Positions 1-64,000 of a DNA stretch of 64,000 nt are shown here, piece after piece. The notes under the pieces were generated by a model. That model saw only the letters and a list, made by a program, of their open reading frames with translations. It was not told the DNA's origin and made no database searches. A program made the position numbers and the translations under genes. Origin of the DNA: an uncultured Alphaproteobacteria bacterium (GTDB lineage: Bacteria > Pseudomonadota > Alphaproteobacteria > HIMB59); assembly GCA_902521795.1 (NCBI GenBank), contig CABYSX010000001.1, positions 1 to 64,000 of the forward strand, in the 5' to 3' direction. How positions within the stretch are numbered: the stretch's first letter is position 1; each line of letters opens with the position of its first letter.

Positions 1-215
1 ACTTCAAGAGGGGTATTAAAAGCATAGGAACCGAAGCGTTTTTTGTTGATAATTGGTTGATTTTGCTCAAGAACCACACCACTGTCGTTATAAGCAAGCC
101 GGATGTTGGATGTTTCTCTGAAGTCTTTTTTTAAGAGTCGCTCACAAATCTCGGCTCCCCAACTCACGCTGGAGAAGAAAACCCAGACACCTACAAAAAT
201 CCCCCTTAGTAACAA
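1..215 (-). CDS. Partial secreted protein of unknown function, truncated by the left window edge (putative TTG start at 213-215)
   Basis: Open minus-strand frame reading (M)LLRGIFVGVWVFFSSVSWGAEICERLLKKDFRETSNIRLAYNDSGVVLEQNQ...; N-terminus resembles a signal peptide; not in the supplied ORF list. Confidence 0.45.
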   Translation of the reverse strand, partial: MLLRGIFVGVWVFFSSVSWGAEICERLLKKDFRETSNIRLAYNDSGVVLEQNQPIINKKRFGSYAFNTPLE

Positions 216-216
216 G

Positions 217-681
217 CTAAAGTGATTTTAGCACACTCTTAATTTTACTCAACTGATCATCCAATTTTTGGATATCTTGATAGATTTTCTCTTTTTCATG
301 AGGAACTATTTTCGCTCCCCCAGAGCTCTTCTCATCCATCGACTCACGCACCGCGTCCATTAAATCTCCCAGTCTTCCTCCGATCGCCAATATCTCTGAT
401 TGTACCTCACTTTCGCTTGCAGGTTTTTCAGGTTGCGCAGTTGCCAGGTAATCTTTTAGAAAATTACTAAAAGGAGTTTTTTGATAAATTTTTTGCATGG
501 CATGTTCTAAGAGAATGACGGTTCTAAATTGGATGTTCCTTTCATGGTCATCAGGATCGGCACACTTGTAGATATATGATTTAGACTTACCGGTAATCTC
601 TTGGATGTCTTGATCACTGAGATTTTTTAGGACATCTTTAAGGGTGTGTTCGATGGTGATAATTTCTTTAGTTTTAGACAT
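217..681 (-). CDS. Hypothetical protein with HTH-like N-terminus and C-terminal coiled coil
   Basis: 154-aa ORF; 'LSDQDIQEITGKSKSYIYKCADPDD' resembles a phage-regulator-like HTH; charged C-terminal helix. Confidence 0.5.
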   Translation of the reverse strand: MSKTKEIITIEHTLKDVLKNLSDQDIQEITGKSKSYIYKCADPDDHERNIQFRTVILLEHAMQKIYQKTPFSNFLKDYLATAQPEKPASESEVQSEILAIGGRLGDLMDAVRESMDEKSSGGAKIVPHEKEKIYQDIQKLDDQLSKIKSVLKSL

Positions 682-785
682 ACCCCACTATAGCAATTTA
701 TGATAAGGGGGTAATCAATAATCTCTGTCCAAAAGTAAAAAAGCTTTGGACTATTTTAAAAAATGCTTTCTCTCATAATAGGGAT

Positions 786-1106
786 ATGAAGTCTAATTAT
801 ATTACCCCTACTTTAACCGGAGGATCCTCCTCCGATAAAAAATTTGAACCTCAATCCCTAAGTAATATTGAGGAGTATTTGCGCTGCCTTGCTCAAATCA
901 GGGTAGAGAACAATATTTCAGTTGAGGATGTAATGCAGCATTTGAATTATTCTCGTAGCACCCTTGATGCTCTTGAACAAGGCGATCTGGAATTTATCCA
1001 GTATCCTCTGAACTACTTCTTTACCAGGCAGTATGCCTCTTATTTAAAGGTCCCCTTTCCTCAGCAGTTCCTAATGAGCCATTTCAAGCCAGGAGAGAAA
1101 AAGTAA
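786..1106 (+). CDS. Small helix-turn-helix (Cro/RodZ-like) protein
   Basis: 106-aa ORF; 'LRCLAQIRVENNISVEDVMQHLNYSRSTLDALEQGDLEF' resembles HTH_25/XRE. Confidence 0.5.
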   Translation: MKSNYITPTLTGGSSSDKKFEPQSLSNIEEYLRCLAQIRVENNISVEDVMQHLNYSRSTLDALEQGDLEFIQYPLNYFFTRQYASYLKVPFPQQFLMSHFKPGEKK

Positions 1107-1633
1107 TGAGGGTTCTATTATTATTATTTATCAGTACTTTTTTAACTAATTGTACGTTGAAGGCTGAGAGTAACTCCATTCACCATGAGTTTGATAACTG
1201 GATACATATGGAGGCCAAGGAAGACAACCTCGATTTGGTCTTTAGCTTAGAGAACAGTGAACGAATGATTATTTTTATTGTCGATCCCAACTTAAGTTGT
1301 GATGCTCGGTTAGTTTACACAAATCGTGAATTTGACCCCCAGGATTTTGACGTCATGAGTGGTGAAACTTTCGATTGGATCCTCTCAGGGCAGACATACG
1401 ACGGCAAAGATGCCAGTCGATTAAACGCAGACGGATATGTTCGGTGGGAGCTAATGAGTTTTTACAAACATCACTTCTCCAAGCTTGAAGATTTGTTATC
1501 TAAAAGAGGGCAAATTTCATTTTCAATCAACGACCCTCTCAATCGATTTGAAAAACAGGAAATACAAATGAAAGCGAATGGACTTAGTTCTGCTCTTGTC
1601 AGTGCCCTTGATACTTGCCAAGGGTGGACATGA
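1106..1633 (+). CDS. Putative lipoprotein/secreted protein of unknown function
   Basis: N-terminal hydrophobic stretch ending in LTNC (lipobox-like); start overlaps the preceding stop. Confidence 0.5.
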   Translation: MRVLLLLFISTFLTNCTLKAESNSIHHEFDNWIHMEAKEDNLDLVFSLENSERMIIFIVDPNLSCDARLVYTNREFDPQDFDVMSGETFDWILSGQTYDGKDASRLNADGYVRWELMSFYKHHFSKLEDLLSKRGQISFSINDPLNRFEKQEIQMKANGLSSALVSALDTCQGWT

Positions 1634-2079
1634 TAAAAAAATTATTATGGTTACTCTTATTCATAAGTTGGTCTTTACCTATGAAGGCAGAAGAAAAACC
1701 TACGGCAATTTTTGTACTTGGTAGTTTAGATAATGACATAAAACAATTATTTAAAGAAACGATTAATGACCAGATACACAGTTATGCTCAAACAATCAGT
1801 GTGGGACCACAATCTAATATTTATGTTTTTCCCTATCGCAGTCAAGATCAGTGGCAAGTGGTAAGCCTCCAAGTAGAAGGCAATGAAAAGCATACAGACC
1901 TTCTTGGTCTTACTTTTGAGGGTCCCCCACTTCGATCTTTAGATGAAATCCGCCAGCTGGTCGGTCTAGATGGCTCCCTTAAATATATCGGTTGGAGTAG
2001 CTATGATGAGCTCCCTCCAGAAAAGGTTTTTATTGCTTCCAAAATTATCGCTCAAGATTATCTATACCTGTATTTTTAA
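1615..2079 (+). CDS. Hypothetical exported protein
   Basis: Signal-peptide-like N-terminus; internal ATG 'MIKKLLWLLLFISWSLPMKAEE' is the likelier start. Confidence 0.45.
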   Translation: MPRVDMIKKLLWLLLFISWSLPMKAEEKPTAIFVLGSLDNDIKQLFKETINDQIHSYAQTISVGPQSNIYVFPYRSQDQWQVVSLQVEGNEKHTDLLGLTFEGPPLRSLDEIRQLVGLDGSLKYIGWSSYDELPPEKVFIASKIIAQDYLYLYF

Positions 2080-2211
2080 CAAAACCTCTGTAAGCGTTTT
2101 ACTCTTTGCTTGCTTGATGTCTTTTCAAAGTGGTTTTGTCCCTTTAGTGGTCACAGTGGGTGTCTTATTATACAAGTGTGTGATCTTATTTTTTTATTTA
2201 ACCTACATTCA

Positions 2212-2439
2212 TCAAAAATCATCAACACCATCGATAGCTGAAACCACCATTAATGACTCAATATAGCGCTTTTTACTACAATCATAGCAAATCGTAATCA
2301 TTTCATCGTTGATTTTATTGATATATTTCTTTGAGACTTCCTTGAGATCTCCGCATTCGGAACACTTATTATAAGGTATCTGATCTTTTTCAATTAATTC
2401 CTCTTTCCCGTTCCACCAGCCCATATCTATTACTATCAT
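2212..2439 (-). CDS. Small zinc-ribbon-like protein
   Basis: 75 aa with CSEC ... CYDC pair of CxxC motifs. Confidence 0.4.
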   Translation of the reverse strand: MIVIDMGWWNGKEELIEKDQIPYNKCSECGDLKEVSKKYINKINDEMITICYDCSKKRYIESLMVVSAIDGVDDF

Positions 2440-2588
2440 AGGTAAAATATTCTTTGGAGATACATGCGCAAAAAAATTAAAAAAGTTGTTTATAACTCAA
2501 TTTTGAATGGATTATTAAGTTATTGCAAATTGTAAGCTGAAATATTACATTTCATGTTCACTTGAAAAATCGCTCAGAGGAGGATGAA

Positions 2589-3671
2589 GTGGCTGATATA
2601 AAAATAGATAAGATAGATAAATTTTACGGTAACGTTCAAGTTATCAAAGATGTTTCTTTAGAAATAAAAAGTCAATCATTTACAGTTTTAGTTGGTCCCT
2701 CTGGTTGCGGAAAATCAACTATGCTCAGAATGATCGCAGGTTTAGAGGATATAAACTCAGGAACAATTTCAATAGATGGTACAGTTGTAAATGAGCTGCC
2801 TCCAAAAGAAAGAAACATTGCAATGGTATTTCAATCTTACGCTCTATATCCCCATATGACTGTATTTGACAATATGGCATTTGGATTAAAACTAGAGAAA
2901 AGATCAAAAGAAGAAATTGATGAACGTGTTCAAGAAGCTGCAAAAATTTTGCAAATTGAAGAGTATCTTAGTAGAAAACCAAAGCAATTATCTGGAGGTC
3001 AAAGACAAAGAGTGGCCATTGGAAGAGCTATTACTCGTAAACCAAAAGTATTTCTATTTGACGAACCACTGTCAAATTTAGATGCTGCTCTTCGTGTTCA
3101 AATGCGTGTTGAACTTGCCAAACTCCACGATAACTTAAATGCTACTATGATTTATGTTACACACGACCAAACTGAAGCTATGACTATGGCAGACGATATT
3201 GTTGTTTTAAATGAGGGTGTTGTTTCTCAAAAAGGATCACCATTGGACTTATACAACGGGCCAAATAATTTATTTGTTGGAGGCTTCATAGGCTCTCCAA
3301 AAATGAATTTTATTTCAACTAAAATAACAAGCAAAAGCCAAGGCAAGACTGAAGTTGACTTAATGGGATCATCAACAATAAACATATCAAAGACTTTATC
3401 TTCTGCTAATGAAGGTGACGCTGTGATGCTTGGCATAAGGCCCGAACACCTCATCATCAATGAAGAGAGTGATGGTAGCTGGGAGAGCAAAGTCTTCGTT
3501 GTGGAAAAATTAGGGTCTGGAACTTTCCTTTATCTTGAAAAAGAGGGAGAGCCTCTTGTGGTTCAAACTGATGGTGACTCGAATATTAAAGTCGGAGATA
3601 CAGTTAAAGTAGGATTTTCGGCGTCTCGTTGTCACATTTTTGACAAGTCGAGCCAAGAAGCTTTCAAATAA
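2589..3671 (+). CDS. Sugar ABC transporter ATP-binding protein (UgpC/MsmK type)
   Basis: Walker [10 protein letters not shown], signature LSGGQRQR, Walker [14 protein letters not shown]-terminal TOBE-like region. GTG start at 2589 preferred over TTG at 2562: AGGAGG lies just upstream and MADIKI is a typical N-terminus. Confidence 0.9.
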   Translation: MADIKIDKIDKFYGNVQVIKDVSLEIKSQSFTVLVGPSGCGKSTMLRMIAGLEDINSGTISIDGTVVNELPPKERNIAMVFQSYALYPHMTVFDNMAFGLKLEKRSKEEIDERVQEAAKILQIEEYLSRKPKQLSGGQRQRVAIGRAITRKPKVFLFDEPLSNLDAALRVQMRVELAKLHDNLNATMIYVTHDQTEAMTMADDIVVLNEGVVSQKGSPLDLYNGPNNLFVGGFIGSPKMNFISTKITSKSQGKTEVDLMGSSTINISKTLSSANEGDAVMLGIRPEHLIINEESDGSWESKVFVVEKLGSGTFLYLEKEGEPLVVQTDGDSNIKVGDTVKVGFSASRCHIFDKSSQEAFK

Positions 3672-3711
3672 AAATTATTTTTTATCTTAGTTAGGGTCTA
3701 TTTTATATTAA

Positions 3712-4476
3712 TTATCTTGATGTGTATCCGCCGTCTACTACAAGTACTTCCCCAGTAACATAGCTTGAGGCAGGACTACATAAAAAGAGTGCGGCAGATG
3801 CAATTTCGTCTGGTTCTGCCATTCTGTTCATTGGAGTGAGTTCATTCCAAGTTGGATACCAATGCTCGTTTTCTTTTGGTAAATTAGTCATTTCTGTTCT
3901 GACATAACCAGGAGCAATAGCATTCACTCGAATGTTTTGATTGGCATAATCACTCGCTAAACTTTTCGTCATCATATGGACTGCAGCTTTAGATGCATTG
4001 TAAGCTGTTTGAGGTTGAGGAATGTTTGACACTAAACCTGAAATAGACCCAATATTTAAAATAACTCCCTCACCTTGTTTTTTCATGGGTGGAATAACTG
4101 AGCGACACATACGAAAAACTGCATCAACATTAAGATTCATAATTTTATCGAGCAAATCGTCATTAAATTCTTCTGTATCGCCGTGCTGAGCAACACCAGC
4201 GTTATTAACAAGGATATCGATTTTCCCGTGTTTATCTAAAGTATGGTCTATGGCTTTTTGAGGAACCGATCTGTCGATTAAATCCCCCTCATAAAAAGAA
4301 ACTTCATAATTAGCTTTTTTTAGTTCTTCTATTCCTCCGAAGGGGTCTGTTCTATTAATTATAACTAATTTTGCACCAGCCTCACCGAGAGCATGAGCTA
4401 TAGATAACCCAATTCCTCTTGTGCCTCCTGTTATAAGAGCTACTTTTCCATCAAGTTTATATTTTTCTAAAAACAT
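3712..4476 (-). CDS. SDR-family oxidoreductase (copy A)
   Basis: TGGTRGIG cofactor motif, NNAG, YNASK active site. Confidence 0.9.
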   Translation of the reverse strand: MFLEKYKLDGKVALITGGTRGIGLSIAHALGEAGAKLVIINRTDPFGGIEELKKANYEVSFYEGDLIDRSVPQKAIDHTLDKHGKIDILVNNAGVAQHGDTEEFNDDLLDKIMNLNVDAVFRMCRSVIPPMKKQGEGVILNIGSISGLVSNIPQPQTAYNASKAAVHMMTKSLASDYANQNIRVNAIAPGYVRTEMTNLPKENEHWYPTWNELTPMNRMAEPDEIASAALFLCSPASSYVTGEVLVVDGGYTSR

Positions 4477-4541
4477 TTTTGTAGAACAATAAACTTATCA
4501 TATTAAATAAAATAATGACAGTTTTGGGAAAATACCAATAA

Positions 4542-4594
4542 AAACATATGTTTAGATGCAAATTGCATGATGTTTACATTGTGACCATATGTAA
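4542..4594. promoter_or_regulatory. Cluster of inverted repeats in the divergent intergenic region (candidate operator)
   Basis: AAACATATGTTT (4542-4553), ATGCAA-A-TTGCAT (4556-4568), TTACAT-N9-ATGTAA (4574-4594). Confidence 0.4.
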
Positions 4595-4673
4595 TATAAT
4601 TGAGACGTTTTTATATCTTGAAATTAGTTTCGTCTAATTAAAAAATAAAAACATTCTTATAGGAGGAAATAAT

Positions 4674-6098
4674 ATGAGAAAAATACTATTTGCCTTAGTG
4701 GCATCCATCTTCTCTTTTTCAGCAATGGCTGGCGGTCATGCTGATTGGTTTAAAGAAGCTGGTGCTCCTTACAAAGGCACGGTACTGCAAGGTGTAGCTG
4801 AAAATACACCTCCAGGACAATTTGCTGGTGAAGTTTTAGCAAAAGAATTTGAAAAACTTACTGGCATTAAAGTCCAATTAGAAAATACATCATGGGATCA
4901 GATGTATGATAAAGCAATTAAGGATATGGAAGCTAACTCAGGTATCTATGACTTTGTTTATATTGAACAAGACATTGTATATGACTACTTAAATAGAGAC
5001 TTCTTAGTTAATATTACCGAAGGTTTAGCTAACAATCCTGATCTTCAAGCACCTGGTGTAAGTCTAGATGACTTTACAACCTTCATCGATTATTTCAAAG
5101 ATGGATCAGGTGATGTGTTTGGTGTACCAATGGAAGCATTCATTAAAGTATACTTATACAGAAAAGATCTTTTTGAAAGAGCGGATGCTAAAGCTCAATT
5201 TAGAGCACAATATGGTTATGGTCTATCTCCAGCCACATCTTTTGAACAATACAGAGACAATGCTGAGTTCTTTACTCATTTCTGTGCTGAACAAGGTATG
5301 GAGTGTTGGGGAACAACAGTTCAAGGACACACAGGTCACCCAGCTTCAACTTATGAGTTCCTAGAATCAATTGCACCTTCTTTTGGTTTATATAACTGGG
5401 GTGTAAATATGGACTCTTACCAATCATGTGTTGAGAATGGTGGACAGTTAAACGGTGGAAGAGCTAAAGCTGCTCTTAACTTCTGGACACAATTATTACC
5501 ATTTGCTCCACCCGAGGCTCTTCAGAGTACTTGGAGTGAAGTTGGATCATCTTTCGCTGCAGGAAGAGCGGCTCAAGGATGGGTATATGGTGAAAATGCT
5601 GCATGGATTGCAACTGATGCTGAAAAATCAGCTGTTGTTGGAAATGTTGGTGTGATGTTACCTCCTACTGCACCCGGTGTTATGACACAAGCTGCATCAG
5701 GAAATGGTTACATTGGTTACTATGATGGAGGTGCCTATGGTATTCCTCACTCATCTAAAAACAAAGAGGCAACTATGCTTTGGTTGCAGTATGTTGCTTT
5801 AAATGAGCACCAAGCTGATTGGGCTATTGCTGGCGGACGTATCACACACAAAGATACATATGCAGACCCTAAAGTTATGGCTGTTGACGAGCAAGCAGAT
5901 GGTTACTTTACTCTTATGAGAGATACTGGCTTTTTATACGCTGGTGCTCCTCCGTTCCCATTCCATGGTGCGGGAAGAGGTGCGATTGACCCATTCATTT
6001 ACAGCGCTTTAGCAGGTGAAATGACACCTGAAGAAGCTCTTGATGGTGCGTGTCAAGCTTTAGACACAGTAATGGCTGACCTCGGTTACCAAAACTAA
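4674..6098 (+). CDS. Extracellular solute-binding protein of a sugar/polyol ABC transporter
   Basis: Signal peptide MRKILFALVASIFSFSAMAG, SBP family 1-like sequence; AGGAGG upstream; followed by two permease genes. Confidence 0.9.
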   Translation: MRKILFALVASIFSFSAMAGGHADWFKEAGAPYKGTVLQGVAENTPPGQFAGEVLAKEFEKLTGIKVQLENTSWDQMYDKAIKDMEANSGIYDFVYIEQDIVYDYLNRDFLVNITEGLANNPDLQAPGVSLDDFTTFIDYFKDGSGDVFGVPMEAFIKVYLYRKDLFERADAKAQFRAQYGYGLSPATSFEQYRDNAEFFTHFCAEQGMECWGTTVQGHTGHPASTYEFLESIAPSFGLYNWGVNMDSYQSCVENGGQLNGGRAKAALNFWTQLLPFAPPEALQSTWSEVGSSFAAGRAAQGWVYGENAAWIATDAEKSAVVGNVGVMLPPTAPGVMTQAASGNGYIGYYDGGAYGIPHSSKNKEATMLWLQYVALNEHQADWAIAGGRITHKDTYADPKVMAVDEQADGYFTLMRDTGFLYAGAPPFPFHGAGRGAIDPFIYSALAGEMTPEEALDGACQALDTVMADLGYQN

Positions 6099-6112
6099 TC
6101 AATACTTTTTTT

Positions 6113-6138
6113 AAGGGAGGCGCTAACGCCTCCCTTTT
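6113..6138 (+). terminator. Intercistronic stem-loop between SBP and permease genes
   Basis: AAGGGAGGCG-CTAA-CGCCTCCCTT followed by TT; perfect 10-bp stem. Confidence 0.8.
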
Positions 6139-6145
6139 ACTTTAA

Positions 6146-7027
6146 ATGCTTTCTAAAAATAAAACTGGCTGGCTACTTTTATCTCCAACAATATTGATTT
6201 TGGCTCTAGCAGGCTTACTTCCATTCATCTATGTCTTATATGTTGGTTTTTTTCAATGGAACCCTCTCGCCGTTGACCCCTCTCTTCAATTTGAAGGCTT
6301 CGCTTCAAATTATAGGAGACTTATATTTGATGAAGTATTTCTAGAGTCAATATGGCGTTCAATTAAATTTTCAGTGGTCACATTGACCATAGAACTTAGT
6401 CTTGGGTTTATACTTGCCCTCTCTTTATTAAGTTCATTTCCTTTAAAATCATTTTTTAGAAGTGTTCATACACTCCCTTTAGTTATCGCCCCTATTGTCG
6501 TTGGATCAATTTTTAAATTATTTACAGTGCAAGGATTGGGACCACTACCTCATATTTTAAAAGATTATTTTGGTTATACCTTAAATTACGGATTGAATGC
6601 TGATCAAGCTTTTTGGATGATAGTAATAATGGATGTATGGCACTGGACACCATTTGTAACTTTAACATTGCTTGCAGGTTTAAGTGCACTGCCCCAGGAC
6701 CCCTATGAATCTGCAAAAATAGACGGTGCGAATAATTTTCAAATTTTTACATATATAACTATTCCTATGATGGTTCCTGTTTTGATTGTGGTTATTTTTA
6801 TTAGATTAATGGACTCATTAAAGATTGTTGATGAGGTCTGGATGCTAACAGGTGGTGGTCCTGGATATGCAACACGCTTTACAGGTATTCACATTTGGAA
6901 AGAAGTGTTTGAAAAAAGGTATTATGGATTAGGTTCTGCAATGTCTATTTTATATTTATATATCACAATTGTTATTTGTTGGGTTTTATACAGTGTCATG
7001 GTCGCAAGGGGAAAAAATGAAGACTAA
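6146..7027 (+). CDS. Sugar ABC transporter permease (UgpA/MalF type)
   Basis: Six-TM-like profile; EAA-like loop '[25 protein letters not shown]'. Confidence 0.9.
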
Positions 7028-7871
7028 AAAAACTTTTTCTAAAATTGGAACAACTTTTCTTTGGAGTTTACTCACCATCATCACTTTATTTCCTATTTAC
7101 TGGATGGTTTTAGTATCTACAAGAACACCCGTTGAATTGTTTGGAAAACCAGATTTAAGTCCCACATTTTTTCAGAAGGTTCACTGGAAAAACTTTACAA
7201 AACCATTTCTTGATGGAATTTATGCTGACTATCTTTTTAATTCTATTATTGTTGCCACTTCAAATGCAGCATTAGTTACAATACTAGCACTAATGGCTAC
7301 CTATGCTCTCTCTCGATTTAAATTGCCTGGATCCGAAAGTATATTTTTTTGGACAATGACTAATAGAATGGCGCCTCCTGCAGCTTTTTTATTACCATTA
7401 TTTTTATTATTTTCTACTGTCTTTAAATTTGGAGACTTTACTTTATTTGATACAAAAATTGGATTAATTTTATTGTACTGTGTTTTTAACTTACCCTTTG
7501 CTATATGGCTTTTAAAAGGGATAATCGATGGTATACCAAAAGAATTAGATGAAGCAATGATAGTTGATGGCGCTAATTTATTTACAATTTTTAGAAAACT
7601 AATAATACCATTAGCAGCTCCAGGTATAGCAGTTACATCTTTACTTAGTTTTCTTTTTGCATGGAATGAGTATTTATTAGCATCAACTTTAACAAGTGTT
7701 TATGCAAGAACTATTCCTACTGGTTTATCAGAGTTTGTTACCACCACTGGAACTAACTGGGGAACTATGGCTGCAGTAGCATTAGTATCAATGTTACCTG
7801 CATTATTATTTTTATTTGCGGTTCAAAAACATATAGTAGCAGGATTAACATTTGGAGCAGTAAAAGGTTAA
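7017..7871 (+). CDS. Sugar ABC transporter permease (UgpE/MalG type)
   Basis: EAA-like loop '[29 protein letters not shown]'; likely start MKTKKTF overlapping the previous stop rather than the upstream ORF start at 6969. Confidence 0.9.
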
Positions 7872-7872
7872 T

Positions 7873-8052
7873 ATGAAAAAAAGAGGTTTTATTCCATTAA
7901 ATACTAATTGGTTTGATAGGCTATTTATTGGAGTAATAAGTTACGTTGCATTACAGTTATTCTGGATGAGATTTCTAGAAAGCTTCGTATCATTAAATTT
8001 TGCAATAGGAATAGGTCTATTGTGGATAATTTTTGTTATTTGGAAAGGATAA
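7873..8052 (+). CDS. Small (59 aa) putative two-TM membrane protein in the importer operon
   Basis: ATG one base after the permease stop; MKKRGFIPLNTNWFDRLFIGVISYVALQLFWMRFLESFVSLNFAIGIGLLWIIFVIWKG; below the ORF-track cutoff. Confidence 0.65.
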   Translation: MKKRGFIPLNTNWFDRLFIGVISYVALQLFWMRFLESFVSLNFAIGIGLLWIIFVIWKG

Positions 8053-8058
8053 TATAAC

Positions 8059-9102
8059 ATGAAAGCTTTAGTCTTAGAAAAGCAATTGGAATTAAAATTG
8101 CGTGATATTGAATTGCCAACAGAGGTGGGTCCCGATGATGTAAAAATTAAAATGCATACTGTGGGCATCTGTGGATCTGATATTCATTATTATGAGCATG
8201 GTAAAATTGGTCAATGGCATGTTAATGCCCCAATGGTTTTGGGCCATGAAGGGTCTGGTACTGTAATTGCTGTTGGTAATAACGAAAAAATTTTAAAAGT
8301 AGGTGACAGGGTTTGTATTGAACCACAGGTCGTTAGTAAAAAATCAAAAGAATATAAATTGGGTATGTATAACTATGACCAAAAAGTTAAATTTTGGGCT
8401 ACTCCTCCGATACACGGCTGTCTTGCGCCTGAAGTTGTTTTTCCTGGGGATATGGTTTTTAAAATACCTGATAATTTATCTTATGCTGAAGGAGCGATGG
8501 TGGAACCTCTTGCGGTGGGTATGCAGGGTGTCACTAAAGCTAAAATTAAACCAGGGCAAATTGGTTTAGTTATGGGCTGTGGTCCAATTGGTCTTGTTAC
8601 AGGTTTGGCAGCATTAGCTGGAGGATGTTCAAAAGTCTATATTGCTGATGTACTAGGTGATAAATTAAAGATGTGCGATCACTATCCTGACTTGATTCCA
8701 GTTAATTTAACTACTGAAAATTTATCTGAGAGAATTATGGATGATACTGGTGGTTGGGGAGTTGATCGTTTTTTTGAGTGCAGTGGTGCAGTCAAAGCTT
8801 ACGAGTCAATTTTTTCATGTTGTTCACCTGGAGCTCATGTCGTGCTCATTGGTAATAATGCAGAACCAGTGCCAATGAATTGGGCCATTTTGTTTGCTAA
8901 GGGGTTAGAATATCAAACTGTTCATAGATACTCACATCAGTATGAACCTTCAATTAGACTACTAGGAAGTGGAAAAATTGACGTAAAACCAATGATCACT
9001 CATACTTTTAAATTTGAAGAGAGCGTTGAGGCTTTTGAAAGAGCGGCGGAGCACAGACCAACTGATGTCAAACTTCAAATTAAGGTAGATGAAGGAAATT
9101 AA
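8059..9102 (+). CDS. Zinc-dependent medium-chain alcohol dehydrogenase (xylitol/sorbitol-dehydrogenase-like)
   Basis: [29 protein letters not shown] motifs. Confidence 0.9.
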
Positions 9103-9141
9103 TATAGCTTTAAAATAATACCTGAGAATATTACGAAGAAA

Positions 9142-9906
9142 CTACCTTGTAGTGTATCCACCATCAACTACTAATACTTCACCAGTAACGTAGCTTGATG
9201 CAGGACTACATAAAAAAAGGGCAGCAGATGCAATTTCATGAGGTTCTGCCATCCGTTTCATAGGTGTTTGTTTATCCCAGGTGGAGTACCAATGCTCATA
9301 TTTTTTTGGTAAATTTGTAATGTCCGTTTTCACGTAACCTGGGGCAATAGCATTCACTCGAATTTTTTGATTAGCATAATCACTAGCTAAGCTTTTGGTC
9401 ATCATATGGACTGCAGCTTTAGATGCATTATAAGCCACTTGTGGTTGAGGTATGTTAGAAACTATTCCTGACATTGATCCAACATTTAAAATAACTCCCT
9501 CACCCTGTTTTTTCATAGGTGGTATTGCCGATCGACACATACGAAAAACCACATCTAAATTAATATCCATAATTTTATCTAACATTTCATCATTAAATTC
9601 ATCGGTGTCCCCGTGTTGAGCGACACCAGCATTATTTACAAGGATATCGACTCTTCCATGTCTTTCTAAAGTAAAATCTATAGTTTTCTGTGGTACAGAA
9701 CGGTCAAGCAAATCACCCTCGAAAAAAGACACATCATAATTAGCTTTTTTTAGCTCTTCTATTCCACCATTTTTATCTTCTCTATCAATTAAAACTAATT
9801 TTGCACCAGCCTCACCAAGAGCATGGGCAATGGATAGGCCTATCCCTTTTGCACCTCCAGTGATTTGGGCAATTTTGCCATCTAATTTGAATTTATCTAA
9901 AAACAT
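9142..9906 (-). CDS. SDR-family oxidoreductase (copy B, close paralog of 3712..4476)
   Basis: Same length (254 aa) with long identical blocks to copy A; TGGAKGIG, NNAG, YNASK. Confidence 0.9.
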   Translation of the reverse strand: MFLDKFKLDGKIAQITGGAKGIGLSIAHALGEAGAKLVLIDREDKNGGIEELKKANYDVSFFEGDLLDRSVPQKTIDFTLERHGRVDILVNNAGVAQHGDTDEFNDEMLDKIMDINLDVVFRMCRSAIPPMKKQGEGVILNVGSMSGIVSNIPQPQVAYNASKAAVHMMTKSLASDYANQKIRVNAIAPGYVKTDITNLPKKYEHWYSTWDKQTPMKRMAEPHEIASAALFLCSPASSYVTGEVLVVDGGYTTR

Positions 9907-9949
9907 TTACCCCCCAGAATTAAAATTAATATAATATTTAATATAATAC

Positions 9950-11548
9950 ATGAAAACTTTTGATTTCATAATTGTCGGCGGTGGAACTTCAGGTACTATT
10001 ACTGCAACAAAATTAGTTGAAAATGGTCATTCTGTTCTTCTAATAGAAGAAGGTGGGAATAATAATAATCCTTTATTATCAATGCCTGCTGGATGGATAC
10101 CAATGTTAGATGGAAGTCCTTATTTAAAATTCTATAAGTCTATTGTTCAACCTCAACTTAATAATCGTCAACATGATATTGCACAAGCAAAAGTTCTTGG
10201 TGGGGGTTCCTCTGTAAATGGAATGGTTTATATGAGAGGTAAGCCATCTGATTATCAAAAGTGGGTAGAAGAGACAGGCGATGATAGATGGGGTTGGCAA
10301 TCATTATTAGAAAGTTATAAAAAATTGGAAAATAATCAAAGATTATCAGGTAGTTTTCATGGATCTGATGGAGCAATTAAAGTTTCTGACCCAGGATATG
10401 TAGCCAAAGGTTCGGATTTGTATATTAAGTCAATGCAAAATTTAGGATTGCCTTATAATAGAGATTTCAATGATGGCGAACAGTACGGAGTGGGTTTAAT
10501 GCAGTACACTATCGGTGATGGAAAGAGAAGTGATACGGTGTCTACTCTTCTAAAACCTTTATCAAATAATAAAAATTTACAAATAAAATTAAATACTATT
10601 GTTACAAGAGTTATTATAGAGAATAAAAAAGCGACTGGGGTAGAGGTAATATCCAAAAAGAGAGTTGATAAATATTATGGAAAAGAAATTATCCTAACTG
10701 CTGGATCTTTGGTTTCACCGAAAATATTGATGCACTCAGGTATTGGTGAAGAAACTCAACTCAAAAAGTTTGGAATAGAAATCAAAGAAAAATTAGAGGG
10801 TGTTGGCAAAAACCTTCAAGATCATCATGAGGTTCCTTTTATTTCAAGAGCAAAAAAGGGGTATGGATATTTTAGACAAAATAAAGGATTAAGAATGATC
10901 AGAAATGGAATTCAATATTTGTTGTTTAAGTCAGGGCCAGTAACATCAAACGGCGTTGATTGTTGCTCATTTTTGAACCCTGATGATTTAAAAAATCAAA
11001 ATGAACCAAAAGTAAAATTATACTGTGTACAAATTATGTATACAGATAGAGACACAAAAGGAATTAAACCCGATCATGGTGTTACTTTAACTCCATGCAT
11101 TATGAATCCGAAGTCCAGAGGAGAAATAACATTAAACTCTTCTAATCCTTTGGATCTTCCAAACATAAACCCTAATTTTTTGAGCAATGATGACGATATT
11201 GAAACATTTATTTCCAGTCTTAAACTGGCAAGAAAAGTTATTAATACAAAACCGTTATCAGATATAATTTTAGAAGAAATACTTCCTGGTAAAAATATCA
11301 ATGATGATCAATCGCTGACAAATTATTGTAAAAAGATGGTCAAAACTAATTGGCACCCAGTTGGAACTTGCAAGATGGGGAAAGATACTGATGATATGGC
11401 CGTTTTAAACTCAAAGCTTCAAGTTAAAGGTATTGAAAATTTGAGAGTTTTTGATGTGTCTATGATGCCGAATATTGTTGCAGCTAATACAAATGCACCT
11501 GCGATGGCAATAGCTGATAAAGCTACTGATATTATGCTAGAAAATTAG
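9950..11548 (+). CDS. GMC-family oxidoreductase (choline dehydrogenase-like)
   Basis: FIIVGGGTSGT FAD motif; GGGSSVNGMVYMRG; C-terminal HPVGTCKMG. Confidence 0.9.
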   Translation: MKTFDFIIVGGGTSGTITATKLVENGHSVLLIEEGGNNNNPLLSMPAGWIPMLDGSPYLKFYKSIVQPQLNNRQHDIAQAKVLGGGSSVNGMVYMRGKPSDYQKWVEETGDDRWGWQSLLESYKKLENNQRLSGSFHGSDGAIKVSDPGYVAKGSDLYIKSMQNLGLPYNRDFNDGEQYGVGLMQYTIGDGKRSDTVSTLLKPLSNNKNLQIKLNTIVTRVIIENKKATGVEVISKKRVDKYYGKEIILTAGSLVSPKILMHSGIGEETQLKKFGIEIKEKLEGVGKNLQDHHEVPFISRAKKGYGYFRQNKGLRMIRNGIQYLLFKSGPVTSNGVDCCSFLNPDDLKNQNEPKVKLYCVQIMYTDRDTKGIKPDHGVTLTPCIMNPKSRGEITLNSSNPLDLPNINPNFLSNDDDIETFISSLKLARKVINTKPLSDIILEEILPGKNINDDQSLTNYCKKMVKTNWHPVGTCKMGKDTDDMAVLNSKLQVKGIENLRVFDVSMMPNIVAANTNAPAMAIADKATDIMLEN

Positions 11549-11550
11549 CT

Positions 11551-13044
11551 TTGAACTCTGAGTCCTTAGATAATCAGTTACTACTTTTAAATGAGAGTAA
11601 CCTTGAAGCAATTCAAAAAATAATTTTAAAACCAAATTACATTAGATCAAATTTAAGTGCTGGTATTTTACATATTGGAGTCGGAAATTTTCACAGAGCT
11701 CATCTTTCTTGGTACTTGCATCGACTTATGCAAAAAGATTTAGCAAAAGATTGGGCTATTATTGGGTCTGGTATTACAGAATATGATGTAAATATGAGAG
11801 AGAGGCTTCAAGTTCAAGATTTCCTTACGACTCTTATTGAACTAGATCCTGAAGGAAATCAGTCTTGTGAAATTGTTGGACCTATGATTGGATATGTACC
11901 AGTTGAAAAAAATAATCATAAATTAATTAATACTATGTCAGACCAAAAAATTAAAATTGTTTCGTTAACTGTAACAGAGGGAGGATATTTTTTAGATGAA
12001 AATGGTGGGTTTGATATTAAACACCCCGATATATTAAATGATATTAATAATCCTGATGCTCCAAAAACAGTATTTGGGGTAATTGTTTCGGCATTGAGGA
12101 ATAGAAAGAAAAATGATGTTGGACCATTTACTGGCTTGAGCTGCGATAACTTAATTCAAAACGGCAATAAACTAAAACAAGCTGTAATGGGGATAGCTCG
12201 AGAACAAGATTTAAAATTATCTGAGTGGATTAATAAAAATTGTACTTTTCCAAATTCTATGGTTGATTGTATTGTTCCACGCACTGGAGAAGTTGAAATA
12301 AATATTGTTAAGAACTTGGGCATTGAAGATCATGTTCCTGTTTCACATGAGGATTTTCGTCAATGGGTGATTGAAGATAAATTTTGTAGAGGGCGTCCTC
12401 CTTGGGAGAAAGTTGGAGTTCAATTTTCAGATAATGTTCATGGTTATGAGGATCAAAAAATTCGAATTCTTAATGGAGGTCACCAAATCCTAGCCAATGT
12501 AGCTGAACTTTTAAATATTGAAACTGTAAGGGATGCCATGAGTAACAAAAATATAAGCGATTTATTGGAAAAAGTAGAAAAAGATGAAATTATACCACAT
12601 ATAAAACCAGTCCCTGGTTATACTCCGTTAGAATACTTCAAACTTATCGCTAACAGATTTTCTAATCCATCAATACAGGATACAATCAGACGTGTAGCAT
12701 TTGACGGATCATCGCGTCATTCAGGTTTTATAGTTCCATCTATAAAAGATGGAATTGAAAATGGTACTTTGATTATTGGGCTCTCTCTGGCAGAAGCTTT
12801 GTGGGCGCGAATGTGTGAAGGAACTCGTGAAGATGGTTCTGTTATTGAGCCTAATGATCCTTATTGGGAAAAATTAAATGCATGTGCCAAAAAATCTAGA
12901 GAAAATCCTTTAACATGGTTGGAGCAAAAGGATATTTATGGAAATACCTCTGAAGATGAAGGATTTAAAAATCATTTTTCTAAGTGGCTAAAAATGATCT
13001 ATGAACAGGGTGTAGAAAATACTCTCAATGAATATCTAAAATAA
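11551..13044 (+). CDS. Mannitol dehydrogenase-family polyol/uronate oxidoreductase (TTG start)
   Basis: GVGNFHRAH N-terminal motif; 'NGGHQILANVAELL', 'DGSSRHSGFIVPSI'. Confidence 0.85.
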   Translation: MNSESLDNQLLLLNESNLEAIQKIILKPNYIRSNLSAGILHIGVGNFHRAHLSWYLHRLMQKDLAKDWAIIGSGITEYDVNMRERLQVQDFLTTLIELDPEGNQSCEIVGPMIGYVPVEKNNHKLINTMSDQKIKIVSLTVTEGGYFLDENGGFDIKHPDILNDINNPDAPKTVFGVIVSALRNRKKNDVGPFTGLSCDNLIQNGNKLKQAVMGIAREQDLKLSEWINKNCTFPNSMVDCIVPRTGEVEINIVKNLGIEDHVPVSHEDFRQWVIEDKFCRGRPPWEKVGVQFSDNVHGYEDQKIRILNGGHQILANVAELLNIETVRDAMSNKNISDLLEKVEKDEIIPHIKPVPGYTPLEYFKLIANRFSNPSIQDTIRRVAFDGSSRHSGFIVPSIKDGIENGTLIIGLSLAEALWARMCEGTREDGSVIEPNDPYWEKLNACAKKSRENPLTWLEQKDIYGNTSEDEGFKNHFSKWLKMIYEQGVENTLNEYLK

Positions 13045-13054
13045 ATCAGTCTAG

Positions 13055-14344
13055 TTATACAATACCTGAAGAGGAACCACTCTTATTTTTCCTTGTGAGT
13101 GATTTTTTCTTCTTATAATCAAGTGTACGATAAGTACTAATTGGGTCTATTGAGTTACCATTTTCATATCGCGCCATAGCAACTAAGGGGCTTACATCTG
13201 TGTTAAAAGCTGTTTTTAAAATTTGCATGGATTGAATGGCGTCGTTATTATCTTGAGCTTTATCTAAAAGTGAGTAGTTAACAAGCAACGATTTTGCATA
13301 TGAATTGACTATTTCGTTTGCACTTAATATTAAACTTTCAATAGGATCAGTAACATTATGTGATTGATCAATCATGTATGCAATATTTTTAATTTTATTA
13401 TTTTGGGAAGCCGCAGTAAGTTCATTAAAGATCAAAAATAATTCATAGGGATTAATAGACCCTGCATCTAAATCGTCATCTCCAAATTTGCTGTCATTAA
13501 AATGGAACCCACCCAATTTATTAACTTCAATTAATCTTGAAACAATCATTTCGATATTAGTATTAGGAAGGTGGTGTCCTAAATCAACTAAGCACATCGC
13601 CTGATCCCCTAATTCTTTAGCACAGATATAACTAGTGCCCCAATCACTTATGACAGTAGAATAAAAAGCTGGCTCATAGGGTTTATGTTCTAATAAAACT
13701 GTCCAATCTTTAGGAAGGTAAGCGTAAATTTTTTTCATGGAGTCTATGTATCTTTCCAACGATCTTGAAAAACTCATTTGTCCTGGGAAGTTACCTCCGT
13801 CACCAATCCATACAGTTAGCCCTTTAGATCCAAGGGCTTTACCGTTTTCAATGGATTTTGTATTTACCTCTATTGCTTTATCTCTTACTAGAGAACTTGA
13901 GTTAGTTAAACTGCCGTATTTAAAAGTTTCTTTTCCATCTGATGGGTCTTGAAAGGTATTAGAGTTTACAACATCAAAACCTATGCCGTATCCGTCAGCA
14001 AATTCTTTTAACTCAGAAAAATCATCTACGTTATCCCACGGAAAATGGGGTGAGACTTTGTTTGTAAAGCCGATTAAATCATTGATTACCGCACAATCTT
14101 CAATTTTATCATATATATTTTGAGGTTCTCCTATTCCAGGAAAACGAGCAAATCGTGTTCCACCAGTTCCAACACCCCAAGTGGGAACTGCTACTTGAAA
14201 CTTCTTTACTTGATCTAAGATTAAGCGAATATCAACGTGATCCTTGTTTAATTTTTTTTCTAAATATTCAAAATCAAAATCAAGTGAAGATTTTATTGGC
14301 TGGTTATTCGCGCTAATAGTTTCTTTTTTTACAGCTTTAAACAT
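13055..14344 (-). CDS. rhaI: L-rhamnose isomerase, Rhizobium/Pseudomonas-type TIM barrel
   Basis: 'VPTWGVGTGGTRFARFPGIGEPQNIYDKIEDCAVIN' and 'WIGDGGNFPGQMSF' typical of this family; rhamnose operon context. Confidence 0.85.
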   Translation of the reverse strand: MFKAVKKETISANNQPIKSSLDFDFEYLEKKLNKDHVDIRLILDQVKKFQVAVPTWGVGTGGTRFARFPGIGEPQNIYDKIEDCAVINDLIGFTNKVSPHFPWDNVDDFSELKEFADGYGIGFDVVNSNTFQDPSDGKETFKYGSLTNSSSLVRDKAIEVNTKSIENGKALGSKGLTVWIGDGGNFPGQMSFSRSLERYIDSMKKIYAYLPKDWTVLLEHKPYEPAFYSTVISDWGTSYICAKELGDQAMCLVDLGHHLPNTNIEMIVSRLIEVNKLGGFHFNDSKFGDDDLDAGSINPYELFLIFNELTAASQNNKIKNIAYMIDQSHNVTDPIESLILSANEIVNSYAKSLLVNYSLLDKAQDNNDAIQSMQILKTAFNTDVSPLVAMARYENGNSIDPISTYRTLDYKKKKSLTRKNKSGSSSGIV

Positions 14345-14732
14345 CGCTACCCCATCCCATGGCGGTCATAAATGCATTGTGTTCTGATGTTGTATCCAAC
14401 CTTGATAGCTGAGCAACAACATTAATATTACTTTTCAAAACAATTGAATATGGTTTTTCTCTCGGTAGTTTTTGATTATTAATCTCTATATCATCTAATC
14501 TGAGATGGATACTTCTTTTGCCTTTCATAATAAAAGAATAATTTTCTATCGGATCTTGATCTTCATATAAAAAATCTAAGACTATATTCGCGGGATTTTG
14601 ATCATAATTGATAATACATAGAGACTCATGACCATATTGATCTCCATGATTTGTTGTTTTATATGGATGGCCCTTGGCAGGTAAAAACGCATCAGGGAAA
14701 GCCCAAATTTTTTTTCCTAAAGACTCACTCAT
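14337..14732 (-). CDS. ASRT-family (Anabaena sensory rhodopsin transducer-like, PF07100-type) protein
   Basis: 131 aa; 'KKIWAFPDAFLPAKG', 'HESLCIINYD', 'RSIHLRLDDI', 'VVAQLSRLDTTSEHNAFMTAMGW' match the family pattern as I recall it; overlaps both neighbouring genes by 8 bp. Confidence 0.75.
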   Translation of the reverse strand: MSESLGKKIWAFPDAFLPAKGHPYKTTNHGDQYGHESLCIINYDQNPANIVLDFLYEDQDPIENYSFIMKGKRSIHLRLDDIEINNQKLPREKPYSIVLKSNINVVAQLSRLDTTSEHNAFMTAMGWGSDV

Positions 14733-15705
14733 TTTTTCTCCTTAAGGTTCTCACAAAAGATGGAAAACCAATACTTAAAATTAAAAGCAATCCAGTGAAA
14801 ATTATGATACCCACTCCAGGAACGTTTAGCAATCCCAATCCAAATGATAACATCCCAAGGATAAATATTGAAATTACAACTCCCAGAATTGATCCAGATC
14901 CGCCATAAATGTATACGCCACCTAAAACAACCATTGTTATAATTTCTAATTCCCAACCAAAAGCAATGTTGGGACGAACACTTGATAGTCTTCCAGACAA
15001 AAATATGGCCGCTATGGCAGAAAATAGGCCATTAAGAGTAAAAAGGACAAAAGTATATTTATCAACAGCAATACCAGTGTATTGGGCCGCATCAGGATTA
15101 TTGCCAATTGAGTATATTTTTTTTCCAATAGAGGTTTTATGTAAAATAAAAGCAAACACAAATGCTAATAAAATAAAAGTAAGAAAAGCATATGGAATAT
15201 AACCAAAAAGATACCCACCTCCTAATTTACCTACAAGTTTTGGAAACTTATTATAATAAGAGTCTTCTAGGAAAGAATAAGCTAGACCCCTAAATAGGGA
15301 CATTGTACCGATAGTTACTATAATAGATGGAATTGCGAATTTCGTAATGATAGCTCCGTTAAATGCTCCACACAAAGCACCGCTTAACAATGTTAGTAAT
15401 AAGACCAACCAAGTGTCGTAACCAAGGCTTGTTGTATATCCTAAGACAACAGAAGAGACTGCTATAATTGATGCAACAGATAAATCAATTTGTCTTGCAA
15501 TAATTACAAATGTCATTGTTAATGCAATAATTGCTTTTTCACTGAAAAGAAAAGTGCTATCGATAAGATTATATAAATCTAAAAAATAAGGTGAGATATT
15601 AGAATTGATAATAAGAATGGAGACTAAAACTACAAAAAGAATAAATTCTTTTTTGTATAAAATATCTAGTAACTTAAAAGGTGGTTTGTCTGGTATTAAA
15701 CTCAC
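14725..15705 (-). CDS. rhaQ: Rhamnose-type ABC transporter permease
   Basis: RbsC-family permease; operon context. Confidence 0.8.
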   Translation of the reverse strand: MSLIPDKPPFKLLDILYKKEFILFVVLVSILIINSNISPYFLDLYNLIDSTFLFSEKAIIALTMTFVIIARQIDLSVASIIAVSSVVLGYTTSLGYDTWLVLLLTLLSGALCGAFNGAIITKFAIPSIIVTIGTMSLFRGLAYSFLEDSYYNKFPKLVGKLGGGYLFGYIPYAFLTFILLAFVFAFILHKTSIGKKIYSIGNNPDAAQYTGIAVDKYTFVLFTLNGLFSAIAAIFLSGRLSSVRPNIAFGWELEIITMVVLGGVYIYGGSGSILGVVISIFILGMLSFGLGLLNVPGVGIIIFTGLLLILSIGFPSFVRTLRRKNE

Positions 15706-16673
15706 TAGTTTTCCACCATTATTGTTTTTTCTTTTCGTTGCTCAGTTTTAGTATTTATAATTATTGCCAATAATATTATTGCTCCAGAAATGGCTAATTG
15801 CCAAAACTGAGAAATGTCAACAGCAGGTAAGGCATTTCGAATAAGGCCAATTAGAAGAGCACCTAAAACACATCCCAAAACTGTTCCAACACCTCCCATA
15901 ACACTAATGCCACCAACTACACATGCAGAGATTACAGTAAGTTCAAATCCTATTGCTATCTGGGTAGATGCTACAGAATATCGAGCAACCCATAAATATC
16001 CGCATAATCCTGCAAAAAATCCAGAGAGTGAATATGCCATTATGATGTATTTATTTTCATTAATTCCTATGTATTTCGCGGCATCTGGGTTACCTCCAAG
16101 TGAATATAGATTTCTCCCAAAACGAGTATGATTAAGCAATATATATATGACTATAAAAACTACGACTGCTAACCAAAATAGGAATGAAAGAGATAAAAAT
16201 TTAACGTGTATTAAAGCTAGAAAGTCTTCAGAGAATTCATTTGAATAAACCTGCTTACCATCGCTTACAAAATAAATTAAACCTCGATAGATACTTAATG
16301 TTCCCAAAGTAGTAACAATGAATGGAACTTTTAAAATAGCAATAGAGATACCATTCAAAACACCTAAAATTGTTCCAATTACACAAGAGAGAGCAATGAA
16401 ATAGTAAACGGGTAATTCTGGATGGACTGTCGAAAGCAATGATATAAGCATTCCAGAAAGTGCAAGATTAGATGCTACTGATAGATCAATTGCACGAATT
16501 AAAATTACAATCATCTGACTTAAAGCAAGAATAATTAGTATTGAAGTGTCAGTTAAAACATCAGAGATACTTTTTGGAGTTACAAAAAGTGGGTTAGCAA
16601 AGCCCACTGCAATTAATATAATTAAAATAATTGAGAATAAAATGAAATCTCTATTTAATAAAATTTTTTTCAT
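15705..16673 (-). CDS. rhaP: Rhamnose-type ABC transporter permease
   Basis: RbsC-family permease; overlaps the preceding gene. Confidence 0.8.
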   Translation of the reverse strand: MKKILLNRDFILFSIILIILIAVGFANPLFVTPKSISDVLTDTSILIILALSQMIVILIRAIDLSVASNLALSGMLISLLSTVHPELPVYYFIALSCVIGTILGVLNGISIAILKVPFIVTTLGTLSIYRGLIYFVSDGKQVYSNEFSEDFLALIHVKFLSLSFLFWLAVVVFIVIYILLNHTRFGRNLYSLGGNPDAAKYIGINENKYIIMAYSLSGFFAGLCGYLWVARYSVASTQIAIGFELTVISACVVGGISVMGGVGTVLGCVLGALLIGLIRNALPAVDISQFWQLAISGAIILLAIIINTKTEQRKEKTIMVEN

Positions 16674-18151
16674 GACTCTCCACTTGCTAACTTGACAATT
16701 TGTTCTGAAGAGGCCTCTTTAACATTTAAAATATCTTTAATGAGTCCTTTGTACATCACTACGACTCTATCACACATACCTAATATCTCAGGTAACTCAG
16801 AAGAGATCATCATTATTGACATCCCCTCTTCAACTAGCTCCCCCATAAATTCGTGGACAGCAGACTTAGATCTTACATCAATGCCTTTGGTGGGCTCGTC
16901 TAGTATCAATACCTCAGGTTTTGTCGAAAGCCACTTAGCTATAACAGTCTTTTGTTGATTCCCCCCTGATAAGCTTTGAGTTAATTGGCTCCAATATGAA
17001 ACTTTAATATTTAATTTTTCCTGCATGGCAGATGAATTTTTTATCTCTTTTAATGTATTCATCACATAAAAGTTAGAGTTTCTATCCATGACGGCCATAT
17101 TAATATTGTCTTTGACTGACATAAGGCCAGTCATTCCCAACTGTTGTCTTTCCTCTGATAAATAAACAATACCTTGATCGATAGCATCACTTGGTTTTTT
17201 AATTAAGATTTTTTGATCTTTAAATAGTATCTCTCCTTCATCTAGTTTTGTAATTCCAAAAATAGATTTCATGATTTCTGTTCGTCCAGAGCCAACTAAA
17301 CCATAAAATCCTAAAATTTCTTTTTTTCTAAGATTAAAATTAATATCTTTGAATTGTGTTTTTTTAAATAAATTGCGAACTTCAAAAATTTCATTTTCTA
17401 TAATCACATCGTTTTTTGGAAATATTTGATTTACTTCTCTACCGGCCATGTAAGTTATTAGTTGATCTTTGTTAGTATTTTGTATCGAGTCTGATTTAAT
17501 TAATTCACCATCTCTTAATACTGTAAATTCATCACAAACTTCTATTACCTCATCTAATTTATGCGAAATGAATATGATAGACTTATTTTGTTTTTTCAAA
17601 TTTCTTATAATTGTATAAAGTTCATTTATTTCTTTTTGTGAGAGAGAAGCAGTGGGTTCATCCATTATTACAATGTCAGCATCATGAATAAGTGATCGTG
17701 ATATTTGAACAATATGTCTTTGAGCAATACTAAGGTCTTTAATTTTTTCATTTGGCTCAATGTTTGCTTCAAGATCTTTAAGTAGCTGATTTGTTTTATC
17801 TTGCATTAAACCCCAGTCGACCAAACCATTAGATTTAGTTATATGATTACCAATAAAAACATTTTCTGTTACTGATAATTCATCGAACATAACTGACTCT
17901 TGGTGTATAGCTGAAATACCCAAGCTTAAAGAGGCACTAGGGTCAGGTATAGATTGTTGTTTATTATTTAAATTAATTGTCCCACTATCGGGTTGGTAAA
18001 CACCACATAAAATTTTTACTAATGTGGATTTACCAGCACCATTTTCTCCTAAAAGTGCATGAATGCTATTTTCTTGGAGCTGAAAATCAACGTTTTGGAG
18101 TGCTTTTACTCCATGAAAATTTTTTGAGATATTTTTAAGCTCAAGTTTCAT
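16670..18151 (-). CDS. rhaT: Rhamnose-type ABC transporter ATP-binding protein (two ABC domains, RbsA-like)
   Basis: GENGAGKSTLVK Walker A; LSGGNQQK; start at MKLELKNISK (18151) preferred because a stem-loop occupies 18158-18184. Confidence 0.85.
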   Translation of the reverse strand: MKLELKNISKNFHGVKALQNVDFQLQENSIHALLGENGAGKSTLVKILCGVYQPDSGTINLNNKQQSIPDPSASLSLGISAIHQESVMFDELSVTENVFIGNHITKSNGLVDWGLMQDKTNQLLKDLEANIEPNEKIKDLSIAQRHIVQISRSLIHDADIVIMDEPTASLSQKEINELYTIIRNLKKQNKSIIFISHKLDEVIEVCDEFTVLRDGELIKSDSIQNTNKDQLITYMAGREVNQIFPKNDVIIENEIFEVRNLFKKTQFKDINFNLRKKEILGFYGLVGSGRTEIMKSIFGITKLDEGEILFKDQKILIKKPSDAIDQGIVYLSEERQQLGMTGLMSVKDNINMAVMDRNSNFYVMNTLKEIKNSSAMQEKLNIKVSYWSQLTQSLSGGNQQKTVIAKWLSTKPEVLILDEPTKGIDVRSKSAVHEFMGELVEEGMSIMMISSELPEILGMCDRVVVMYKGLIKDILNVKEASSEQIVKLASGES

Positions 18152-18157
18152 TTGTAA

Positions 18158-18184
18158 ACACACGACCACTTAGTGATCGTGTGT
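18158..18184 (-). terminator. Intercistronic stem-loop between rhaS and rhaT
   Basis: Minus strand ACACACGATCAC-TAA-GTGGTCGTGTGT; 12-bp stem with one G-U pair in RNA. Confidence 0.75.
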
Positions 18185-18200
18185 AAAAATATATATTTAA

Positions 18201-19187
18201 TTAAAAGATTTCTGCGAACTTATCGATATTTGAAGCATCAAATATAAATGGATCTGCCATTGCCGCATTATTACCTGCACCTATGCAAATTTCACCCATT
18301 CTGCCAGTTGGAATACATTCTCCTTCTTGACCTGTGTAAGCACCAGTTGCAATTTGATGTGATAAATAAACAGCTGAGTAACCTAAATCAATTGGATTCC
18401 AAATACCAAATTGAATTGCAGCACCACTTTTAACATGTGCTTTCATTTCACTTGGGAGTCCAAGACCAGTTACAAATACTTTTCCAACCAATCCTTGGTC
18501 TTCAACAGCTTTTGCTGCTGCTACGATACCAACTGATGTTGGAGCTATGATGCCTTTAAGGTTTGGATGTTTTTTAAACAAACCAAGAGCTTCTTGATAA
18601 CTCTTATCGAAAAGGTCATCACCATATACAGTGTCTACCCACTTCATCTTAGAGTATTCTGGCTTTGCGTGTTCTTTTTTCATTTCTTCTATCCAAGCAT
18701 TTTGATTTGTTGCCTGACTAGTAGCACTTAGAATTGCAAATTCACCCTCATCACCCATAGAATTTTTCATCCACTTAATATTTGATGAGCCAATAAGTGC
18801 GGTATTAGATGGGTCTAAGTTCATAACTCTTCCCTCTTCAGCGATACCAGAGTCCCAAGAAATAACTGTAATTCCTCTGTCCATAGCTTTTTTACCAATT
18901 GAAGCAAGAGCGTCCCTATCATTAGCAGAGATAGCAATAGCATCAACTTTTTGAGCTATTAAAGAATTAATAACTTCGATTTGAGCTTCAGCAGTAGTAG
19001 TAGCAGGGCCGGTATAAATAACCTCAACTCCGCCAATTTCTTTCGCAGCTTCTTCACCACCTTCGGCAGCTGCCTCAAAAAAACCAATACCTAAACCTTT
19101 CACCACTAACGCAATTCTCATATCAGCTGCATTAGCACTAAAAGCAAACAGGATTGATGATATTATTCCTAAAAATAATTTTTTCAT
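18201..19187 (-). CDS. rhaS: Rhamnose-type periplasmic substrate-binding protein (RbsB-like)
   Basis: Signal peptide MKKLFLGIISSILFAFSANA; 'AISANDRDALASIGKKAMDRGITVISWDSG'. Confidence 0.85.
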   Translation of the reverse strand: MKKLFLGIISSILFAFSANAADMRIALVVKGLGIGFFEAAAEGGEEAAKEIGGVEVIYTGPATTTAEAQIEVINSLIAQKVDAIAISANDRDALASIGKKAMDRGITVISWDSGIAEEGRVMNLDPSNTALIGSSNIKWMKNSMGDEGEFAILSATSQATNQNAWIEEMKKEHAKPEYSKMKWVDTVYGDDLFDKSYQEALGLFKKHPNLKGIIAPTSVGIVAAAKAVEDQGLVGKVFVTGLGLPSEMKAHVKSGAAIQFGIWNPIDLGYSAVYLSHQIATGAYTGQEGECIPTGRMGEICIGAGNNAAMADPFIFDASNIDKFAEIF

Positions 19188-19198
19188 TTTTTCCTCCT

Positions 19199-19217
19199 AA
19201 TATAAAGTATTTATATT
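19199..19217 (-). promoter_or_regulatory. Inverted repeat abutting the Shine-Dalgarno of rhaS
   Basis: Minus strand AATATAAA-TAC-TTTATATT immediately followed by AGGAGG. Confidence 0.35.
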
Positions 19218-19355
19218 ATTCACCCTATTTAGCTTTAAATCAATTTATTTTGGGAAGTTTAGGTATAATAAATTATTTTTTTATGGATTTTATGAGAAAA
19301 ATGATTTTTATTTTTTTTTTATTGAAGGTTATTTTTTTTCAATTAAAAATGTCGC

Positions 19356-21437
19356 ATGAGATTTCAAAAAAACGTAATAAATAAATGGGATAATAAATTT
19401 AATAAATTATCTAAACTTGATCAGCTAATAGTAAGATCTAACCTACTTGGGGGAGATTTAAAAGTTACCAACTTTGGTGGAGGAAACACCTCCTCCAAGA
19501 TTTCTGTGAAAGATCCTATAACAAAAAAAAATGAAAAGATTTTATATGTTAAAGGGTCAGGAGGAGATTTAGGTTCAATTAGAAAAGATGGTTTTGCAAG
19601 TCTTTATCTAGATAAATTTAATAGCCTTAAAAATATTTACAGGGGCTTTAATCATGAGGATGAAATGGTTGGATATTACCCGATGTGTACGTTTAATAAT
19701 AATCCAAGGGCTGCCAGTATTGACACACCACTTCATGCCTATGTGCCTTATCCTGAAGTAGATCACACTCATCCTGACTCAATTATTGCCTTAGCAACAA
19801 TGAAAAATGGAAGAGATATTATTAAAAAGGTTTATGGAGATAGTGTTGGCTGGATTGATTGGCAAAGACCTGGTTTTGACCTAGGATTAAAAATGGAGAA
19901 CTTAATTCATAAAAATAAAGGTATTATTGGAATAGTTCTTGGTCATCATGGATTGTTTACATGGTCGAATACTAGTAAAGAGTGTTATTCAAATTCTGTA
20001 GACTTAATAAAAAGAGCTCAAATGTATTTAAATAACTCTATTAAAAAATATTCATTTGGAAAGCCCATGTACAAGAATAAATCAAACCCTGAATTTGAGA
20101 TAAAATTAATAACAACTATTCGAGGAAGTCTCTCCAATGAAAACTCAAAAATTCTTCACTTAGACAAATCAGCTATCGCCTTAGAATTTGTTAACTCAAC
20201 AAATTTAAAAAAAGTTGCAGCAATTGGTACTTCTTGCCCTGACCATTTTCTCAGAACAAAAAGATTGCCTATGGTTTTACCTCCATTGTCTGATTTAATT
20301 AAAAATGAAAATAAAATTCACAGTATCGTTAAAACATATTTAGAAAAATATAAGGAAGCATACACAAAGTATTATAATAGAAATAAAAGCAAAGGATCTC
20401 CTAACCTTAGGGACCCCTACCCAGTAATAATTCTAATCCCTGAGTATGGAATGATGTCTTTTGCAAAAAACAAATCAACTGCCCGTATCTCAAGTGAGTT
20501 TTTTTGTAATGCAATGAATGTTATGAAAGGCGCGGAGGGTATAAGCAAATACACAGGACTTACTGAAAAAGAAGCATTTAGAATAGAATATTGGGAATTG
20601 GAGGAAGCAAAATTAAGAAGAATGCCTCCAGAAAAAGAGTTAGCTGGAAAAGTAGCTCTTATTACAGGAGCGGCTGGGGGAATTGGGTCAGCTACTGCAA
20701 GAAAATTCCTTAGTGAGGGTTGTTGTGTAATTTTAACTGATATAGATAAAAAAGCACTTAATACGAAACAGGAGGAATTTAGTAAAGAATTTGGCAGAGA
20801 TGTTGTTCATTCTATATTGATGGATGTTACTAGCGAACAAGATGTTAAAAGAGCTGTATCAAATAGTGTAAATGCTTTTGGTGGTATCGATATACTAGTT
20901 GCAAATGCAGGATTTGCATCCGCAGCACTATTTGAAAAAACATCTTCAAAACTTTGGGATAAAAATATGGATATCTTATCGAAAGGATGTTTTTTAATAA
21001 GTCGTGAGGTATATCAAAAAATGATTGATCAAAAAAATGGAGGCTCAATTATATTTGTCTCAAGCAAAAATAGCTTAAATGCATCAAAGGGAGCATCGGC
21101 TTATAGTGTAGCAAAAAGTTCTTTGCTTCACCTTTCTAGATCTATTGCGCTGGAGGGTTCAAGTCATAAAATTCGTTCAAATGTTGTAAATCCTGATGCT
21201 GTTATTCAAAACTCAAAAATATGGCAAGGTGAGTGGACCAAACAAAGAGCAATCAGTAATAAAATTAGCGTTAATCAAGTTGAGGAATTTTACAAAAACA
21301 GAAGTTTATTGAAAGTAAGCATACTTCCGGAAGATATAGCCGAGGGAATTTACTTCTTTGCAAGTTCCAAATCAAAAAAATCGACAGGAAATATTATCAA
21401 TGTCGATGGAGGTAATATAACATCATTCACTAGATAA
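19356..21437 (+). CDS. rhaD: Bifunctional rhamnulose-1-phosphate aldolase / short-chain dehydrogenase
   Basis: N-terminal class II aldolase (FGGGNTSSK, DHTHPDSIIA) fused to a C-terminal SDR domain (TGAAGGIGSAT, YSVAKSS). Confidence 0.9.
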   Translation: MRFQKNVINKWDNKFNKLSKLDQLIVRSNLLGGDLKVTNFGGGNTSSKISVKDPITKKNEKILYVKGSGGDLGSIRKDGFASLYLDKFNSLKNIYRGFNHEDEMVGYYPMCTFNNNPRAASIDTPLHAYVPYPEVDHTHPDSIIALATMKNGRDIIKKVYGDSVGWIDWQRPGFDLGLKMENLIHKNKGIIGIVLGHHGLFTWSNTSKECYSNSVDLIKRAQMYLNNSIKKYSFGKPMYKNKSNPEFEIKLITTIRGSLSNENSKILHLDKSAIALEFVNSTNLKKVAAIGTSCPDHFLRTKRLPMVLPPLSDLIKNENKIHSIVKTYLEKYKEAYTKYYNRNKSKGSPNLRDPYPVIILIPEYGMMSFAKNKSTARISSEFFCNAMNVMKGAEGISKYTGLTEKEAFRIEYWELEEAKLRRMPPEKELAGKVALITGAAGGIGSATARKFLSEGCCVILTDIDKKALNTKQEEFSKEFGRDVVHSILMDVTSEQDVKRAVSNSVNAFGGIDILVANAGFASAALFEKTSSKLWDKNMDILSKGCFLISREVYQKMIDQKNGGSIIFVSSKNSLNASKGASAYSVAKSSLLHLSRSIALEGSSHKIRSNVVNPDAVIQNSKIWQGEWTKQRAISNKISVNQVEEFYKNRSLLKVSILPEDIAEGIYFFASSKSKKSTGNIINVDGGNITSFTR

Positions 21438-22807
21438 TGGTGTCTTCTAAGAAACTAAATATCGTCCTCGATATTGGTAAAACAAATGTTAAGTTAACAT
21501 TTGTTGATAGTTTAAATAATAAGACAATAAAATTTTTTACAACAAAACAAAAAAATATTTATAGACATGGTATAAAAATTTTAAATTCAAATTCTATATT
21601 TGAGTGGGCACTAAAAAAAATTACATACATTGGAAGAGAACACAATTTAGATAAATTTGTTTGCACTGCTCATGGAACTTCTATTGCTCTTATAAGTTAT
21701 GATGATAAAGAGCTTTTGGCTTGTACTGATTATGAATATAAATTTGATAAATTATTTAATAGTTATAAGAAAATAGCACCTAAATTTAATGAGAGTTTCT
21801 CCCCTTTTTTAGAAAATGGACTTAACATAGGTCAGCAAATTTACTATTTGTATAAAAAAAAACAGCAACTTATCAAAGAAACAAAGTACATCCTTAATTA
21901 CCCTCAGTATATTGTATGGAAACTCACTTCTAGTTTTTCATCTGAGATATCATATGTAGGCTGTCATACACATTTGTGGGATTTTAAAAGAAATAAACTC
22001 TCCTCTTTTGTTAAAAAAATTAAATTAGAAAAGAAATTTCCAAAAATAAAGAAGGCATGGGATACGATAGGACAAAGAGAAATTGGTGGATCAAATTTAA
22101 AAATTATAAATGGTGTTCATGATAGTAATGCGTCCTATTTATATTTTAAAAATTCAGATATCAAAAATTTTACCTTGGTTTCAACGGGAACTTGGTACAT
22201 CATATTTAATCAAAAAACACCTTTAAAAAACCTTAACCCTTCTCTTGACATGTTAGCTAATATTGATGTTTTTGGAAAACCTGTTCCAACTATGAGATTT
22301 ATGGGTGGAAGGGAATATGATCATTTAATGGGAGTATTTAAAATTTCAAATAAAACTAGAGCTATTAAAAATTTTAGTTTTCATAACTATTTGATTTATC
22401 CTAGTTATGCATCTGGTGGAGGATTTTCAATAAATAAAATTAATATTGGTTTTTATGAAGGGCTAAACAAAGGTCAAATTTATTATCTAATTTGTTTATA
22501 TATTTCGTTTGTAATTAATTTTTGTTTAAACCAAATGAAATCCTCAAATACTATAATTCTTGATGGACCTATTACTAAAAATATTACAATTATGAAAATA
22601 CTTTCATCATTGAGAAAAAAACAAAAAGTTCTAAAAAATAAGAGAGAAATAGGAACTACTCTTGGAGCTACAAATTTATTTAATATTAAGAAAAAAAATA
22701 AATTACAAACAGTTGTTATAAAAAAGTATCAAAATCAATCTCTTCAAGCTATTTACAAAAATTGGGAGCAGAACCTTTATAAAAAAGAGTTATTTAGACA
22801 TTCTTAA
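21437..22807 (+). CDS. rhaK: FGGY-family carbohydrate kinase (rhamnulokinase-like)
   Basis: LDIGKTNVK phosphate motif; 'STGTWYIIF'; overlaps the rhaD stop. Confidence 0.75.
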   Translation: MVSSKKLNIVLDIGKTNVKLTFVDSLNNKTIKFFTTKQKNIYRHGIKILNSNSIFEWALKKITYIGREHNLDKFVCTAHGTSIALISYDDKELLACTDYEYKFDKLFNSYKKIAPKFNESFSPFLENGLNIGQQIYYLYKKKQQLIKETKYILNYPQYIVWKLTSSFSSEISYVGCHTHLWDFKRNKLSSFVKKIKLEKKFPKIKKAWDTIGQREIGGSNLKIINGVHDSNASYLYFKNSDIKNFTLVSTGTWYIIFNQKTPLKNLNPSLDMLANIDVFGKPVPTMRFMGGREYDHLMGVFKISNKTRAIKNFSFHNYLIYPSYASGGGFSINKINIGFYEGLNKGQIYYLICLYISFVINFCLNQMKSSNTIILDGPITKNITIMKILSSLRKKQKVLKNKREIGTTLGATNLFNIKKKNKLQTVVIKKYQNQSLQAIYKNWEQNLYKKELFRHS

Positions 22808-22827
22808 TTTTTGTTTAATATAAAAAT

Positions 22828-23982
22828 ATGTTCAGTAGCATTAACAATTGTCACAACTTTGAAGATTTTCGAAATCTAGCAAAAAAAAGACTTCCGTCAC
22901 CAATATTCCATTATATTGATGGCGCAGCTGACGATGAAGTAACTTTTCGAAGGAATACCGAAGCGTATGATAAATGTGACTTAATTCCTAATGTGCTAAC
23001 CGGTGTAAAAGGTATTGACATGTCTACAACTGTAATGGGGCATAAAATAGAAATGCCAATTTATTGCTCCCCAACAGCTTTACAAAGGTTGTTTCACCCT
23101 GATGGAGAGATTGGGGTTGGACTGGCAGCAGAAAAATATGGAACAATGTTTGGGGTTTCTTCTCTAGGAACAGCGAGCATTGAGGAAATATCTAAATTAA
23201 TTTCGACTCCAAAATTATTTCAACTTTATGTGCATAAAGACGAGGGACTAAATAATTATTTAATTGATCAATGCAAAGAACATAATTTCGACACGATGGC
23301 CATTACGGTTGACTCAGCTGTTGGTGGTAATAGGGAAAGAGATTTATATACCGGTTTTACAATTCCATTAAATTTATCTTTAAAAAGTATAATGAGTTTC
23401 GCTACACACCCTGCTTGGGCCTTTAATTATTTCACAAAACCAAAATGGGAATTAAGTAGTTTAAAAAAGCATGTAACTGAGGGCACCAATGTAATGACCA
23501 GTATTGGCGATTACTTTACAAAAATGTTAGACAACTCCTTATCTTGGAAAAAGATTGAGGACATTAATAAAAAATGGGGAAAGCCTCTAGCTATCAAGGG
23601 CATTATGTCTGTAGACGATGCCAGGAAAGCGGTAGATGTTGGAGCATCTGCTATTATGATTTCCAATCATGGTGGAAGACAATTAGATGGATCTCGATCA
23701 CCTTTTGATCAACTTGAAGAAATTGTTAATGCTGTTGGTGATAAAATTGATGTGATATGCGATGGTGGTATCAAAAGAGGAACTCATGTTTTAAAAGCTC
23801 TTTCTTTAGGCGCTAAAGCCTGTTCGGGAGGTAGAATGTATCTTTACGCCTTAGCTGCAGGGGGTCAGAAAGGTGTTGAAATAGCTTTGAACAATCTCAA
23901 AAAAGAAATAGAGAGAGATATGATTTTAATGGGAGTTTCAAATATTAATGAGCTTTCAAAGAAAAACTTAAGATTTAGGTAG
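22828..23982 (+). CDS. lldD: FMN-dependent alpha-hydroxy-acid dehydrogenase (L-lactate dehydrogenase-like)
   Basis: 'SNHGGRQLDGSRSPFDQL', 'YCSPTALQRLFHPDGE', 'DGGIKRGTHVLKAL'. Confidence 0.85.
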   Translation: MFSSINNCHNFEDFRNLAKKRLPSPIFHYIDGAADDEVTFRRNTEAYDKCDLIPNVLTGVKGIDMSTTVMGHKIEMPIYCSPTALQRLFHPDGEIGVGLAAEKYGTMFGVSSLGTASIEEISKLISTPKLFQLYVHKDEGLNNYLIDQCKEHNFDTMAITVDSAVGGNRERDLYTGFTIPLNLSLKSIMSFATHPAWAFNYFTKPKWELSSLKKHVTEGTNVMTSIGDYFTKMLDNSLSWKKIEDINKKWGKPLAIKGIMSVDDARKAVDVGASAIMISNHGGRQLDGSRSPFDQLEEIVNAVGDKIDVICDGGIKRGTHVLKALSLGAKACSGGRMYLYALAAGGQKGVEIALNNLKKEIERDMILMGVSNINELSKKNLRFR

Positions 23983-23988
23983 CAATCA

Positions 23989-24561
23989 TTATTGTTTTGT
24001 TAGTTCTCTAATTAAAATATTCAGGTCGCTAATAAATATTCCTTGATCTATGGATTTATCGAAGTACATGGTGCAATGGTGTCCCAAAAAGTAGTCGTTT
24101 AAAAAATTCAAAACATTTTCTTCACCGCTCCAAGTTTTACTAAAATCTTCAGACGCTTGAAAAAAAGAGTTTAACGATTGCTCAGAGCAATCATTCCAAA
24201 AAGCAGGACAGTAGTTAGTTCCGTCTCCTTTAAATAGATTGATGTATGCATCCAACACAAGGATTTCAAAATTAGGGTAATTAACTTTTTTGTATTGACT
24301 GATATCAACACCATTTAAGTCAGTTAAAAACTGTTTTGATTGCGAGTCATAATACAAGTCATAATTTAAAACTTTAGCTCCTTCAAAATTTTCATTGAAG
24401 AAGAGTATAATTTGATCTCGTGTCTCAATCTCTTCAATCGGATCTAAGGACCAGTAAACTTCTTCTAAATAACCCACACAGTAATCTTGATCGAACGAAT
24501 TAGAAAATAATTTTGAGGAAATTAAAATAGTAAATATAAAAATGAAGAGCTTTATATACAC
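23989..24561 (-). CDS. Hypothetical exported protein
   Basis: 190-aa ORF with signal-peptide-like N-terminus. Confidence 0.5.
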   Translation of the reverse strand: MYIKLFIFIFTILISSKLFSNSFDQDYCVGYLEEVYWSLDPIEEIETRDQIILFFNENFEGAKVLNYDLYYDSQSKQFLTDLNGVDISQYKKVNYPNFEILVLDAYINLFKGDGTNYCPAFWNDCSEQSLNSFFQASEDFSKTWSGEENVLNFLNDYFLGHHCTMYFDKSIDQGIFISDLNILIRELTKQ

Positions 24562-25784
24562 TATAAAAACTTATCAATTGAAAAAGCTGGATTATTTGAT
24601 GTCTCACCGTTTACTAGCCCAGAGATTACTTTTCCAGTAATAGGGCCTAGAGTCCAACCTAGATGATTGTGTCCAAAGCCGTAGAAAAGATTTTCAAGTT
24701 TTGGGGACTTGCTAATAATTGGCAAACAGTCTGGAAGGGTCGGCCTATAGCCCAACCATGAATTTTGATAATCTTGAAGTTTTGGAATGAGTTGTTTAGC
24801 GTAATTATTAATATATTTTAGCCTAGATTCATTGATCTTTTTTTTCGTGCCCGCTAGTTCTACTGTTCCCGCAGCTCTAATTCCATATTCAAGTGGGGTC
24901 AAGTACATGCCGGATTCTATCAAACAAGTTGGACGAGTTAAATAATCTTGCATTCCAAGAAATTCTAAGTGGTACCCCCTTTCTGTTTCAAGAGGTATCC
25001 TTTTATTTTCTAGTTGATTGACTAAATCATTTGAAAAGGCACCACTGCAAATAACCAAGCAATCAAAATCTCGATTGTTGATCTTAAATTTTCTGTAACT
25101 GGGATTTACCGAAAAAACCCTCTCCTTTAAAAATTGCCCACCTTTTTCAAGAAACTTCAAAAATAACTTATTTAATATTGTATCTGGATTTAAAGTGTGG
25201 TGGGCACCAGGGAAATACCAGCCCCCTTTAATACTTTTGCTTAAGTTGGGCTCGAGATCCAAGATCTCGGCCGGAGAGAGACTCACTTGTTCAACATTGT
25301 TTTTTTTTCTAACTTCTATTTGATCAGGGGTTGGCTTTTCTTTCTCATTCATCCAAACATATAAAACTCCTTTATGAGTGACTAAATCTCTGGCACCAAT
25401 CTCAGTCAATAAGGTTTCATAAGATGGCAGGGCATCTTTTAAAAGGCTTGTCATTTGCTCTGCTGTATAGTTCATTGATTTTGAGTTACAGTTTTTAAGA
25501 AATTTAACAATCCAAGGGAACATTTTAGGCAAATAAGACCAACTTATGCTTAGAGGTGAGTCACTATAAAAAATATAACGTAACAAATTCCTCCAAATAT
25601 CTGGTTGATTTAGTGCAGGAACTCCATAATCTGCAATTACGTTTGCATGCCCTCTCGAAGTTCCTGAGCCTGGATCGTTTTGATCAAAAATTGTAACGTT
25701 ATGACCTGAGGACTGTAAATAATAAGATGTGCTCAGTCCAACAATACCCGCCCCAATAACAGCGATATTTTTAACATTACTCAT
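24561..25784 (-). CDS. dadA: D-amino-acid dehydrogenase-like FAD oxidoreductase
   Basis: IAVIGAGIVGLSTSYYL; 'GYRPTLPDCLPIISKSP...GFGHNHLGWTLGPITGK'. Confidence 0.8.
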   Translation of the reverse strand: MSNVKNIAVIGAGIVGLSTSYYLQSSGHNVTIFDQNDPGSGTSRGHANVIADYGVPALNQPDIWRNLLRYIFYSDSPLSISWSYLPKMFPWIVKFLKNCNSKSMNYTAEQMTSLLKDALPSYETLLTEIGARDLVTHKGVLYVWMNEKEKPTPDQIEVRKKNNVEQVSLSPAEILDLEPNLSKSIKGGWYFPGAHHTLNPDTILNKLFLKFLEKGGQFLKERVFSVNPSYRKFKINNRDFDCLVICSGAFSNDLVNQLENKRIPLETERGYHLEFLGMQDYLTRPTCLIESGMYLTPLEYGIRAAGTVELAGTKKKINESRLKYINNYAKQLIPKLQDYQNSWLGYRPTLPDCLPIISKSPKLENLFYGFGHNHLGWTLGPITGKVISGLVNGETSNNPAFSIDKFL

Positions 25785-26248
25785 TAATTATTTCTTCGGT
25801 AATCCCAGGGATATTGAAATTCCATGGACCACATACCAAGCTTATTGAATTTGGCGTACTCTTCATCCTCTATATATTTGTTTGAATATTTTCTGTATGC
25901 AAATGCAAAACCCTTTCTGACTAAGTAACTACTCAAAGACTCTCCATTAACAAAGCACTCACCTAATACTCTTCCATAAAAATCTTTTCCTTCATCTGTG
26001 CAACTAATTTTATTATTTGTAACTTTTTCAATTAAAAAATCTCTTGATATTTTTCCACATGCAACTTTCCCTTCACTTGCAACACACGTTTGGTTTATTT
26101 CAGGGGCGTCTATTCCACTAAAGCGTATTTTCACATCACCTAATCTAATTGTATCTCCGTCAATGACGGTGACATGAGAGGCAAAAAGATTATTTGAAAA
26201 TAGAAATAAAGAAGATAGTGAGCATAAGATGAACTTTTTCAATGACAC
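25784..26248 (-). CDS. Thermonuclease (SNase)-family nuclease, exported
   Basis: 'VIDGDTIRLGDVKIRFSGIDAPEINQTC'. Confidence 0.85.
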   Translation of the reverse strand: MSLKKFILCSLSSLFLFSNNLFASHVTVIDGDTIRLGDVKIRFSGIDAPEINQTCVASEGKVACGKISRDFLIEKVTNNKISCTDEGKDFYGRVLGECFVNGESLSSYLVRKGFAFAYRKYSNKYIEDEEYAKFNKLGMWSMEFQYPWDYRRNN

Positions 26249-26685
26249 GCAATATTATACTTTTTTAATCTCCAGTAATTATAAGGCCAAGGAGTAATAA
26301 ATCCTACAAAAAGCATAATTGGAACTACCCACCATGTAAGCATTGCCCCTCCAGTTAAAATAACGTCAGTGACATTCATAGCAATTTCCATGGAGACCAT
26401 TGAAATAAAGCTCATTCCAAGAGCAGTGCTAATAGCATTTCGTAAAGAAAAACTTTGTCTTAATAGAATTATTGTCTCAAGGATTATACTAGTAATCAGT
26501 CCATTAATTATTGCTAAAATCATAATATTCATGGTAGGCCAAGCAATCTCATTTATTTGAAAGTAATATATTGTGCCGAGATCTCCTATGGCACATCCAA
26601 TTAAACACCATTTAGTGTTGTGTGCACTTTTTTTCCATGTGTGTTTACATTTCCAATTAAAGTTAGTGAGGGCTGAGACAGACAT
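26239..26685 (-). CDS. DUF4396-type multi-TM membrane protein
   Basis: Four-helix hydrophobic profile; 'ALGMSFISMVSMEIAMNVTDVILTGG', 'GFITPWPYNYWRLKKY'. Confidence 0.65.
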   Translation of the reverse strand: MSVSALTNFNWKCKHTWKKSAHNTKWCLIGCAIGDLGTIYYFQINEIAWPTMNIMILAIINGLITSIILETIILLRQSFSLRNAISTALGMSFISMVSMEIAMNVTDVILTGGAMLTWWVVPIMLFVGFITPWPYNYWRLKKYNIACH

Positions 26686-26695
26686 TTTTTTATTT

Positions 26696-26715
26696 ACTAT
26701 ATACTGGTATATAGT
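26696..26715. promoter_or_regulatory. Near-perfect palindrome, candidate CsoR-family operator
   Basis: ACTATATAC-TG-GTATATAGT between divergent DUF4396 and csoR-like genes. Confidence 0.5.
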
Positions 26716-26728
26716 ATATATAACTAAT

Positions 26729-27022
26729 ATGTCAAATGTAATTAAAATAAATAAAAATCCAGACCATATTAAAAATATCCATCGTATTAATCGTATTCAT
26801 GGCCAACTAAAGGGTGTGGAAAAAATGATTGTAGAAAAAAGATATTGCCTTGAAATTTTACAACAAACAAGAGCCATAACTTCTGCAATAAAATCTCTTG
26901 AAAATAATATACTCAATAAACACATTGATCACTGTGTTGTAGATGCTATGAAAAAAAATGAGAAACAAAAAAAACAAAAGATAGAAGAATTACAAGATCT
27001 ACTTAGAAAATTTAATATCTAA
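26729..27022 (+). CDS. csoR: CsoR/RcnR-family metal-sensing repressor (Cys-His-Cys, CsoR-like)
   Basis: 'RIHGQLKGVEKMI..RYCLEILQQ...NKHIDHCV'; start moved to the internal ATG at 26729. Confidence 0.8.
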   Translation: MSNVIKINKNPDHIKNIHRINRIHGQLKGVEKMIVEKRYCLEILQQTRAITSAIKSLENNILNKHIDHCVVDAMKKNEKQKKQKIEELQDLLRKFNI

Positions 27023-27027
27023 AAATA

Positions 27028-27510
27028 TTGTCGTATCTTTTGAAAAGAGTTTTAATATTTATTATTGGTTTAGCAGTAATAATAATTACCCTTCTTTATT
27101 TCTTACAACCCAATCCAATAGAGCCTAAAAATAACGAAACAACCAAAGTGGACATTGATGAAACGTTAATCAGTCAAATTAACTTAGGTAAATCTCTTTA
27201 TGTGACTCACTGTGCATCATGTCATGGAGATAATTTACAAGGTCAACTTAACTGGAGCACAAAAAAAGATGAAGATGGGCATAACCTTTCTCCACCTTTA
27301 AATGGTACAGGTCACACATGGCATCACAGTCAAGAACAGCTCTTTAGCGTAATCAAGTATGGATTTAAAATTTATAATGAAAACTACGATGGTAAGATGC
27401 AGGGAAACGACAAGCTAAATGACAATGACATATGGTCTATCTTAGCTTACATGAAGTCTGTATGGCCTGAGTCGATACAAAAAAAATATGACAGTATAAG
27501 TAAGCATTAA
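27028..27510 (+). CDS. Membrane-anchored c-type cytochrome (TTG start)
   Basis: N-terminal TM; CASCH heme motif; downstream Met (KMQGN). Confidence 0.8.
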   Translation: MSYLLKRVLIFIIGLAVIIITLLYFLQPNPIEPKNNETTKVDIDETLISQINLGKSLYVTHCASCHGDNLQGQLNWSTKKDEDGHNLSPPLNGTGHTWHHSQEQLFSVIKYGFKIYNENYDGKMQGNDKLNDNDIWSILAYMKSVWPESIQKKYDSISKH

Positions 27511-27687
27511 TTTTAAACATAACTAAACTATTTAAACCCATAAAAATACAGCTTTAATTGAAATAAACGTTGAAATTGTTGACTTTGAATCCATTCCATA
27601 AATGCATAATGAAACAGCTTTTAGCTATTTGAAATCACATTCAGTTTGTTACATTTTATAATTAAATTTTCTAGGAGGAGGATTTCT

Positions 27688-28998
27688 ATGAAAATATTAA
27701 AAACGCTTACAGCAATAATTGCGCTTTCTCTATTTGGGGCAAGCTATGCAAATGCTGGTTCTCACGCTTATACAGGCCCTGACCTGTCGGGAGAAAAACT
27801 AACAATCTTTGGTCCATGGTTGGCGCCACAAGATGATGATTTCAGGGATGTCATATCAATCTTTGAAGCAGCAACAGGAGCTTCTGTCGAGTACGGAGGT
27901 TCTGATGAGTTTGAATCAATTATTAATATTGACTGTCAAGCAGGAAGTCCAGCAGATATCGCTGTATTCCCTCAACCAGGATTAGCGGCAAATATTGCAG
28001 CAACAGGTTGTCTTTCACCATTAGGTAATGATGTCAAACAGATGGTTCTTGATAATTATGCAGCAGGTCAATCTTGGGTTGATCTTACAACATACAAAGA
28101 TCCAGCTGGTTTCAAAAAGTTCTATGGTGTATTTTACAGAGTGAATGTAAAAAGTTTAGTATGGTACTCACCAGATAACTTTGAAGACAATGGTTATGAA
28201 ATTCCAACAACCATGGAAGGCTTGTTAGCATTAGCTGATCAAATGGTTAGTGATGGAAATACACCTTTCTGTATTGGTTTGGGATCCGGTGGTGCCACTG
28301 GGTGGCCAGCTACTGATTGGATGGAAGACATTATGCTAAGAACCCATTCACCAAACACTTATGACCAGTGGGTATCGAATGAAATGAAATTCAATGATCA
28401 AAGAGTGATTGATGCCATGGATTTCTTCGGTTCAATTGCGCTTAACGATTCCTATGTAAACGGTGGAACTAAAGCTGTTGCTACAACAGACTTCAGAGAC
28501 TCACCTAATGGACTCTTTACTTCTCCTGCTGAATGCATGATGCATAGACAAGCTAGCTTTATTCCTGCATTCTTCCCTGAAGGATCAGAGGCTGGTGTTG
28601 ACTATGATTTCTTCTACTTTCCACCTTTTGAGTCACAAGACCTTGGAAAACCTGTTCTGGGAGCTGGAACATTAATGGCTCCTACTAATGACAGACCAAT
28701 AACTACAGAATTCATGAAATTCTTGCTTCACCCTGAAGCTAATGAAAGATTCATGGAAAAAGGTGGATTTTTAACACCTCATAAGTATGTGGATATTGAC
28801 AAATACTCAAGCGAGACATTTAAAGGCCTACATGAGATCCTGATGAATGCTACTACATTCAGATTTGATGGATCAGACTTGATGCCTGGTTGGGTTGGAG
28901 CAGGATCTTTCTGGACTGGTATGGTTGATTACACTAATGGTAAATCAGCTAAGGAAGTCGCAGACGAGATACAAGCTAGCTGGGAAGCTGGCCAATAA
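27688..28998 (+). CDS. ABC transporter substrate-binding protein (AglE-like)
   Basis: AGGAGGAGG then MKILKTLTAIIALSLFGASYANAG signal peptide; start moved from 27646; followed by AglF/AglG-like permeases. Confidence 0.85.
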   Translation: MKILKTLTAIIALSLFGASYANAGSHAYTGPDLSGEKLTIFGPWLAPQDDDFRDVISIFEAATGASVEYGGSDEFESIINIDCQAGSPADIAVFPQPGLAANIAATGCLSPLGNDVKQMVLDNYAAGQSWVDLTTYKDPAGFKKFYGVFYRVNVKSLVWYSPDNFEDNGYEIPTTMEGLLALADQMVSDGNTPFCIGLGSGGATGWPATDWMEDIMLRTHSPNTYDQWVSNEMKFNDQRVIDAMDFFGSIALNDSYVNGGTKAVATTDFRDSPNGLFTSPAECMMHRQASFIPAFFPEGSEAGVDYDFFYFPPFESQDLGKPVLGAGTLMAPTNDRPITTEFMKFLLHPEANERFMEKGGFLTPHKYVDIDKYSSETFKGLHEILMNATTFRFDGSDLMPGWVGAGSFWTGMVDYTNGKSAKEVADEIQASWEAGQ

Positions 28999-29014
28999 AA
29001 AGTAATTTTCTTCT

Positions 29015-29048
29015 CTAAGGGCAAATAGTATATTTGCCCTTAGTTTTT
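29015..29048 (+). terminator. Intercistronic stem-loop between SBP and permease genes
   Basis: CTAAGGGCAAATA-GTA-TATTTGCCCTTAG followed by TTTTT; perfect 13-bp stem. Confidence 0.85.
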
Positions 29049-29061
29049 CTTAATACAATTT

Positions 29062-30045
29062 ATGAGTATATTTTCTTTAGCGGTAACTGTTCTTATTGGT
29101 GTTCTTTTTTTTGTAGCTTTTTTTCATTTTTCAAATTTTTTACTAGATTATTTTAGAATTAAATCAAAAAAAAAATTTGCTTTAGAAAACTCATTAAGAG
29201 TTGTTATTTTTATTGGGCCAGCATTTATAGTCTTATTCGTCTTTATCATCTACCCTGTATTTGAAACAATTAGATTAAGTTTTTATGATAAATTAGGAGA
29301 AAACTTCGTAGGTTTATATAACTATGCATGGGCGATCAAAGATCCTGATTTTAAAAGAAGTATAATTAATAATTTAGGTTGGTTAATAGTGGTGCCAACT
29401 CTTAGCACATTTTTTGGTTTAGTTATTGCAAATTTAGCAGACAGGGTATGGTGGGGGTCAATTGCTAAATCTATAATATTTATGCCCATGGCAATTTCGT
29501 TTGTTGGAGCGGGCGTAATATGGAAATTTATGTACGATTATAGGGGACCAGGCGATCAACAAATTGGTCTTCTAAATGCTATTGCAGTAGCTTTGGGTTT
29601 TGAACCTCAAGCATGGTTGACAATCCCAATTTGGAATAATTTTTTTTTAATGGCAATCATGATATGGATACAAACTGGCCTTGCTTTAGTAATTTTTAGC
29701 GCTGCGCTACGAACTATTCCTAAAGAAACATTGGATGCTGCAAGAATTGATGGTGCTAGTGAACTAAAAATTTTTTGGAAAATAATTATTCCTTACTTAG
29801 AACAGACTATCCTCGTAATCTGGACGATAATAACGCTGTTGGTGTTAAAGGTATTTGACATTATTTATGCCATGACAAATGGGCAGTGGCAGACTGAAGT
29901 TTTGGCAAACTTGATGTATGACTGGATGTTTCGAGGTGGCGGGGATACAGGCAGAGGGAGCGTCCTAGCTTTTTGTATATTAATAGGTGTTATTCCCATA
30001 TTAGCATGGAACTTATATAAGCACAGGCAAGATCAAAAAGTATGA
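29062..30045 (+). CDS. ABC transporter permease (AglF-like, extra N-terminal TM)
   Basis: EAA-like loop 'KETLDAARIDGASELKIFWKIIIPYL'; extra N-terminal hydrophobic segment. Confidence 0.85.
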   Translation: MSIFSLAVTVLIGVLFFVAFFHFSNFLLDYFRIKSKKKFALENSLRVVIFIGPAFIVLFVFIIYPVFETIRLSFYDKLGENFVGLYNYAWAIKDPDFKRSIINNLGWLIVVPTLSTFFGLVIANLADRVWWGSIAKSIIFMPMAISFVGAGVIWKFMYDYRGPGDQQIGLLNAIAVALGFEPQAWLTIPIWNNFFLMAIMIWIQTGLALVIFSAALRTIPKETLDAARIDGASELKIFWKIIIPYLEQTILVIWTIITLLVLKVFDIIYAMTNGQWQTEVLANLMYDWMFRGGGDTGRGSVLAFCILIGVIPILAWNLYKHRQDQKV

Positions 30046-31181
30046 AAAAATTCACATTAACGTCAATTTTCTCCCAGCTTTTATTGCTTATTTTTGTCAT
30101 TGCATGGATTGCTCCAACTTTTGGATTATTTATAAGCTCTTTGAGAGATAAAGATGTCCTTGCAATAAGTGGATGGTGGACTTCTTTCACAACAACAGAA
30201 GTGAACGAAATATATCGAACTAAAGGCAAAGATGCTCAAATTAAAGAGGGAGAATATTATTACATCAAAAGTAATTTATTTAGAGAAAACAAAGGAAAGG
30301 AAATATTCCGATTTGGTGTGACATCAAAAAATATTGATGAATATGAAGTAGGTGAAACTGCGTTATTTAAAGATGGAACAGAAATTACTGTATCAGAAAA
30401 TGGAGACTATATTTGGAAATCACAAAATGAATTTAAAAAGAAAAAAGGTAAAAGAGTATTTGTATCAGCTAAGAGTCCCCCGAGTTTTACTTTAGACAAC
30501 TATAAAGAAGTTCTATTTAAAGAGGGTTTAGGGCAAGCATTTTTGAATACATTTGCTGTTGCACTTCCCGCTACTTTGATACCTCTTATTATTTGCTCTT
30601 TTTTTGCGTATGCCTTAACCTGGATGAAATTTTATGGTCGAGATATTTTGTTAGCAACAATAATTGCTTCTCTTGTTGTTCCATTACAAATGTCACTAAT
30701 ACCTATATTAACAATTTATAATGACTTTGGTGCTCTCTTTGGAGTAGCTGCAAAATCATTCCCTGGAATTTGGATGGCACATACAGGATTTGGTTTAGCC
30801 TCAACAACATTCTTATTATGGAATTTCTTAAAGTCCCTTCCTCAAGAAATGATGGAGGCAGCAAAAGTAGATGGTGCAACTCACTATGATACCTTTATCA
30901 AAATTGTTGTTCCTTTATCAGTTCCTGCTTTTGCCTCTATATTTATTCTACAATTCTTATGGGTATGGAATGATCTTCTAGTAGGATTAGTCTTTTTAGA
31001 CAAACACCCCAGTGAGATTATTTTGACAGCAAAATTAAAAGAGTTGCTTGGATCTAGAGGAGAAAACTGGGAAATACTCACAACTAGTGCATTTGTCTCA
31101 ATGGCTGTGCCATTATTTATTTTCTTTTCTCTTCAAAGATACTTTATAAGAGGATTAGTAGCAGGATCAATAAAAGGGTGA
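30042..31181 (+). CDS. ABC transporter permease (AglG-like, large extracytoplasmic insertion after TM1)
   Basis: 379 aa; insertion 'TTTEVNEIYRTKGKDAQIKEGEYYYIKSN...VSAKSPPSF'; EAA-like loop 'QEMMEAAKVDGATHYDTFIKIVVPLS'. Confidence 0.85.
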   Translation: MKKFTLTSIFSQLLLLIFVIAWIAPTFGLFISSLRDKDVLAISGWWTSFTTTEVNEIYRTKGKDAQIKEGEYYYIKSNLFRENKGKEIFRFGVTSKNIDEYEVGETALFKDGTEITVSENGDYIWKSQNEFKKKKGKRVFVSAKSPPSFTLDNYKEVLFKEGLGQAFLNTFAVALPATLIPLIICSFFAYALTWMKFYGRDILLATIIASLVVPLQMSLIPILTIYNDFGALFGVAAKSFPGIWMAHTGFGLASTTFLLWNFLKSLPQEMMEAAKVDGATHYDTFIKIVVPLSVPAFASIFILQFLWVWNDLLVGLVFLDKHPSEIILTAKLKELLGSRGENWEILTTSAFVSMAVPLFIFFSLQRYFIRGLVAGSIKG

Positions 31182-32494
31182 GTAATAGAATAGTAATAAT
31201 AGGTGCCGGGAGTACTAATTTTGGCCTTGGTATCGTTGGTGATTTTTTTAAGTCTAAAATTCTTTCTGGCTCAACATTAGTGCTTCATGACATTAATCCT
31301 GAAACCCTCAAAAATACCCATGAAATTGCTTTATCTTTTAAAGAAAAACTTGGAGTAGACTTTAATATTGAGTCGACAACCTCTCGAAGCAAAGCTCTAC
31401 AACAGGCTGATTTTTGTCTTATATCAATAGAGGTGGGGAATAGATTTGAACTTTGGGAGCAAGATTGGAAAGTGCCCCTTCAGTATGGCATCAAACAAGT
31501 CTACGGAGAAAATGGGGGGCCCGGTGGGATGTTTCATGCGATGCGTCAAGTACCAGTTATCATAGAAATTTGTGAAGATATTGAAAAAATTTGTCCAGAA
31601 GCATTTGTATTTAGTTATTCAAATCCTATGCAACGAATATGTCATGCATTAAATACCCGTTTCCCTAACTTAAAAATAACTGGACTGTGTCATGAGATTG
31701 CTTCAATGACTCGCCAGCTTCCTTCGTTGATGGAAACTGATATAGACAATATTGAGTTTGAGGCAGGAGGTTTAAATCACTTAAGTATTTTACTGAGTGC
31801 AAAATACAAAGACTCTGATAAAGATGGATATCCTTCAATAAATAAAAACTTCGAAGACTATTATTCTGATTTGGTAAATGATCATGAAGGATTTTTTTCT
31901 AATCCAGGTGCCGAAAGAGGTTTGTTCTTTGAGCTATTTAAAAGATATGGATATCTTCCAATTACTACAGATAGTCATTTAGGTGAATATTTATCTTGGG
32001 CCTATAGTGTTGTAGATCATGACGGTATTTTAGACTTTTATGATAAGTACAAAAAAAGGTGTTTGTCTTTTTTCTCCAATGACGGATATGAGAAGTTTTT
32101 TGATATGAGTCACCCCAAGCCTCATGAAAGAGCTATACCGATTATTGAAAGTATTGTAGAAGATCTGAACATGTTAGAACATGCTGTAAATATAAGGAAC
32201 AATAATTTTATTGAGTGTCTTCCAAAAGATATTGTAGTTGAGGTACCAGCTATAATTAATAAGTCAGGTATACATGGTAGAAAGTTAGAGAATTATCCGG
32301 AGTCTTTTGGCTCACTTCTTAATTCGCAAGTAGGAACAATTCAATTGACAACTAAAGCTATACTAAATAGGTCAAAGGAAACAGCTATTCACGCTCTTCT
32401 AGCCGATCCACTTGTAGAAAGTCCTAATTCAGTAACATCTTTGATTGATACGATGATAGAATTTCAAAAAGAATATTTGGGATATTTAAAATAG
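31178..32494 (+). CDS. GH4-family glycosidase (alpha-galactosidase-like)
   Basis: IVIIGAGSTNFG NAD motif; GLCHEIAS; GGLNHLS; overlaps the permease gene. Confidence 0.8.
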   Translation: MSNRIVIIGAGSTNFGLGIVGDFFKSKILSGSTLVLHDINPETLKNTHEIALSFKEKLGVDFNIESTTSRSKALQQADFCLISIEVGNRFELWEQDWKVPLQYGIKQVYGENGGPGGMFHAMRQVPVIIEICEDIEKICPEAFVFSYSNPMQRICHALNTRFPNLKITGLCHEIASMTRQLPSLMETDIDNIEFEAGGLNHLSILLSAKYKDSDKDGYPSINKNFEDYYSDLVNDHEGFFSNPGAERGLFFELFKRYGYLPITTDSHLGEYLSWAYSVVDHDGILDFYDKYKKRCLSFFSNDGYEKFFDMSHPKPHERAIPIIESIVEDLNMLEHAVNIRNNNFIECLPKDIVVEVPAIINKSGIHGRKLENYPESFGSLLNSQVGTIQLTTKAILNRSKETAIHALLADPLVESPNSVTSLIDTMIEFQKEYLGYLK

Positions 32495-32499
32495 TATAA

Positions 32500-33822
32500 T
32501 TGAATAATCTTTCTCTTGTAAAAAATTTTCCTTCTAGTTTTATCTTTGGTACCGCCACTTCATCTTATCAAATAGAAGGTAATAAATATGGTGGATGTGG
32601 TAAGTCTATATGGGATGATTTTGCCCGAAAGAAATTAAATGGTATTGATGGTCTAAATGCCTGTAACCATTATGAATATTTTGAGGAAGATATAAAACTC
32701 ATTAAAGGTCTTGGGTTTAACGCTTATCGTTTCTCATTTTCATGGCCTAGACTATTCCCAGAAAATAATAATGACATTAATATGGATGGAGTTGATTTCT
32801 ACAAGAGGCTATTGGATAAAATTTTAGAGAGTGATTTAGAGCCATTTCCCACACTTTATCATTGGGATTTGCCAGTACGTTTCTCAAAAATTGAGGGTTG
32901 GGAAAACAAAGATACATGTAAGCGTTTTGCTGAATTTTCATACTTTATATCACAGCAATATGGAGACTTATTTAAAAAAATAGCAACCGTAAACGAACCG
33001 TGGTGCGTTTCATGGCTTAGTCATTATTTAGGTGAACATGCTCCAGGTAAGCAGAATCTTAAGTCAGCAGTATCAACAATGCATAACATTTTACTTGCAC
33101 ATGGACTATCTGTTGAAGCTTTAAAAACTAATAATTCTCATGAAATTGGTATAGTTTTAAATAATCAATATGGTGAACCATTAGATCAAAAAGAAGAAAA
33201 TTTAAATGCTACAAAATTATTTGATAGTATTCATAATCGATGGTTTTCAGATGCTATTTTTAAAGGAACATATCCTGAATTAGCCTTAAGTGTTTTAGGT
33301 GATTATTTACCTAAAAACTATGATAACGATTTAATAGTCATCTCTCATCCTCTAAAATGGATTGGTCTTAATTATTACACAAGATCTATTATTAAATATC
33401 ACAAGTCTGAAGATGGTATCAATTATAAAACACTTCGCGGTTCTCTAAAAAAAACTGATATGGATTGGGAATATTTCCCTGAGGGATTAAGCTATTTTAT
33501 AAAAAGAATTAATAAAGAATATAATGATAAAATTCCAATTTATATTACAGAAAATGGAATGGCTAATGATGATAAACTGAATTCAAAAGAAGAGGTTGAT
33601 GATGATGATAGAATAGAATTTTTCGATCTGCATTTAAAAGAAATTTTAAAATGTTTAAGAGAAGGATTAACTGTTAAGGGATATTTTGCTTGGTCTTTAC
33701 TTGATAACTATGAATGGGCTTTTGGTTACACTAAAAGATTTGGTTTGGTCTATGTTGATTTTGATAATTTTAACAGAATACCAAAGAAATCTTATTATGA
33801 ATTTTCAAAATATTTAATTTAG
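32500..33822 (+). CDS. GH1-family beta-glycosidase
   Basis: 'FIFGTATSSYQIEG', acid/base TVNEPW, nucleophile YITENGM. Confidence 0.9.
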   Translation: MNNLSLVKNFPSSFIFGTATSSYQIEGNKYGGCGKSIWDDFARKKLNGIDGLNACNHYEYFEEDIKLIKGLGFNAYRFSFSWPRLFPENNNDINMDGVDFYKRLLDKILESDLEPFPTLYHWDLPVRFSKIEGWENKDTCKRFAEFSYFISQQYGDLFKKIATVNEPWCVSWLSHYLGEHAPGKQNLKSAVSTMHNILLAHGLSVEALKTNNSHEIGIVLNNQYGEPLDQKEENLNATKLFDSIHNRWFSDAIFKGTYPELALSVLGDYLPKNYDNDLIVISHPLKWIGLNYYTRSIIKYHKSEDGINYKTLRGSLKKTDMDWEYFPEGLSYFIKRINKEYNDKIPIYITENGMANDDKLNSKEEVDDDDRIEFFDLHLKEILKCLREGLTVKGYFAWSLLDNYEWAFGYTKRFGLVYVDFDNFNRIPKKSYYEFSKYLI

Positions 33823-33984
33823 ATTTATGCCTAAAAAATATTATTTTCTGACATCAACAAAAATTGCTACTAGTAGACACGTCGTATATAAGGCCATGAT
33901 AGGTAAATTTTTATTAATCATTTAAATAAAGTTATAGTCATAGATGTATATTGATATAAAAAATGCTAAAGTTTTCAACGTATA

Positions 33985-35016
33985 ATGGCTGATGTAAATC
34001 TTAAAAGTGTAAAGAAAACCTATGACAAAACTGAAGTAATTCATGGGGTGGATCTTGACATCAACTCTGGGGAATTCATTGTATTTGTTGGACCTTCAGG
34101 ATGTGGAAAATCTACACTGCTTAGAATGATTGCTGGTCTCGAGGACATAACAGAAGGCGAAATATCCATAGGTGGAGAAGTTGTAAATAAAATTATCGCA
34201 GCAGAAAGAGGTGTTGCAATGGTTTTTCAATCCTACGCACTTTATCCGCATATGACAGTTTTTAATAATATGGCCTTTGCTCTTAAACAAGCCAAAACAC
34301 CTGTTGATGAAATTAACAGTAGGGTTTTAGAGGCAGCAAAAATTTTACAAATTGAAAGTTTATTTGAGAGACTTCCAAAACAGCTATCTGGTGGACAACG
34401 ACAACGTGTTGCAATAGGTAGAGCAATTGTAAGAAATCCAAAAGTATTTTTATTTGACGAGCCTTTATCTAATTTAGATGCAGCACTTCGAGTTCAAACT
34501 AGAATAGAAATAGCTAAGCTTCATAGTCAATTAACTGCTACCATGATTTACGTAACACACGATCAAGTTGAAGCAATGACTTTAGCTGACAGGATTGTTG
34601 TAATTAATCAGGGTGTCATTGAACAAGTTGGAACTCCTATTGAGCTTTATAATTCTCCAAAAAATCAATTTGTAGCTGAGTTTATTGGCTCTCCTAAAAT
34701 GAATATGATCAATATAGAGAATGGAGAAAAATTTGACTTGATAAATATTAATCCTCCTAGTGAAGCTGATAAAATAGGAATAAGACCTGAACATCTTAGT
34801 TTAGCAAATAATGGCTCCCACAAACTTAAAGGAACTGTAAGACACATAGAAAATTTAGGTGAACATTTATTGTGTTATATAAACTTAGAAAAAGATAATG
34901 AGATTACAGCTAAATTAGACGTAAATAGTGACATCAAAATTAATGAAAAAATTAATTTAAATTGGCATCAAGATCATCAGCACTTTTTTGACTCCTCAGG
35001 TCTTTCTATTTTCTAA
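33985..35016 (+). CDS. Sugar ABC transporter ATP-binding protein (UgpC/AglK type)
   Basis: [28 protein letters not shown]. Confidence 0.9.
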
Positions 35017-35018
35017 AC

Positions 35019-36968
35019 ATGTCAGCTAATCCTGAACTTGGGGTTTGTTATTACCCAGAGCATTGGCCTGAAGAACTGTGGGTCAGTGATGCCCAAAATA
35101 TGATCAAAAATGGTATTAAATGGGTAAGAATAGCTGAATTTGCTTGGTCTAAAATTGAACCCGACCCTGGTATTTTTGATTGGAATTGGCTAGATAAGAT
35201 CGTCGATATCTTAGGAAACAGTGGTCTAAAAATTGTCATGTGCACTCCAACCGCCACTCCCCCGAAATGGTTAGTCGACCAAATGCCAGATATGGTTGCT
35301 CTTGATAAAAATGGTCAAGCTAGGAAATTTGGTTCAAGACGGCATTATTCCTTTTCCCATCAAGGGTATCAAAAAGAGAGTCAGCGTATTACACAAGCGG
35401 TAGCAGAGAGATATGGTCAAAATAAATTTGTGCAAGCATGGCAAACAGATAATGAGTATGGTTGTCATGAGACTACCTATTCTTGGTGCATGTCTTCTTT
35501 GTCTGAATTTAGAGTTTGGCTTAAAAAAAAATATAAAAATATTGATGAATTAAATAAATCTTGGGGAAATGTTTTCTGGTCTATGGAGTATCGTTCCTTT
35601 GAAGAAATTGATCTCCCCAATCTAACTGTTACTGAGGCAAATCCATCACATAATTTTGATTTTCGAAAGTTTAGCTCTGATCAGGTTAAAAATTTTAATT
35701 CTCAACAGGTTGAAATAATTAATCAAAACTCTCCTGGACGACCTGTCAGTCATAATTACATGGGTCACTTTGTAGAGTTCGATCACCGAGAAGTATCTAA
35801 AAATTTAGATATAGTTGCTTGGAATAGCTATCCATTAGGCAACCTTCAAAATATGCAAATTATTGCCAGAGAAGATAAACAACTCATTAATGATTGTTAC
35901 AATATTGGTGATCCTGACTTTCAGTCATACCATCATGATCTTTATAGAGGGATGGGTAGATTATGGATAATGGAGCAGCAACCAGGACCAGTAAATTGGG
36001 CAAAGTATAATCCTGTGCCAGTAGATGGAGCAGTCAGAATGTGGACTTGGGAGGCTTTCGCCCATGATGCAGAAGTTGTAAGTTATTTTCGATGGAGGCA
36101 AGCACCCTTTGCCCAAGAACAAATGCATTCTGCTCTGATGCTCAGAGATAATACTCCAGCAGTTGGTAGTCTGGAAGCCCTTCAAGTAAGCAAAGAAATT
36201 CAAATGATTGAACTTCCAGCAACACAGAAATCAGAAGTCGCCTTATTGCATGATTACGAGGCTTGTTGGATAACAGAGTTAGATGGACAAACTGAAGATT
36301 TCCACTACACGCGCTTGATGCTAGATTTTTACAAATCGGTTAGGGTAAATGGTGGCTCTTTAGATATTATTGGAAAAAATGATGATTTTAATGGTTATAA
36401 ATTAATTATCATTCCGTCATTTGCTCATCTTGATGCTAACATATTTAAAAAAATATCTACATCTGGAGCAAAAATCTTGGCTGGTCCTAGAACGGGTATC
36501 AAAACAGTAAATTTTCAAATACCTGAAAACTTAAGCCTAGAGGGTCTTGGTTATCAAGTTACACGAGTAGATGCCTTACCCTATGCACTTCCAATTGAAG
36601 TAGAATGGAAAGGTAAAAAAGGTCAACTACGCGTGTGGAGGGAACATGGAAATAGCTCGGGTATATCCGAAGGAAACTCAAAAGATGGCTTTCCAGTTAT
36701 TACAAGTGGAAACCAAGGAAGCTATTTATGTGGATGGCCTGATGAAAATTTGCTCAGAGCAATAATGGGAGAACAGATGATATCTGCAGGGTTAAAACCA
36801 GTAACACTTCCTGAATATCTAAGAGTAAGACAGAGAGGCAATCTATTGTTTTTTACTAATTATGGAAAAGAGACTATTGAGATACCTGATTTTTTTCGGG
36901 GAGAGATTATTATGGGATCAAAAAATATGAAACAGGCAGATGTTACTATTTTGAAATTAGAAAATTAA
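35019..36968 (+). CDS. GH42-family beta-galactosidase
   Basis: 'GVCYYPEHWPEELW', 'WQTDNEYGCHET', 'MWTWEAFAHDAEVVSYFRWRQA'. Confidence 0.9.
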   Translation: MSANPELGVCYYPEHWPEELWVSDAQNMIKNGIKWVRIAEFAWSKIEPDPGIFDWNWLDKIVDILGNSGLKIVMCTPTATPPKWLVDQMPDMVALDKNGQARKFGSRRHYSFSHQGYQKESQRITQAVAERYGQNKFVQAWQTDNEYGCHETTYSWCMSSLSEFRVWLKKKYKNIDELNKSWGNVFWSMEYRSFEEIDLPNLTVTEANPSHNFDFRKFSSDQVKNFNSQQVEIINQNSPGRPVSHNYMGHFVEFDHREVSKNLDIVAWNSYPLGNLQNMQIIAREDKQLINDCYNIGDPDFQSYHHDLYRGMGRLWIMEQQPGPVNWAKYNPVPVDGAVRMWTWEAFAHDAEVVSYFRWRQAPFAQEQMHSALMLRDNTPAVGSLEALQVSKEIQMIELPATQKSEVALLHDYEACWITELDGQTEDFHYTRLMLDFYKSVRVNGGSLDIIGKNDDFNGYKLIIIPSFAHLDANIFKKISTSGAKILAGPRTGIKTVNFQIPENLSLEGLGYQVTRVDALPYALPIEVEWKGKKGQLRVWREHGNSSGISEGNSKDGFPVITSGNQGSYLCGWPDENLLRAIMGEQMISAGLKPVTLPEYLRVRQRGNLLFFTNYGKETIEIPDFFRGEIIMGSKNMKQADVTILKLEN

Positions 36969-36973
36969 AAAAT

Positions 36974-37708
36974 TTACCTAATGCTTCTTCCACCATCTAC
37001 TGGTATCGTTAAACCTGTCATAAAGGATGATGCTTCACTTGCTAAAAAGTAAATTACACTTGCCACCTCTTCCGGTTTACCAATCCTGCCAATAGGGTGG
37101 TTATCACGCATTCTTTTTTGATACTCTTTTAATGTTAGGTCTTTTTTAAAAGAAGCGAGCATTGGGGTATCGATGGCACCAGGAGCAACAGCATTAACTC
37201 TTATATTATGTTTGGATAAATCTAAAGCTAAAGAAGCAGTAAAAGATACTATTGCACTCTTTGAGGTTGCATATGCCAACATATTTTTAACTCCTCTGAT
37301 ACTGTTTATGGAAGCTAAATTTATGATGGAGGATTTATTACTTTTTTTGAGCAATGGTAAGATATATTTACAAGCCAGAAATGTGCCCGTTACATTATTA
37401 TTAAAGTGATAGGACCAATCATTCATAGAGGTTGTCTCTAAATTTCCACTTAATCTAACGCCGGCACTGTTAACTAAAACATCGATTTTGCTATATTTTT
37501 TCCGAATAATAGAAGCTAGTTCTCTCCACTCTGTGTTGTTAGTGATATCTATTTGATAATTATCAAAATCTTTGATGTATTTATCTTTGTTCTTTTTAAA
37601 ACTAGTTCCTATAACTCTGAAGTTATTATTTAGGAATATTTTAGATGTACTTTTTCCAATACCAGACTCAGCACCTGTTATGAGGACAATTTTTTTTTTA
37701 AAAGTCAA
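36974..37708 (-). CDS. SDR-family oxidoreductase
   Basis: 'TGAESGIGKST', 'YATSKSA'. Confidence 0.85.
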   Translation of the reverse strand: MTFKKKIVLITGAESGIGKSTSKIFLNNNFRVIGTSFKKNKDKYIKDFDNYQIDITNNTEWRELASIIRKKYSKIDVLVNSAGVRLSGNLETTSMNDWSYHFNNNVTGTFLACKYILPLLKKSNKSSIINLASINSIRGVKNMLAYATSKSAIVSFTASLALDLSKHNIRVNAVAPGAIDTPMLASFKKDLTLKEYQKRMRDNHPIGRIGKPEEVASVIYFLASEASSFMTGLTIPVDGGRSIR

Positions 37709-37711
37709 AAA

Positions 37712-39556
37712 TTATACGCCTTTGCGTTGTTTGATCTTTCCAGTCTCAAAATCATCTAAGGCTTTTTTGTTATCCTCAGTAATTGGATCTTGAAGAGTTG
37801 GGCTCTCCCAAAAAGCTGTTCCCTCTAACCATTCATAGCCATGAGTTTTTATTGCTATGACATATGTCTTATCTGAGTCTTTAGCTCTTTTGAATGCTGC
37901 TTCTAACTCAGATGTAGAACTTACTGTCTCTGCATTGGCTCCCATACTTTTTGCATGATTTTCAAAATTTACAAATTGGAGATTGGTAGCTCTAGCAGCT
38001 CGAAGATTGCAAATATATTCTTTTCCACCTTTTGCTAGTTGAAGTCTATTGATAACCATGTGCCCCCCATTATCACAAACAATGATAATTAATTTTTGGT
38101 CATATAGAACTGAGCTATATATGTCACTATTATTCAGTAAATATGAACCATCTCCAACAAAGACCACTACGTCTTGTTCAGGTTTAGCCATTTTAATTCC
38201 AAGAGCTCCCGATATTTCATATCCCATACAACTAAAACCCCATTCAGTCTCAAAGGTGTTAAGCTGTTTTGGTTTCCAAACTTGAACAACCTCTCCTACA
38301 AGTCCTCCTGCTGCTGTAACAACGATATCACTAGGATCTGAATTTCTATAAATTGCTCCCACAGCATGAGCATACGAAGGCTCTTCTTGATTTGTAGGGC
38401 CACTTTGTTTTTCAACATACGCGTCCCATTTATCTCTTTCTTTAATTGCTCTTTGATACCAGGGGTCAGGGGCTTTCCAGTCACCAAGAGCTTCAGATAT
38501 TTGTTGAAGTCCTACTTTTGCATCACTTATAACAGGGGTGGCTAAATGCTTGGTCGTATCATAACGAGTAGTATTAACTGATACTAATTTAAAATTAGGA
38601 TTTTCGAAATTTGCCCATGAGCCAGTTGTAAAATCTGCAAGTTTAGTTCCTACAGCAAGAGCAAGATCAGTATCTTTAGATAAATTATTTGAGGACCCCT
38701 CTCCTAGCGCGCCCACAGTGCTAATATAATATGGGTCATCTTTCGTCATACATCCAATACCCATTACTGTTGAAGTTACAGGGATATTATGTTTTTTTGC
38801 AAAATTAGAGAGCTCTTGTTCTGCCTCAGAATAAAGAACACCACCCCCTGAAATAATAATAGGTTGTTTAGAATTTTTTAATTTTTCAGCTGCTTGTTTA
38901 ACTTGACTTGGATCTGGGCGCACTCTTCTAATTTGATGAATACTTTCTTCAAAAAAAACCTCAGGATAATCAAATGACTCTCCTTGGACATCTTGTGAAA
39001 TAGCGATTGTAGCAGGTCCGCAATCTGATGGATCGAGCATAACTTGAATTGCTTGGGGAAGTGAAGCAAGAATTTGCTCCGGTCTTGTAATTCTGTCAAA
39101 ATATTTAGAAACAGGTTTGAAGGCATCATTTGCCGTTTCGATAGGAGAATTGAAATTTTCGACTTGTTGTAATACAGGGTCGGGAAAACGGCTAGCGAAT
39201 GTATCTCCTGGAAGGAGTAAAATTGGAAGACGATTACTCATAGCAACTGCTGCTGCAGTTACCATATTTGTGGCACCAGGTCCAACTGATGAGGTAGCAA
39301 TGAAAATTTGTTTTCTTCTCATTGCTCTTGCATAACCAATTCCTGTTAACGCCATAGCTTGTTCGTGATGACCTCTGTATCCTGGAAGATCAGACTGGAA
39401 TTCTTCCATTGCCTGACCCAAACAGGCAACATTACCGTGACCATAGATTGCGAATGCTCCAGCAAACAAAGGGGCTTTCTTACCGTCAATAATAGTTTTT
39501 TGTGCAATTAAATATTTAAAAAGTGCGTGAGCACATGACAATTTGATGGTTTTCAT
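37712..39556 (-). CDS. iolD: IolD-like ThDP-dependent enzyme (trihydroxycyclohexanedione hydrolase family)
   Basis: 'LFAGAFAIYGHGNVACLGQA', 'YRGHHEQAMA', 'SSVGPGATNMVTAA', 'FVGDGSYLLNNSD'. Start moved to MKTIKLSCAHAL, preceded by GGAGG. Confidence 0.75.
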   Translation of the reverse strand: MKTIKLSCAHALFKYLIAQKTIIDGKKAPLFAGAFAIYGHGNVACLGQAMEEFQSDLPGYRGHHEQAMALTGIGYARAMRRKQIFIATSSVGPGATNMVTAAAVAMSNRLPILLLPGDTFASRFPDPVLQQVENFNSPIETANDAFKPVSKYFDRITRPEQILASLPQAIQVMLDPSDCGPATIAISQDVQGESFDYPEVFFEESIHQIRRVRPDPSQVKQAAEKLKNSKQPIIISGGGVLYSEAEQELSNFAKKHNIPVTSTVMGIGCMTKDDPYYISTVGALGEGSSNNLSKDTDLALAVGTKLADFTTGSWANFENPNFKLVSVNTTRYDTTKHLATPVISDAKVGLQQISEALGDWKAPDPWYQRAIKERDKWDAYVEKQSGPTNQEEPSYAHAVGAIYRNSDPSDIVVTAAGGLVGEVVQVWKPKQLNTFETEWGFSCMGYEISGALGIKMAKPEQDVVVFVGDGSYLLNNSDIYSSVLYDQKLIIIVCDNGGHMVINRLQLAKGGKEYICNLRAARATNLQFVNFENHAKSMGANAETVSSTSELEAAFKRAKDSDKTYVIAIKTHGYEWLEGTAFWESPTLQDPITEDNKKALDDFETGKIKQRKGV

Positions 39557-39668
39557 TATTCCTCCAAAAAACTTAACCATAAAGATACTACATGATCGAG
39601 AGATAATTTGAATGAAAAACCTTTTAAAATTGATACTTATTTGACATAACTTTTAGTCAAGAGATAAA

Positions 39669-40631
39669 ATGAAAGTTGCAATATTAGGGACTGTTCACCC
39701 AAAAGGCTTAGAATTTTTGAAAGAAAATGATCTTCAAGTTATTGAGGTAAAAAATTTTGAAAATCAAAGCCTAAAGGAGGAATTAAAATTTGTTGATGCA
39801 ATTTTATTAAGAACATCAATACTGGATAAAAATATTTTGCAACATTGTAATAATTTAAAAATCATTTCAAGGCATGGTGTTGGCTACGATAATGTGGATT
39901 TAGATTACCTTAATGAGAGGAAGATTGCTCTTGGAATAACGTCAACATCTAATGCTGTAAGTGTTTCTGAGCATGTGATGTCTTTCTTTATATATTTAAC
40001 AAAAAACCTGTCTTTATCAGATAGCTATGTGAAGCAAGGAAATTTTGATAAAAGGTCTGAGTTGCCTGACATTTTCGAATTATATAGAAAGAAAGTGCTG
40101 ATTATAGGTTTTGGTAGAATTGGAAAAGAGGTTGCTAAAAGGTGTCAGGGGTTTGATATGGATATATATGTCTATGATCCATTTTTAGATGGTGATTTCA
40201 TAAAGAAGAAAAATTGTATACCCATCGAAAAAGAAGATGGTCTAGGTATAGCAGATTTTGTTAGCATCCACTTACCTTTAAATAAGGATACAAAAAACTT
40301 TATATCTCAAACAGAACTTAAACTTATGAAGAAAAACTCCGTTCTGGTGAATACATCAAGAGGTGGAATAGTGAATGAAAATGACTTGTATCAAGCTTTG
40401 AAGTCAAAAAAAATTCGAGGTGCCGGAATGGATGTATTTATTTCTGAACCACCTGAGTCCAATCATCCTTTTTTTCAACTAGATAATATTTTGTTAACAC
40501 CTCACAATGCTGCATTAACCCTAGAATGTAGAGAGAGAATGTCTTTAGAAGCATCAGAAAATATATTTTATTTTTTAAAAAATATGCCAGAACTAAATGA
40601 GAAGAATTTAGTTAATAAAAAATTTTTGTAG
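39669..40631 (+). CDS. D-isomer-specific 2-hydroxyacid dehydrogenase
   Basis: 'IIGFGRIGKEVAKRC', 'NTSRGGIVNENDLYQAL', 'LTPHNAALT'. Confidence 0.85.
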   Translation: MKVAILGTVHPKGLEFLKENDLQVIEVKNFENQSLKEELKFVDAILLRTSILDKNILQHCNNLKIISRHGVGYDNVDLDYLNERKIALGITSTSNAVSVSEHVMSFFIYLTKNLSLSDSYVKQGNFDKRSELPDIFELYRKKVLIIGFGRIGKEVAKRCQGFDMDIYVYDPFLDGDFIKKKNCIPIEKEDGLGIADFVSIHLPLNKDTKNFISQTELKLMKKNSVLVNTSRGGIVNENDLYQALKSKKIRGAGMDVFISEPPESNHPFFQLDNILLTPHNAALTLECRERMSLEASENIFYFLKNMPELNEKNLVNKKFL

Positions 40632-40633
40632 GA

Positions 40634-41506
40634 TCAAATATCAGCTAAAAGTTGTTCAAAGCCCCTAGTATCTGTTTCAATTCTATGCAAATTTCCACCC
40701 TCATTGTCGTTTGTTGGATCAGCTCTTAAAGAGGTAACATAAAGGCTGGATAAGTTATTACCTCCAAATGTAACACACGTGGGTGTGTTAGTTGGTAGAT
40801 TAATTTTCTCCAAAATTTTCTCACTTTTTGTGTCTATGGAAATAATACATTTTCCCCTGACCCTTGCAGACCAATAATTATTATTAATATCTACAGTAGC
40901 CCCATCTGGCTCTCCAACATCTTTGAAAATAATATTTGAGTCTATTTCATTGAACTTATTAAAATTTTGTGAGTATTTAAATTTTTGTATTCGACCAGTT
41001 GGGGTATCGGCAAAGTACATAATATTTTCATTTTGAGAAAAGGCTATTCCATTGGAAACTGTAATGTTAGATAAAAGATGTGTTAAAGACAAATCTGGAG
41101 CCAGTCTATAAAGATTGGCAATTGGTTTTCTATTTATTTTATCTGGATCCTCATTATATGTGCCAAACACAATGCCACCATAAGGATCTACTTTAGCATC
41201 ATTAATTCGAGTTTCATTTATAGTGCTCTCGACATCACATATTTTTTCAAAAGAAGAAAAACTTTGGTCAGAAATAGCAATAAAATTGGGAAAACCAATA
41301 ATAAATCCCTCTTTTTTTCTGGGGAGAATAAAACCTGCCCTGTCTGGAAGATTAAATTCAAGACTTTGATTACTATCATCAAGCTTCCAGGCTTTCTTTC
41401 CTTGTATATCTGTCCAAACTAAACAGTTATACCTTGGATCCCAAAAACAGCTTTCACCAAGTAAGTTTTCACATTTAAGAACTGTTGAAACTTTAAATTT
41501 GTTCAT
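40634..41506 (-). CDS. SMP-30/gluconolactonase/regucalcin-family sugar lactonase
   Basis: 'GESCFWDPRYNCLVWTDIQGKKAW', 'NDAKVDPYGGIVFGT', 'SNGIAFSQNENIMYFADTPTGRI'. Confidence 0.85.
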   Translation of the reverse strand: MNKFKVSTVLKCENLLGESCFWDPRYNCLVWTDIQGKKAWKLDDSNQSLEFNLPDRAGFILPRKKEGFIIGFPNFIAISDQSFSSFEKICDVESTINETRINDAKVDPYGGIVFGTYNEDPDKINRKPIANLYRLAPDLSLTHLLSNITVSNGIAFSQNENIMYFADTPTGRIQKFKYSQNFNKFNEIDSNIIFKDVGEPDGATVDINNNYWSARVRGKCIISIDTKSEKILEKINLPTNTPTCVTFGGNNLSSLYVTSLRADPTNDNEGGNLHRIETDTRGFEQLLADI

Positions 41507-41507
41507 T

Positions 41508-42593
41508 TTAATTAAGTATAATACTTTTTGAAATATTGGTAACCAAATATGAATTAGAACAACTTTTTAAAATTTTTTCTGTGATATCATTCCTTTGATT
41601 ATTTGATGTCAAAACTACAGCACAACCCCCAAATCCTGCACCTGTAAGTCTAGCCCCTAAGGCACCATATGACTGAGCAATTTTGACAATATGATTTAAT
41701 TCAGAGCTAGAAATTTCATAATCTTTATCCATAGAAAAATGACTTTCATTCATTAATCCTCCAAATGCCTCTGCGTTGTTTTGTTTTAAATATTGAACAG
41801 CTTTTTGTACTCGATTATTCTCAGAAATAACGTGCCTAGCTCTTTTTAAAATTTTAGGGTCTTTGATTAATTTTAAATTAGTAATATCAGCATGGCGCAA
41901 TGAAGTAATATTAAGATCCTTGGCTGCAATTTCTGTTTCTCTTTTTCTTTCGTTGTATAATCCTTCTGAAAGTTTACGTGTGCTACCAGAGTGGATTATA
42001 ATAAAAGTATAGTCAGTAAAGATAGGAATTATTTCAGTATTTAAATTTTCACAGTCCAAGTAAAGTGCTTGACCAAATTCAGCTTTTGATGAAGTCATTT
42101 GGTCCATTATCCCACAATAAGTTCCGATAAAATTATGTTCTATCAATTGTCCTATTTGGGCAATTTTAATAGATGATAATTCTATCTCTAGCATATGGCA
42201 CAATGCCCTTAACAATGCTATTTCAAATGCAGCTGATGAGGATAAACCTGACCCTGTCGGAATACTAGACGTCACTGATATATCAAGGCCTGAAATTGGG
42301 TGGCCTTCCTCAGTCATATAATGCAAAGCCCCTCTCACAAAATCGATCCATGTTCCATCAGTTTTAGAGTCTGATAAAATAGTCTTTTCGCCAAATTCTT
42401 CAGAAATACCGACGATTTGAGAGTCTGATCGAGGGCCAAGGCTGACTTCGATTTTTTGTTCAATTAAGGTTGGAAGAACAAAACCATTGTTATAGTCCGT
42501 GTGTTCACCAATTAAATTTACTCGTCCATGTGCCTCTGATGATGAAATAGGAGGGTATTGAAAATGCCTCTTAAATAAAGTCTGACTACTCAT
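41508..42593 (-). CDS. galK: Galactokinase
   Basis: 'APGRVNLIGEHTDY'-type motif (GRVNLIGEHTDYNNGFVLP), 'PTGSGLSSSAAFE', 'GARLTGAGFGGCAV'. Confidence 0.95.
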   Translation of the reverse strand: MSSQTLFKRHFQYPPISSSEAHGRVNLIGEHTDYNNGFVLPTLIEQKIEVSLGPRSDSQIVGISEEFGEKTILSDSKTDGTWIDFVRGALHYMTEEGHPISGLDISVTSSIPTGSGLSSSAAFEIALLRALCHMLEIELSSIKIAQIGQLIEHNFIGTYCGIMDQMTSSKAEFGQALYLDCENLNTEIIPIFTDYTFIIIHSGSTRKLSEGLYNERKRETEIAAKDLNITSLRHADITNLKLIKDPKILKRARHVISENNRVQKAVQYLKQNNAEAFGGLMNESHFSMDKDYEISSSELNHIVKIAQSYGALGARLTGAGFGGCAVVLTSNNQRNDITEKILKSCSNSYLVTNISKSIILN

Positions 42594-43641
42594 CTGGTTT
42601 TTCCTCGCCTCTCAAAATACGAGCGGAGCGCTCTGGAGGAAGATCCACTAAGAAAAATCCTGTAATCTGTTCAACTCCTGCTAAATATTTTAATTTTGTT
42701 TTTGACCTACGAATTGGTTGAAAGCATACATGAAAATGGTGGGAGTCTTCAAAGCCTTTTGGTGACAGTTGCCATGCAAGAGTATAAGGCATTGAGGAGT
42801 TAAAGACTCCGTCTAATTTTTTGGAAGCTTCTAACATCAGTTCTGCAAGATCATGTTGCTCAATATCTGAAAGTTCAAATATATTAGACACTCTTCGTAA
42901 TGGAACTACCCAGATCTCAAAAGGGTATCTTGCCCAACGAGGGACAAAAGATATGGCGGAAGAATTTTTTTTAAGAATTAACACTTTTGGTATATTCCCT
43001 AGATATTTTTTTAAAGGATTTGATTGTTGAACTATAGCTTGTTTTTTAATTATTTCTGGAATATGTCCAAAGCTATAGATCTGTCCATGAGGGTGATCTA
43101 ATGTGACTCCAATTTCTTTTCCTTTATTTTCAAAGGGCAGAATATATTCAATTTTGGAATTGCCATATAGTTCTCTGGTACGATTGGATAGTGCTTGGAC
43201 AATTAATTCGACTCTTTCTGTAGATAATTTAGAAAATTCATCATGATGATTAGCACTATAAGAGATTACATCGCAAGTCCCTGATGCTTGATTGGTTTCT
43301 ATCTCCAAAGAGGGTGCTTTATTTTCAGATAATTGAAAAGAGCTAAACCGATTTGTAAATATAGCTACTTCATATTGATCGACTGGAATATCACTAGGCT
43401 CCTTATTATCTGACATTGGGCACAATGGGCAATCATGAGCGTCTGGAAGGAAGGTTCTATTTTGTCTTGTTGTTGAATACCCAACCCACTCAAAGCGAGT
43501 TGGGTGGAACCTAAGGTGAGTTTGGTTACCAGACACAGATGGTAAACCTTCAAAAACCTTATAATCATTGTCTTTTTGACTGTATAAGATTAGTTCTTTG
43601 CCTTGTCCCCGATTAAGTCTTTTTATAAAAAGGTCTGGCAT
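42586..43641 (-). CDS. galT: Galactose-1-phosphate uridylyltransferase
   Basis: 'TLDHPHGQIYSFGHIP', 'HDCPLCP'. Confidence 0.95.
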   Translation of the reverse strand: MPDLFIKRLNRGQGKELILYSQKDNDYKVFEGLPSVSGNQTHLRFHPTRFEWVGYSTTRQNRTFLPDAHDCPLCPMSDNKEPSDIPVDQYEVAIFTNRFSSFQLSENKAPSLEIETNQASGTCDVISYSANHHDEFSKLSTERVELIVQALSNRTRELYGNSKIEYILPFENKGKEIGVTLDHPHGQIYSFGHIPEIIKKQAIVQQSNPLKKYLGNIPKVLILKKNSSAISFVPRWARYPFEIWVVPLRRVSNIFELSDIEQHDLAELMLEASKKLDGVFNSSMPYTLAWQLSPKGFEDSHHFHVCFQPIRRSKTKLKYLAGVEQITGFFLVDLPPERSARILRGEEKPDE

Positions 43642-44969
43642 TATTTAAAATTAGGTAACATTGGGCCATGAGCATCGATTAACTCATCAACCATTTTCCA
43701 AATTTGATCTAAGTTTAGCTCTCCAGCTGTGTGTGGATCTAGCATTGCAGCATGATAAACTGTTTCTTTCTTAAGTGTCTTAAGAGCTTCAACGGTTAAT
43801 TGTTGAACATTAATATTAGTTTGAATTAGATTTGCCAAATGCATAGGCAAGGGAGATACAGCTTGAGGGGTCAGCTCATTTTTTTGAATTATGCAAGGAA
43901 CTTCGACACAACTGTTATGAGGTAAATTAGGTATAAAATTTTTGTTAAGCACATTTCCATAAATAGTATCCTTAGATCCAGTTACCATAGATAAAATTAT
44001 TCTAGAGGCATACTCCATAGATTTGTTAAATTCTGTTTGAGGATTACTTAGTAATTCCTTTTCTTGATTTTCCCATTCTTGAATTTGCTTTTCACAACGA
44101 CGGATGTACTCATTAATTGGTATATCATATTTTGAAATTAAATCTTTTTGCTGATTTTTAATAAACCAAGGTGTGTATTCAGCAAAATGTTCTGACGACT
44201 CTGTAACAAAATAACCAAGTTTTTTTAAAACATCATATCTAACATAGTTTGAACAGCCATCCCCGTTGGTGCCAAAATTACCTGCCTCCCCAGCACGATA
44301 AATTTTAGGATAAAGATCTTCCTTTGAACCATTATCTAATTTTTTTTCAAATTTTGTAAAAAATGACATGTGATTGATGCCAGAACATTCATACTCAATT
44401 TTGCTGAGGTCTTCTCCTATGTCTCTAGCAAGATCGGCTACTGTACCTTGAACAGAATGGCAAAGCCCAACATAGCGAAGTTCAGGAACAAAGTGAGATA
44501 AGCTGAGGCAGTTAATTGCCATAGGATTTACATATTGAAGCATCAATGCCCTTGGACACAACTCGATCATATCTTGAGCAATTTCAACTAGAACAGGAAC
44601 TGTTCTTAGCCCACGCATGATCCCCCCAATACCTAATGTATCTGCGATTGTTTGTTGAAGACCATACTTAGCTGGAATTTCAAAATCAATTACAGTAGAG
44701 GGTTTATAGCCTCCAACTTGTATCATAACAATAACAAAATCAGCTTTTTTTAGCGCTTCTCTTCGATCTGGTGTAGCTTTGATTGATGCAGTGGATCTAA
44801 GAGATCTGGATATATTGTCGGCTACGATTTGAGATGTTTTTAATCTTTTCAGGTCAATATCATGAAGAAAAATTTCAGATGAATTCAATTCTGACTCTAA
44901 TAAAATGTCTGTCAAAATACTTTTCATAAAGACAGTGCTCCCCGCGCCTATAAAAGAAATTTTAGGCAA
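43641..44969 (-). CDS. melA: GH4-family alpha-galactosidase
   Basis: 'ISFIGAGSTVFMKSI', 'GLCHSVQGT', 'GINHMSFF'; next to galT/galK. Confidence 0.8.
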   Translation of the reverse strand: MPKISFIGAGSTVFMKSILTDILLESELNSSEIFLHDIDLKRLKTSQIVADNISRSLRSTASIKATPDRREALKKADFVIVMIQVGGYKPSTVIDFEIPAKYGLQQTIADTLGIGGIMRGLRTVPVLVEIAQDMIELCPRALMLQYVNPMAINCLSLSHFVPELRYVGLCHSVQGTVADLARDIGEDLSKIEYECSGINHMSFFTKFEKKLDNGSKEDLYPKIYRAGEAGNFGTNGDGCSNYVRYDVLKKLGYFVTESSEHFAEYTPWFIKNQQKDLISKYDIPINEYIRRCEKQIQEWENQEKELLSNPQTEFNKSMEYASRIILSMVTGSKDTIYGNVLNKNFIPNLPHNSCVEVPCIIQKNELTPQAVSPLPMHLANLIQTNINVQQLTVEALKTLKKETVYHAAMLDPHTAGELNLDQIWKMVDELIDAHGPMLPNFK

Positions 44970-44971
44970 TT

Positions 44972-45823
44972 CTATCCCTTACTTGCACCCAAGGTAAGAC
45001 CAGCTATGAAATGTTTTTGCATTAAAAAAAACATAATCACAGGAGGTACAGCTGCCATAATAGATCCAGCAGATAGAAGGTGATAGACTGTTACCCATTG
45101 ACCATTTAAAGATTTTAATCCTGCTGTAATTGGCATTGCATGCTGACCTTGTATTAAAACAGTTGCCCAAAAAAAATCATTCCAAATAAAGGTAAAGATT
45201 AAAACTGATAAAGCAGCAATAGCAGGCCTCGTTAAAGGAACAACTATCTTTAGAAATATATTAAACTCTGATGTACCATCTATTCTTGCAGCTTCAAATA
45301 GCTCATTTGGTAAGGCTTTTATGAAGTTTCTCATAAATAAAGTACAAAAGCCTGTTTGAAAGGCAACATGAAATAAAACTAATCCAGTTACTGTATCATA
45401 CAAACCCATTTGGAAAGTGAGGTCTCTTACAGGTATCATTAAAATTTGAAAGGGAACAAAATTTCCTGCAATAAATGTAAAAAATATAAATAGGTTTGCT
45501 TTAAATTTATATGATGCCAAAGCAAACCCTGTCATGCAGCTTATAGCTACTGCGCCTATAACTGTTGGGATAGTTATTTTGAAACTATTGATAATATAGG
45601 TCAACATAGGTGTATTTTGAAATACCTCTTTAATATTAGAAAACAGCAAAAATTCACTTGGCATGCCCCAATAATTTCCAGCTGTGATGTCTCCCAAGCC
45701 TCTAATAGAGGTAAGCATTATGCCTAACAGTGGGATTAACCAAATAAACAAAGATACGGGAACTAATATTTTGTATGAAATTCTATTGATTAATGGTCTT
45801 TTTTGAATAGGAATTGGAAACAT
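44972..45823 (-). CDS. Sugar ABC transporter permease (MalG type)
   Basis: EAA-like loop 'NELFEAARIDGTSEFNIFLKIVVPLTRPA'. Confidence 0.85.
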   Translation of the reverse strand: MFPIPIQKRPLINRISYKILVPVSLFIWLIPLLGIMLTSIRGLGDITAGNYWGMPSEFLLFSNIKEVFQNTPMLTYIINSFKITIPTVIGAVAISCMTGFALASYKFKANLFIFFTFIAGNFVPFQILMIPVRDLTFQMGLYDTVTGLVLFHVAFQTGFCTLFMRNFIKALPNELFEAARIDGTSEFNIFLKIVVPLTRPAIAALSVLIFTFIWNDFFWATVLIQGQHAMPITAGLKSLNGQWVTVYHLLSAGSIMAAVPPVIMFFLMQKHFIAGLTLGASKG

Positions 45824-46741
45824 TTAGAGCCCTTTTTTCTCACCTTGGTACATTCGATAAATAAAAAATAATATATAAAACATCATTATGGTGAATAAAA
45901 CTGCAGCAATTGCAGATCCATATCCCATTCTATACCCATACTCGCTTAAAGCTGTCTCGAACATATAATAAGCTAGGACGTTGCTCGAACCGTAAGGGCC
46001 TCCTTGAGTCATAATTGCGACCATATCGAAACTTCTTAAAGATCCGATTACAGTTACAACAATTGCAAGAAAAGTAGCTGGCTTTAATTGAGGTAAAATA
46101 ATATTTTTGAATAGAGAGAGGCCTTTAGCGCCATCCATTCTTCCGGCCTCTATTTGATCAGTATTGAGATTGTTTAAACCTGTTAGATACAAAATCATAC
46201 AATATGCAATTTGTGGATATATTCCTGCAAAGATAATTCCATAGGTAGCAAAATTTTCATCTGCTAAGATAGCGTAATTACCAAGCCCTATTTTATCTAG
46301 AAAGGGTCCAATTACACCTCTAGGATTATAAAACCAAGAAAATATAATTCCAATTACAACTTGAGAAATCACAAAAGGGAAAAAGAAAAGAGATTTAATT
46401 AGTCTAATACCAAAAATAGTTTGATTTAAAAATATGGCTAGACCTAATCCTATCGGAACTGCTAGCATAAATAAGATTAGCCACTTTAGATTATTCATCA
46501 ATGAAATATAAAAATATTCATCATCTAATAATTCTACATAATTTGAAATTCCTACAAAGATTGCAGGAGATAGGCCATCCCATTGTAATAAAGAAATGTA
46601 TAAAGAATTAAAAATTGGCCAGATTACATAAACTAGAAAGAGCAGTAACCCAGGGAATAAAAAAATCCAAGGCGTTAGTCTTTGTTGGTTACGCTTCCAC
46701 CATGAGGACTTTCTATATGTAAATTGAGTTGAGTTAGGCAC
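45824..46741 (-). CDS. Sugar ABC transporter permease (MalF type)
   Basis: 'TDQIEAGRMDGAKGLSLFKNIILPQLKPA'; GTG start at 46741 proposed because the ORF-track start (46771) lies inside a stem-loop. Confidence 0.8.
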   Translation of the reverse strand: MPNSTQFTYRKSSWWKRNQQRLTPWIFLFPGLLLFLVYVIWPIFNSLYISLLQWDGLSPAIFVGISNYVELLDDEYFYISLMNNLKWLILFMLAVPIGLGLAIFLNQTIFGIRLIKSLFFFPFVISQVVIGIIFSWFYNPRGVIGPFLDKIGLGNYAILADENFATYGIIFAGIYPQIAYCMILYLTGLNNLNTDQIEAGRMDGAKGLSLFKNIILPQLKPATFLAIVVTVIGSLRSFDMVAIMTQGGPYGSSNVLAYYMFETALSEYGYRMGYGSAIAAVLFTIMMFYILFFIYRMYQGEKKGL

Positions 46742-46750
46742 TGTAAGAAA

Positions 46751-46775
46751 TGGGGTGGTATAAGAAACCACCCCA
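46751..46775 (-). terminator. Intercistronic stem-loop between SBP and permease genes
   Basis: Minus strand TGGGGTGGT-TTCTTAT-ACCACCCCA then TTTCTT; perfect 9-bp stem. Confidence 0.75.
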
Positions 46776-46786
46776 ATTTTTGTTTA

Positions 46787-48028
46787 TTATTTGTAAACTC
46801 TTTGGCGTACTTTTTCTAAACGCTCAAGAATTTTATCTCTTCTATCAGGGTTCACCATATATTCTTGGAAACCCTTCATGCCTTCTGATGCCATTTCTGC
46901 CGGAGCATCTCTATCGTAGAATTGAGCCATAGCATATGCGTTGTTTAACATATTTAAGCCAGCCTCAAGAAATGGGTCCGGATCAACTTTAGAGCCGCTA
47001 TTAACAGGTAGCTGTCCAAGGGTCTTATTCATCTCCTCTTGAACATCTGCTCTACTTAAAAAGATAAGGAATCTTTTTGCATCAATCTTATTTTTAGCGC
47101 CTGAAGCAATATGCATTGTATCAGTCGGTGCCTCTTCAGCCATAGGAACACCTGGGGTTATTTCTGGGAATTGGAAAAAACCAAGATTATCATTGGTCAA
47201 TCCCCCCTCTTTAAATAACGCTACTGAAAAGTTTCCCATAACGTACATCGCTGCTTCACCATTAACCATTGGGGGGATTGCCTCTTGCCAAGCAAGAGAT
47301 GCATGATTTTCTAAAAAATATCCTGGTTTTACTAACTCATCCCACTTATCGAAAACAGCATGAACCTTGGGATCTGTGTACGGTACTTCACCTTTTGTTA
47401 AAGCCATATGAAATTCATAACCATTTGTTCTTAGGTTTAAATAGTCAAAAACTCCAGCCGTTGTCCAAAGATACTTTGATCCAATAGTTATTGGTGTAAC
47501 ACCAGCGGCTTTGAGTGTTGCGCAGGCAGCTACGAATTCATCCCACGTTGTAGGTACGGAAATTCCATTGGCGTCAAAAATGTCTTTTCTGTAGTATACA
47601 CCCCATTGATAATAAGTGTAAGGGATACCCCATTGCTTACCACCAATAGTCATTGGTTTCTTTGCGTGAGACATACCCTCTGTTAGGTTTCCGTCTACCC
47701 AACCAGTGTCTGACCAGATATCTGATACGTCTTCAACTAGTCCTGCTCTAACAAAAGGAAGCATTCTGTTTCCTGCATACCAATTGAAAATATCAGGTGG
47801 GCTTGTGGTTAAAAAATTTCTAATTGCTTGTTTGTAACCCTCGTGATCAAAATTATTCACTTCAATAGTCACATCAGGATTTTCTTCTTGAAACTTTTTA
47901 AAGGCCCAATCAAAAGCGGCCTTCGGAGCTGGATCAGTTAAGTCTGTATTGATTACCAGCGTTCCTGCAAAAGCAGAAGAATAACCCAAGCTAGTTATTG
48001 CAATCAAAGTAGCTAAGATTTTTCTCAT
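46787..48028 (-). CDS. Sugar ABC transporter substrate-binding protein
   Basis: Signal peptide MRKILATLIAITSLGYSSAFAG; SBP family 1-like; upstream AGGAGG. Confidence 0.85.
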   Translation of the reverse strand: MRKILATLIAITSLGYSSAFAGTLVINTDLTDPAPKAAFDWAFKKFQEENPDVTIEVNNFDHEGYKQAIRNFLTTSPPDIFNWYAGNRMLPFVRAGLVEDVSDIWSDTGWVDGNLTEGMSHAKKPMTIGGKQWGIPYTYYQWGVYYRKDIFDANGISVPTTWDEFVAACATLKAAGVTPITIGSKYLWTTAGVFDYLNLRTNGYEFHMALTKGEVPYTDPKVHAVFDKWDELVKPGYFLENHASLAWQEAIPPMVNGEAAMYVMGNFSVALFKEGGLTNDNLGFFQFPEITPGVPMAEEAPTDTMHIASGAKNKIDAKRFLIFLSRADVQEEMNKTLGQLPVNSGSKVDPDPFLEAGLNMLNNAYAMAQFYDRDAPAEMASEGMKGFQEYMVNPDRRDKILERLEKVRQRVYK

Positions 48029-48178
48029 TTTTTATTCCTCCTAATTACCACTTTGAGATAATAATGGTAATATTGTTATATAACTCTACTAATATACTAG
48101 CAATTAAGCACTATTAGAAATCAAAAATATTAGGTTTTAATATTTAAGCATGTTTATAATGCATAAGAAAATAAGGTT

Positions 48179-49159
48179 TTAATTAGATTTAGAAAGACGC
48201 TTTTCCCACTCCCAAGCAGTCATTATAATAGTATTCAAGTCTGAGTAATTAGCAGACCAATTCAGTTTTTCTATAATTTTTGTGTTATCAGCAATTAATT
48301 GTGTTGGATCACCTTTCCTTCTTGCTAAAATTTCATAAGGAATTTTTTGATGAGTTATAGTCTCAGCTATATTGATTATTTCTTTTACACTAAAACCTAA
48401 GTTATTACCGATATTGTATATATCAGATTTTTGATTTTGAATTAAATCTTCCAACGATAATAGGTGGGCCTCAGCAAGATCCATGACGTGTACGTAATCT
48501 CTGATACATGTCCCATCTTTTGTGTCGTAGTCCTCTCCATAAATAGAAAAAATTTCTCTTCGACCAGAGGCAACTTGTAAAATTAGAGGAATGAGATGTG
48601 TCTCAGGGTTATGTCTTTCTCCAATTGATCCATCTGTATGAGCTCCACATGCGTTGAAATATCTTAATGAAACATATTTAAGAGCATGAGCTTTGTCATA
48701 ATCTTTCAAAATTTTTTCAACAATTGCTTTTGTATTTCCATATGGACTTACAGGGGATAACATTTGATCCTCTGTAATCGGAATACTCTGTGGTTCTCCA
48801 TAAACTGCAGCACTGGAGGAAAATATAAAGTTCAAAATTTTTAAATCCACCATAGAGTCGAGAAGATTGAGGGTATTTGTTACATTGTTTTCGTAATATT
48901 TATTTGGATTAGAATATGACTCTCCAACATTTATGTAAGAGGCAAAATGCATTACTGCTTCATATTTATTCTCTTTTAAAATTTGATGAACATGATCTTT
49001 GTCAGATAAGTCACAAATATGTAATTTATAATTTTGAGCATTTAATTCAAAGCCAGTTGATAAATTATCAAGTATATCTATTTCATAATCTGTATCTTGA
49101 AACCGTTTAATCATGTGAGAACCAATATACCCTGCTCCACCAACAACTAAGATTTTCAT
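48179..49159 (-). CDS. galE: UDP-glucose 4-epimerase
   Basis: 'VVGGAGYIGSHM', 'YGNTKAIVEKIL', 'SLRYFNACGAHTDGSIGE'. Confidence 0.93.
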   Translation of the reverse strand: MKILVVGGAGYIGSHMIKRFQDTDYEIDILDNLSTGFELNAQNYKLHICDLSDKDHVHQILKENKYEAVMHFASYINVGESYSNPNKYYENNVTNTLNLLDSMVDLKILNFIFSSSAAVYGEPQSIPITEDQMLSPVSPYGNTKAIVEKILKDYDKAHALKYVSLRYFNACGAHTDGSIGERHNPETHLIPLILQVASGRREIFSIYGEDYDTKDGTCIRDYVHVMDLAEAHLLSLEDLIQNQKSDIYNIGNNLGFSVKEIINIAETITHQKIPYEILARRKGDPTQLIADNTKIIEKLNWSANYSDLNTIIMTAWEWEKRLSKSN

Positions 49160-49285
49160 GAATTAATGTTATAATGGGACAAAAAAAATTTCATAGAAAT
49201 AATTTCATCTTAAAATAATTTACAAATATGGCTAAATTAAATTGTTCAAAATACATTAAAATGCAATAATTTTAAGGGTTTTATA

Positions 49286-50350
49286 ATGATTAAAGGTAGT
49301 GATTTCAGATCGAAAGAATATGAACTTTTTCTAGAGCACTCAGAAGAAATAGGTTTAGATCGAACAATGGTACAAGCTGCTGGTGGTAATACTTCTATCA
49401 AAGAGGGTGATACAATGTGGATAAAAAGTTCTGGGAAATGGCTTATTGATGCTCGATCTTCTGAGTTGATGGTCCCAGTGAGTATTTCTCAAATTAAAGA
49501 TGCTCTGAAAGACAGTAGTTGTTCTTATGATGAAATTTTAAAATCGATTGACTTAAAAATTTCACCGGATGGGCTTCGTCCATCAGTTGAGGCACCTATG
49601 CATGCTATTCTTGATTTCAAATTTATTTTTCATACACACGATATATTTATTAATGCTTTAGCTGTACAAAAAAACTCTCAGATAGAATTTGAGAAAATAT
49701 TTTCAGATCTTAATTGGAGGTTTATACCTTATGTTAAACCTGGTATCGAACTGAGCTATAAATTAATGCAGCTTAAATCTTTTAAAGATAATGTATTTAT
49801 ACTTGAGAATCATGGTCTTATAGTTTGTGGTGAAAGTTTAGAGGAGATACGACATTTGTATCAGGATATTCGAGTTCGCTTAAAAAAGTTACACAACAAA
49901 AACTCTATTAAAAGTAATATTAAACCAGCTAATAGAGTCGTTGATTTAAGAAATACTGGATATAAATTTTGTAAAGACGAGTCTGTAAATAGTCTTGCTT
50001 TTTATCAGCCTTGGATTGATAAGCTTACAAAAGGTGTCCTTCTCCCAGATTTTTTAGTTTTTCTCGGACCAAAGCTTTTGGCTCTCAATCCAAATGAGGA
50101 TGATTTTATTGAAAAGCTAAATAAATCTTCTAAGGCACCTCTGCCTTTTAACTCCTGTATAGTTTTAGTAGGATATGGCATCATAGTTCGTAACGATGCC
50201 TTAAGAGGAACTTTAGAAATAATTCGCTGTGTGCATGACTTATTATCTTTGATTCCCGATAATGCAGATCTTCAATACCTAAATAGTAACGAAACTACTT
50301 TCCTTTTGAATTGGGAGGCAGAACATTATCGTCAAAAACAAAATCAATAA
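49286..50350 (+). CDS. Class II aldolase/adducin-family protein (sugar-phosphate aldolase-like)
   Basis: 'AAGGNTSIKEGDTMWIKSSG', 'HTHDIFINAL', 'ENHGLIVCG'. Confidence 0.8.
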   Translation: MIKGSDFRSKEYELFLEHSEEIGLDRTMVQAAGGNTSIKEGDTMWIKSSGKWLIDARSSELMVPVSISQIKDALKDSSCSYDEILKSIDLKISPDGLRPSVEAPMHAILDFKFIFHTHDIFINALAVQKNSQIEFEKIFSDLNWRFIPYVKPGIELSYKLMQLKSFKDNVFILENHGLIVCGESLEEIRHLYQDIRVRLKKLHNKNSIKSNIKPANRVVDLRNTGYKFCKDESVNSLAFYQPWIDKLTKGVLLPDFLVFLGPKLLALNPNEDDFIEKLNKSSKAPLPFNSCIVLVGYGIIVRNDALRGTLEIIRCVHDLLSLIPDNADLQYLNSNETTFLLNWEAEHYRQKQNQ

Positions 50351-50355
50351 GCTCT

Positions 50356-51648
50356 ATGAATAAACCATATATTAGAAACAATATTGCTGTGTTAGACATA
50401 GGTAAAACGCATGCCAAAGTCATACTATTTGATAGCCAAAATTTGGAGGAGTTAGAAGTTTTTCAAATAGAAAATATTATATTAAAAGACTCTTTGTATC
50501 CCCATTTTGATTTAGACTCGTTAAAAGATTTTATTATTAACTCTCTGAGTAAACTTGCAAAAGGTTACATAGTTGATTCAATATTTACATCCACACATGG
50601 TGCATGTATGGCATTGATGTCTAAAGGAGAATTAGCTCTTCCCGTTCTTGATTATGAATTTGAAGGACCGGATCACCTCAGAGCAGAGTACAATCAAGTT
50701 CGACCAACATTTAATCAAACTGGAAGTCCTCGTATGGGTGTAGGTCTCAATCTTGGTGCTCAATTGTATTGGCAGAGAAAATATTTTCCGAAAGAGTTTG
50801 CAAAAGTTGATCAAATTTTATTTTGGCCACAATTTTGGAGCTATTGGTTATCTGGTGTTGCCGTAAGTGAGATTAGCTATGCGAGCTGTCATTCAGATTT
50901 GTGGAAAATTAGAGAAAAAGAATTTATTGGTCTGGAAGCTTTTGGTGTTGAATCGCATGTACAATATCCACCAATTAGATCTGCGGCAAGTGTGATTGGA
51001 ACTTTGCGAAAAGAAATATCACAAAAAACTGGCTTAGCTCAGAATATATCAGTTTATTGTGGTGCCCATGACTCAAGCTTAGCTTTAGTCTCAGCATATT
51101 TAAATCAAGAATTGCCTTGTTCAATATTATCAACGGGCACTTGGGTTACAATTTTTGCTTTAGGCTCAAACAATGTAAATATTTCCGAACAAACAGGTTT
51201 AATGATTAGCAATGATTGTTTTGGAAATTTAATACCCAACTACAGATTTCCTGCAGGCAAGATTTATGAGAGACAGATTCAACAAAAGAATAGATCTTCT
51301 ATTAATCATAGAGAGCTCAATGCATCGGATATTAGTATTAAAAATTTTGAAAATATTGAAAAAGCAAGTTTTGTTTATAAAGACTCTGAAAAAGAAGTTG
51401 ATTTTCAAGATATTGAGCCCCTGAGAACAGAGTCTTTAATTTCTGAAATACTTGCTAATCAAACACTGATTGGATTGCAAGCAATAGGATCGAGTGGACC
51501 AATCATTTGCTCAGGACCTTTTACAAATAATAAGAGATTTTTAAAAACAATTGAAAAAAACTGGGCTTATCCTGTTATCGTGGAGGACGATCACCTAGGT
51601 ATATGTAAAGGTATTGCAGACTTAGTCACAAAAAAAGTACGAAGCTAA
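50356..51648 (+). CDS. FGGY-family carbohydrate kinase, paralog of 21437..22807
   Basis: 'AVLDIGKTHAKV', 'EISYASCHSDLW', 'STGTWVTIF'; start at MNKPYIRNN. Confidence 0.8.
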   Translation: MNKPYIRNNIAVLDIGKTHAKVILFDSQNLEELEVFQIENIILKDSLYPHFDLDSLKDFIINSLSKLAKGYIVDSIFTSTHGACMALMSKGELALPVLDYEFEGPDHLRAEYNQVRPTFNQTGSPRMGVGLNLGAQLYWQRKYFPKEFAKVDQILFWPQFWSYWLSGVAVSEISYASCHSDLWKIREKEFIGLEAFGVESHVQYPPIRSAASVIGTLRKEISQKTGLAQNISVYCGAHDSSLALVSAYLNQELPCSILSTGTWVTIFALGSNNVNISEQTGLMISNDCFGNLIPNYRFPAGKIYERQIQQKNRSSINHRELNASDISIKNFENIEKASFVYKDSEKEVDFQDIEPLRTESLISEILANQTLIGLQAIGSSGPIICSGPFTNNKRFLKTIEKNWAYPVIVEDDHLGICKGIADLVTKKVRS

Positions 51649-52718
51649 GGTTTTAAAAGGTATAGATTTGAGTCTGTCTCATCAGCAATAATATAAATAT
51701 TACCTGATTGATCTATTTCAATATCTCTAACTCTTCCAATTTTATCTTTAAATATAACTTCCTCTTTTACGAATTTGTTATCTTTTCTATGCAACACAGA
51801 CAGATATTGAAATTTGAGAGAAGATACCAAGAGTGAATTTTGCCACTCTGGGAAAGCCTCTCCTTGATAAAATTTTATACCGCTAACTGCTATTGAAGGC
51901 ACCCAGATAAAATCAGGTTTTATAAAACCAGGCTCCCATGCATTACCATCGCCTATTTTAGTCCCAGAATAATTGGTTCCACCCCATCCAATTTTTTTCC
52001 ATCCAAAATTGGAACCGCCTACGACCTTTCCAATGAAGTCACCCCCTTTAGGACCATGATTAGATATATAAATAGAATTTGTTTGAGGATCTAATGTCAT
52101 CCCTTGTGGGTTTCTAACACCGATTTGAAATAACTCAGGCAACCATTCATTCTTTGTTAAAAAAGGATTATCTTCAGGATATTCCCCATTTTTATGAATT
52201 CTAATTATCGAACCAATAGGATTTGAAGGGTCCTGGGCGATCATTCCTTTTCCTCTTTCACCAATGCTAACAAAGAGATAGTCATCAAGAATTTCTATTC
52301 TCGATCCAAAATGCTTTCCGTTATCAAAATAGGGAAGAGCTTCATATATAAGTTCTTCATTAACAAGCTTATTATTTTTAAGTTCAGCGCGATAAACTGC
52401 AGTTGTATATTTTCTTCCTTTTTTAATCGAACAGGTTATCCATACAACGTTATTCTCAGTTACAATGTCAAGCAATCCCCCTTGACCAAAAAAAGTTGAG
52501 GGAATTTCATGTGTTATTTCACTTTGAGATAAATTTTTTGTGTTAACTTTATAAATTTCTCCTGTTTTTTGTGTAATTAATAGCTCCTCAGAATTTAGCC
52601 AGCTCATACCCCATGGAGAATTTAATTTAATAGGAGTCTTTTCTAAGACAATTGAATTTGCTCTAAAGGTAAATAGAAAAAATATTATGAAAAAAAATAA
52701 AACTTTATTTTTAAACAA
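51645..52718 (-). CDS. Soluble PQQ-dependent aldose-sugar dehydrogenase-like protein, exported
   Basis: 'GNAWEPGFIKPDFIWVPSIAVSGIKFYQGEAFPEWQNSLLVSSL', 'GVRNPQGMTLDP'. Confidence 0.85.
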   Translation of the reverse strand: MFKNKVLFFFIIFFLFTFRANSIVLEKTPIKLNSPWGMSWLNSEELLITQKTGEIYKVNTKNLSQSEITHEIPSTFFGQGGLLDIVTENNVVWITCSIKKGRKYTTAVYRAELKNNKLVNEELIYEALPYFDNGKHFGSRIEILDDYLFVSIGERGKGMIAQDPSNPIGSIIRIHKNGEYPEDNPFLTKNEWLPELFQIGVRNPQGMTLDPQTNSIYISNHGPKGGDFIGKVVGGSNFGWKKIGWGGTNYSGTKIGDGNAWEPGFIKPDFIWVPSIAVSGIKFYQGEAFPEWQNSLLVSSLKFQYLSVLHRKDNKFVKEEVIFKDKIGRVRDIEIDQSGNIYIIADETDSNLYLLKP

Positions 52719-52729
52719 TGAGAATAAAA

Positions 52730-53764
52730 TTACTTAACTCCAAGTTTTTTTTGGAGATCACTTGAGGAGGTAGTGTACCTAAAAACATACTTTTTATCAC
52801 TATGGCAGTACTCAAACATTTTTTTTGCAGCAAGTGCAGCTTCATGAAAACCACTTAATATCAATTTTAACTTACCAGGGTAAATACAAATATCTCCCAC
52901 AGCAAAAATTTTTGGCACTGAGGTTTCGAAGTTTTCTGTGTTAACAGAAATATGATTTTTTTCTAAGTTTAATCCCCACTCTGCGATTGGGCCTAATTCT
53001 ATTTTTAAACCAAAAAATGGAAATATTGCATCAATGTCGTCAATTATTTTATCATCATCAAGAGTCGCTGTTACCTTCCCGTTTTCATTGAGAGTAACTT
53101 TTTTAAGACTTCCCATGTTGAAGTTTACCTCTCCCTTATCAACCAATGACATAACTTTATTCACTGAGTCCTGAACACCTTTGAATTCTTTTCTTCTATG
53201 GACCAGTGATACTTTTTTAGCAATACCCTGAAATCCCATAACATAATCCAAAGCAGAGTCACCACCGCCAATGATTAAAATATTCTTGTCTTGAAAGTCT
53301 GTTCTTTTTTTGACTGAGTAAAAAATATTCTTATTTTCTAATTGATCAGCACCTTCTGCTGGAAGTTTTCTTGGAACAAAACTACCTGCTCCAGCGGCTA
53401 TGACAACAGACTTACACTTGATTGAGGAGCCTTTGTCTGTTTCTACTAAAATATAATTTTCATTAATTTCAATTTTAGAGGTTAATTGGTTTAGGTGATA
53501 AGTAGGGTTGAAAGGTTCTGCTTGTTTAATTAAATCATCGGTTAACTCTTGACCAGTGATAGCTGGTCTACTTGGAATATCATATAAGTTCTTATCAGGG
53601 TAAAGCTCAGCACATTGTCCGCCAATCTTGTCTAGATTGTCAATGAGATGAGATTTCATATCTAAAAGGCCCAGCTCAAATACTTGGAAAAGACCGCAAG
53701 GACCAGCGCCAATTATAACTACATCTGTTTCATGACTGGATCCTGGATTTACAATATTATTCAT
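52730..53764 (-). CDS. Ferredoxin/flavodoxin-NADP+ reductase, thioredoxin-reductase-like type
   Basis: 'VVIIGAGPCGLFQVFELG', 'LIIGGGDSALDY', 'FAVGDICIYPGKLKLILSGFHEAALAA'. Confidence 0.85.
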   Translation of the reverse strand: MNNIVNPGSSHETDVVIIGAGPCGLFQVFELGLLDMKSHLIDNLDKIGGQCAELYPDKNLYDIPSRPAITGQELTDDLIKQAEPFNPTYHLNQLTSKIEINENYILVETDKGSSIKCKSVVIAAGAGSFVPRKLPAEGADQLENKNIFYSVKKRTDFQDKNILIIGGGDSALDYVMGFQGIAKKVSLVHRRKEFKGVQDSVNKVMSLVDKGEVNFNMGSLKKVTLNENGKVTATLDDDKIIDDIDAIFPFFGLKIELGPIAEWGLNLEKNHISVNTENFETSVPKIFAVGDICIYPGKLKLILSGFHEAALAAKKMFEYCHSDKKYVFRYTTSSSDLQKKLGVK

Positions 53765-53843
53765 GTCTTATATTATAGTAATATATTAAATTTAAGATCA
53801 AACAGTTATATATTATCAATAGTTATTGAGGAGAAATGAATAA

Positions 53844-54227
53844 ATGAAGACTTTTCCAGAGCTTTTAGAAGAAGCAAATGCTGAAATCAAATCAGTGAGC
53901 CCAGAAGAATTAAAACATCAATTAGATAATGAAGAAATTATCCTTGTTGATGTTCGCTCAAAAGAAGCCATCGAGGCTGAAGGTCAAATAGAGGGGTCAG
54001 TTCATGTACCAAGAGACATGCTAGAATTTCACGCTGATCAAAGATCAGACAACCCACTTAAAAAAGAAGAGCTTGATCCCGAGAAAAAAATTGTTGTTTA
54101 TTGTGGTGTCGGCGGTCAGGGAACTTTATCAACTAAGACACTTCAAGATATGGGTTATAAAGATGTATCGAACTTATCTGGTGGAACAAATGCTTGGGTA
54201 AAAGCAGGGTTTGAATTAAAAAAATAA
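53844..54227 (+). CDS. Rhodanese-like domain protein
   Basis: 'LVDVRSKEAIEAEGQIEGSVHVPRDMLEF', 'VVYCGVGGQGTLSTKTLQDMGY'. Confidence 0.85.
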   Translation: MKTFPELLEEANAEIKSVSPEELKHQLDNEEIILVDVRSKEAIEAEGQIEGSVHVPRDMLEFHADQRSDNPLKKEELDPEKKIVVYCGVGGQGTLSTKTLQDMGYKDVSNLSGGTNAWVKAGFELKK

Positions 54228-54323
54228 ATTAATTATTTCTTTTTATTATTTTCTTAAACCATAATAGCAATTGCTAGAACAGCTCCAAAGATCCCTAGAA
54301 GAATCCATGTATCAAAAGTCTTT

Positions 54324-55514
54324 CTAAACTTTTAACATTTTTCTAGCATACCAATCGTGAAAGACATGAGTTGGTTCATCCATTACTGGTGAAAAACGTC
54401 CTCCATCAAAGCGTTTCGCATACCGGCCTCGCTGCATTCCCTCAACTACAAAAATATCTTCTTCAAATACGGTTCTCCAAAGCTTAGTATTCTCTAAACG
54501 TGTTTGCTGATATTCATCAGACAACATAGAAGAGTCAGAATAATAGATTTCAACATGTTCTTTGATTTGATCACATCCAATTGGCTCAATAATTAGATTA
54601 AAAACATGATCTTTTTGAACACCCAATATTAAATTTGGAAATAAAACAATATATTCTCCTTTACTGTTCCATTCAGAGCTTAAATTTTTAAAATTTTGAA
54701 ATTGTTTTCCTGTTGAATATCTTGGAATATATTTATTACTAATTTGCCCAGAATAATGGCCATATTTAACAATATTTTCATGATCCTCTAACTTTGAATA
54801 ACTATTTAAACCTGGGTGTATCCAAGGAAGGTGATAGGACTCTAAGTAATTTTCGACTGCTAGTTTCCAATTAGTTTTGACCTCAAGCTCAAAAGATGAG
54901 TCGCTCATATCTGAATGCATAGGTTGATCAAAAGAGGACCATCGTTCTAACAAAGGTTTATGAACCTCTTCAAAGGGTTTTGCCCTTCCATCAGGATTCA
55001 CAAATATGACATCTCTCCAAACATGAGAGCGAACCTCAATTAATGATAATTCACTTTTATTAATATCGGAGTGATAGTTATAACCTGGCCCTCCAATATG
55101 AGGGGTGGCAACAACTTCTCCAGTTTGCTTGTAGCACCAAGAATGGTAAGGACAGCGAATTGCCCCCTTTAAAACTGTGGGTTCTTCAATAAGAGTCATT
55201 CCTCGATGTCGACATACGTTTTGAAAAACTCGTATTTTTTTATCTTGGATACTATGAATTAATAAAAGAGGATTTTTAAAATAGTTGACCGGTTTAACAG
55301 AGCCAGGTTGAGGTAGGTCTTTAACGAAGCCTACGGCAAACCAACCTTTGTTAAAAAGAATTTCTTTCTCTAAATCAAAATATTCAGTTTTAGTATAATA
55401 TTCATTGGGGATGCCTTTTGCTTCGTGTATTGGTTTAATACATTGTTCTAATTTTTGAAGATTTTGAAAATAAACTTGATCGGTATCTTGTTGATCAATT
55501 TTAACTTCTCTCAC
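54324..55514 (-). CDS. Rieske [2Fe-2S] non-heme-iron oxygenase, alpha subunit
   Basis: CRH-x(17)-CPYHSW Rieske ligands; 'NWKLAVENYLESYHLPWIHPGL' iron site. Confidence 0.9.
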   Translation of the reverse strand: MREVKIDQQDTDQVYFQNLQKLEQCIKPIHEAKGIPNEYYTKTEYFDLEKEILFNKGWFAVGFVKDLPQPGSVKPVNYFKNPLLLIHSIQDKKIRVFQNVCRHRGMTLIEEPTVLKGAIRCPYHSWCYKQTGEVVATPHIGGPGYNYHSDINKSELSLIEVRSHVWRDVIFVNPDGRAKPFEEVHKPLLERWSSFDQPMHSDMSDSSFELEVKTNWKLAVENYLESYHLPWIHPGLNSYSKLEDHENIVKYGHYSGQISNKYIPRYSTGKQFQNFKNLSSEWNSKGEYIVLFPNLILGVQKDHVFNLIIEPIGCDQIKEHVEIYYSDSSMLSDEYQQTRLENTKLWRTVFEEDIFVVEGMQRGRYAKRFDGGRFSPVMDEPTHVFHDWYARKMLKV

Positions 55515-55533
55515 AATTATTTCCTTTTTATTG

Positions 55534-57000
55534 TCACGTTAAATCTATCCAAATAGTTTTTAGCTCACAATACTGATCATGTGCAGCTAAAGATTTGTCT
55601 CTACCCCCAAAGCCGGAGAGTTTATAACCCCCAAAAGGAGTAGTGATATCGCCCTCACCGTAACAATTAACTGCTACAGTCCCAGCCTTAATTTTTCTTG
55701 CAGCTACATGAGCTGTCTTATTAGAGCTAGTAAAAATAGAAGCAGCCAGTCCGTACTTATTTTGATTAGCTAAAGCTATGCCCTCTTCTGAATCTTTAAA
55801 AGTTGTGATCCCTAAGACAGGGCCAAAAACTTCTTCAGAAAATAGTGTATTTTCAGGCTTTACATCATCAAATATGGTTGGCTGAACAAAATATCCACCT
55901 GTATCTTCTCTAGTTCTTTTGCCTCCAATAACTAATTTATTTTTATCCTGGTTAGCTTGATCAATGAAACCCATAACCTTGTCTAGATGTACTTGTTCAA
56001 TCATAGGGCCAATTTTAGTTGAAGCATCTAAAGGATCTCCCACTACCCACTCTTTGGATTTCTCGACAATTAATTCTAATAGTTCATCTTTGATTGACTG
56101 ATGGACAAGTAAACGAGAATTTGAAGAACAGTTTTCTCCCATATTCCAGAATATAGAATTAGTGGCATGATCAGCTGCTGTATCTAAGTCCTCAGTGTCA
56201 CCCATTACAATAAAAGGATTTTTCCCACCGCACTCTAGTAAAACTCTTTTAAGATTAGTATCAGCAGAGTAACGAAGAAACATTCGCCCAGTTTCTGTAG
56301 AACCAGTAAAAGCTACACAATCAACATCAGGATGTTCGCCTAGCGCTTTTCCTACAGTCTCACCAAAACCACAAACAACATTTATAACACCATCGGGAAT
56401 GCCAGCCTCTGCAGCAAGCTCTCCAATTCGAATTGTTGAAAGAGAGGTTTGTTCAGCAGGTTTCAAGACCACTGTATTTCCAGTTGCAAGAATGGGACCA
56501 AGCTTCCAGGCAGCCATCATTGCGGGAAAATTCCATGGTAGAATAGCTGCGACAACACCCATTGGCTCTCTGACAATCATCGAGAGGATACTTGGGTCAC
56601 TTGGAGAAATTTGATCATACAACTTGTCAATAGCTTCGGCGTGCCAGCGAATAGTATTAACTGTTTCTGGCATATCGATTTCTAGACAATCAGTTATAGG
56701 CTTGCCTGCTTCCATAGCTTCCATCATCGCTAACTCCTCTGCATGAGCCTCTATGACTGTTGCAAATCTCAATAAAACTTTTTTTCTCTCAGTGGGTGCC
56801 ATCTTAGACCAAGGACCCTCCTCAAAAGCTTTTCTTGCTGCGGACACCGCTTTATCAACATCTTCACCTGAAGCCTCAGCGATACTTGCTAAAACCTTTC
56901 CGTTAGCAGGGTTAATTGTTTCAAATGTTTTGCCTTCAGATCCGGGAAGAGGTCTACCTCCTATGATCAATTGCGTTGAAAAATCAACTGTTTTAGACAT
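55534..57000 (-). CDS. Aldehyde dehydrogenase
   Basis: 'FTGSTETGR', 'LLECGGKNPFIV', 'FWNMGENCSSNSRLLV', 'EEVFGPVL'. Confidence 0.92.
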   Translation of the reverse strand: MSKTVDFSTQLIIGGRPLPGSEGKTFETINPANGKVLASIAEASGEDVDKAVSAARKAFEEGPWSKMAPTERKKVLLRFATVIEAHAEELAMMEAMEAGKPITDCLEIDMPETVNTIRWHAEAIDKLYDQISPSDPSILSMIVREPMGVVAAILPWNFPAMMAAWKLGPILATGNTVVLKPAEQTSLSTIRIGELAAEAGIPDGVINVVCGFGETVGKALGEHPDVDCVAFTGSTETGRMFLRYSADTNLKRVLLECGGKNPFIVMGDTEDLDTAADHATNSIFWNMGENCSSNSRLLVHQSIKDELLELIVEKSKEWVVGDPLDASTKIGPMIEQVHLDKVMGFIDQANQDKNKLVIGGKRTREDTGGYFVQPTIFDDVKPENTLFSEEVFGPVLGITTFKDSEEGIALANQNKYGLAASIFTSSNKTAHVAARKIKAGTVAVNCYGEGDITTPFGGYKLSGFGGRDKSLAAHDQYCELKTIWIDLT

Positions 57001-57014
57001 TAATTACTCCTTAA

Positions 57015-57980
57015 TTAGTTCCTTTTAATTGAAGACTGGATTAACCAGTCTTTCTCTTCCTGCCAATCTCTCCAAACCAATCTATTGTTAGTAGTATGGT
57101 TGATGGGTAGTTTTGACATGGCAATTCTTAAATCATGGCGCGCAGGTGCTGCTACATTTGGTAGGGGTTTTCGGGGTGGGCCCATTTCTCTACCTGATAA
57201 ATTTGAGGCTGCTTTAATCCCTGTAAGGTAGTCAACGTCGTGTCTATTTCCTCCCAGCCATAAGCAAACGGGCTCCATCAATTTCCATAGATCCATAGCT
57301 TCTTGATATTTTTTTTCTTCAATTAAATTAAATAGTTTAACACATTCATGGGGCATAAAGTTTACAGCTCCCCAAATCATCCCTGTGCATCCACTCATTA
57401 ATGCAAATGGGGCAAAGGAGTCTATACCACAGAAAACTCTTCCTCCAGTCTTGATAAATTTTTGCAAATTTAAAAAGTCTCCTGAACTGTCTTTAATATA
57501 ATCTAAATTTTCTATTGCTAATAATTTACGATAAGTGTCTTCAGAGAGGGGTGCGGCTTGCTGTGGAACATTATACATTACGATAGGAATTCTCACTGCT
57601 TTTGCTATAGCCTCATAATGATAAATAACTCCACGTTCTGAGGGTGGTTCTAGGAAAGGTGGCATAACCATAATTGCAGTTGCACCTGCATCTTCTGCGG
57701 CCCTTGCTTTGTTGATACACTCATTAGTACTAAGTGCAGTAGTTTGTGCTATCGTAGGGCACCTACCATTAATATGTTTAACACCCTCTGTAATTAAAGT
57801 TTGTTTCTCATCATCTGTTAGATAAGCGTATTCACCGGTGCCAGAACATAAGACTAAACCATGTACACCCGCCTCTAATAAGTCATCAATGTGAGATTGG
57901 TAACGCATTAGATCAATTCCCTCTCCATTATCTTGGAATGGGGTACACATAGCTCCGTAGATACCTTTTAAAATAGTCAC
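57015..57980 (-). CDS. Dihydrodipicolinate synthase-family lyase/aldolase
   Basis: 'GLVLCSGTGEYAYLTDDE', 'VMYNVPQQ', Schiff-base 'YIKDSSGD'. Confidence 0.88.
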   Translation of the reverse strand: MTILKGIYGAMCTPFQDNGEGIDLMRYQSHIDDLLEAGVHGLVLCSGTGEYAYLTDDEKQTLITEGVKHINGRCPTIAQTTALSTNECINKARAAEDAGATAIMVMPPFLEPPSERGVIYHYEAIAKAVRIPIVMYNVPQQAAPLSEDTYRKLLAIENLDYIKDSSGDFLNLQKFIKTGGRVFCGIDSFAPFALMSGCTGMIWGAVNFMPHECVKLFNLIEEKKYQEAMDLWKLMEPVCLWLGGNRHDVDYLTGIKAASNLSGREMGPPRKPLPNVAAPARHDLRIAMSKLPINHTTNNRLVWRDWQEEKDWLIQSSIKRN

Positions 57981-58038
57981 TTTCCAATAATCTCCTTGTT
58001 TAGATTATCCAATGTATCATAATTGGTTATCATTTCTT

Positions 58039-59376
58039 TTATAAATCCCTGCCTGCTGTCATTTCTCGAGATTTAATTCTTAAGTTAGCACCTATTTGTG
58101 TTAAAAAATTAGGTGGTAAAAGACTAGGTTTTTCAATATTTTCATACTTATCAAGTTGAGATGAATTTGATTTACATGCCTTATCAATGATTAGTTTTCC
58201 TGCCAAAGTTCCTTTAACTGTTCCCAATCCATTTGAACAGCAGGCTGAATAAAGGTTTTCATCTAACTCACCAAAAGCAGGAGCACCGTTTAAAGAAAGA
58301 CAAACTCGCCCTCCCCAACTAAACTCAAAAGGTATTTGATTTAAATTAGGAAAGCGTCCTAAAAAACTTTTTCGGTGTTTTTGACAGGAGTTCTCAAAAT
58401 CAGAATTAAGTGACTCGAGACTTTGACGACACCTCCAAGTATTCCTAATGAGAAGCCTAGATTGATTTTCATTGACTTTAATTTTTCTGACAGTGGTACC
58501 TATAGGATTTGAGGAAGTCAAACCCCATGAGGGGTCACTTTTTAAAATGCTATCATCAAATTTTTTTGTAAGAGAGGAGTAAGTAAAAATATGAATAAGT
58601 TGATTTTTGTAAAATCCAAAATTATTTATATGCCCATTCACTGCAAAAATAATATTTTTACTAGTAATTTTTCCTTGAGAACTATGAGCATACCAAGTCT
58701 TATTTTTTTTTTCAATTTTTTTGATAGGACTATTTTGAAAAACTTTTATTTTATCACTAAGTCTTTCTACTATTCTTTTGATATATTCAGCAGGCTGAAT
58801 TAGAATTGTTCCAGGAGTATAAATTCCTTGTTCATAATAGTTGGAACCAGTAATTTCTAACATCTGTTTGGAATCCAAAGAATGATAATCCTCTCCTAAT
58901 GCCTCTAATTGTTTTTTATAATCTTTATTAAAAGAAATACCTTTGGTTGTTGCTGCACCATTTAGCTTTCCAATCTTATTATATACACTTTGGGGAATAT
59001 CGTACTCTTCAACCATTTGTGATGAAAATTCTATAGCCTCACGATTTAGAGAAATTGAGTCTTTATCTTTTTTAATTGAACTTAAATAATCACCTTTTGC
59101 ATTTATATTATGAGGAACATCAATCATGAAACCACTATTTTGGCCAGCTGCTCCTTCACCAATACCAATCGCATCAATTAGAATTATTTTGTCTCCACTA
59201 CGAAGCTCCGTTAGTCGTTTTGCTGCAGATATTCCTGCAAAGCCACTTCCAATAACAAGCCAGTCACAGGTGTGATCTCGATCAAGAGTGGGGGCAAAAT
59301 ATTGACTATCACTTGTTTTTAACCAGCCATTTTCGCCGATTTCTAATGGAAATTTGCTAGATGAGTAAGTAGTCAA
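58039..59376 (-). CDS. FAD-dependent amine/amino-acid oxidoreductase (DAO family)
   Basis: 'WLVIGSGFAGISAAKRL', 'GEGAAGQNSGFMID', C-terminal 'FEFSWGGRVCLS'. Confidence 0.85.
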   Translation of the reverse strand: MTTYSSSKFPLEIGENGWLKTSDSQYFAPTLDRDHTCDWLVIGSGFAGISAAKRLTELRSGDKIILIDAIGIGEGAAGQNSGFMIDVPHNINAKGDYLSSIKKDKDSISLNREAIEFSSQMVEEYDIPQSVYNKIGKLNGAATTKGISFNKDYKKQLEALGEDYHSLDSKQMLEITGSNYYEQGIYTPGTILIQPAEYIKRIVERLSDKIKVFQNSPIKKIEKKNKTWYAHSSQGKITSKNIIFAVNGHINNFGFYKNQLIHIFTYSSLTKKFDDSILKSDPSWGLTSSNPIGTTVRKIKVNENQSRLLIRNTWRCRQSLESLNSDFENSCQKHRKSFLGRFPNLNQIPFEFSWGGRVCLSLNGAPAFGELDENLYSACCSNGLGTVKGTLAGKLIIDKACKSNSSQLDKYENIEKPSLLPPNFLTQIGANLRIKSREMTAGRDL

Positions 59377-59393
59377 AACACTCTAAATATCTA

Positions 59394-60464
59394 CTACCCT
59401 TTGGGTAGCCACTTCTCTTCAGCTTTATACTTATCTTGATGCTTGGTATTAATGCTACTTAAAGTTTTATCTGTACCTAAGATAAAATGTTTGCTCATGT
59501 CAGGATAGTATTTGTAGGAGATAGGTTTACGACCTAAAGCCACAGCCATTTCTCTTACATGGTGTGGGGCTGCCCCACAGCATACTCCAATGAAATTAAT
59601 ATTTTTACTTTGACAATCTTTGGCAAACTCAGCCATTTCATATCGATTACAATAAAGATTATCAATACCCACAGGGAACGGTCTGTTATTAGGAATACAA
59701 TCACAGCCCTCATCTGGCAAAGAAAACCAAACTGGAAATTCATCTGTAGTTCTGACGGGAACAGGCAACCCTGCAACATGACAAGATACTTTTTCACGAA
59801 TTTTAATTAAATGTTTCATTGTATGGTAAGGTCCTCTAAAACAATTTAAGCCCACAACCTCAGCGCCATTATCTTCAAACTTTTTACAAGCATCCTCCGG
59901 GGTATCATTATCCCTTGTAAGGTCATTTGCTGGTATAGCTAAATTTACAACTGCTATTAAGCCTGCCTCTTTTATTTTTTTAAGAGCAATCAACGCCTCA
60001 CCAGTCCATTGAATTGTTTCAGCTACAACAAAGTCCACGCCTGCATCCTTTGCCCAGCCAATTTGTTCTTCATACATCTTCTCTACTTCAACTAATGAGG
60101 ATTTATTATTGGGGTCATATATATTCGTGTTAGCAACATCTCCTGCGATCATTAAATCTAAATCAGGAAATTCATTCGCAGCATCTTTTGCAATTTTTAG
60201 AGCATTTAATTGAAGTGGTTCAAGTAGTTCCTCTTTACCTATCAATCGAAGCTTTTCACGATGACCATAATATGTGAACGCTTGAACAACATCACTGCCT
60301 GCTCTAATAAATTCTCGATGAAGCTGGGTCACCACTTCAGGATGCTCTAAAACTACTTCTGGTACGAAGGCGCCTGCCTGTAGATAGCCTCTTTTTTCCA
60401 TTTCAAATAAATAACCCTCAGCACACAAAACTGGGCCCTTGTCTAATCTTTGAATTAAATCCAT
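59394..60464 (-). CDS. Homocysteine S-methyltransferase family (betaine-homocysteine methyltransferase-like)
   Basis: 'GLNC' and 'GVCCGA' zinc ligands; 'AEGYLFEMEKRGYLQAGAFVPE'. Confidence 0.85.
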   Translation of the reverse strand: MDLIQRLDKGPVLCAEGYLFEMEKRGYLQAGAFVPEVVLEHPEVVTQLHREFIRAGSDVVQAFTYYGHREKLRLIGKEELLEPLQLNALKIAKDAANEFPDLDLMIAGDVANTNIYDPNNKSSLVEVEKMYEEQIGWAKDAGVDFVVAETIQWTGEALIALKKIKEAGLIAVVNLAIPANDLTRDNDTPEDACKKFEDNGAEVVGLNCFRGPYHTMKHLIKIREKVSCHVAGLPVPVRTTDEFPVWFSLPDEGCDCIPNNRPFPVGIDNLYCNRYEMAEFAKDCQSKNINFIGVCCGAAPHHVREMAVALGRKPISYKYYPDMSKHFILGTDKTLSSINTKHQDKYKAEEKWLPKG

Positions 60465-60559
60465 AAACCTCTCCTCTTAATGAATAAAACTCTATTATGG
60501 AAATAAATCCATTTCTAGTTTAAAAAAAGATAAGACATTAAAGGTTTAGGAGAGTAACA

Positions 60560-61654
60560 GTGGGGGCAAAAAAAGCAGATTTTTTCGACTCAAGGGATAA
60601 ATATTTATCTTTCGTCAATTCAACAAATGAGAAAAGTAAAATTGCTTTTGAACTCGCAAAATACATAAAAAAATCAAAGATAACCAAAGATGCTTTTAGA
60701 ATTTTTGACGCTGGAACTGGTGATGGGAGTGTAATCTCTACTCTTTTATCTGCTGCTCACGAGAAATTTCCCGAAGACCCTATTATTGTTGTAGGAAAAG
60801 AAATAAGTATTGATGATATCAATAGCTTACTAGCTTTTTTAGGTTATCGGTTCTATGAACATAAAAATTTAGTTTTTTGTATCACGAATGCTTCTTACAA
60901 AGATATCCATGAGAAAGAGTTTAAAGATTGTAAGCTTATAAAAAAAGAACTCTCAGGGAACTCTAGTTTTAGTTTTAATCAGCAGCTGATGAATATGAGT
61001 GATGTCATTAAAAAAAATTGGGAGATAAAAGAAGATACATCTTCTACAATATTACGACCTAAACATAAAAGCTTTATGGTTATTTATAGAAAAGATCAAA
61101 AAATACCTTTAATTCATTTAATTCCTAAAAAATTAACTGATGTCCCCAAGGTTTATGACTTTATTATAGCCTCACAGGCCTTTCGATTGAGATCGCCCTA
61201 TCAAAGAACTTTGAATCTGGTGTTATTACCATTGATAAGGATGTTAGATTTTAAAGGGCAACTATTTTTTATCTACTCATCAGGAAATGATTTTACGAAA
61301 AAAATATTAAAACAATTTTTTCCTAAAATTAATCCATTTCAATTTAATGACCCAAAAGCTTTTATAAAAACTATCTCACAAAATATTCCTGAATTTTCAA
61401 AAAAATACAAAGTAAATATATCGAGTTTCTTTTTCTCTTTCCTAAATATATCTCTTTCTTCAAAAAGAAAATTTTCTCCCATGAATTCACTAGGACTATG
61501 GAATGCCATTACTTATGTAGGTCAAATATCAGAAAATGAGCAAAATAAGATTAATATAAATGTTAAATTTTTGGATAAAATCAGTATTAGTGCGAAAAAA
61601 CTCTCTTTAAACTTTAAAGATAATATGATGAGGTTTGAAAAAAAAATAAAATAA
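60560..61654 (+). CDS. Putative class I SAM-dependent methyltransferase-like protein (GTG start)
   Basis: Motif-I-like 'FRIFDAGTGDGSVISTLL'; rest unrecognised. Confidence 0.5.
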   Translation: MGAKKADFFDSRDKYLSFVNSTNEKSKIAFELAKYIKKSKITKDAFRIFDAGTGDGSVISTLLSAAHEKFPEDPIIVVGKEISIDDINSLLAFLGYRFYEHKNLVFCITNASYKDIHEKEFKDCKLIKKELSGNSSFSFNQQLMNMSDVIKKNWEIKEDTSSTILRPKHKSFMVIYRKDQKIPLIHLIPKKLTDVPKVYDFIIASQAFRLRSPYQRTLNLVLLPLIRMLDFKGQLFFIYSSGNDFTKKILKQFFPKINPFQFNDPKAFIKTISQNIPEFSKKYKVNISSFFFSFLNISLSSKRKFSPMNSLGLWNAITYVGQISENEQNKININVKFLDKISISAKKLSLNFKDNMMRFEKKIK

Positions 61655-61668
61655 ATTAATGTTTATTA

Positions 61669-62955
61669 ATGAGTAATTTTTCCAGCAAATTCGCAGATCG
61701 TAAAATTGGACCAAAGTTTCTCGAGTCTATTAACCAAAATTATCAAAATCAAATTTATAAACCTCGACTCTATGAAGATAAGATAAATTTTGACCGTCTG
61801 AGAATGTACCGATTAAACAGGGTGCAAGAACAACTTCGTTTAAATAATGTGGGAGCATGTATTTTATTTGATCCCATTAATATTAGATATGCAACTGATA
61901 GCAGAAATATGAGCTTATTTACAATGCATGAACTGGTTCGTTTTGTGTTTATTTCTGCAGACAACAAAGTAATTTTATTTGATTACCCTAAAAGTGAACA
62001 CCTCTCTAGTCACCTCTGTACAATTGACGAAATAAGAGAAGTTGTAAGTTGGGATTTTTTTTCTGCAAATAATTTTGTCGATAAAAATGCAAAACACTGG
62101 GCTGGTATTGTTCAAGATTTAATGCGTGAGCATTCTCCTGATAACAACAGACTAGCTATTGATGTATCTGACCCTGTTGGAATTCAAATGCTTCTTAAGC
62201 AATTTAATGTTGAAATATTAAATGCTCAAAAAATTGTTGAAACTGCAAGGTCAATAAAATCAGAAGATGAGTTAGTATGCATGAAGGCCTCTATAGAGAC
62301 AGCTGAAAAAGGAATGTGGCTGATGAAAGAAAAATTACATGCTGGAATGACGGAGGAAGAACTTTGGTCATATATGCATAAGGTTAACATTGAAAGTGGA
62401 GGTGAGTGGTTCGAAACTCGTCTATTAGTATCTGGCCCAAGAACAAATCCATGGCTTCAAGAATGTAGTAATCGTGTGATTGAATCAGGTGATGTAGTAG
62501 CTTTTGATACTGATATGGTTGGACCCTACGGATATTGCGCAGATATATCTCGAACCTTTGTTGAGGGAAATAAGTTTAGTGATGAACAAAGAAGACTTTA
62601 CGATTTGGCTTTAGAACATATCAATCACAACAAGTCTCTTATCAAAGCTGGTGTAAACTTTCTAGAATTTGCAGAACAATCTTGGAAGTTACCTGATAAT
62701 TGCTATGACAATCACTATCCTTGTATTATCCATGGTGTAGGATTATGTGATGAATGGCCTTTTGTTGCATACCCTAATAAAGATTTTAGTAACTCTGATT
62801 ACTCTGCTTGCTTTGAAGAAAATATGACTATTTGTGTGGAGAGCTATATTGGAGAAGTTGGAGGAAAAGAAGGAATAAAACTTGAGGATCAATTCTTAGT
62901 CACTAAAGATGGACTTAAACAGTTGAGTTCATTTCCTTACGAGTACTCAAACTAA
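61669..62955 (+). CDS. dddP: M24-family protein, DddP-like (candidate DMSP lyase)
   Basis: 'GGEWFETRLLVSGPRTNPWLQEC', 'AFDTDMVGPYGYCADISRTF', 'HGVGLCDEWPFVAYP', 'CVESYIGEVGGKEGIKLEDQ' match DddP motifs as I recall them. Confidence 0.7.
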   Translation: MSNFSSKFADRKIGPKFLESINQNYQNQIYKPRLYEDKINFDRLRMYRLNRVQEQLRLNNVGACILFDPINIRYATDSRNMSLFTMHELVRFVFISADNKVILFDYPKSEHLSSHLCTIDEIREVVSWDFFSANNFVDKNAKHWAGIVQDLMREHSPDNNRLAIDVSDPVGIQMLLKQFNVEILNAQKIVETARSIKSEDELVCMKASIETAEKGMWLMKEKLHAGMTEEELWSYMHKVNIESGGEWFETRLLVSGPRTNPWLQECSNRVIESGDVVAFDTDMVGPYGYCADISRTFVEGNKFSDEQRRLYDLALEHINHNKSLIKAGVNFLEFAEQSWKLPDNCYDNHYPCIIHGVGLCDEWPFVAYPNKDFSNSDYSACFEENMTICVESYIGEVGGKEGIKLEDQFLVTKDGLKQLSSFPYEYSN

Positions 62956-62957
62956 AA

Positions 62958-63278
62958 GTGATTGGTTATATTTATCTCACTGCAGCAATAATATTTGGAA
63001 TATTATCAAATAATTTTGCAAAGATTTCTGATGGTTATATAAAAATTATTCCTACCTCTTTGAGCGCTATTTCTATAATTATTGCTGTCTTTTTTATCTC
63101 TAAAGTAATGAAATTTCTCCCTATGGGAACGGCCTATGCCTCATATGCCGGATTAGTGATTTTTGGAACATTTCTTTTAAGTATTTTAAAGTTCGGTCAA
63201 TCACCAAATATATTTGCAGTGATAGGTTGCACCTTGATAGTTATCGGCATTATATTAGTAAATTCTTTTGGAAAATAA
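62958..63278 (+). CDS. Small multidrug resistance (SMR/EmrE)-like membrane protein, atypical (GTG start)
   Basis: Aligns with EmrE N-terminus (YIYLTAAIIFG vs YIYLGGAILAE) and 'LPMGTAYASYAGLVI'. Confidence 0.75.
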   Translation: MIGYIYLTAAIIFGILSNNFAKISDGYIKIIPTSLSAISIIIAVFFISKVMKFLPMGTAYASYAGLVIFGTFLLSILKFGQSPNIFAVIGCTLIVIGIILVNSFGK

Positions 63279-63279
63279 T

Positions 63280-64000
63280 TTATTTCATTCCAGTCATGGT
63301 AATGCCTTCGACAAATCTCTTTTGAGCTATGATGAAAGCCACAATCAGTGGAACTGTCACAGTAACTATTGATGCCATCATTGGTCCAAATTCATCACTA
63401 TCAATTCCGCCTCTAAATTCTCTAATACCTAGTGGTGGTGTAAATAAATCACGATTACCGGTAATGACAATCCGAGGCCAAAAATAATCATTCCAGTGAG
63501 CAACAACAGAGAAAATTGCAAAAGCTAGTAACGCAGGTATCGCTACGGGAAGCATTACTTTCCAAACAATAGAGTATTCTCCCATTCCATCCATCCTAGC
63601 AGCATCAATTAGTTCATCTGGCACTGTCATAAAGAATTGCCGCATAAGAAAAATACCAAATACTGATATCGTCCAGGGTATTATCAAGGCTGCATACGTG
63701 TCTACGAGACCAGCCTTTGCCAACATCACATATAAGGGTAAAGCGATAGCATGAACAGGTATTAAAAGACAAAAAAGAACCATTGAAAACACAAATTCTC
63801 TTCCTTTAAACCTGAGTTTTGCGAGAGCGTAAGAACACGGAAGAGCGATTAAGACTTGTATTAAAAAAATTGACACAGTCACAATCAAACCATTCATTAA
63901 ATACCTCGGAATTGGAGCTTTTTTGAAAGCAAACCAGAAATTGTATTTGTAAGGACGCATTGTACATACCTCTTCGGTATATCCGTGCTTAGTACAAACA
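63280..64000 (-). CDS. Sugar ABC transporter permease (UgpE/MalG type), 5' end beyond the window
   Basis: EAA-like loop 'DELIDAARMDGMGEYSIVWKVMLPVAIPA'; frame remains open upstream of the track's ATG at 63960 to the window edge. Confidence 0.85.
   Translation of the reverse strand, partial: VCTKHGYTEEVCTMRPYKYNFWFAFKKAPIPRYLMNGLIVTVSIFLIQVLIALPCSYALAKLRFKGREFVFSMVLFCLLIPVHAIALPLYVMLAKAGLVDTYAALIIPWTISVFGIFLMRQFFMTVPDELIDAARMDGMGEYSIVWKVMLPVAIPALLAFAIFSVVAHWNDYFWPRIVITGNRDLFTPPLGIREFRGGIDSDEFGPMMASIVTVTVPLIVAFIIAQKRFVEGITMTGMK

Follow-up and report, generated by a model that had tools for sequence, protein, structure and literature searches.

Hydroxyproline betaine serves marine plankton in salt balance; radiolarian holobionts of the open ocean contain it, as identified by comparison with standards (PMC11965087). 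Bacteria of the HIMB59/AEGEAN-169 lineage are frequent in the surface water of the open ocean, and their diet is poorly known. A published route for hydroxyproline leads to alpha-ketoglutarate by way of a cis-4-hydroxy-D-proline (cHyp) oxidase of the DAAO superfamily, a pyrroline-4-hydroxy-2-carboxylate deaminase of the DHDPS superfamily, and an alpha-ketoglutarate semialdehyde dehydrogenase. The hpb/hyp catabolism of Pelagibaca and Paracoccus (Zhao et al. 2013 and Kumar et al. 2014, both cited by PMC4113996) joins these steps to 4-hydroxyproline betaine 2-epimerase (HpbD), a Rieske oxygenase and an HpbA-like demethylase. Rieske oxygenases acting on quaternary amines form group V, and are divided by the residue at the position of CntA Y203: an aromatic residue is found in group Va (carnitine, choline), and Asn in the demethylases GbcA and Stc2 (PMC7948474), which represent subgroup Vb.

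HIMB59/AEGEAN-169 has a two-family structure (PMC10734472). The lineage literature that we searched names phosphonates, glycine betaine, urea, creatine and fucose as substrates, and mentions neither hydroxyproline nor a Rieske enzyme. Here we analyse a 64,000-nucleotide stretch (the window) of contig CABYSX010000001.1, from a 1.2-Mb draft HIMB59 genome that is 84.8% complete, together with genus-mates that include single-cell genomes and a closed genome of 1,410,127 bp. From sequence comparison and gene linkage, we propose that a five-gene operon in the window (BHMT2-FAD oxidase-DapA-ALDH-Rieske) probably breaks 4-hydroxyproline betaine (N,N-dimethyl-4-hydroxyproline) down into alpha-ketoglutarate and ammonia.

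Results

A conserved five-gene operon

The initial annotation described five consecutive minus-strand genes, and family scans, intact motifs and conserved order confirm that description (Table 1). All five genes are intact and tightly packed on one strand, with intergenic gaps, from the Rieske end, of 19, 14, 58 and 17 bp. The gene order is not a product of chance or of assembly, because several related single-cell genomes preserve it, with proteins that are 93-100% identical. Neither a promoter/terminator scan (no signal above shuffled background) nor a search for regulatory RNAs (e.g. a SAM riboswitch) upstream of either BHMT gene of the genome yielded a candidate.

Table 1. Features of the operon and its surroundings, in window coordinates
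Feature	Position	Strand	Evidence or remark
TrxR-like ferredoxin-NADP reductase (presumed name)	52730..53764	-	candidate Rieske electron source; putative function, from synteny
Rieske oxygenase alpha subunit	54324-55514	-	Pfam Rieske 64.6 bits, Ring_hydroxyl_A 122 bits
Rieske codons Y223-L224-E225	54840..54848	-	aligned to CntA Y203-M204-E205: aromatic pi-cation residue and bridging Glu
ALDH, proposed alpha-ketoglutarate semialdehyde dehydrogenase (HypH role)	55534-57000	-	569 bits
DapA/DHDPS-family lyase, proposed pyrroline-4-hydroxy-2-carboxylate deaminase (HypD role)	57015-57980	-	160 bits
DAO-type FAD oxidase, proposed cis-4-hydroxy-D-proline oxidase (HypO role)	58039-59376	-	104 bits
BHMT2, BHMT-type S-methyltransferase (second copy, first operon gene)	59394-60464	-	134 bits
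Divergent 364-aa protein	60560..61654	+	methyltransferase-like DAGTGDG motif; matches no family

Thirteen other genomes of the genus keep the block, most commonly in the same layout as in the window. Two of them (G147 and G001) have the order BHMT2-FAD-DapA-ALDH-HpbD-Rieske-quinone-oxidoreductase-like, and G002 has this order without the ALDH gene. In the closed genome G030 the first four operon genes come after an ordinary BHMT gene, and the Rieske gene lies about 12 kb from the trio (FAD oxidase, DapA and ALDH), accompanied by the quinone-oxidoreductase-like gene and the ferredoxin reductase. The Rieske gene is present in 13 of the 14 trio-bearing genomes (the 14th is interrupted by a contig end); it also occurs without the DapA trio in about nine genomes of the genus, and several genomes keep Rieske and ferredoxin reductase where the trio is missing. 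In G009 these two genes adjoin the ordinary BHMT. Two strains (G023 and G032) have lost ALDH through a single clean deletion of about 1.55 kb, which fuses DapA near codon 296 to the last ALDH codons.

For the importer from position 63280 onward, a betaine-type binding protein had been named as a point to check; a role as betaine importer is rejected, as the importer is Ugp-type with a UgpB-like binding protein and is part of a phosphonoacetate island, in which phosphonoacetate hydrolase and phosphonoacetaldehyde dehydrogenase score above curated cut-offs. The island is missing at the same place in G029, G003 and further relatives; OpuAC-type proteins are encoded elsewhere in the genome. For the 364-aa neighbour, the AlphaFold model (pLDDT 45) is too poor for use.

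Two candidate demethylases

The best matches of the Rieske protein are the GbcA model (108.5 bits) and the CntA structure (107.6 bits), with aromatic oxygenase models at 48-74 bits. It is nearer to quaternary-amine than to aromatic oxygenases, as the initial annotation had proposed, and aromatic ring hydroxylation, which had been named as the outcome that would speak against this, is ruled out on family scores and signature. The catalytic motifs (CxH/CxxH and 2-His/Asp) are intact. With group V enzymes (CntA, choline monooxygenase, GbcA, Stc2) the protein shares the bridging Glu and the NWKxxxEN(Y)xE motif, although it is only 26% identical to CntA. At the CntA 203 position, however, it carries Tyr223 in place of the Asn of subgroup Vb, and Tyr or Phe is found there in all close Rieske relatives. 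The window Rieske thus has the Va aromatic residue, yet its genomic ties are to demethylation, the Vb activity: either the Va/Vb rule is not strict, or the chemistry of this Rieske differs.

These ties are seen in the sister family, where coordinate comparison places an HpbA-family protein within about 50 bp after a Rieske relative (43-45% identical) in 13 genomes. The two of these HpbA-like proteins whose full sequences were compared share 58-59% identity with HpbA of P. pantotrophus, an N-methyl-L-proline demethylase; this level of identity cannot separate N-methylproline from dimethylglycine demethylases, as the subgroups are mutually 54-59% identical. In G038 and G039 it is a 72%-identical BHMT that is followed by a member of the HpbA-like demethylase family. 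Because each adjoins this same family, BHMT and Rieske appear to be interchangeable quaternary-amine demethylases, occupying the same first-demethylation slot. An HpbA-like second demethylase was not found in the genus of the window strain, so taking off the second N-methyl group would fall to the Rieske, the FAD enzyme or another activity. As for electrons, the gene that we take to encode a TrxR-like ferredoxin-NADP reductase lies at most four genes from the Rieske gene in those same-genus loci read that show both, and stays near it also where the Rieske has left the operon (G030, G009, G026).

BHMT2 scores 154 bits against BHMT-1 structures and, by alignment to human BHMT, keeps the Zn-binding Cys217/299/300 and the betaine-site Glu159 and Tyr77. 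In its BHMT fold, Zn cysteines and betaine-site residues it resembles the SAR11-type Bhmt; it differs in being a second copy inside a hydroxyproline-type operon and in having Phe at the human W44 position. It is 71% identical to a separate, genus-wide ordinary BHMT encoded in the same genome (G000:C14), which has Tyr at that position, and is close to glycine-betaine-type BHMT, with few site differences.

A hydroxyproline-type trio

The DAAO, DHDPS and ALDH superfamilies are encoded together in the operon. The resemblance of the trio to the logic of D-hydroxyproline degradation, noted from the start, is borne out at the level of superfamilies and linkage: they are the same three as in the published cHyp pathway. 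In Agrobacterium vitis and Paracoccus alcaliphilus such a trio adjoins an annotated 4-hydroxyproline epimerase and a betaine-type importer, with no demethylase adjoining, and the window proteins are 38-42% (FAD), 52-54% (ALDH) and 28-30% (DapA) identical to theirs. The operon ALDH groups with trio ALDHs, and is 52-54% identical to ALDHs of trios adjoining either 4-hydroxyproline epimerase or HpbD. The nearest relative of the FAD oxidase outside the genus (42%) is the A. vitis protein adjoining the epimerase, with which it joins in the FAD tree at modest support (80/91); against the PDB it gave no match.

The DapA-like protein departs from this pattern. It has the Schiff-base Lys (YIKDSSG) and the YNVP Tyr, and lacks the Arg138-type residue of DHDPS (YNVPQQAA); its score against the true DHDPS equivalog (162 bits) is below the cut-off of 206. 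It belongs to a different clade from the DapAs linked to 4-hydroxyproline epimerase, whose active-site motifs also differ. Unlike known 4-hydroxyproline degradation loci, moreover, the operon has no proline-racemase-type epimerase. For the hyp genes of S. meliloti, pSymB 255-300 kb proved to be the wrong region.

Linkage to HpbD and the missing epimerase

In G147, G001 and G002 the DapA/ALDH block and the Rieske gene flank the gene of a 367-aa protein. This protein matches structures 4h2h/2pmq and 4e8g/4izg/4j1o, which we take to be HpbD, with 492-515 bits, is 57% identical to the annotated hpbD product of P. pantotrophus, and falls below the cut-off of the model for its dehydratase cousins (263 against 500). 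The linkage recurs in other lineages: in a distant MAG (L110) HpbD (49%) comes immediately before a DapA with 67% identity and an FAD oxidase; in Sinorhizobium mexicanum HpbD lies about 11 kb or less from DapA/FAD relatives; and in Leisingera and Cereibacter it adjoins FAD/ALDH/DapA. In Leisingera the genes run MttB-like, HpbD, two SDR genes, FAD/ALDH/DapA, Rieske; this Rieske (54% identity) is separated from HpbD by about 8 kb and from the trio by 3 kb.

The lack of a 2-epimerase in the window was reported correctly by the initial annotation and extends to the whole available genome (84.8% complete), in which HpbD is absent, as it is in 10 of the 13 DapA-bearing relatives, closed G030 among them. 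The proline-racemase-type 4-hydroxyproline epimerase (PF05544) is found in none of the 14 trio-bearing genomes, again including G030. An enolase-superfamily gene at C21 gave no HpbD match at the threshold used, and is unlikely to be the missing epimerase.

Discussion

A proposed route and its rivals

Betaine demethylation followed by D-hydroxyproline degradation, among the possibilities raised initially, seems the best supported, and the linkage to HpbD would narrow the substrate to hydroxyproline betaine; for homarine, trigonelline and carnitine, which had also been listed, the linkage found offers no support. In the proposed route BHMT2 would move a methyl group from the quaternary nitrogen to homocysteine, yielding methionine (step 1), or, alternatively, the Rieske, presumably reduced via the nearby ferredoxin reductase, would use O2 to demethylate oxidatively with release of formaldehyde. 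The remaining N-methyl group may then be taken off by the Rieske or the FAD enzyme (step 2). The FAD oxidase would convert cis-4-hydroxy-D-proline to pyrroline-4-hydroxy-2-carboxylate (step 3), which the DapA-like protein would deaminate to alpha-ketoglutarate semialdehyde (step 4), to be oxidised to alpha-ketoglutarate by the ALDH (step 5). Linkage suggests steps 1 and 2, and published family chemistry together with gene linkage points to steps 3-5; we infer the substrate, its stereochemistry, the order of demethylation and the electron donor. In G147, G001 and G002 the in-operon HpbD would make the D-form from the common L-form. Because HpbD is lacking in the window strain, as in most related genomes, this strain may use D-configured hydroxyproline betaine or have an epimerase of an unrecognised type.

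Several of the observations above count against this reading: the absence of HpbD from the genome and from most relatives, and of any proline-racemase-type epimerase; Tyr in the Rieske where the characterised demethylases GbcA and Stc2 have Asn; the separate DapA clade; the missing HpbA-like second demethylase; the ALDH deletion in two strains; the genomes with Rieske and no trio; and the closeness of BHMT2 to glycine-betaine-type BHMT.

Some of these are what would be seen if the operon combined two independent modules, a trio for free cis-4-hydroxy-D-proline or another cyclic D-imino acid, and BHMT2 plus Rieske for glycine betaine or another betaine. Such a division would fit the Rieske-bearing genomes without a trio (once with the Rieske adjoining the ordinary BHMT), the 12-kb separation in G030, and the A. 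vitis and P. alcaliphilus trios that adjoin no demethylase. We nevertheless consider it unlikely, as the Rieske accompanies the trio in every trio-bearing genome but the one cut by a contig end, the betaine-acting HpbD sits inside the operon of three relatives, and glycine betaine would not need a second BHMT, given the copy already present at C14.

The Tyr at the CntA Y203 position, and CntA as best PDB match, would also suit a CntA/choline monooxygenase-like (group Va) enzyme that oxidises the carbon beside the quaternary nitrogen, leaving the ALDH to oxidise the aldehyde released, and Roseobacter relatives do show a Rieske-ALDH pair. The Roseobacter ALDH, however, is of another subfamily (35%), whereas the operon ALDH groups with trio ALDHs; the sister-family Rieskes pair with an N-demethylase rather than an ALDH; and a carnitine or choline route has no place for DapA and the FAD oxidase, all of which makes this chemistry quite improbable. 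Degradation of homarine, trigonelline or another N-methyl heterocycle we regard as very improbable: plankton holobionts contain homarine and trigonelline (PMC11965087), and a 2026 study is reported to describe a conserved homarine pathway (cited by PMC13390433, which names the homarine enzyme Mgd), but the genes found linked in the different lineages encode HpbD, 4-hydroxyproline epimerase and the HpbA-like demethylase.

A probable unusual version of a known pathway

The hydroxyproline-betaine reading places the locus beside the hpb/hyp catabolism of Pelagibaca and Paracoccus, with which it has in common the DAAO/DHDPS/ALDH steps, a Rieske and, in three relatives, HpbD. It differs in that most HIMB59 members are without HpbD, in that BHMT2 heads the operon and no HpbA-like demethylase is present, and in its Rieske, which shares only 22% identity with the Rieske encoded next to P. 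pantotrophus hpbD and whose diagnostic site holds Tyr rather than Asn. The operon is most likely an unusual version of the known hydroxyproline-betaine pathway, with the usual first enzyme missing and different demethylases. A more specific and rather doubtful extension is that most strains of the HIMB59 family run an epimerase-free version that uses D-configured betaine directly, with a dedicated second BHMT yielding methionine and the Va-signature Rieske as N-demethylase, while HpbD strains use the L-form, a stereochemical split of niches.

If the proposed route is correct, the missing epimerase would become a directly testable question, and the BHMT and Va-signature Rieske, as alternative betaine demethylases, would test the published Va/Vb rule. 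Hydroxyproline betaine would then be a predicted food of HIMB59/AEGEAN-169, with the operon as its marker.

Genes adjoining the operon

Upstream of the five-gene operon lie two genes and a phosphonoacetate island that runs past the end of the window.

Features upstream of the operon
Feature	Position	Characteristics
364-aa protein	window 60560-61654	divergent to operon; DAGTGDG methyltransferase-like motif
M24 protein	window 61669-62955	similar to DddP, a DMSP lyase; scores 377 bits against a cut-off of 600 bits
Phosphonoacetate island	window 63280-64000, on to ~G000:C1:72705 (L003:3280-12705)	

The 364-aa protein matches no family, and its gene is kept together with the operon; in genome G030 a different methyltransferase-like gene (L067:3865-4491) stands near this position in its stead. 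The M24 gene usually adjoins BHMT across the genus. The island encodes a Ugp-type importer, a UgpB-like binding protein, phosphonoacetate hydrolase and phosphonoacetaldehyde dehydrogenase. It also carries a gene for a MetE-like protein and one for a PsrA-like iron alcohol dehydrogenase, the latter scoring slightly below its cut-off. No such island occupies the corresponding position in several relatives, and the terms phnA and ugp are absent from the text of the HIMB59 phosphonate-island paper.

Variation and origin of the operon genes

Two strains, G032 (L069) and G023 (L070), share the same deletion of ~1.55 kb at the DapA-Rieske junction, which has removed ALDH and the C-terminal tail of DapA and joined DapA in frame to the final ALDH codons. 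In G149 (C1:51839-59900), Rieske and HpbD-like (4-hydroxyproline betaine 2-epimerase-like) sequences are interrupted by many stops and frameshifts; either this copy of the cluster is decaying or the assembly is poor.

The DapA proteins form two distinct clades, one with the motif YNYPxR (loci L114, L115, L085 and L089), the other with YNVPQ (the window, L107, L110 and L088). Because both have the same FAD oxidase partner, and in many cases share their ALDH and HpbD partners as well, we suggest that DapA paralogues were interchanged or recruited in parallel.

A further conserved, genus-wide locus (L121; G000:C21:628-3670) encodes an enolase-superfamily protein flanked by two homocysteine-methyltransferase-like genes. 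As for BHMT2, the second BHMT copy and first operon gene, it lies in tandem with the ordinary BHMT in G030 (L067:5916-8041), which suggests that it originated by a duplication predating the spread of the operon.
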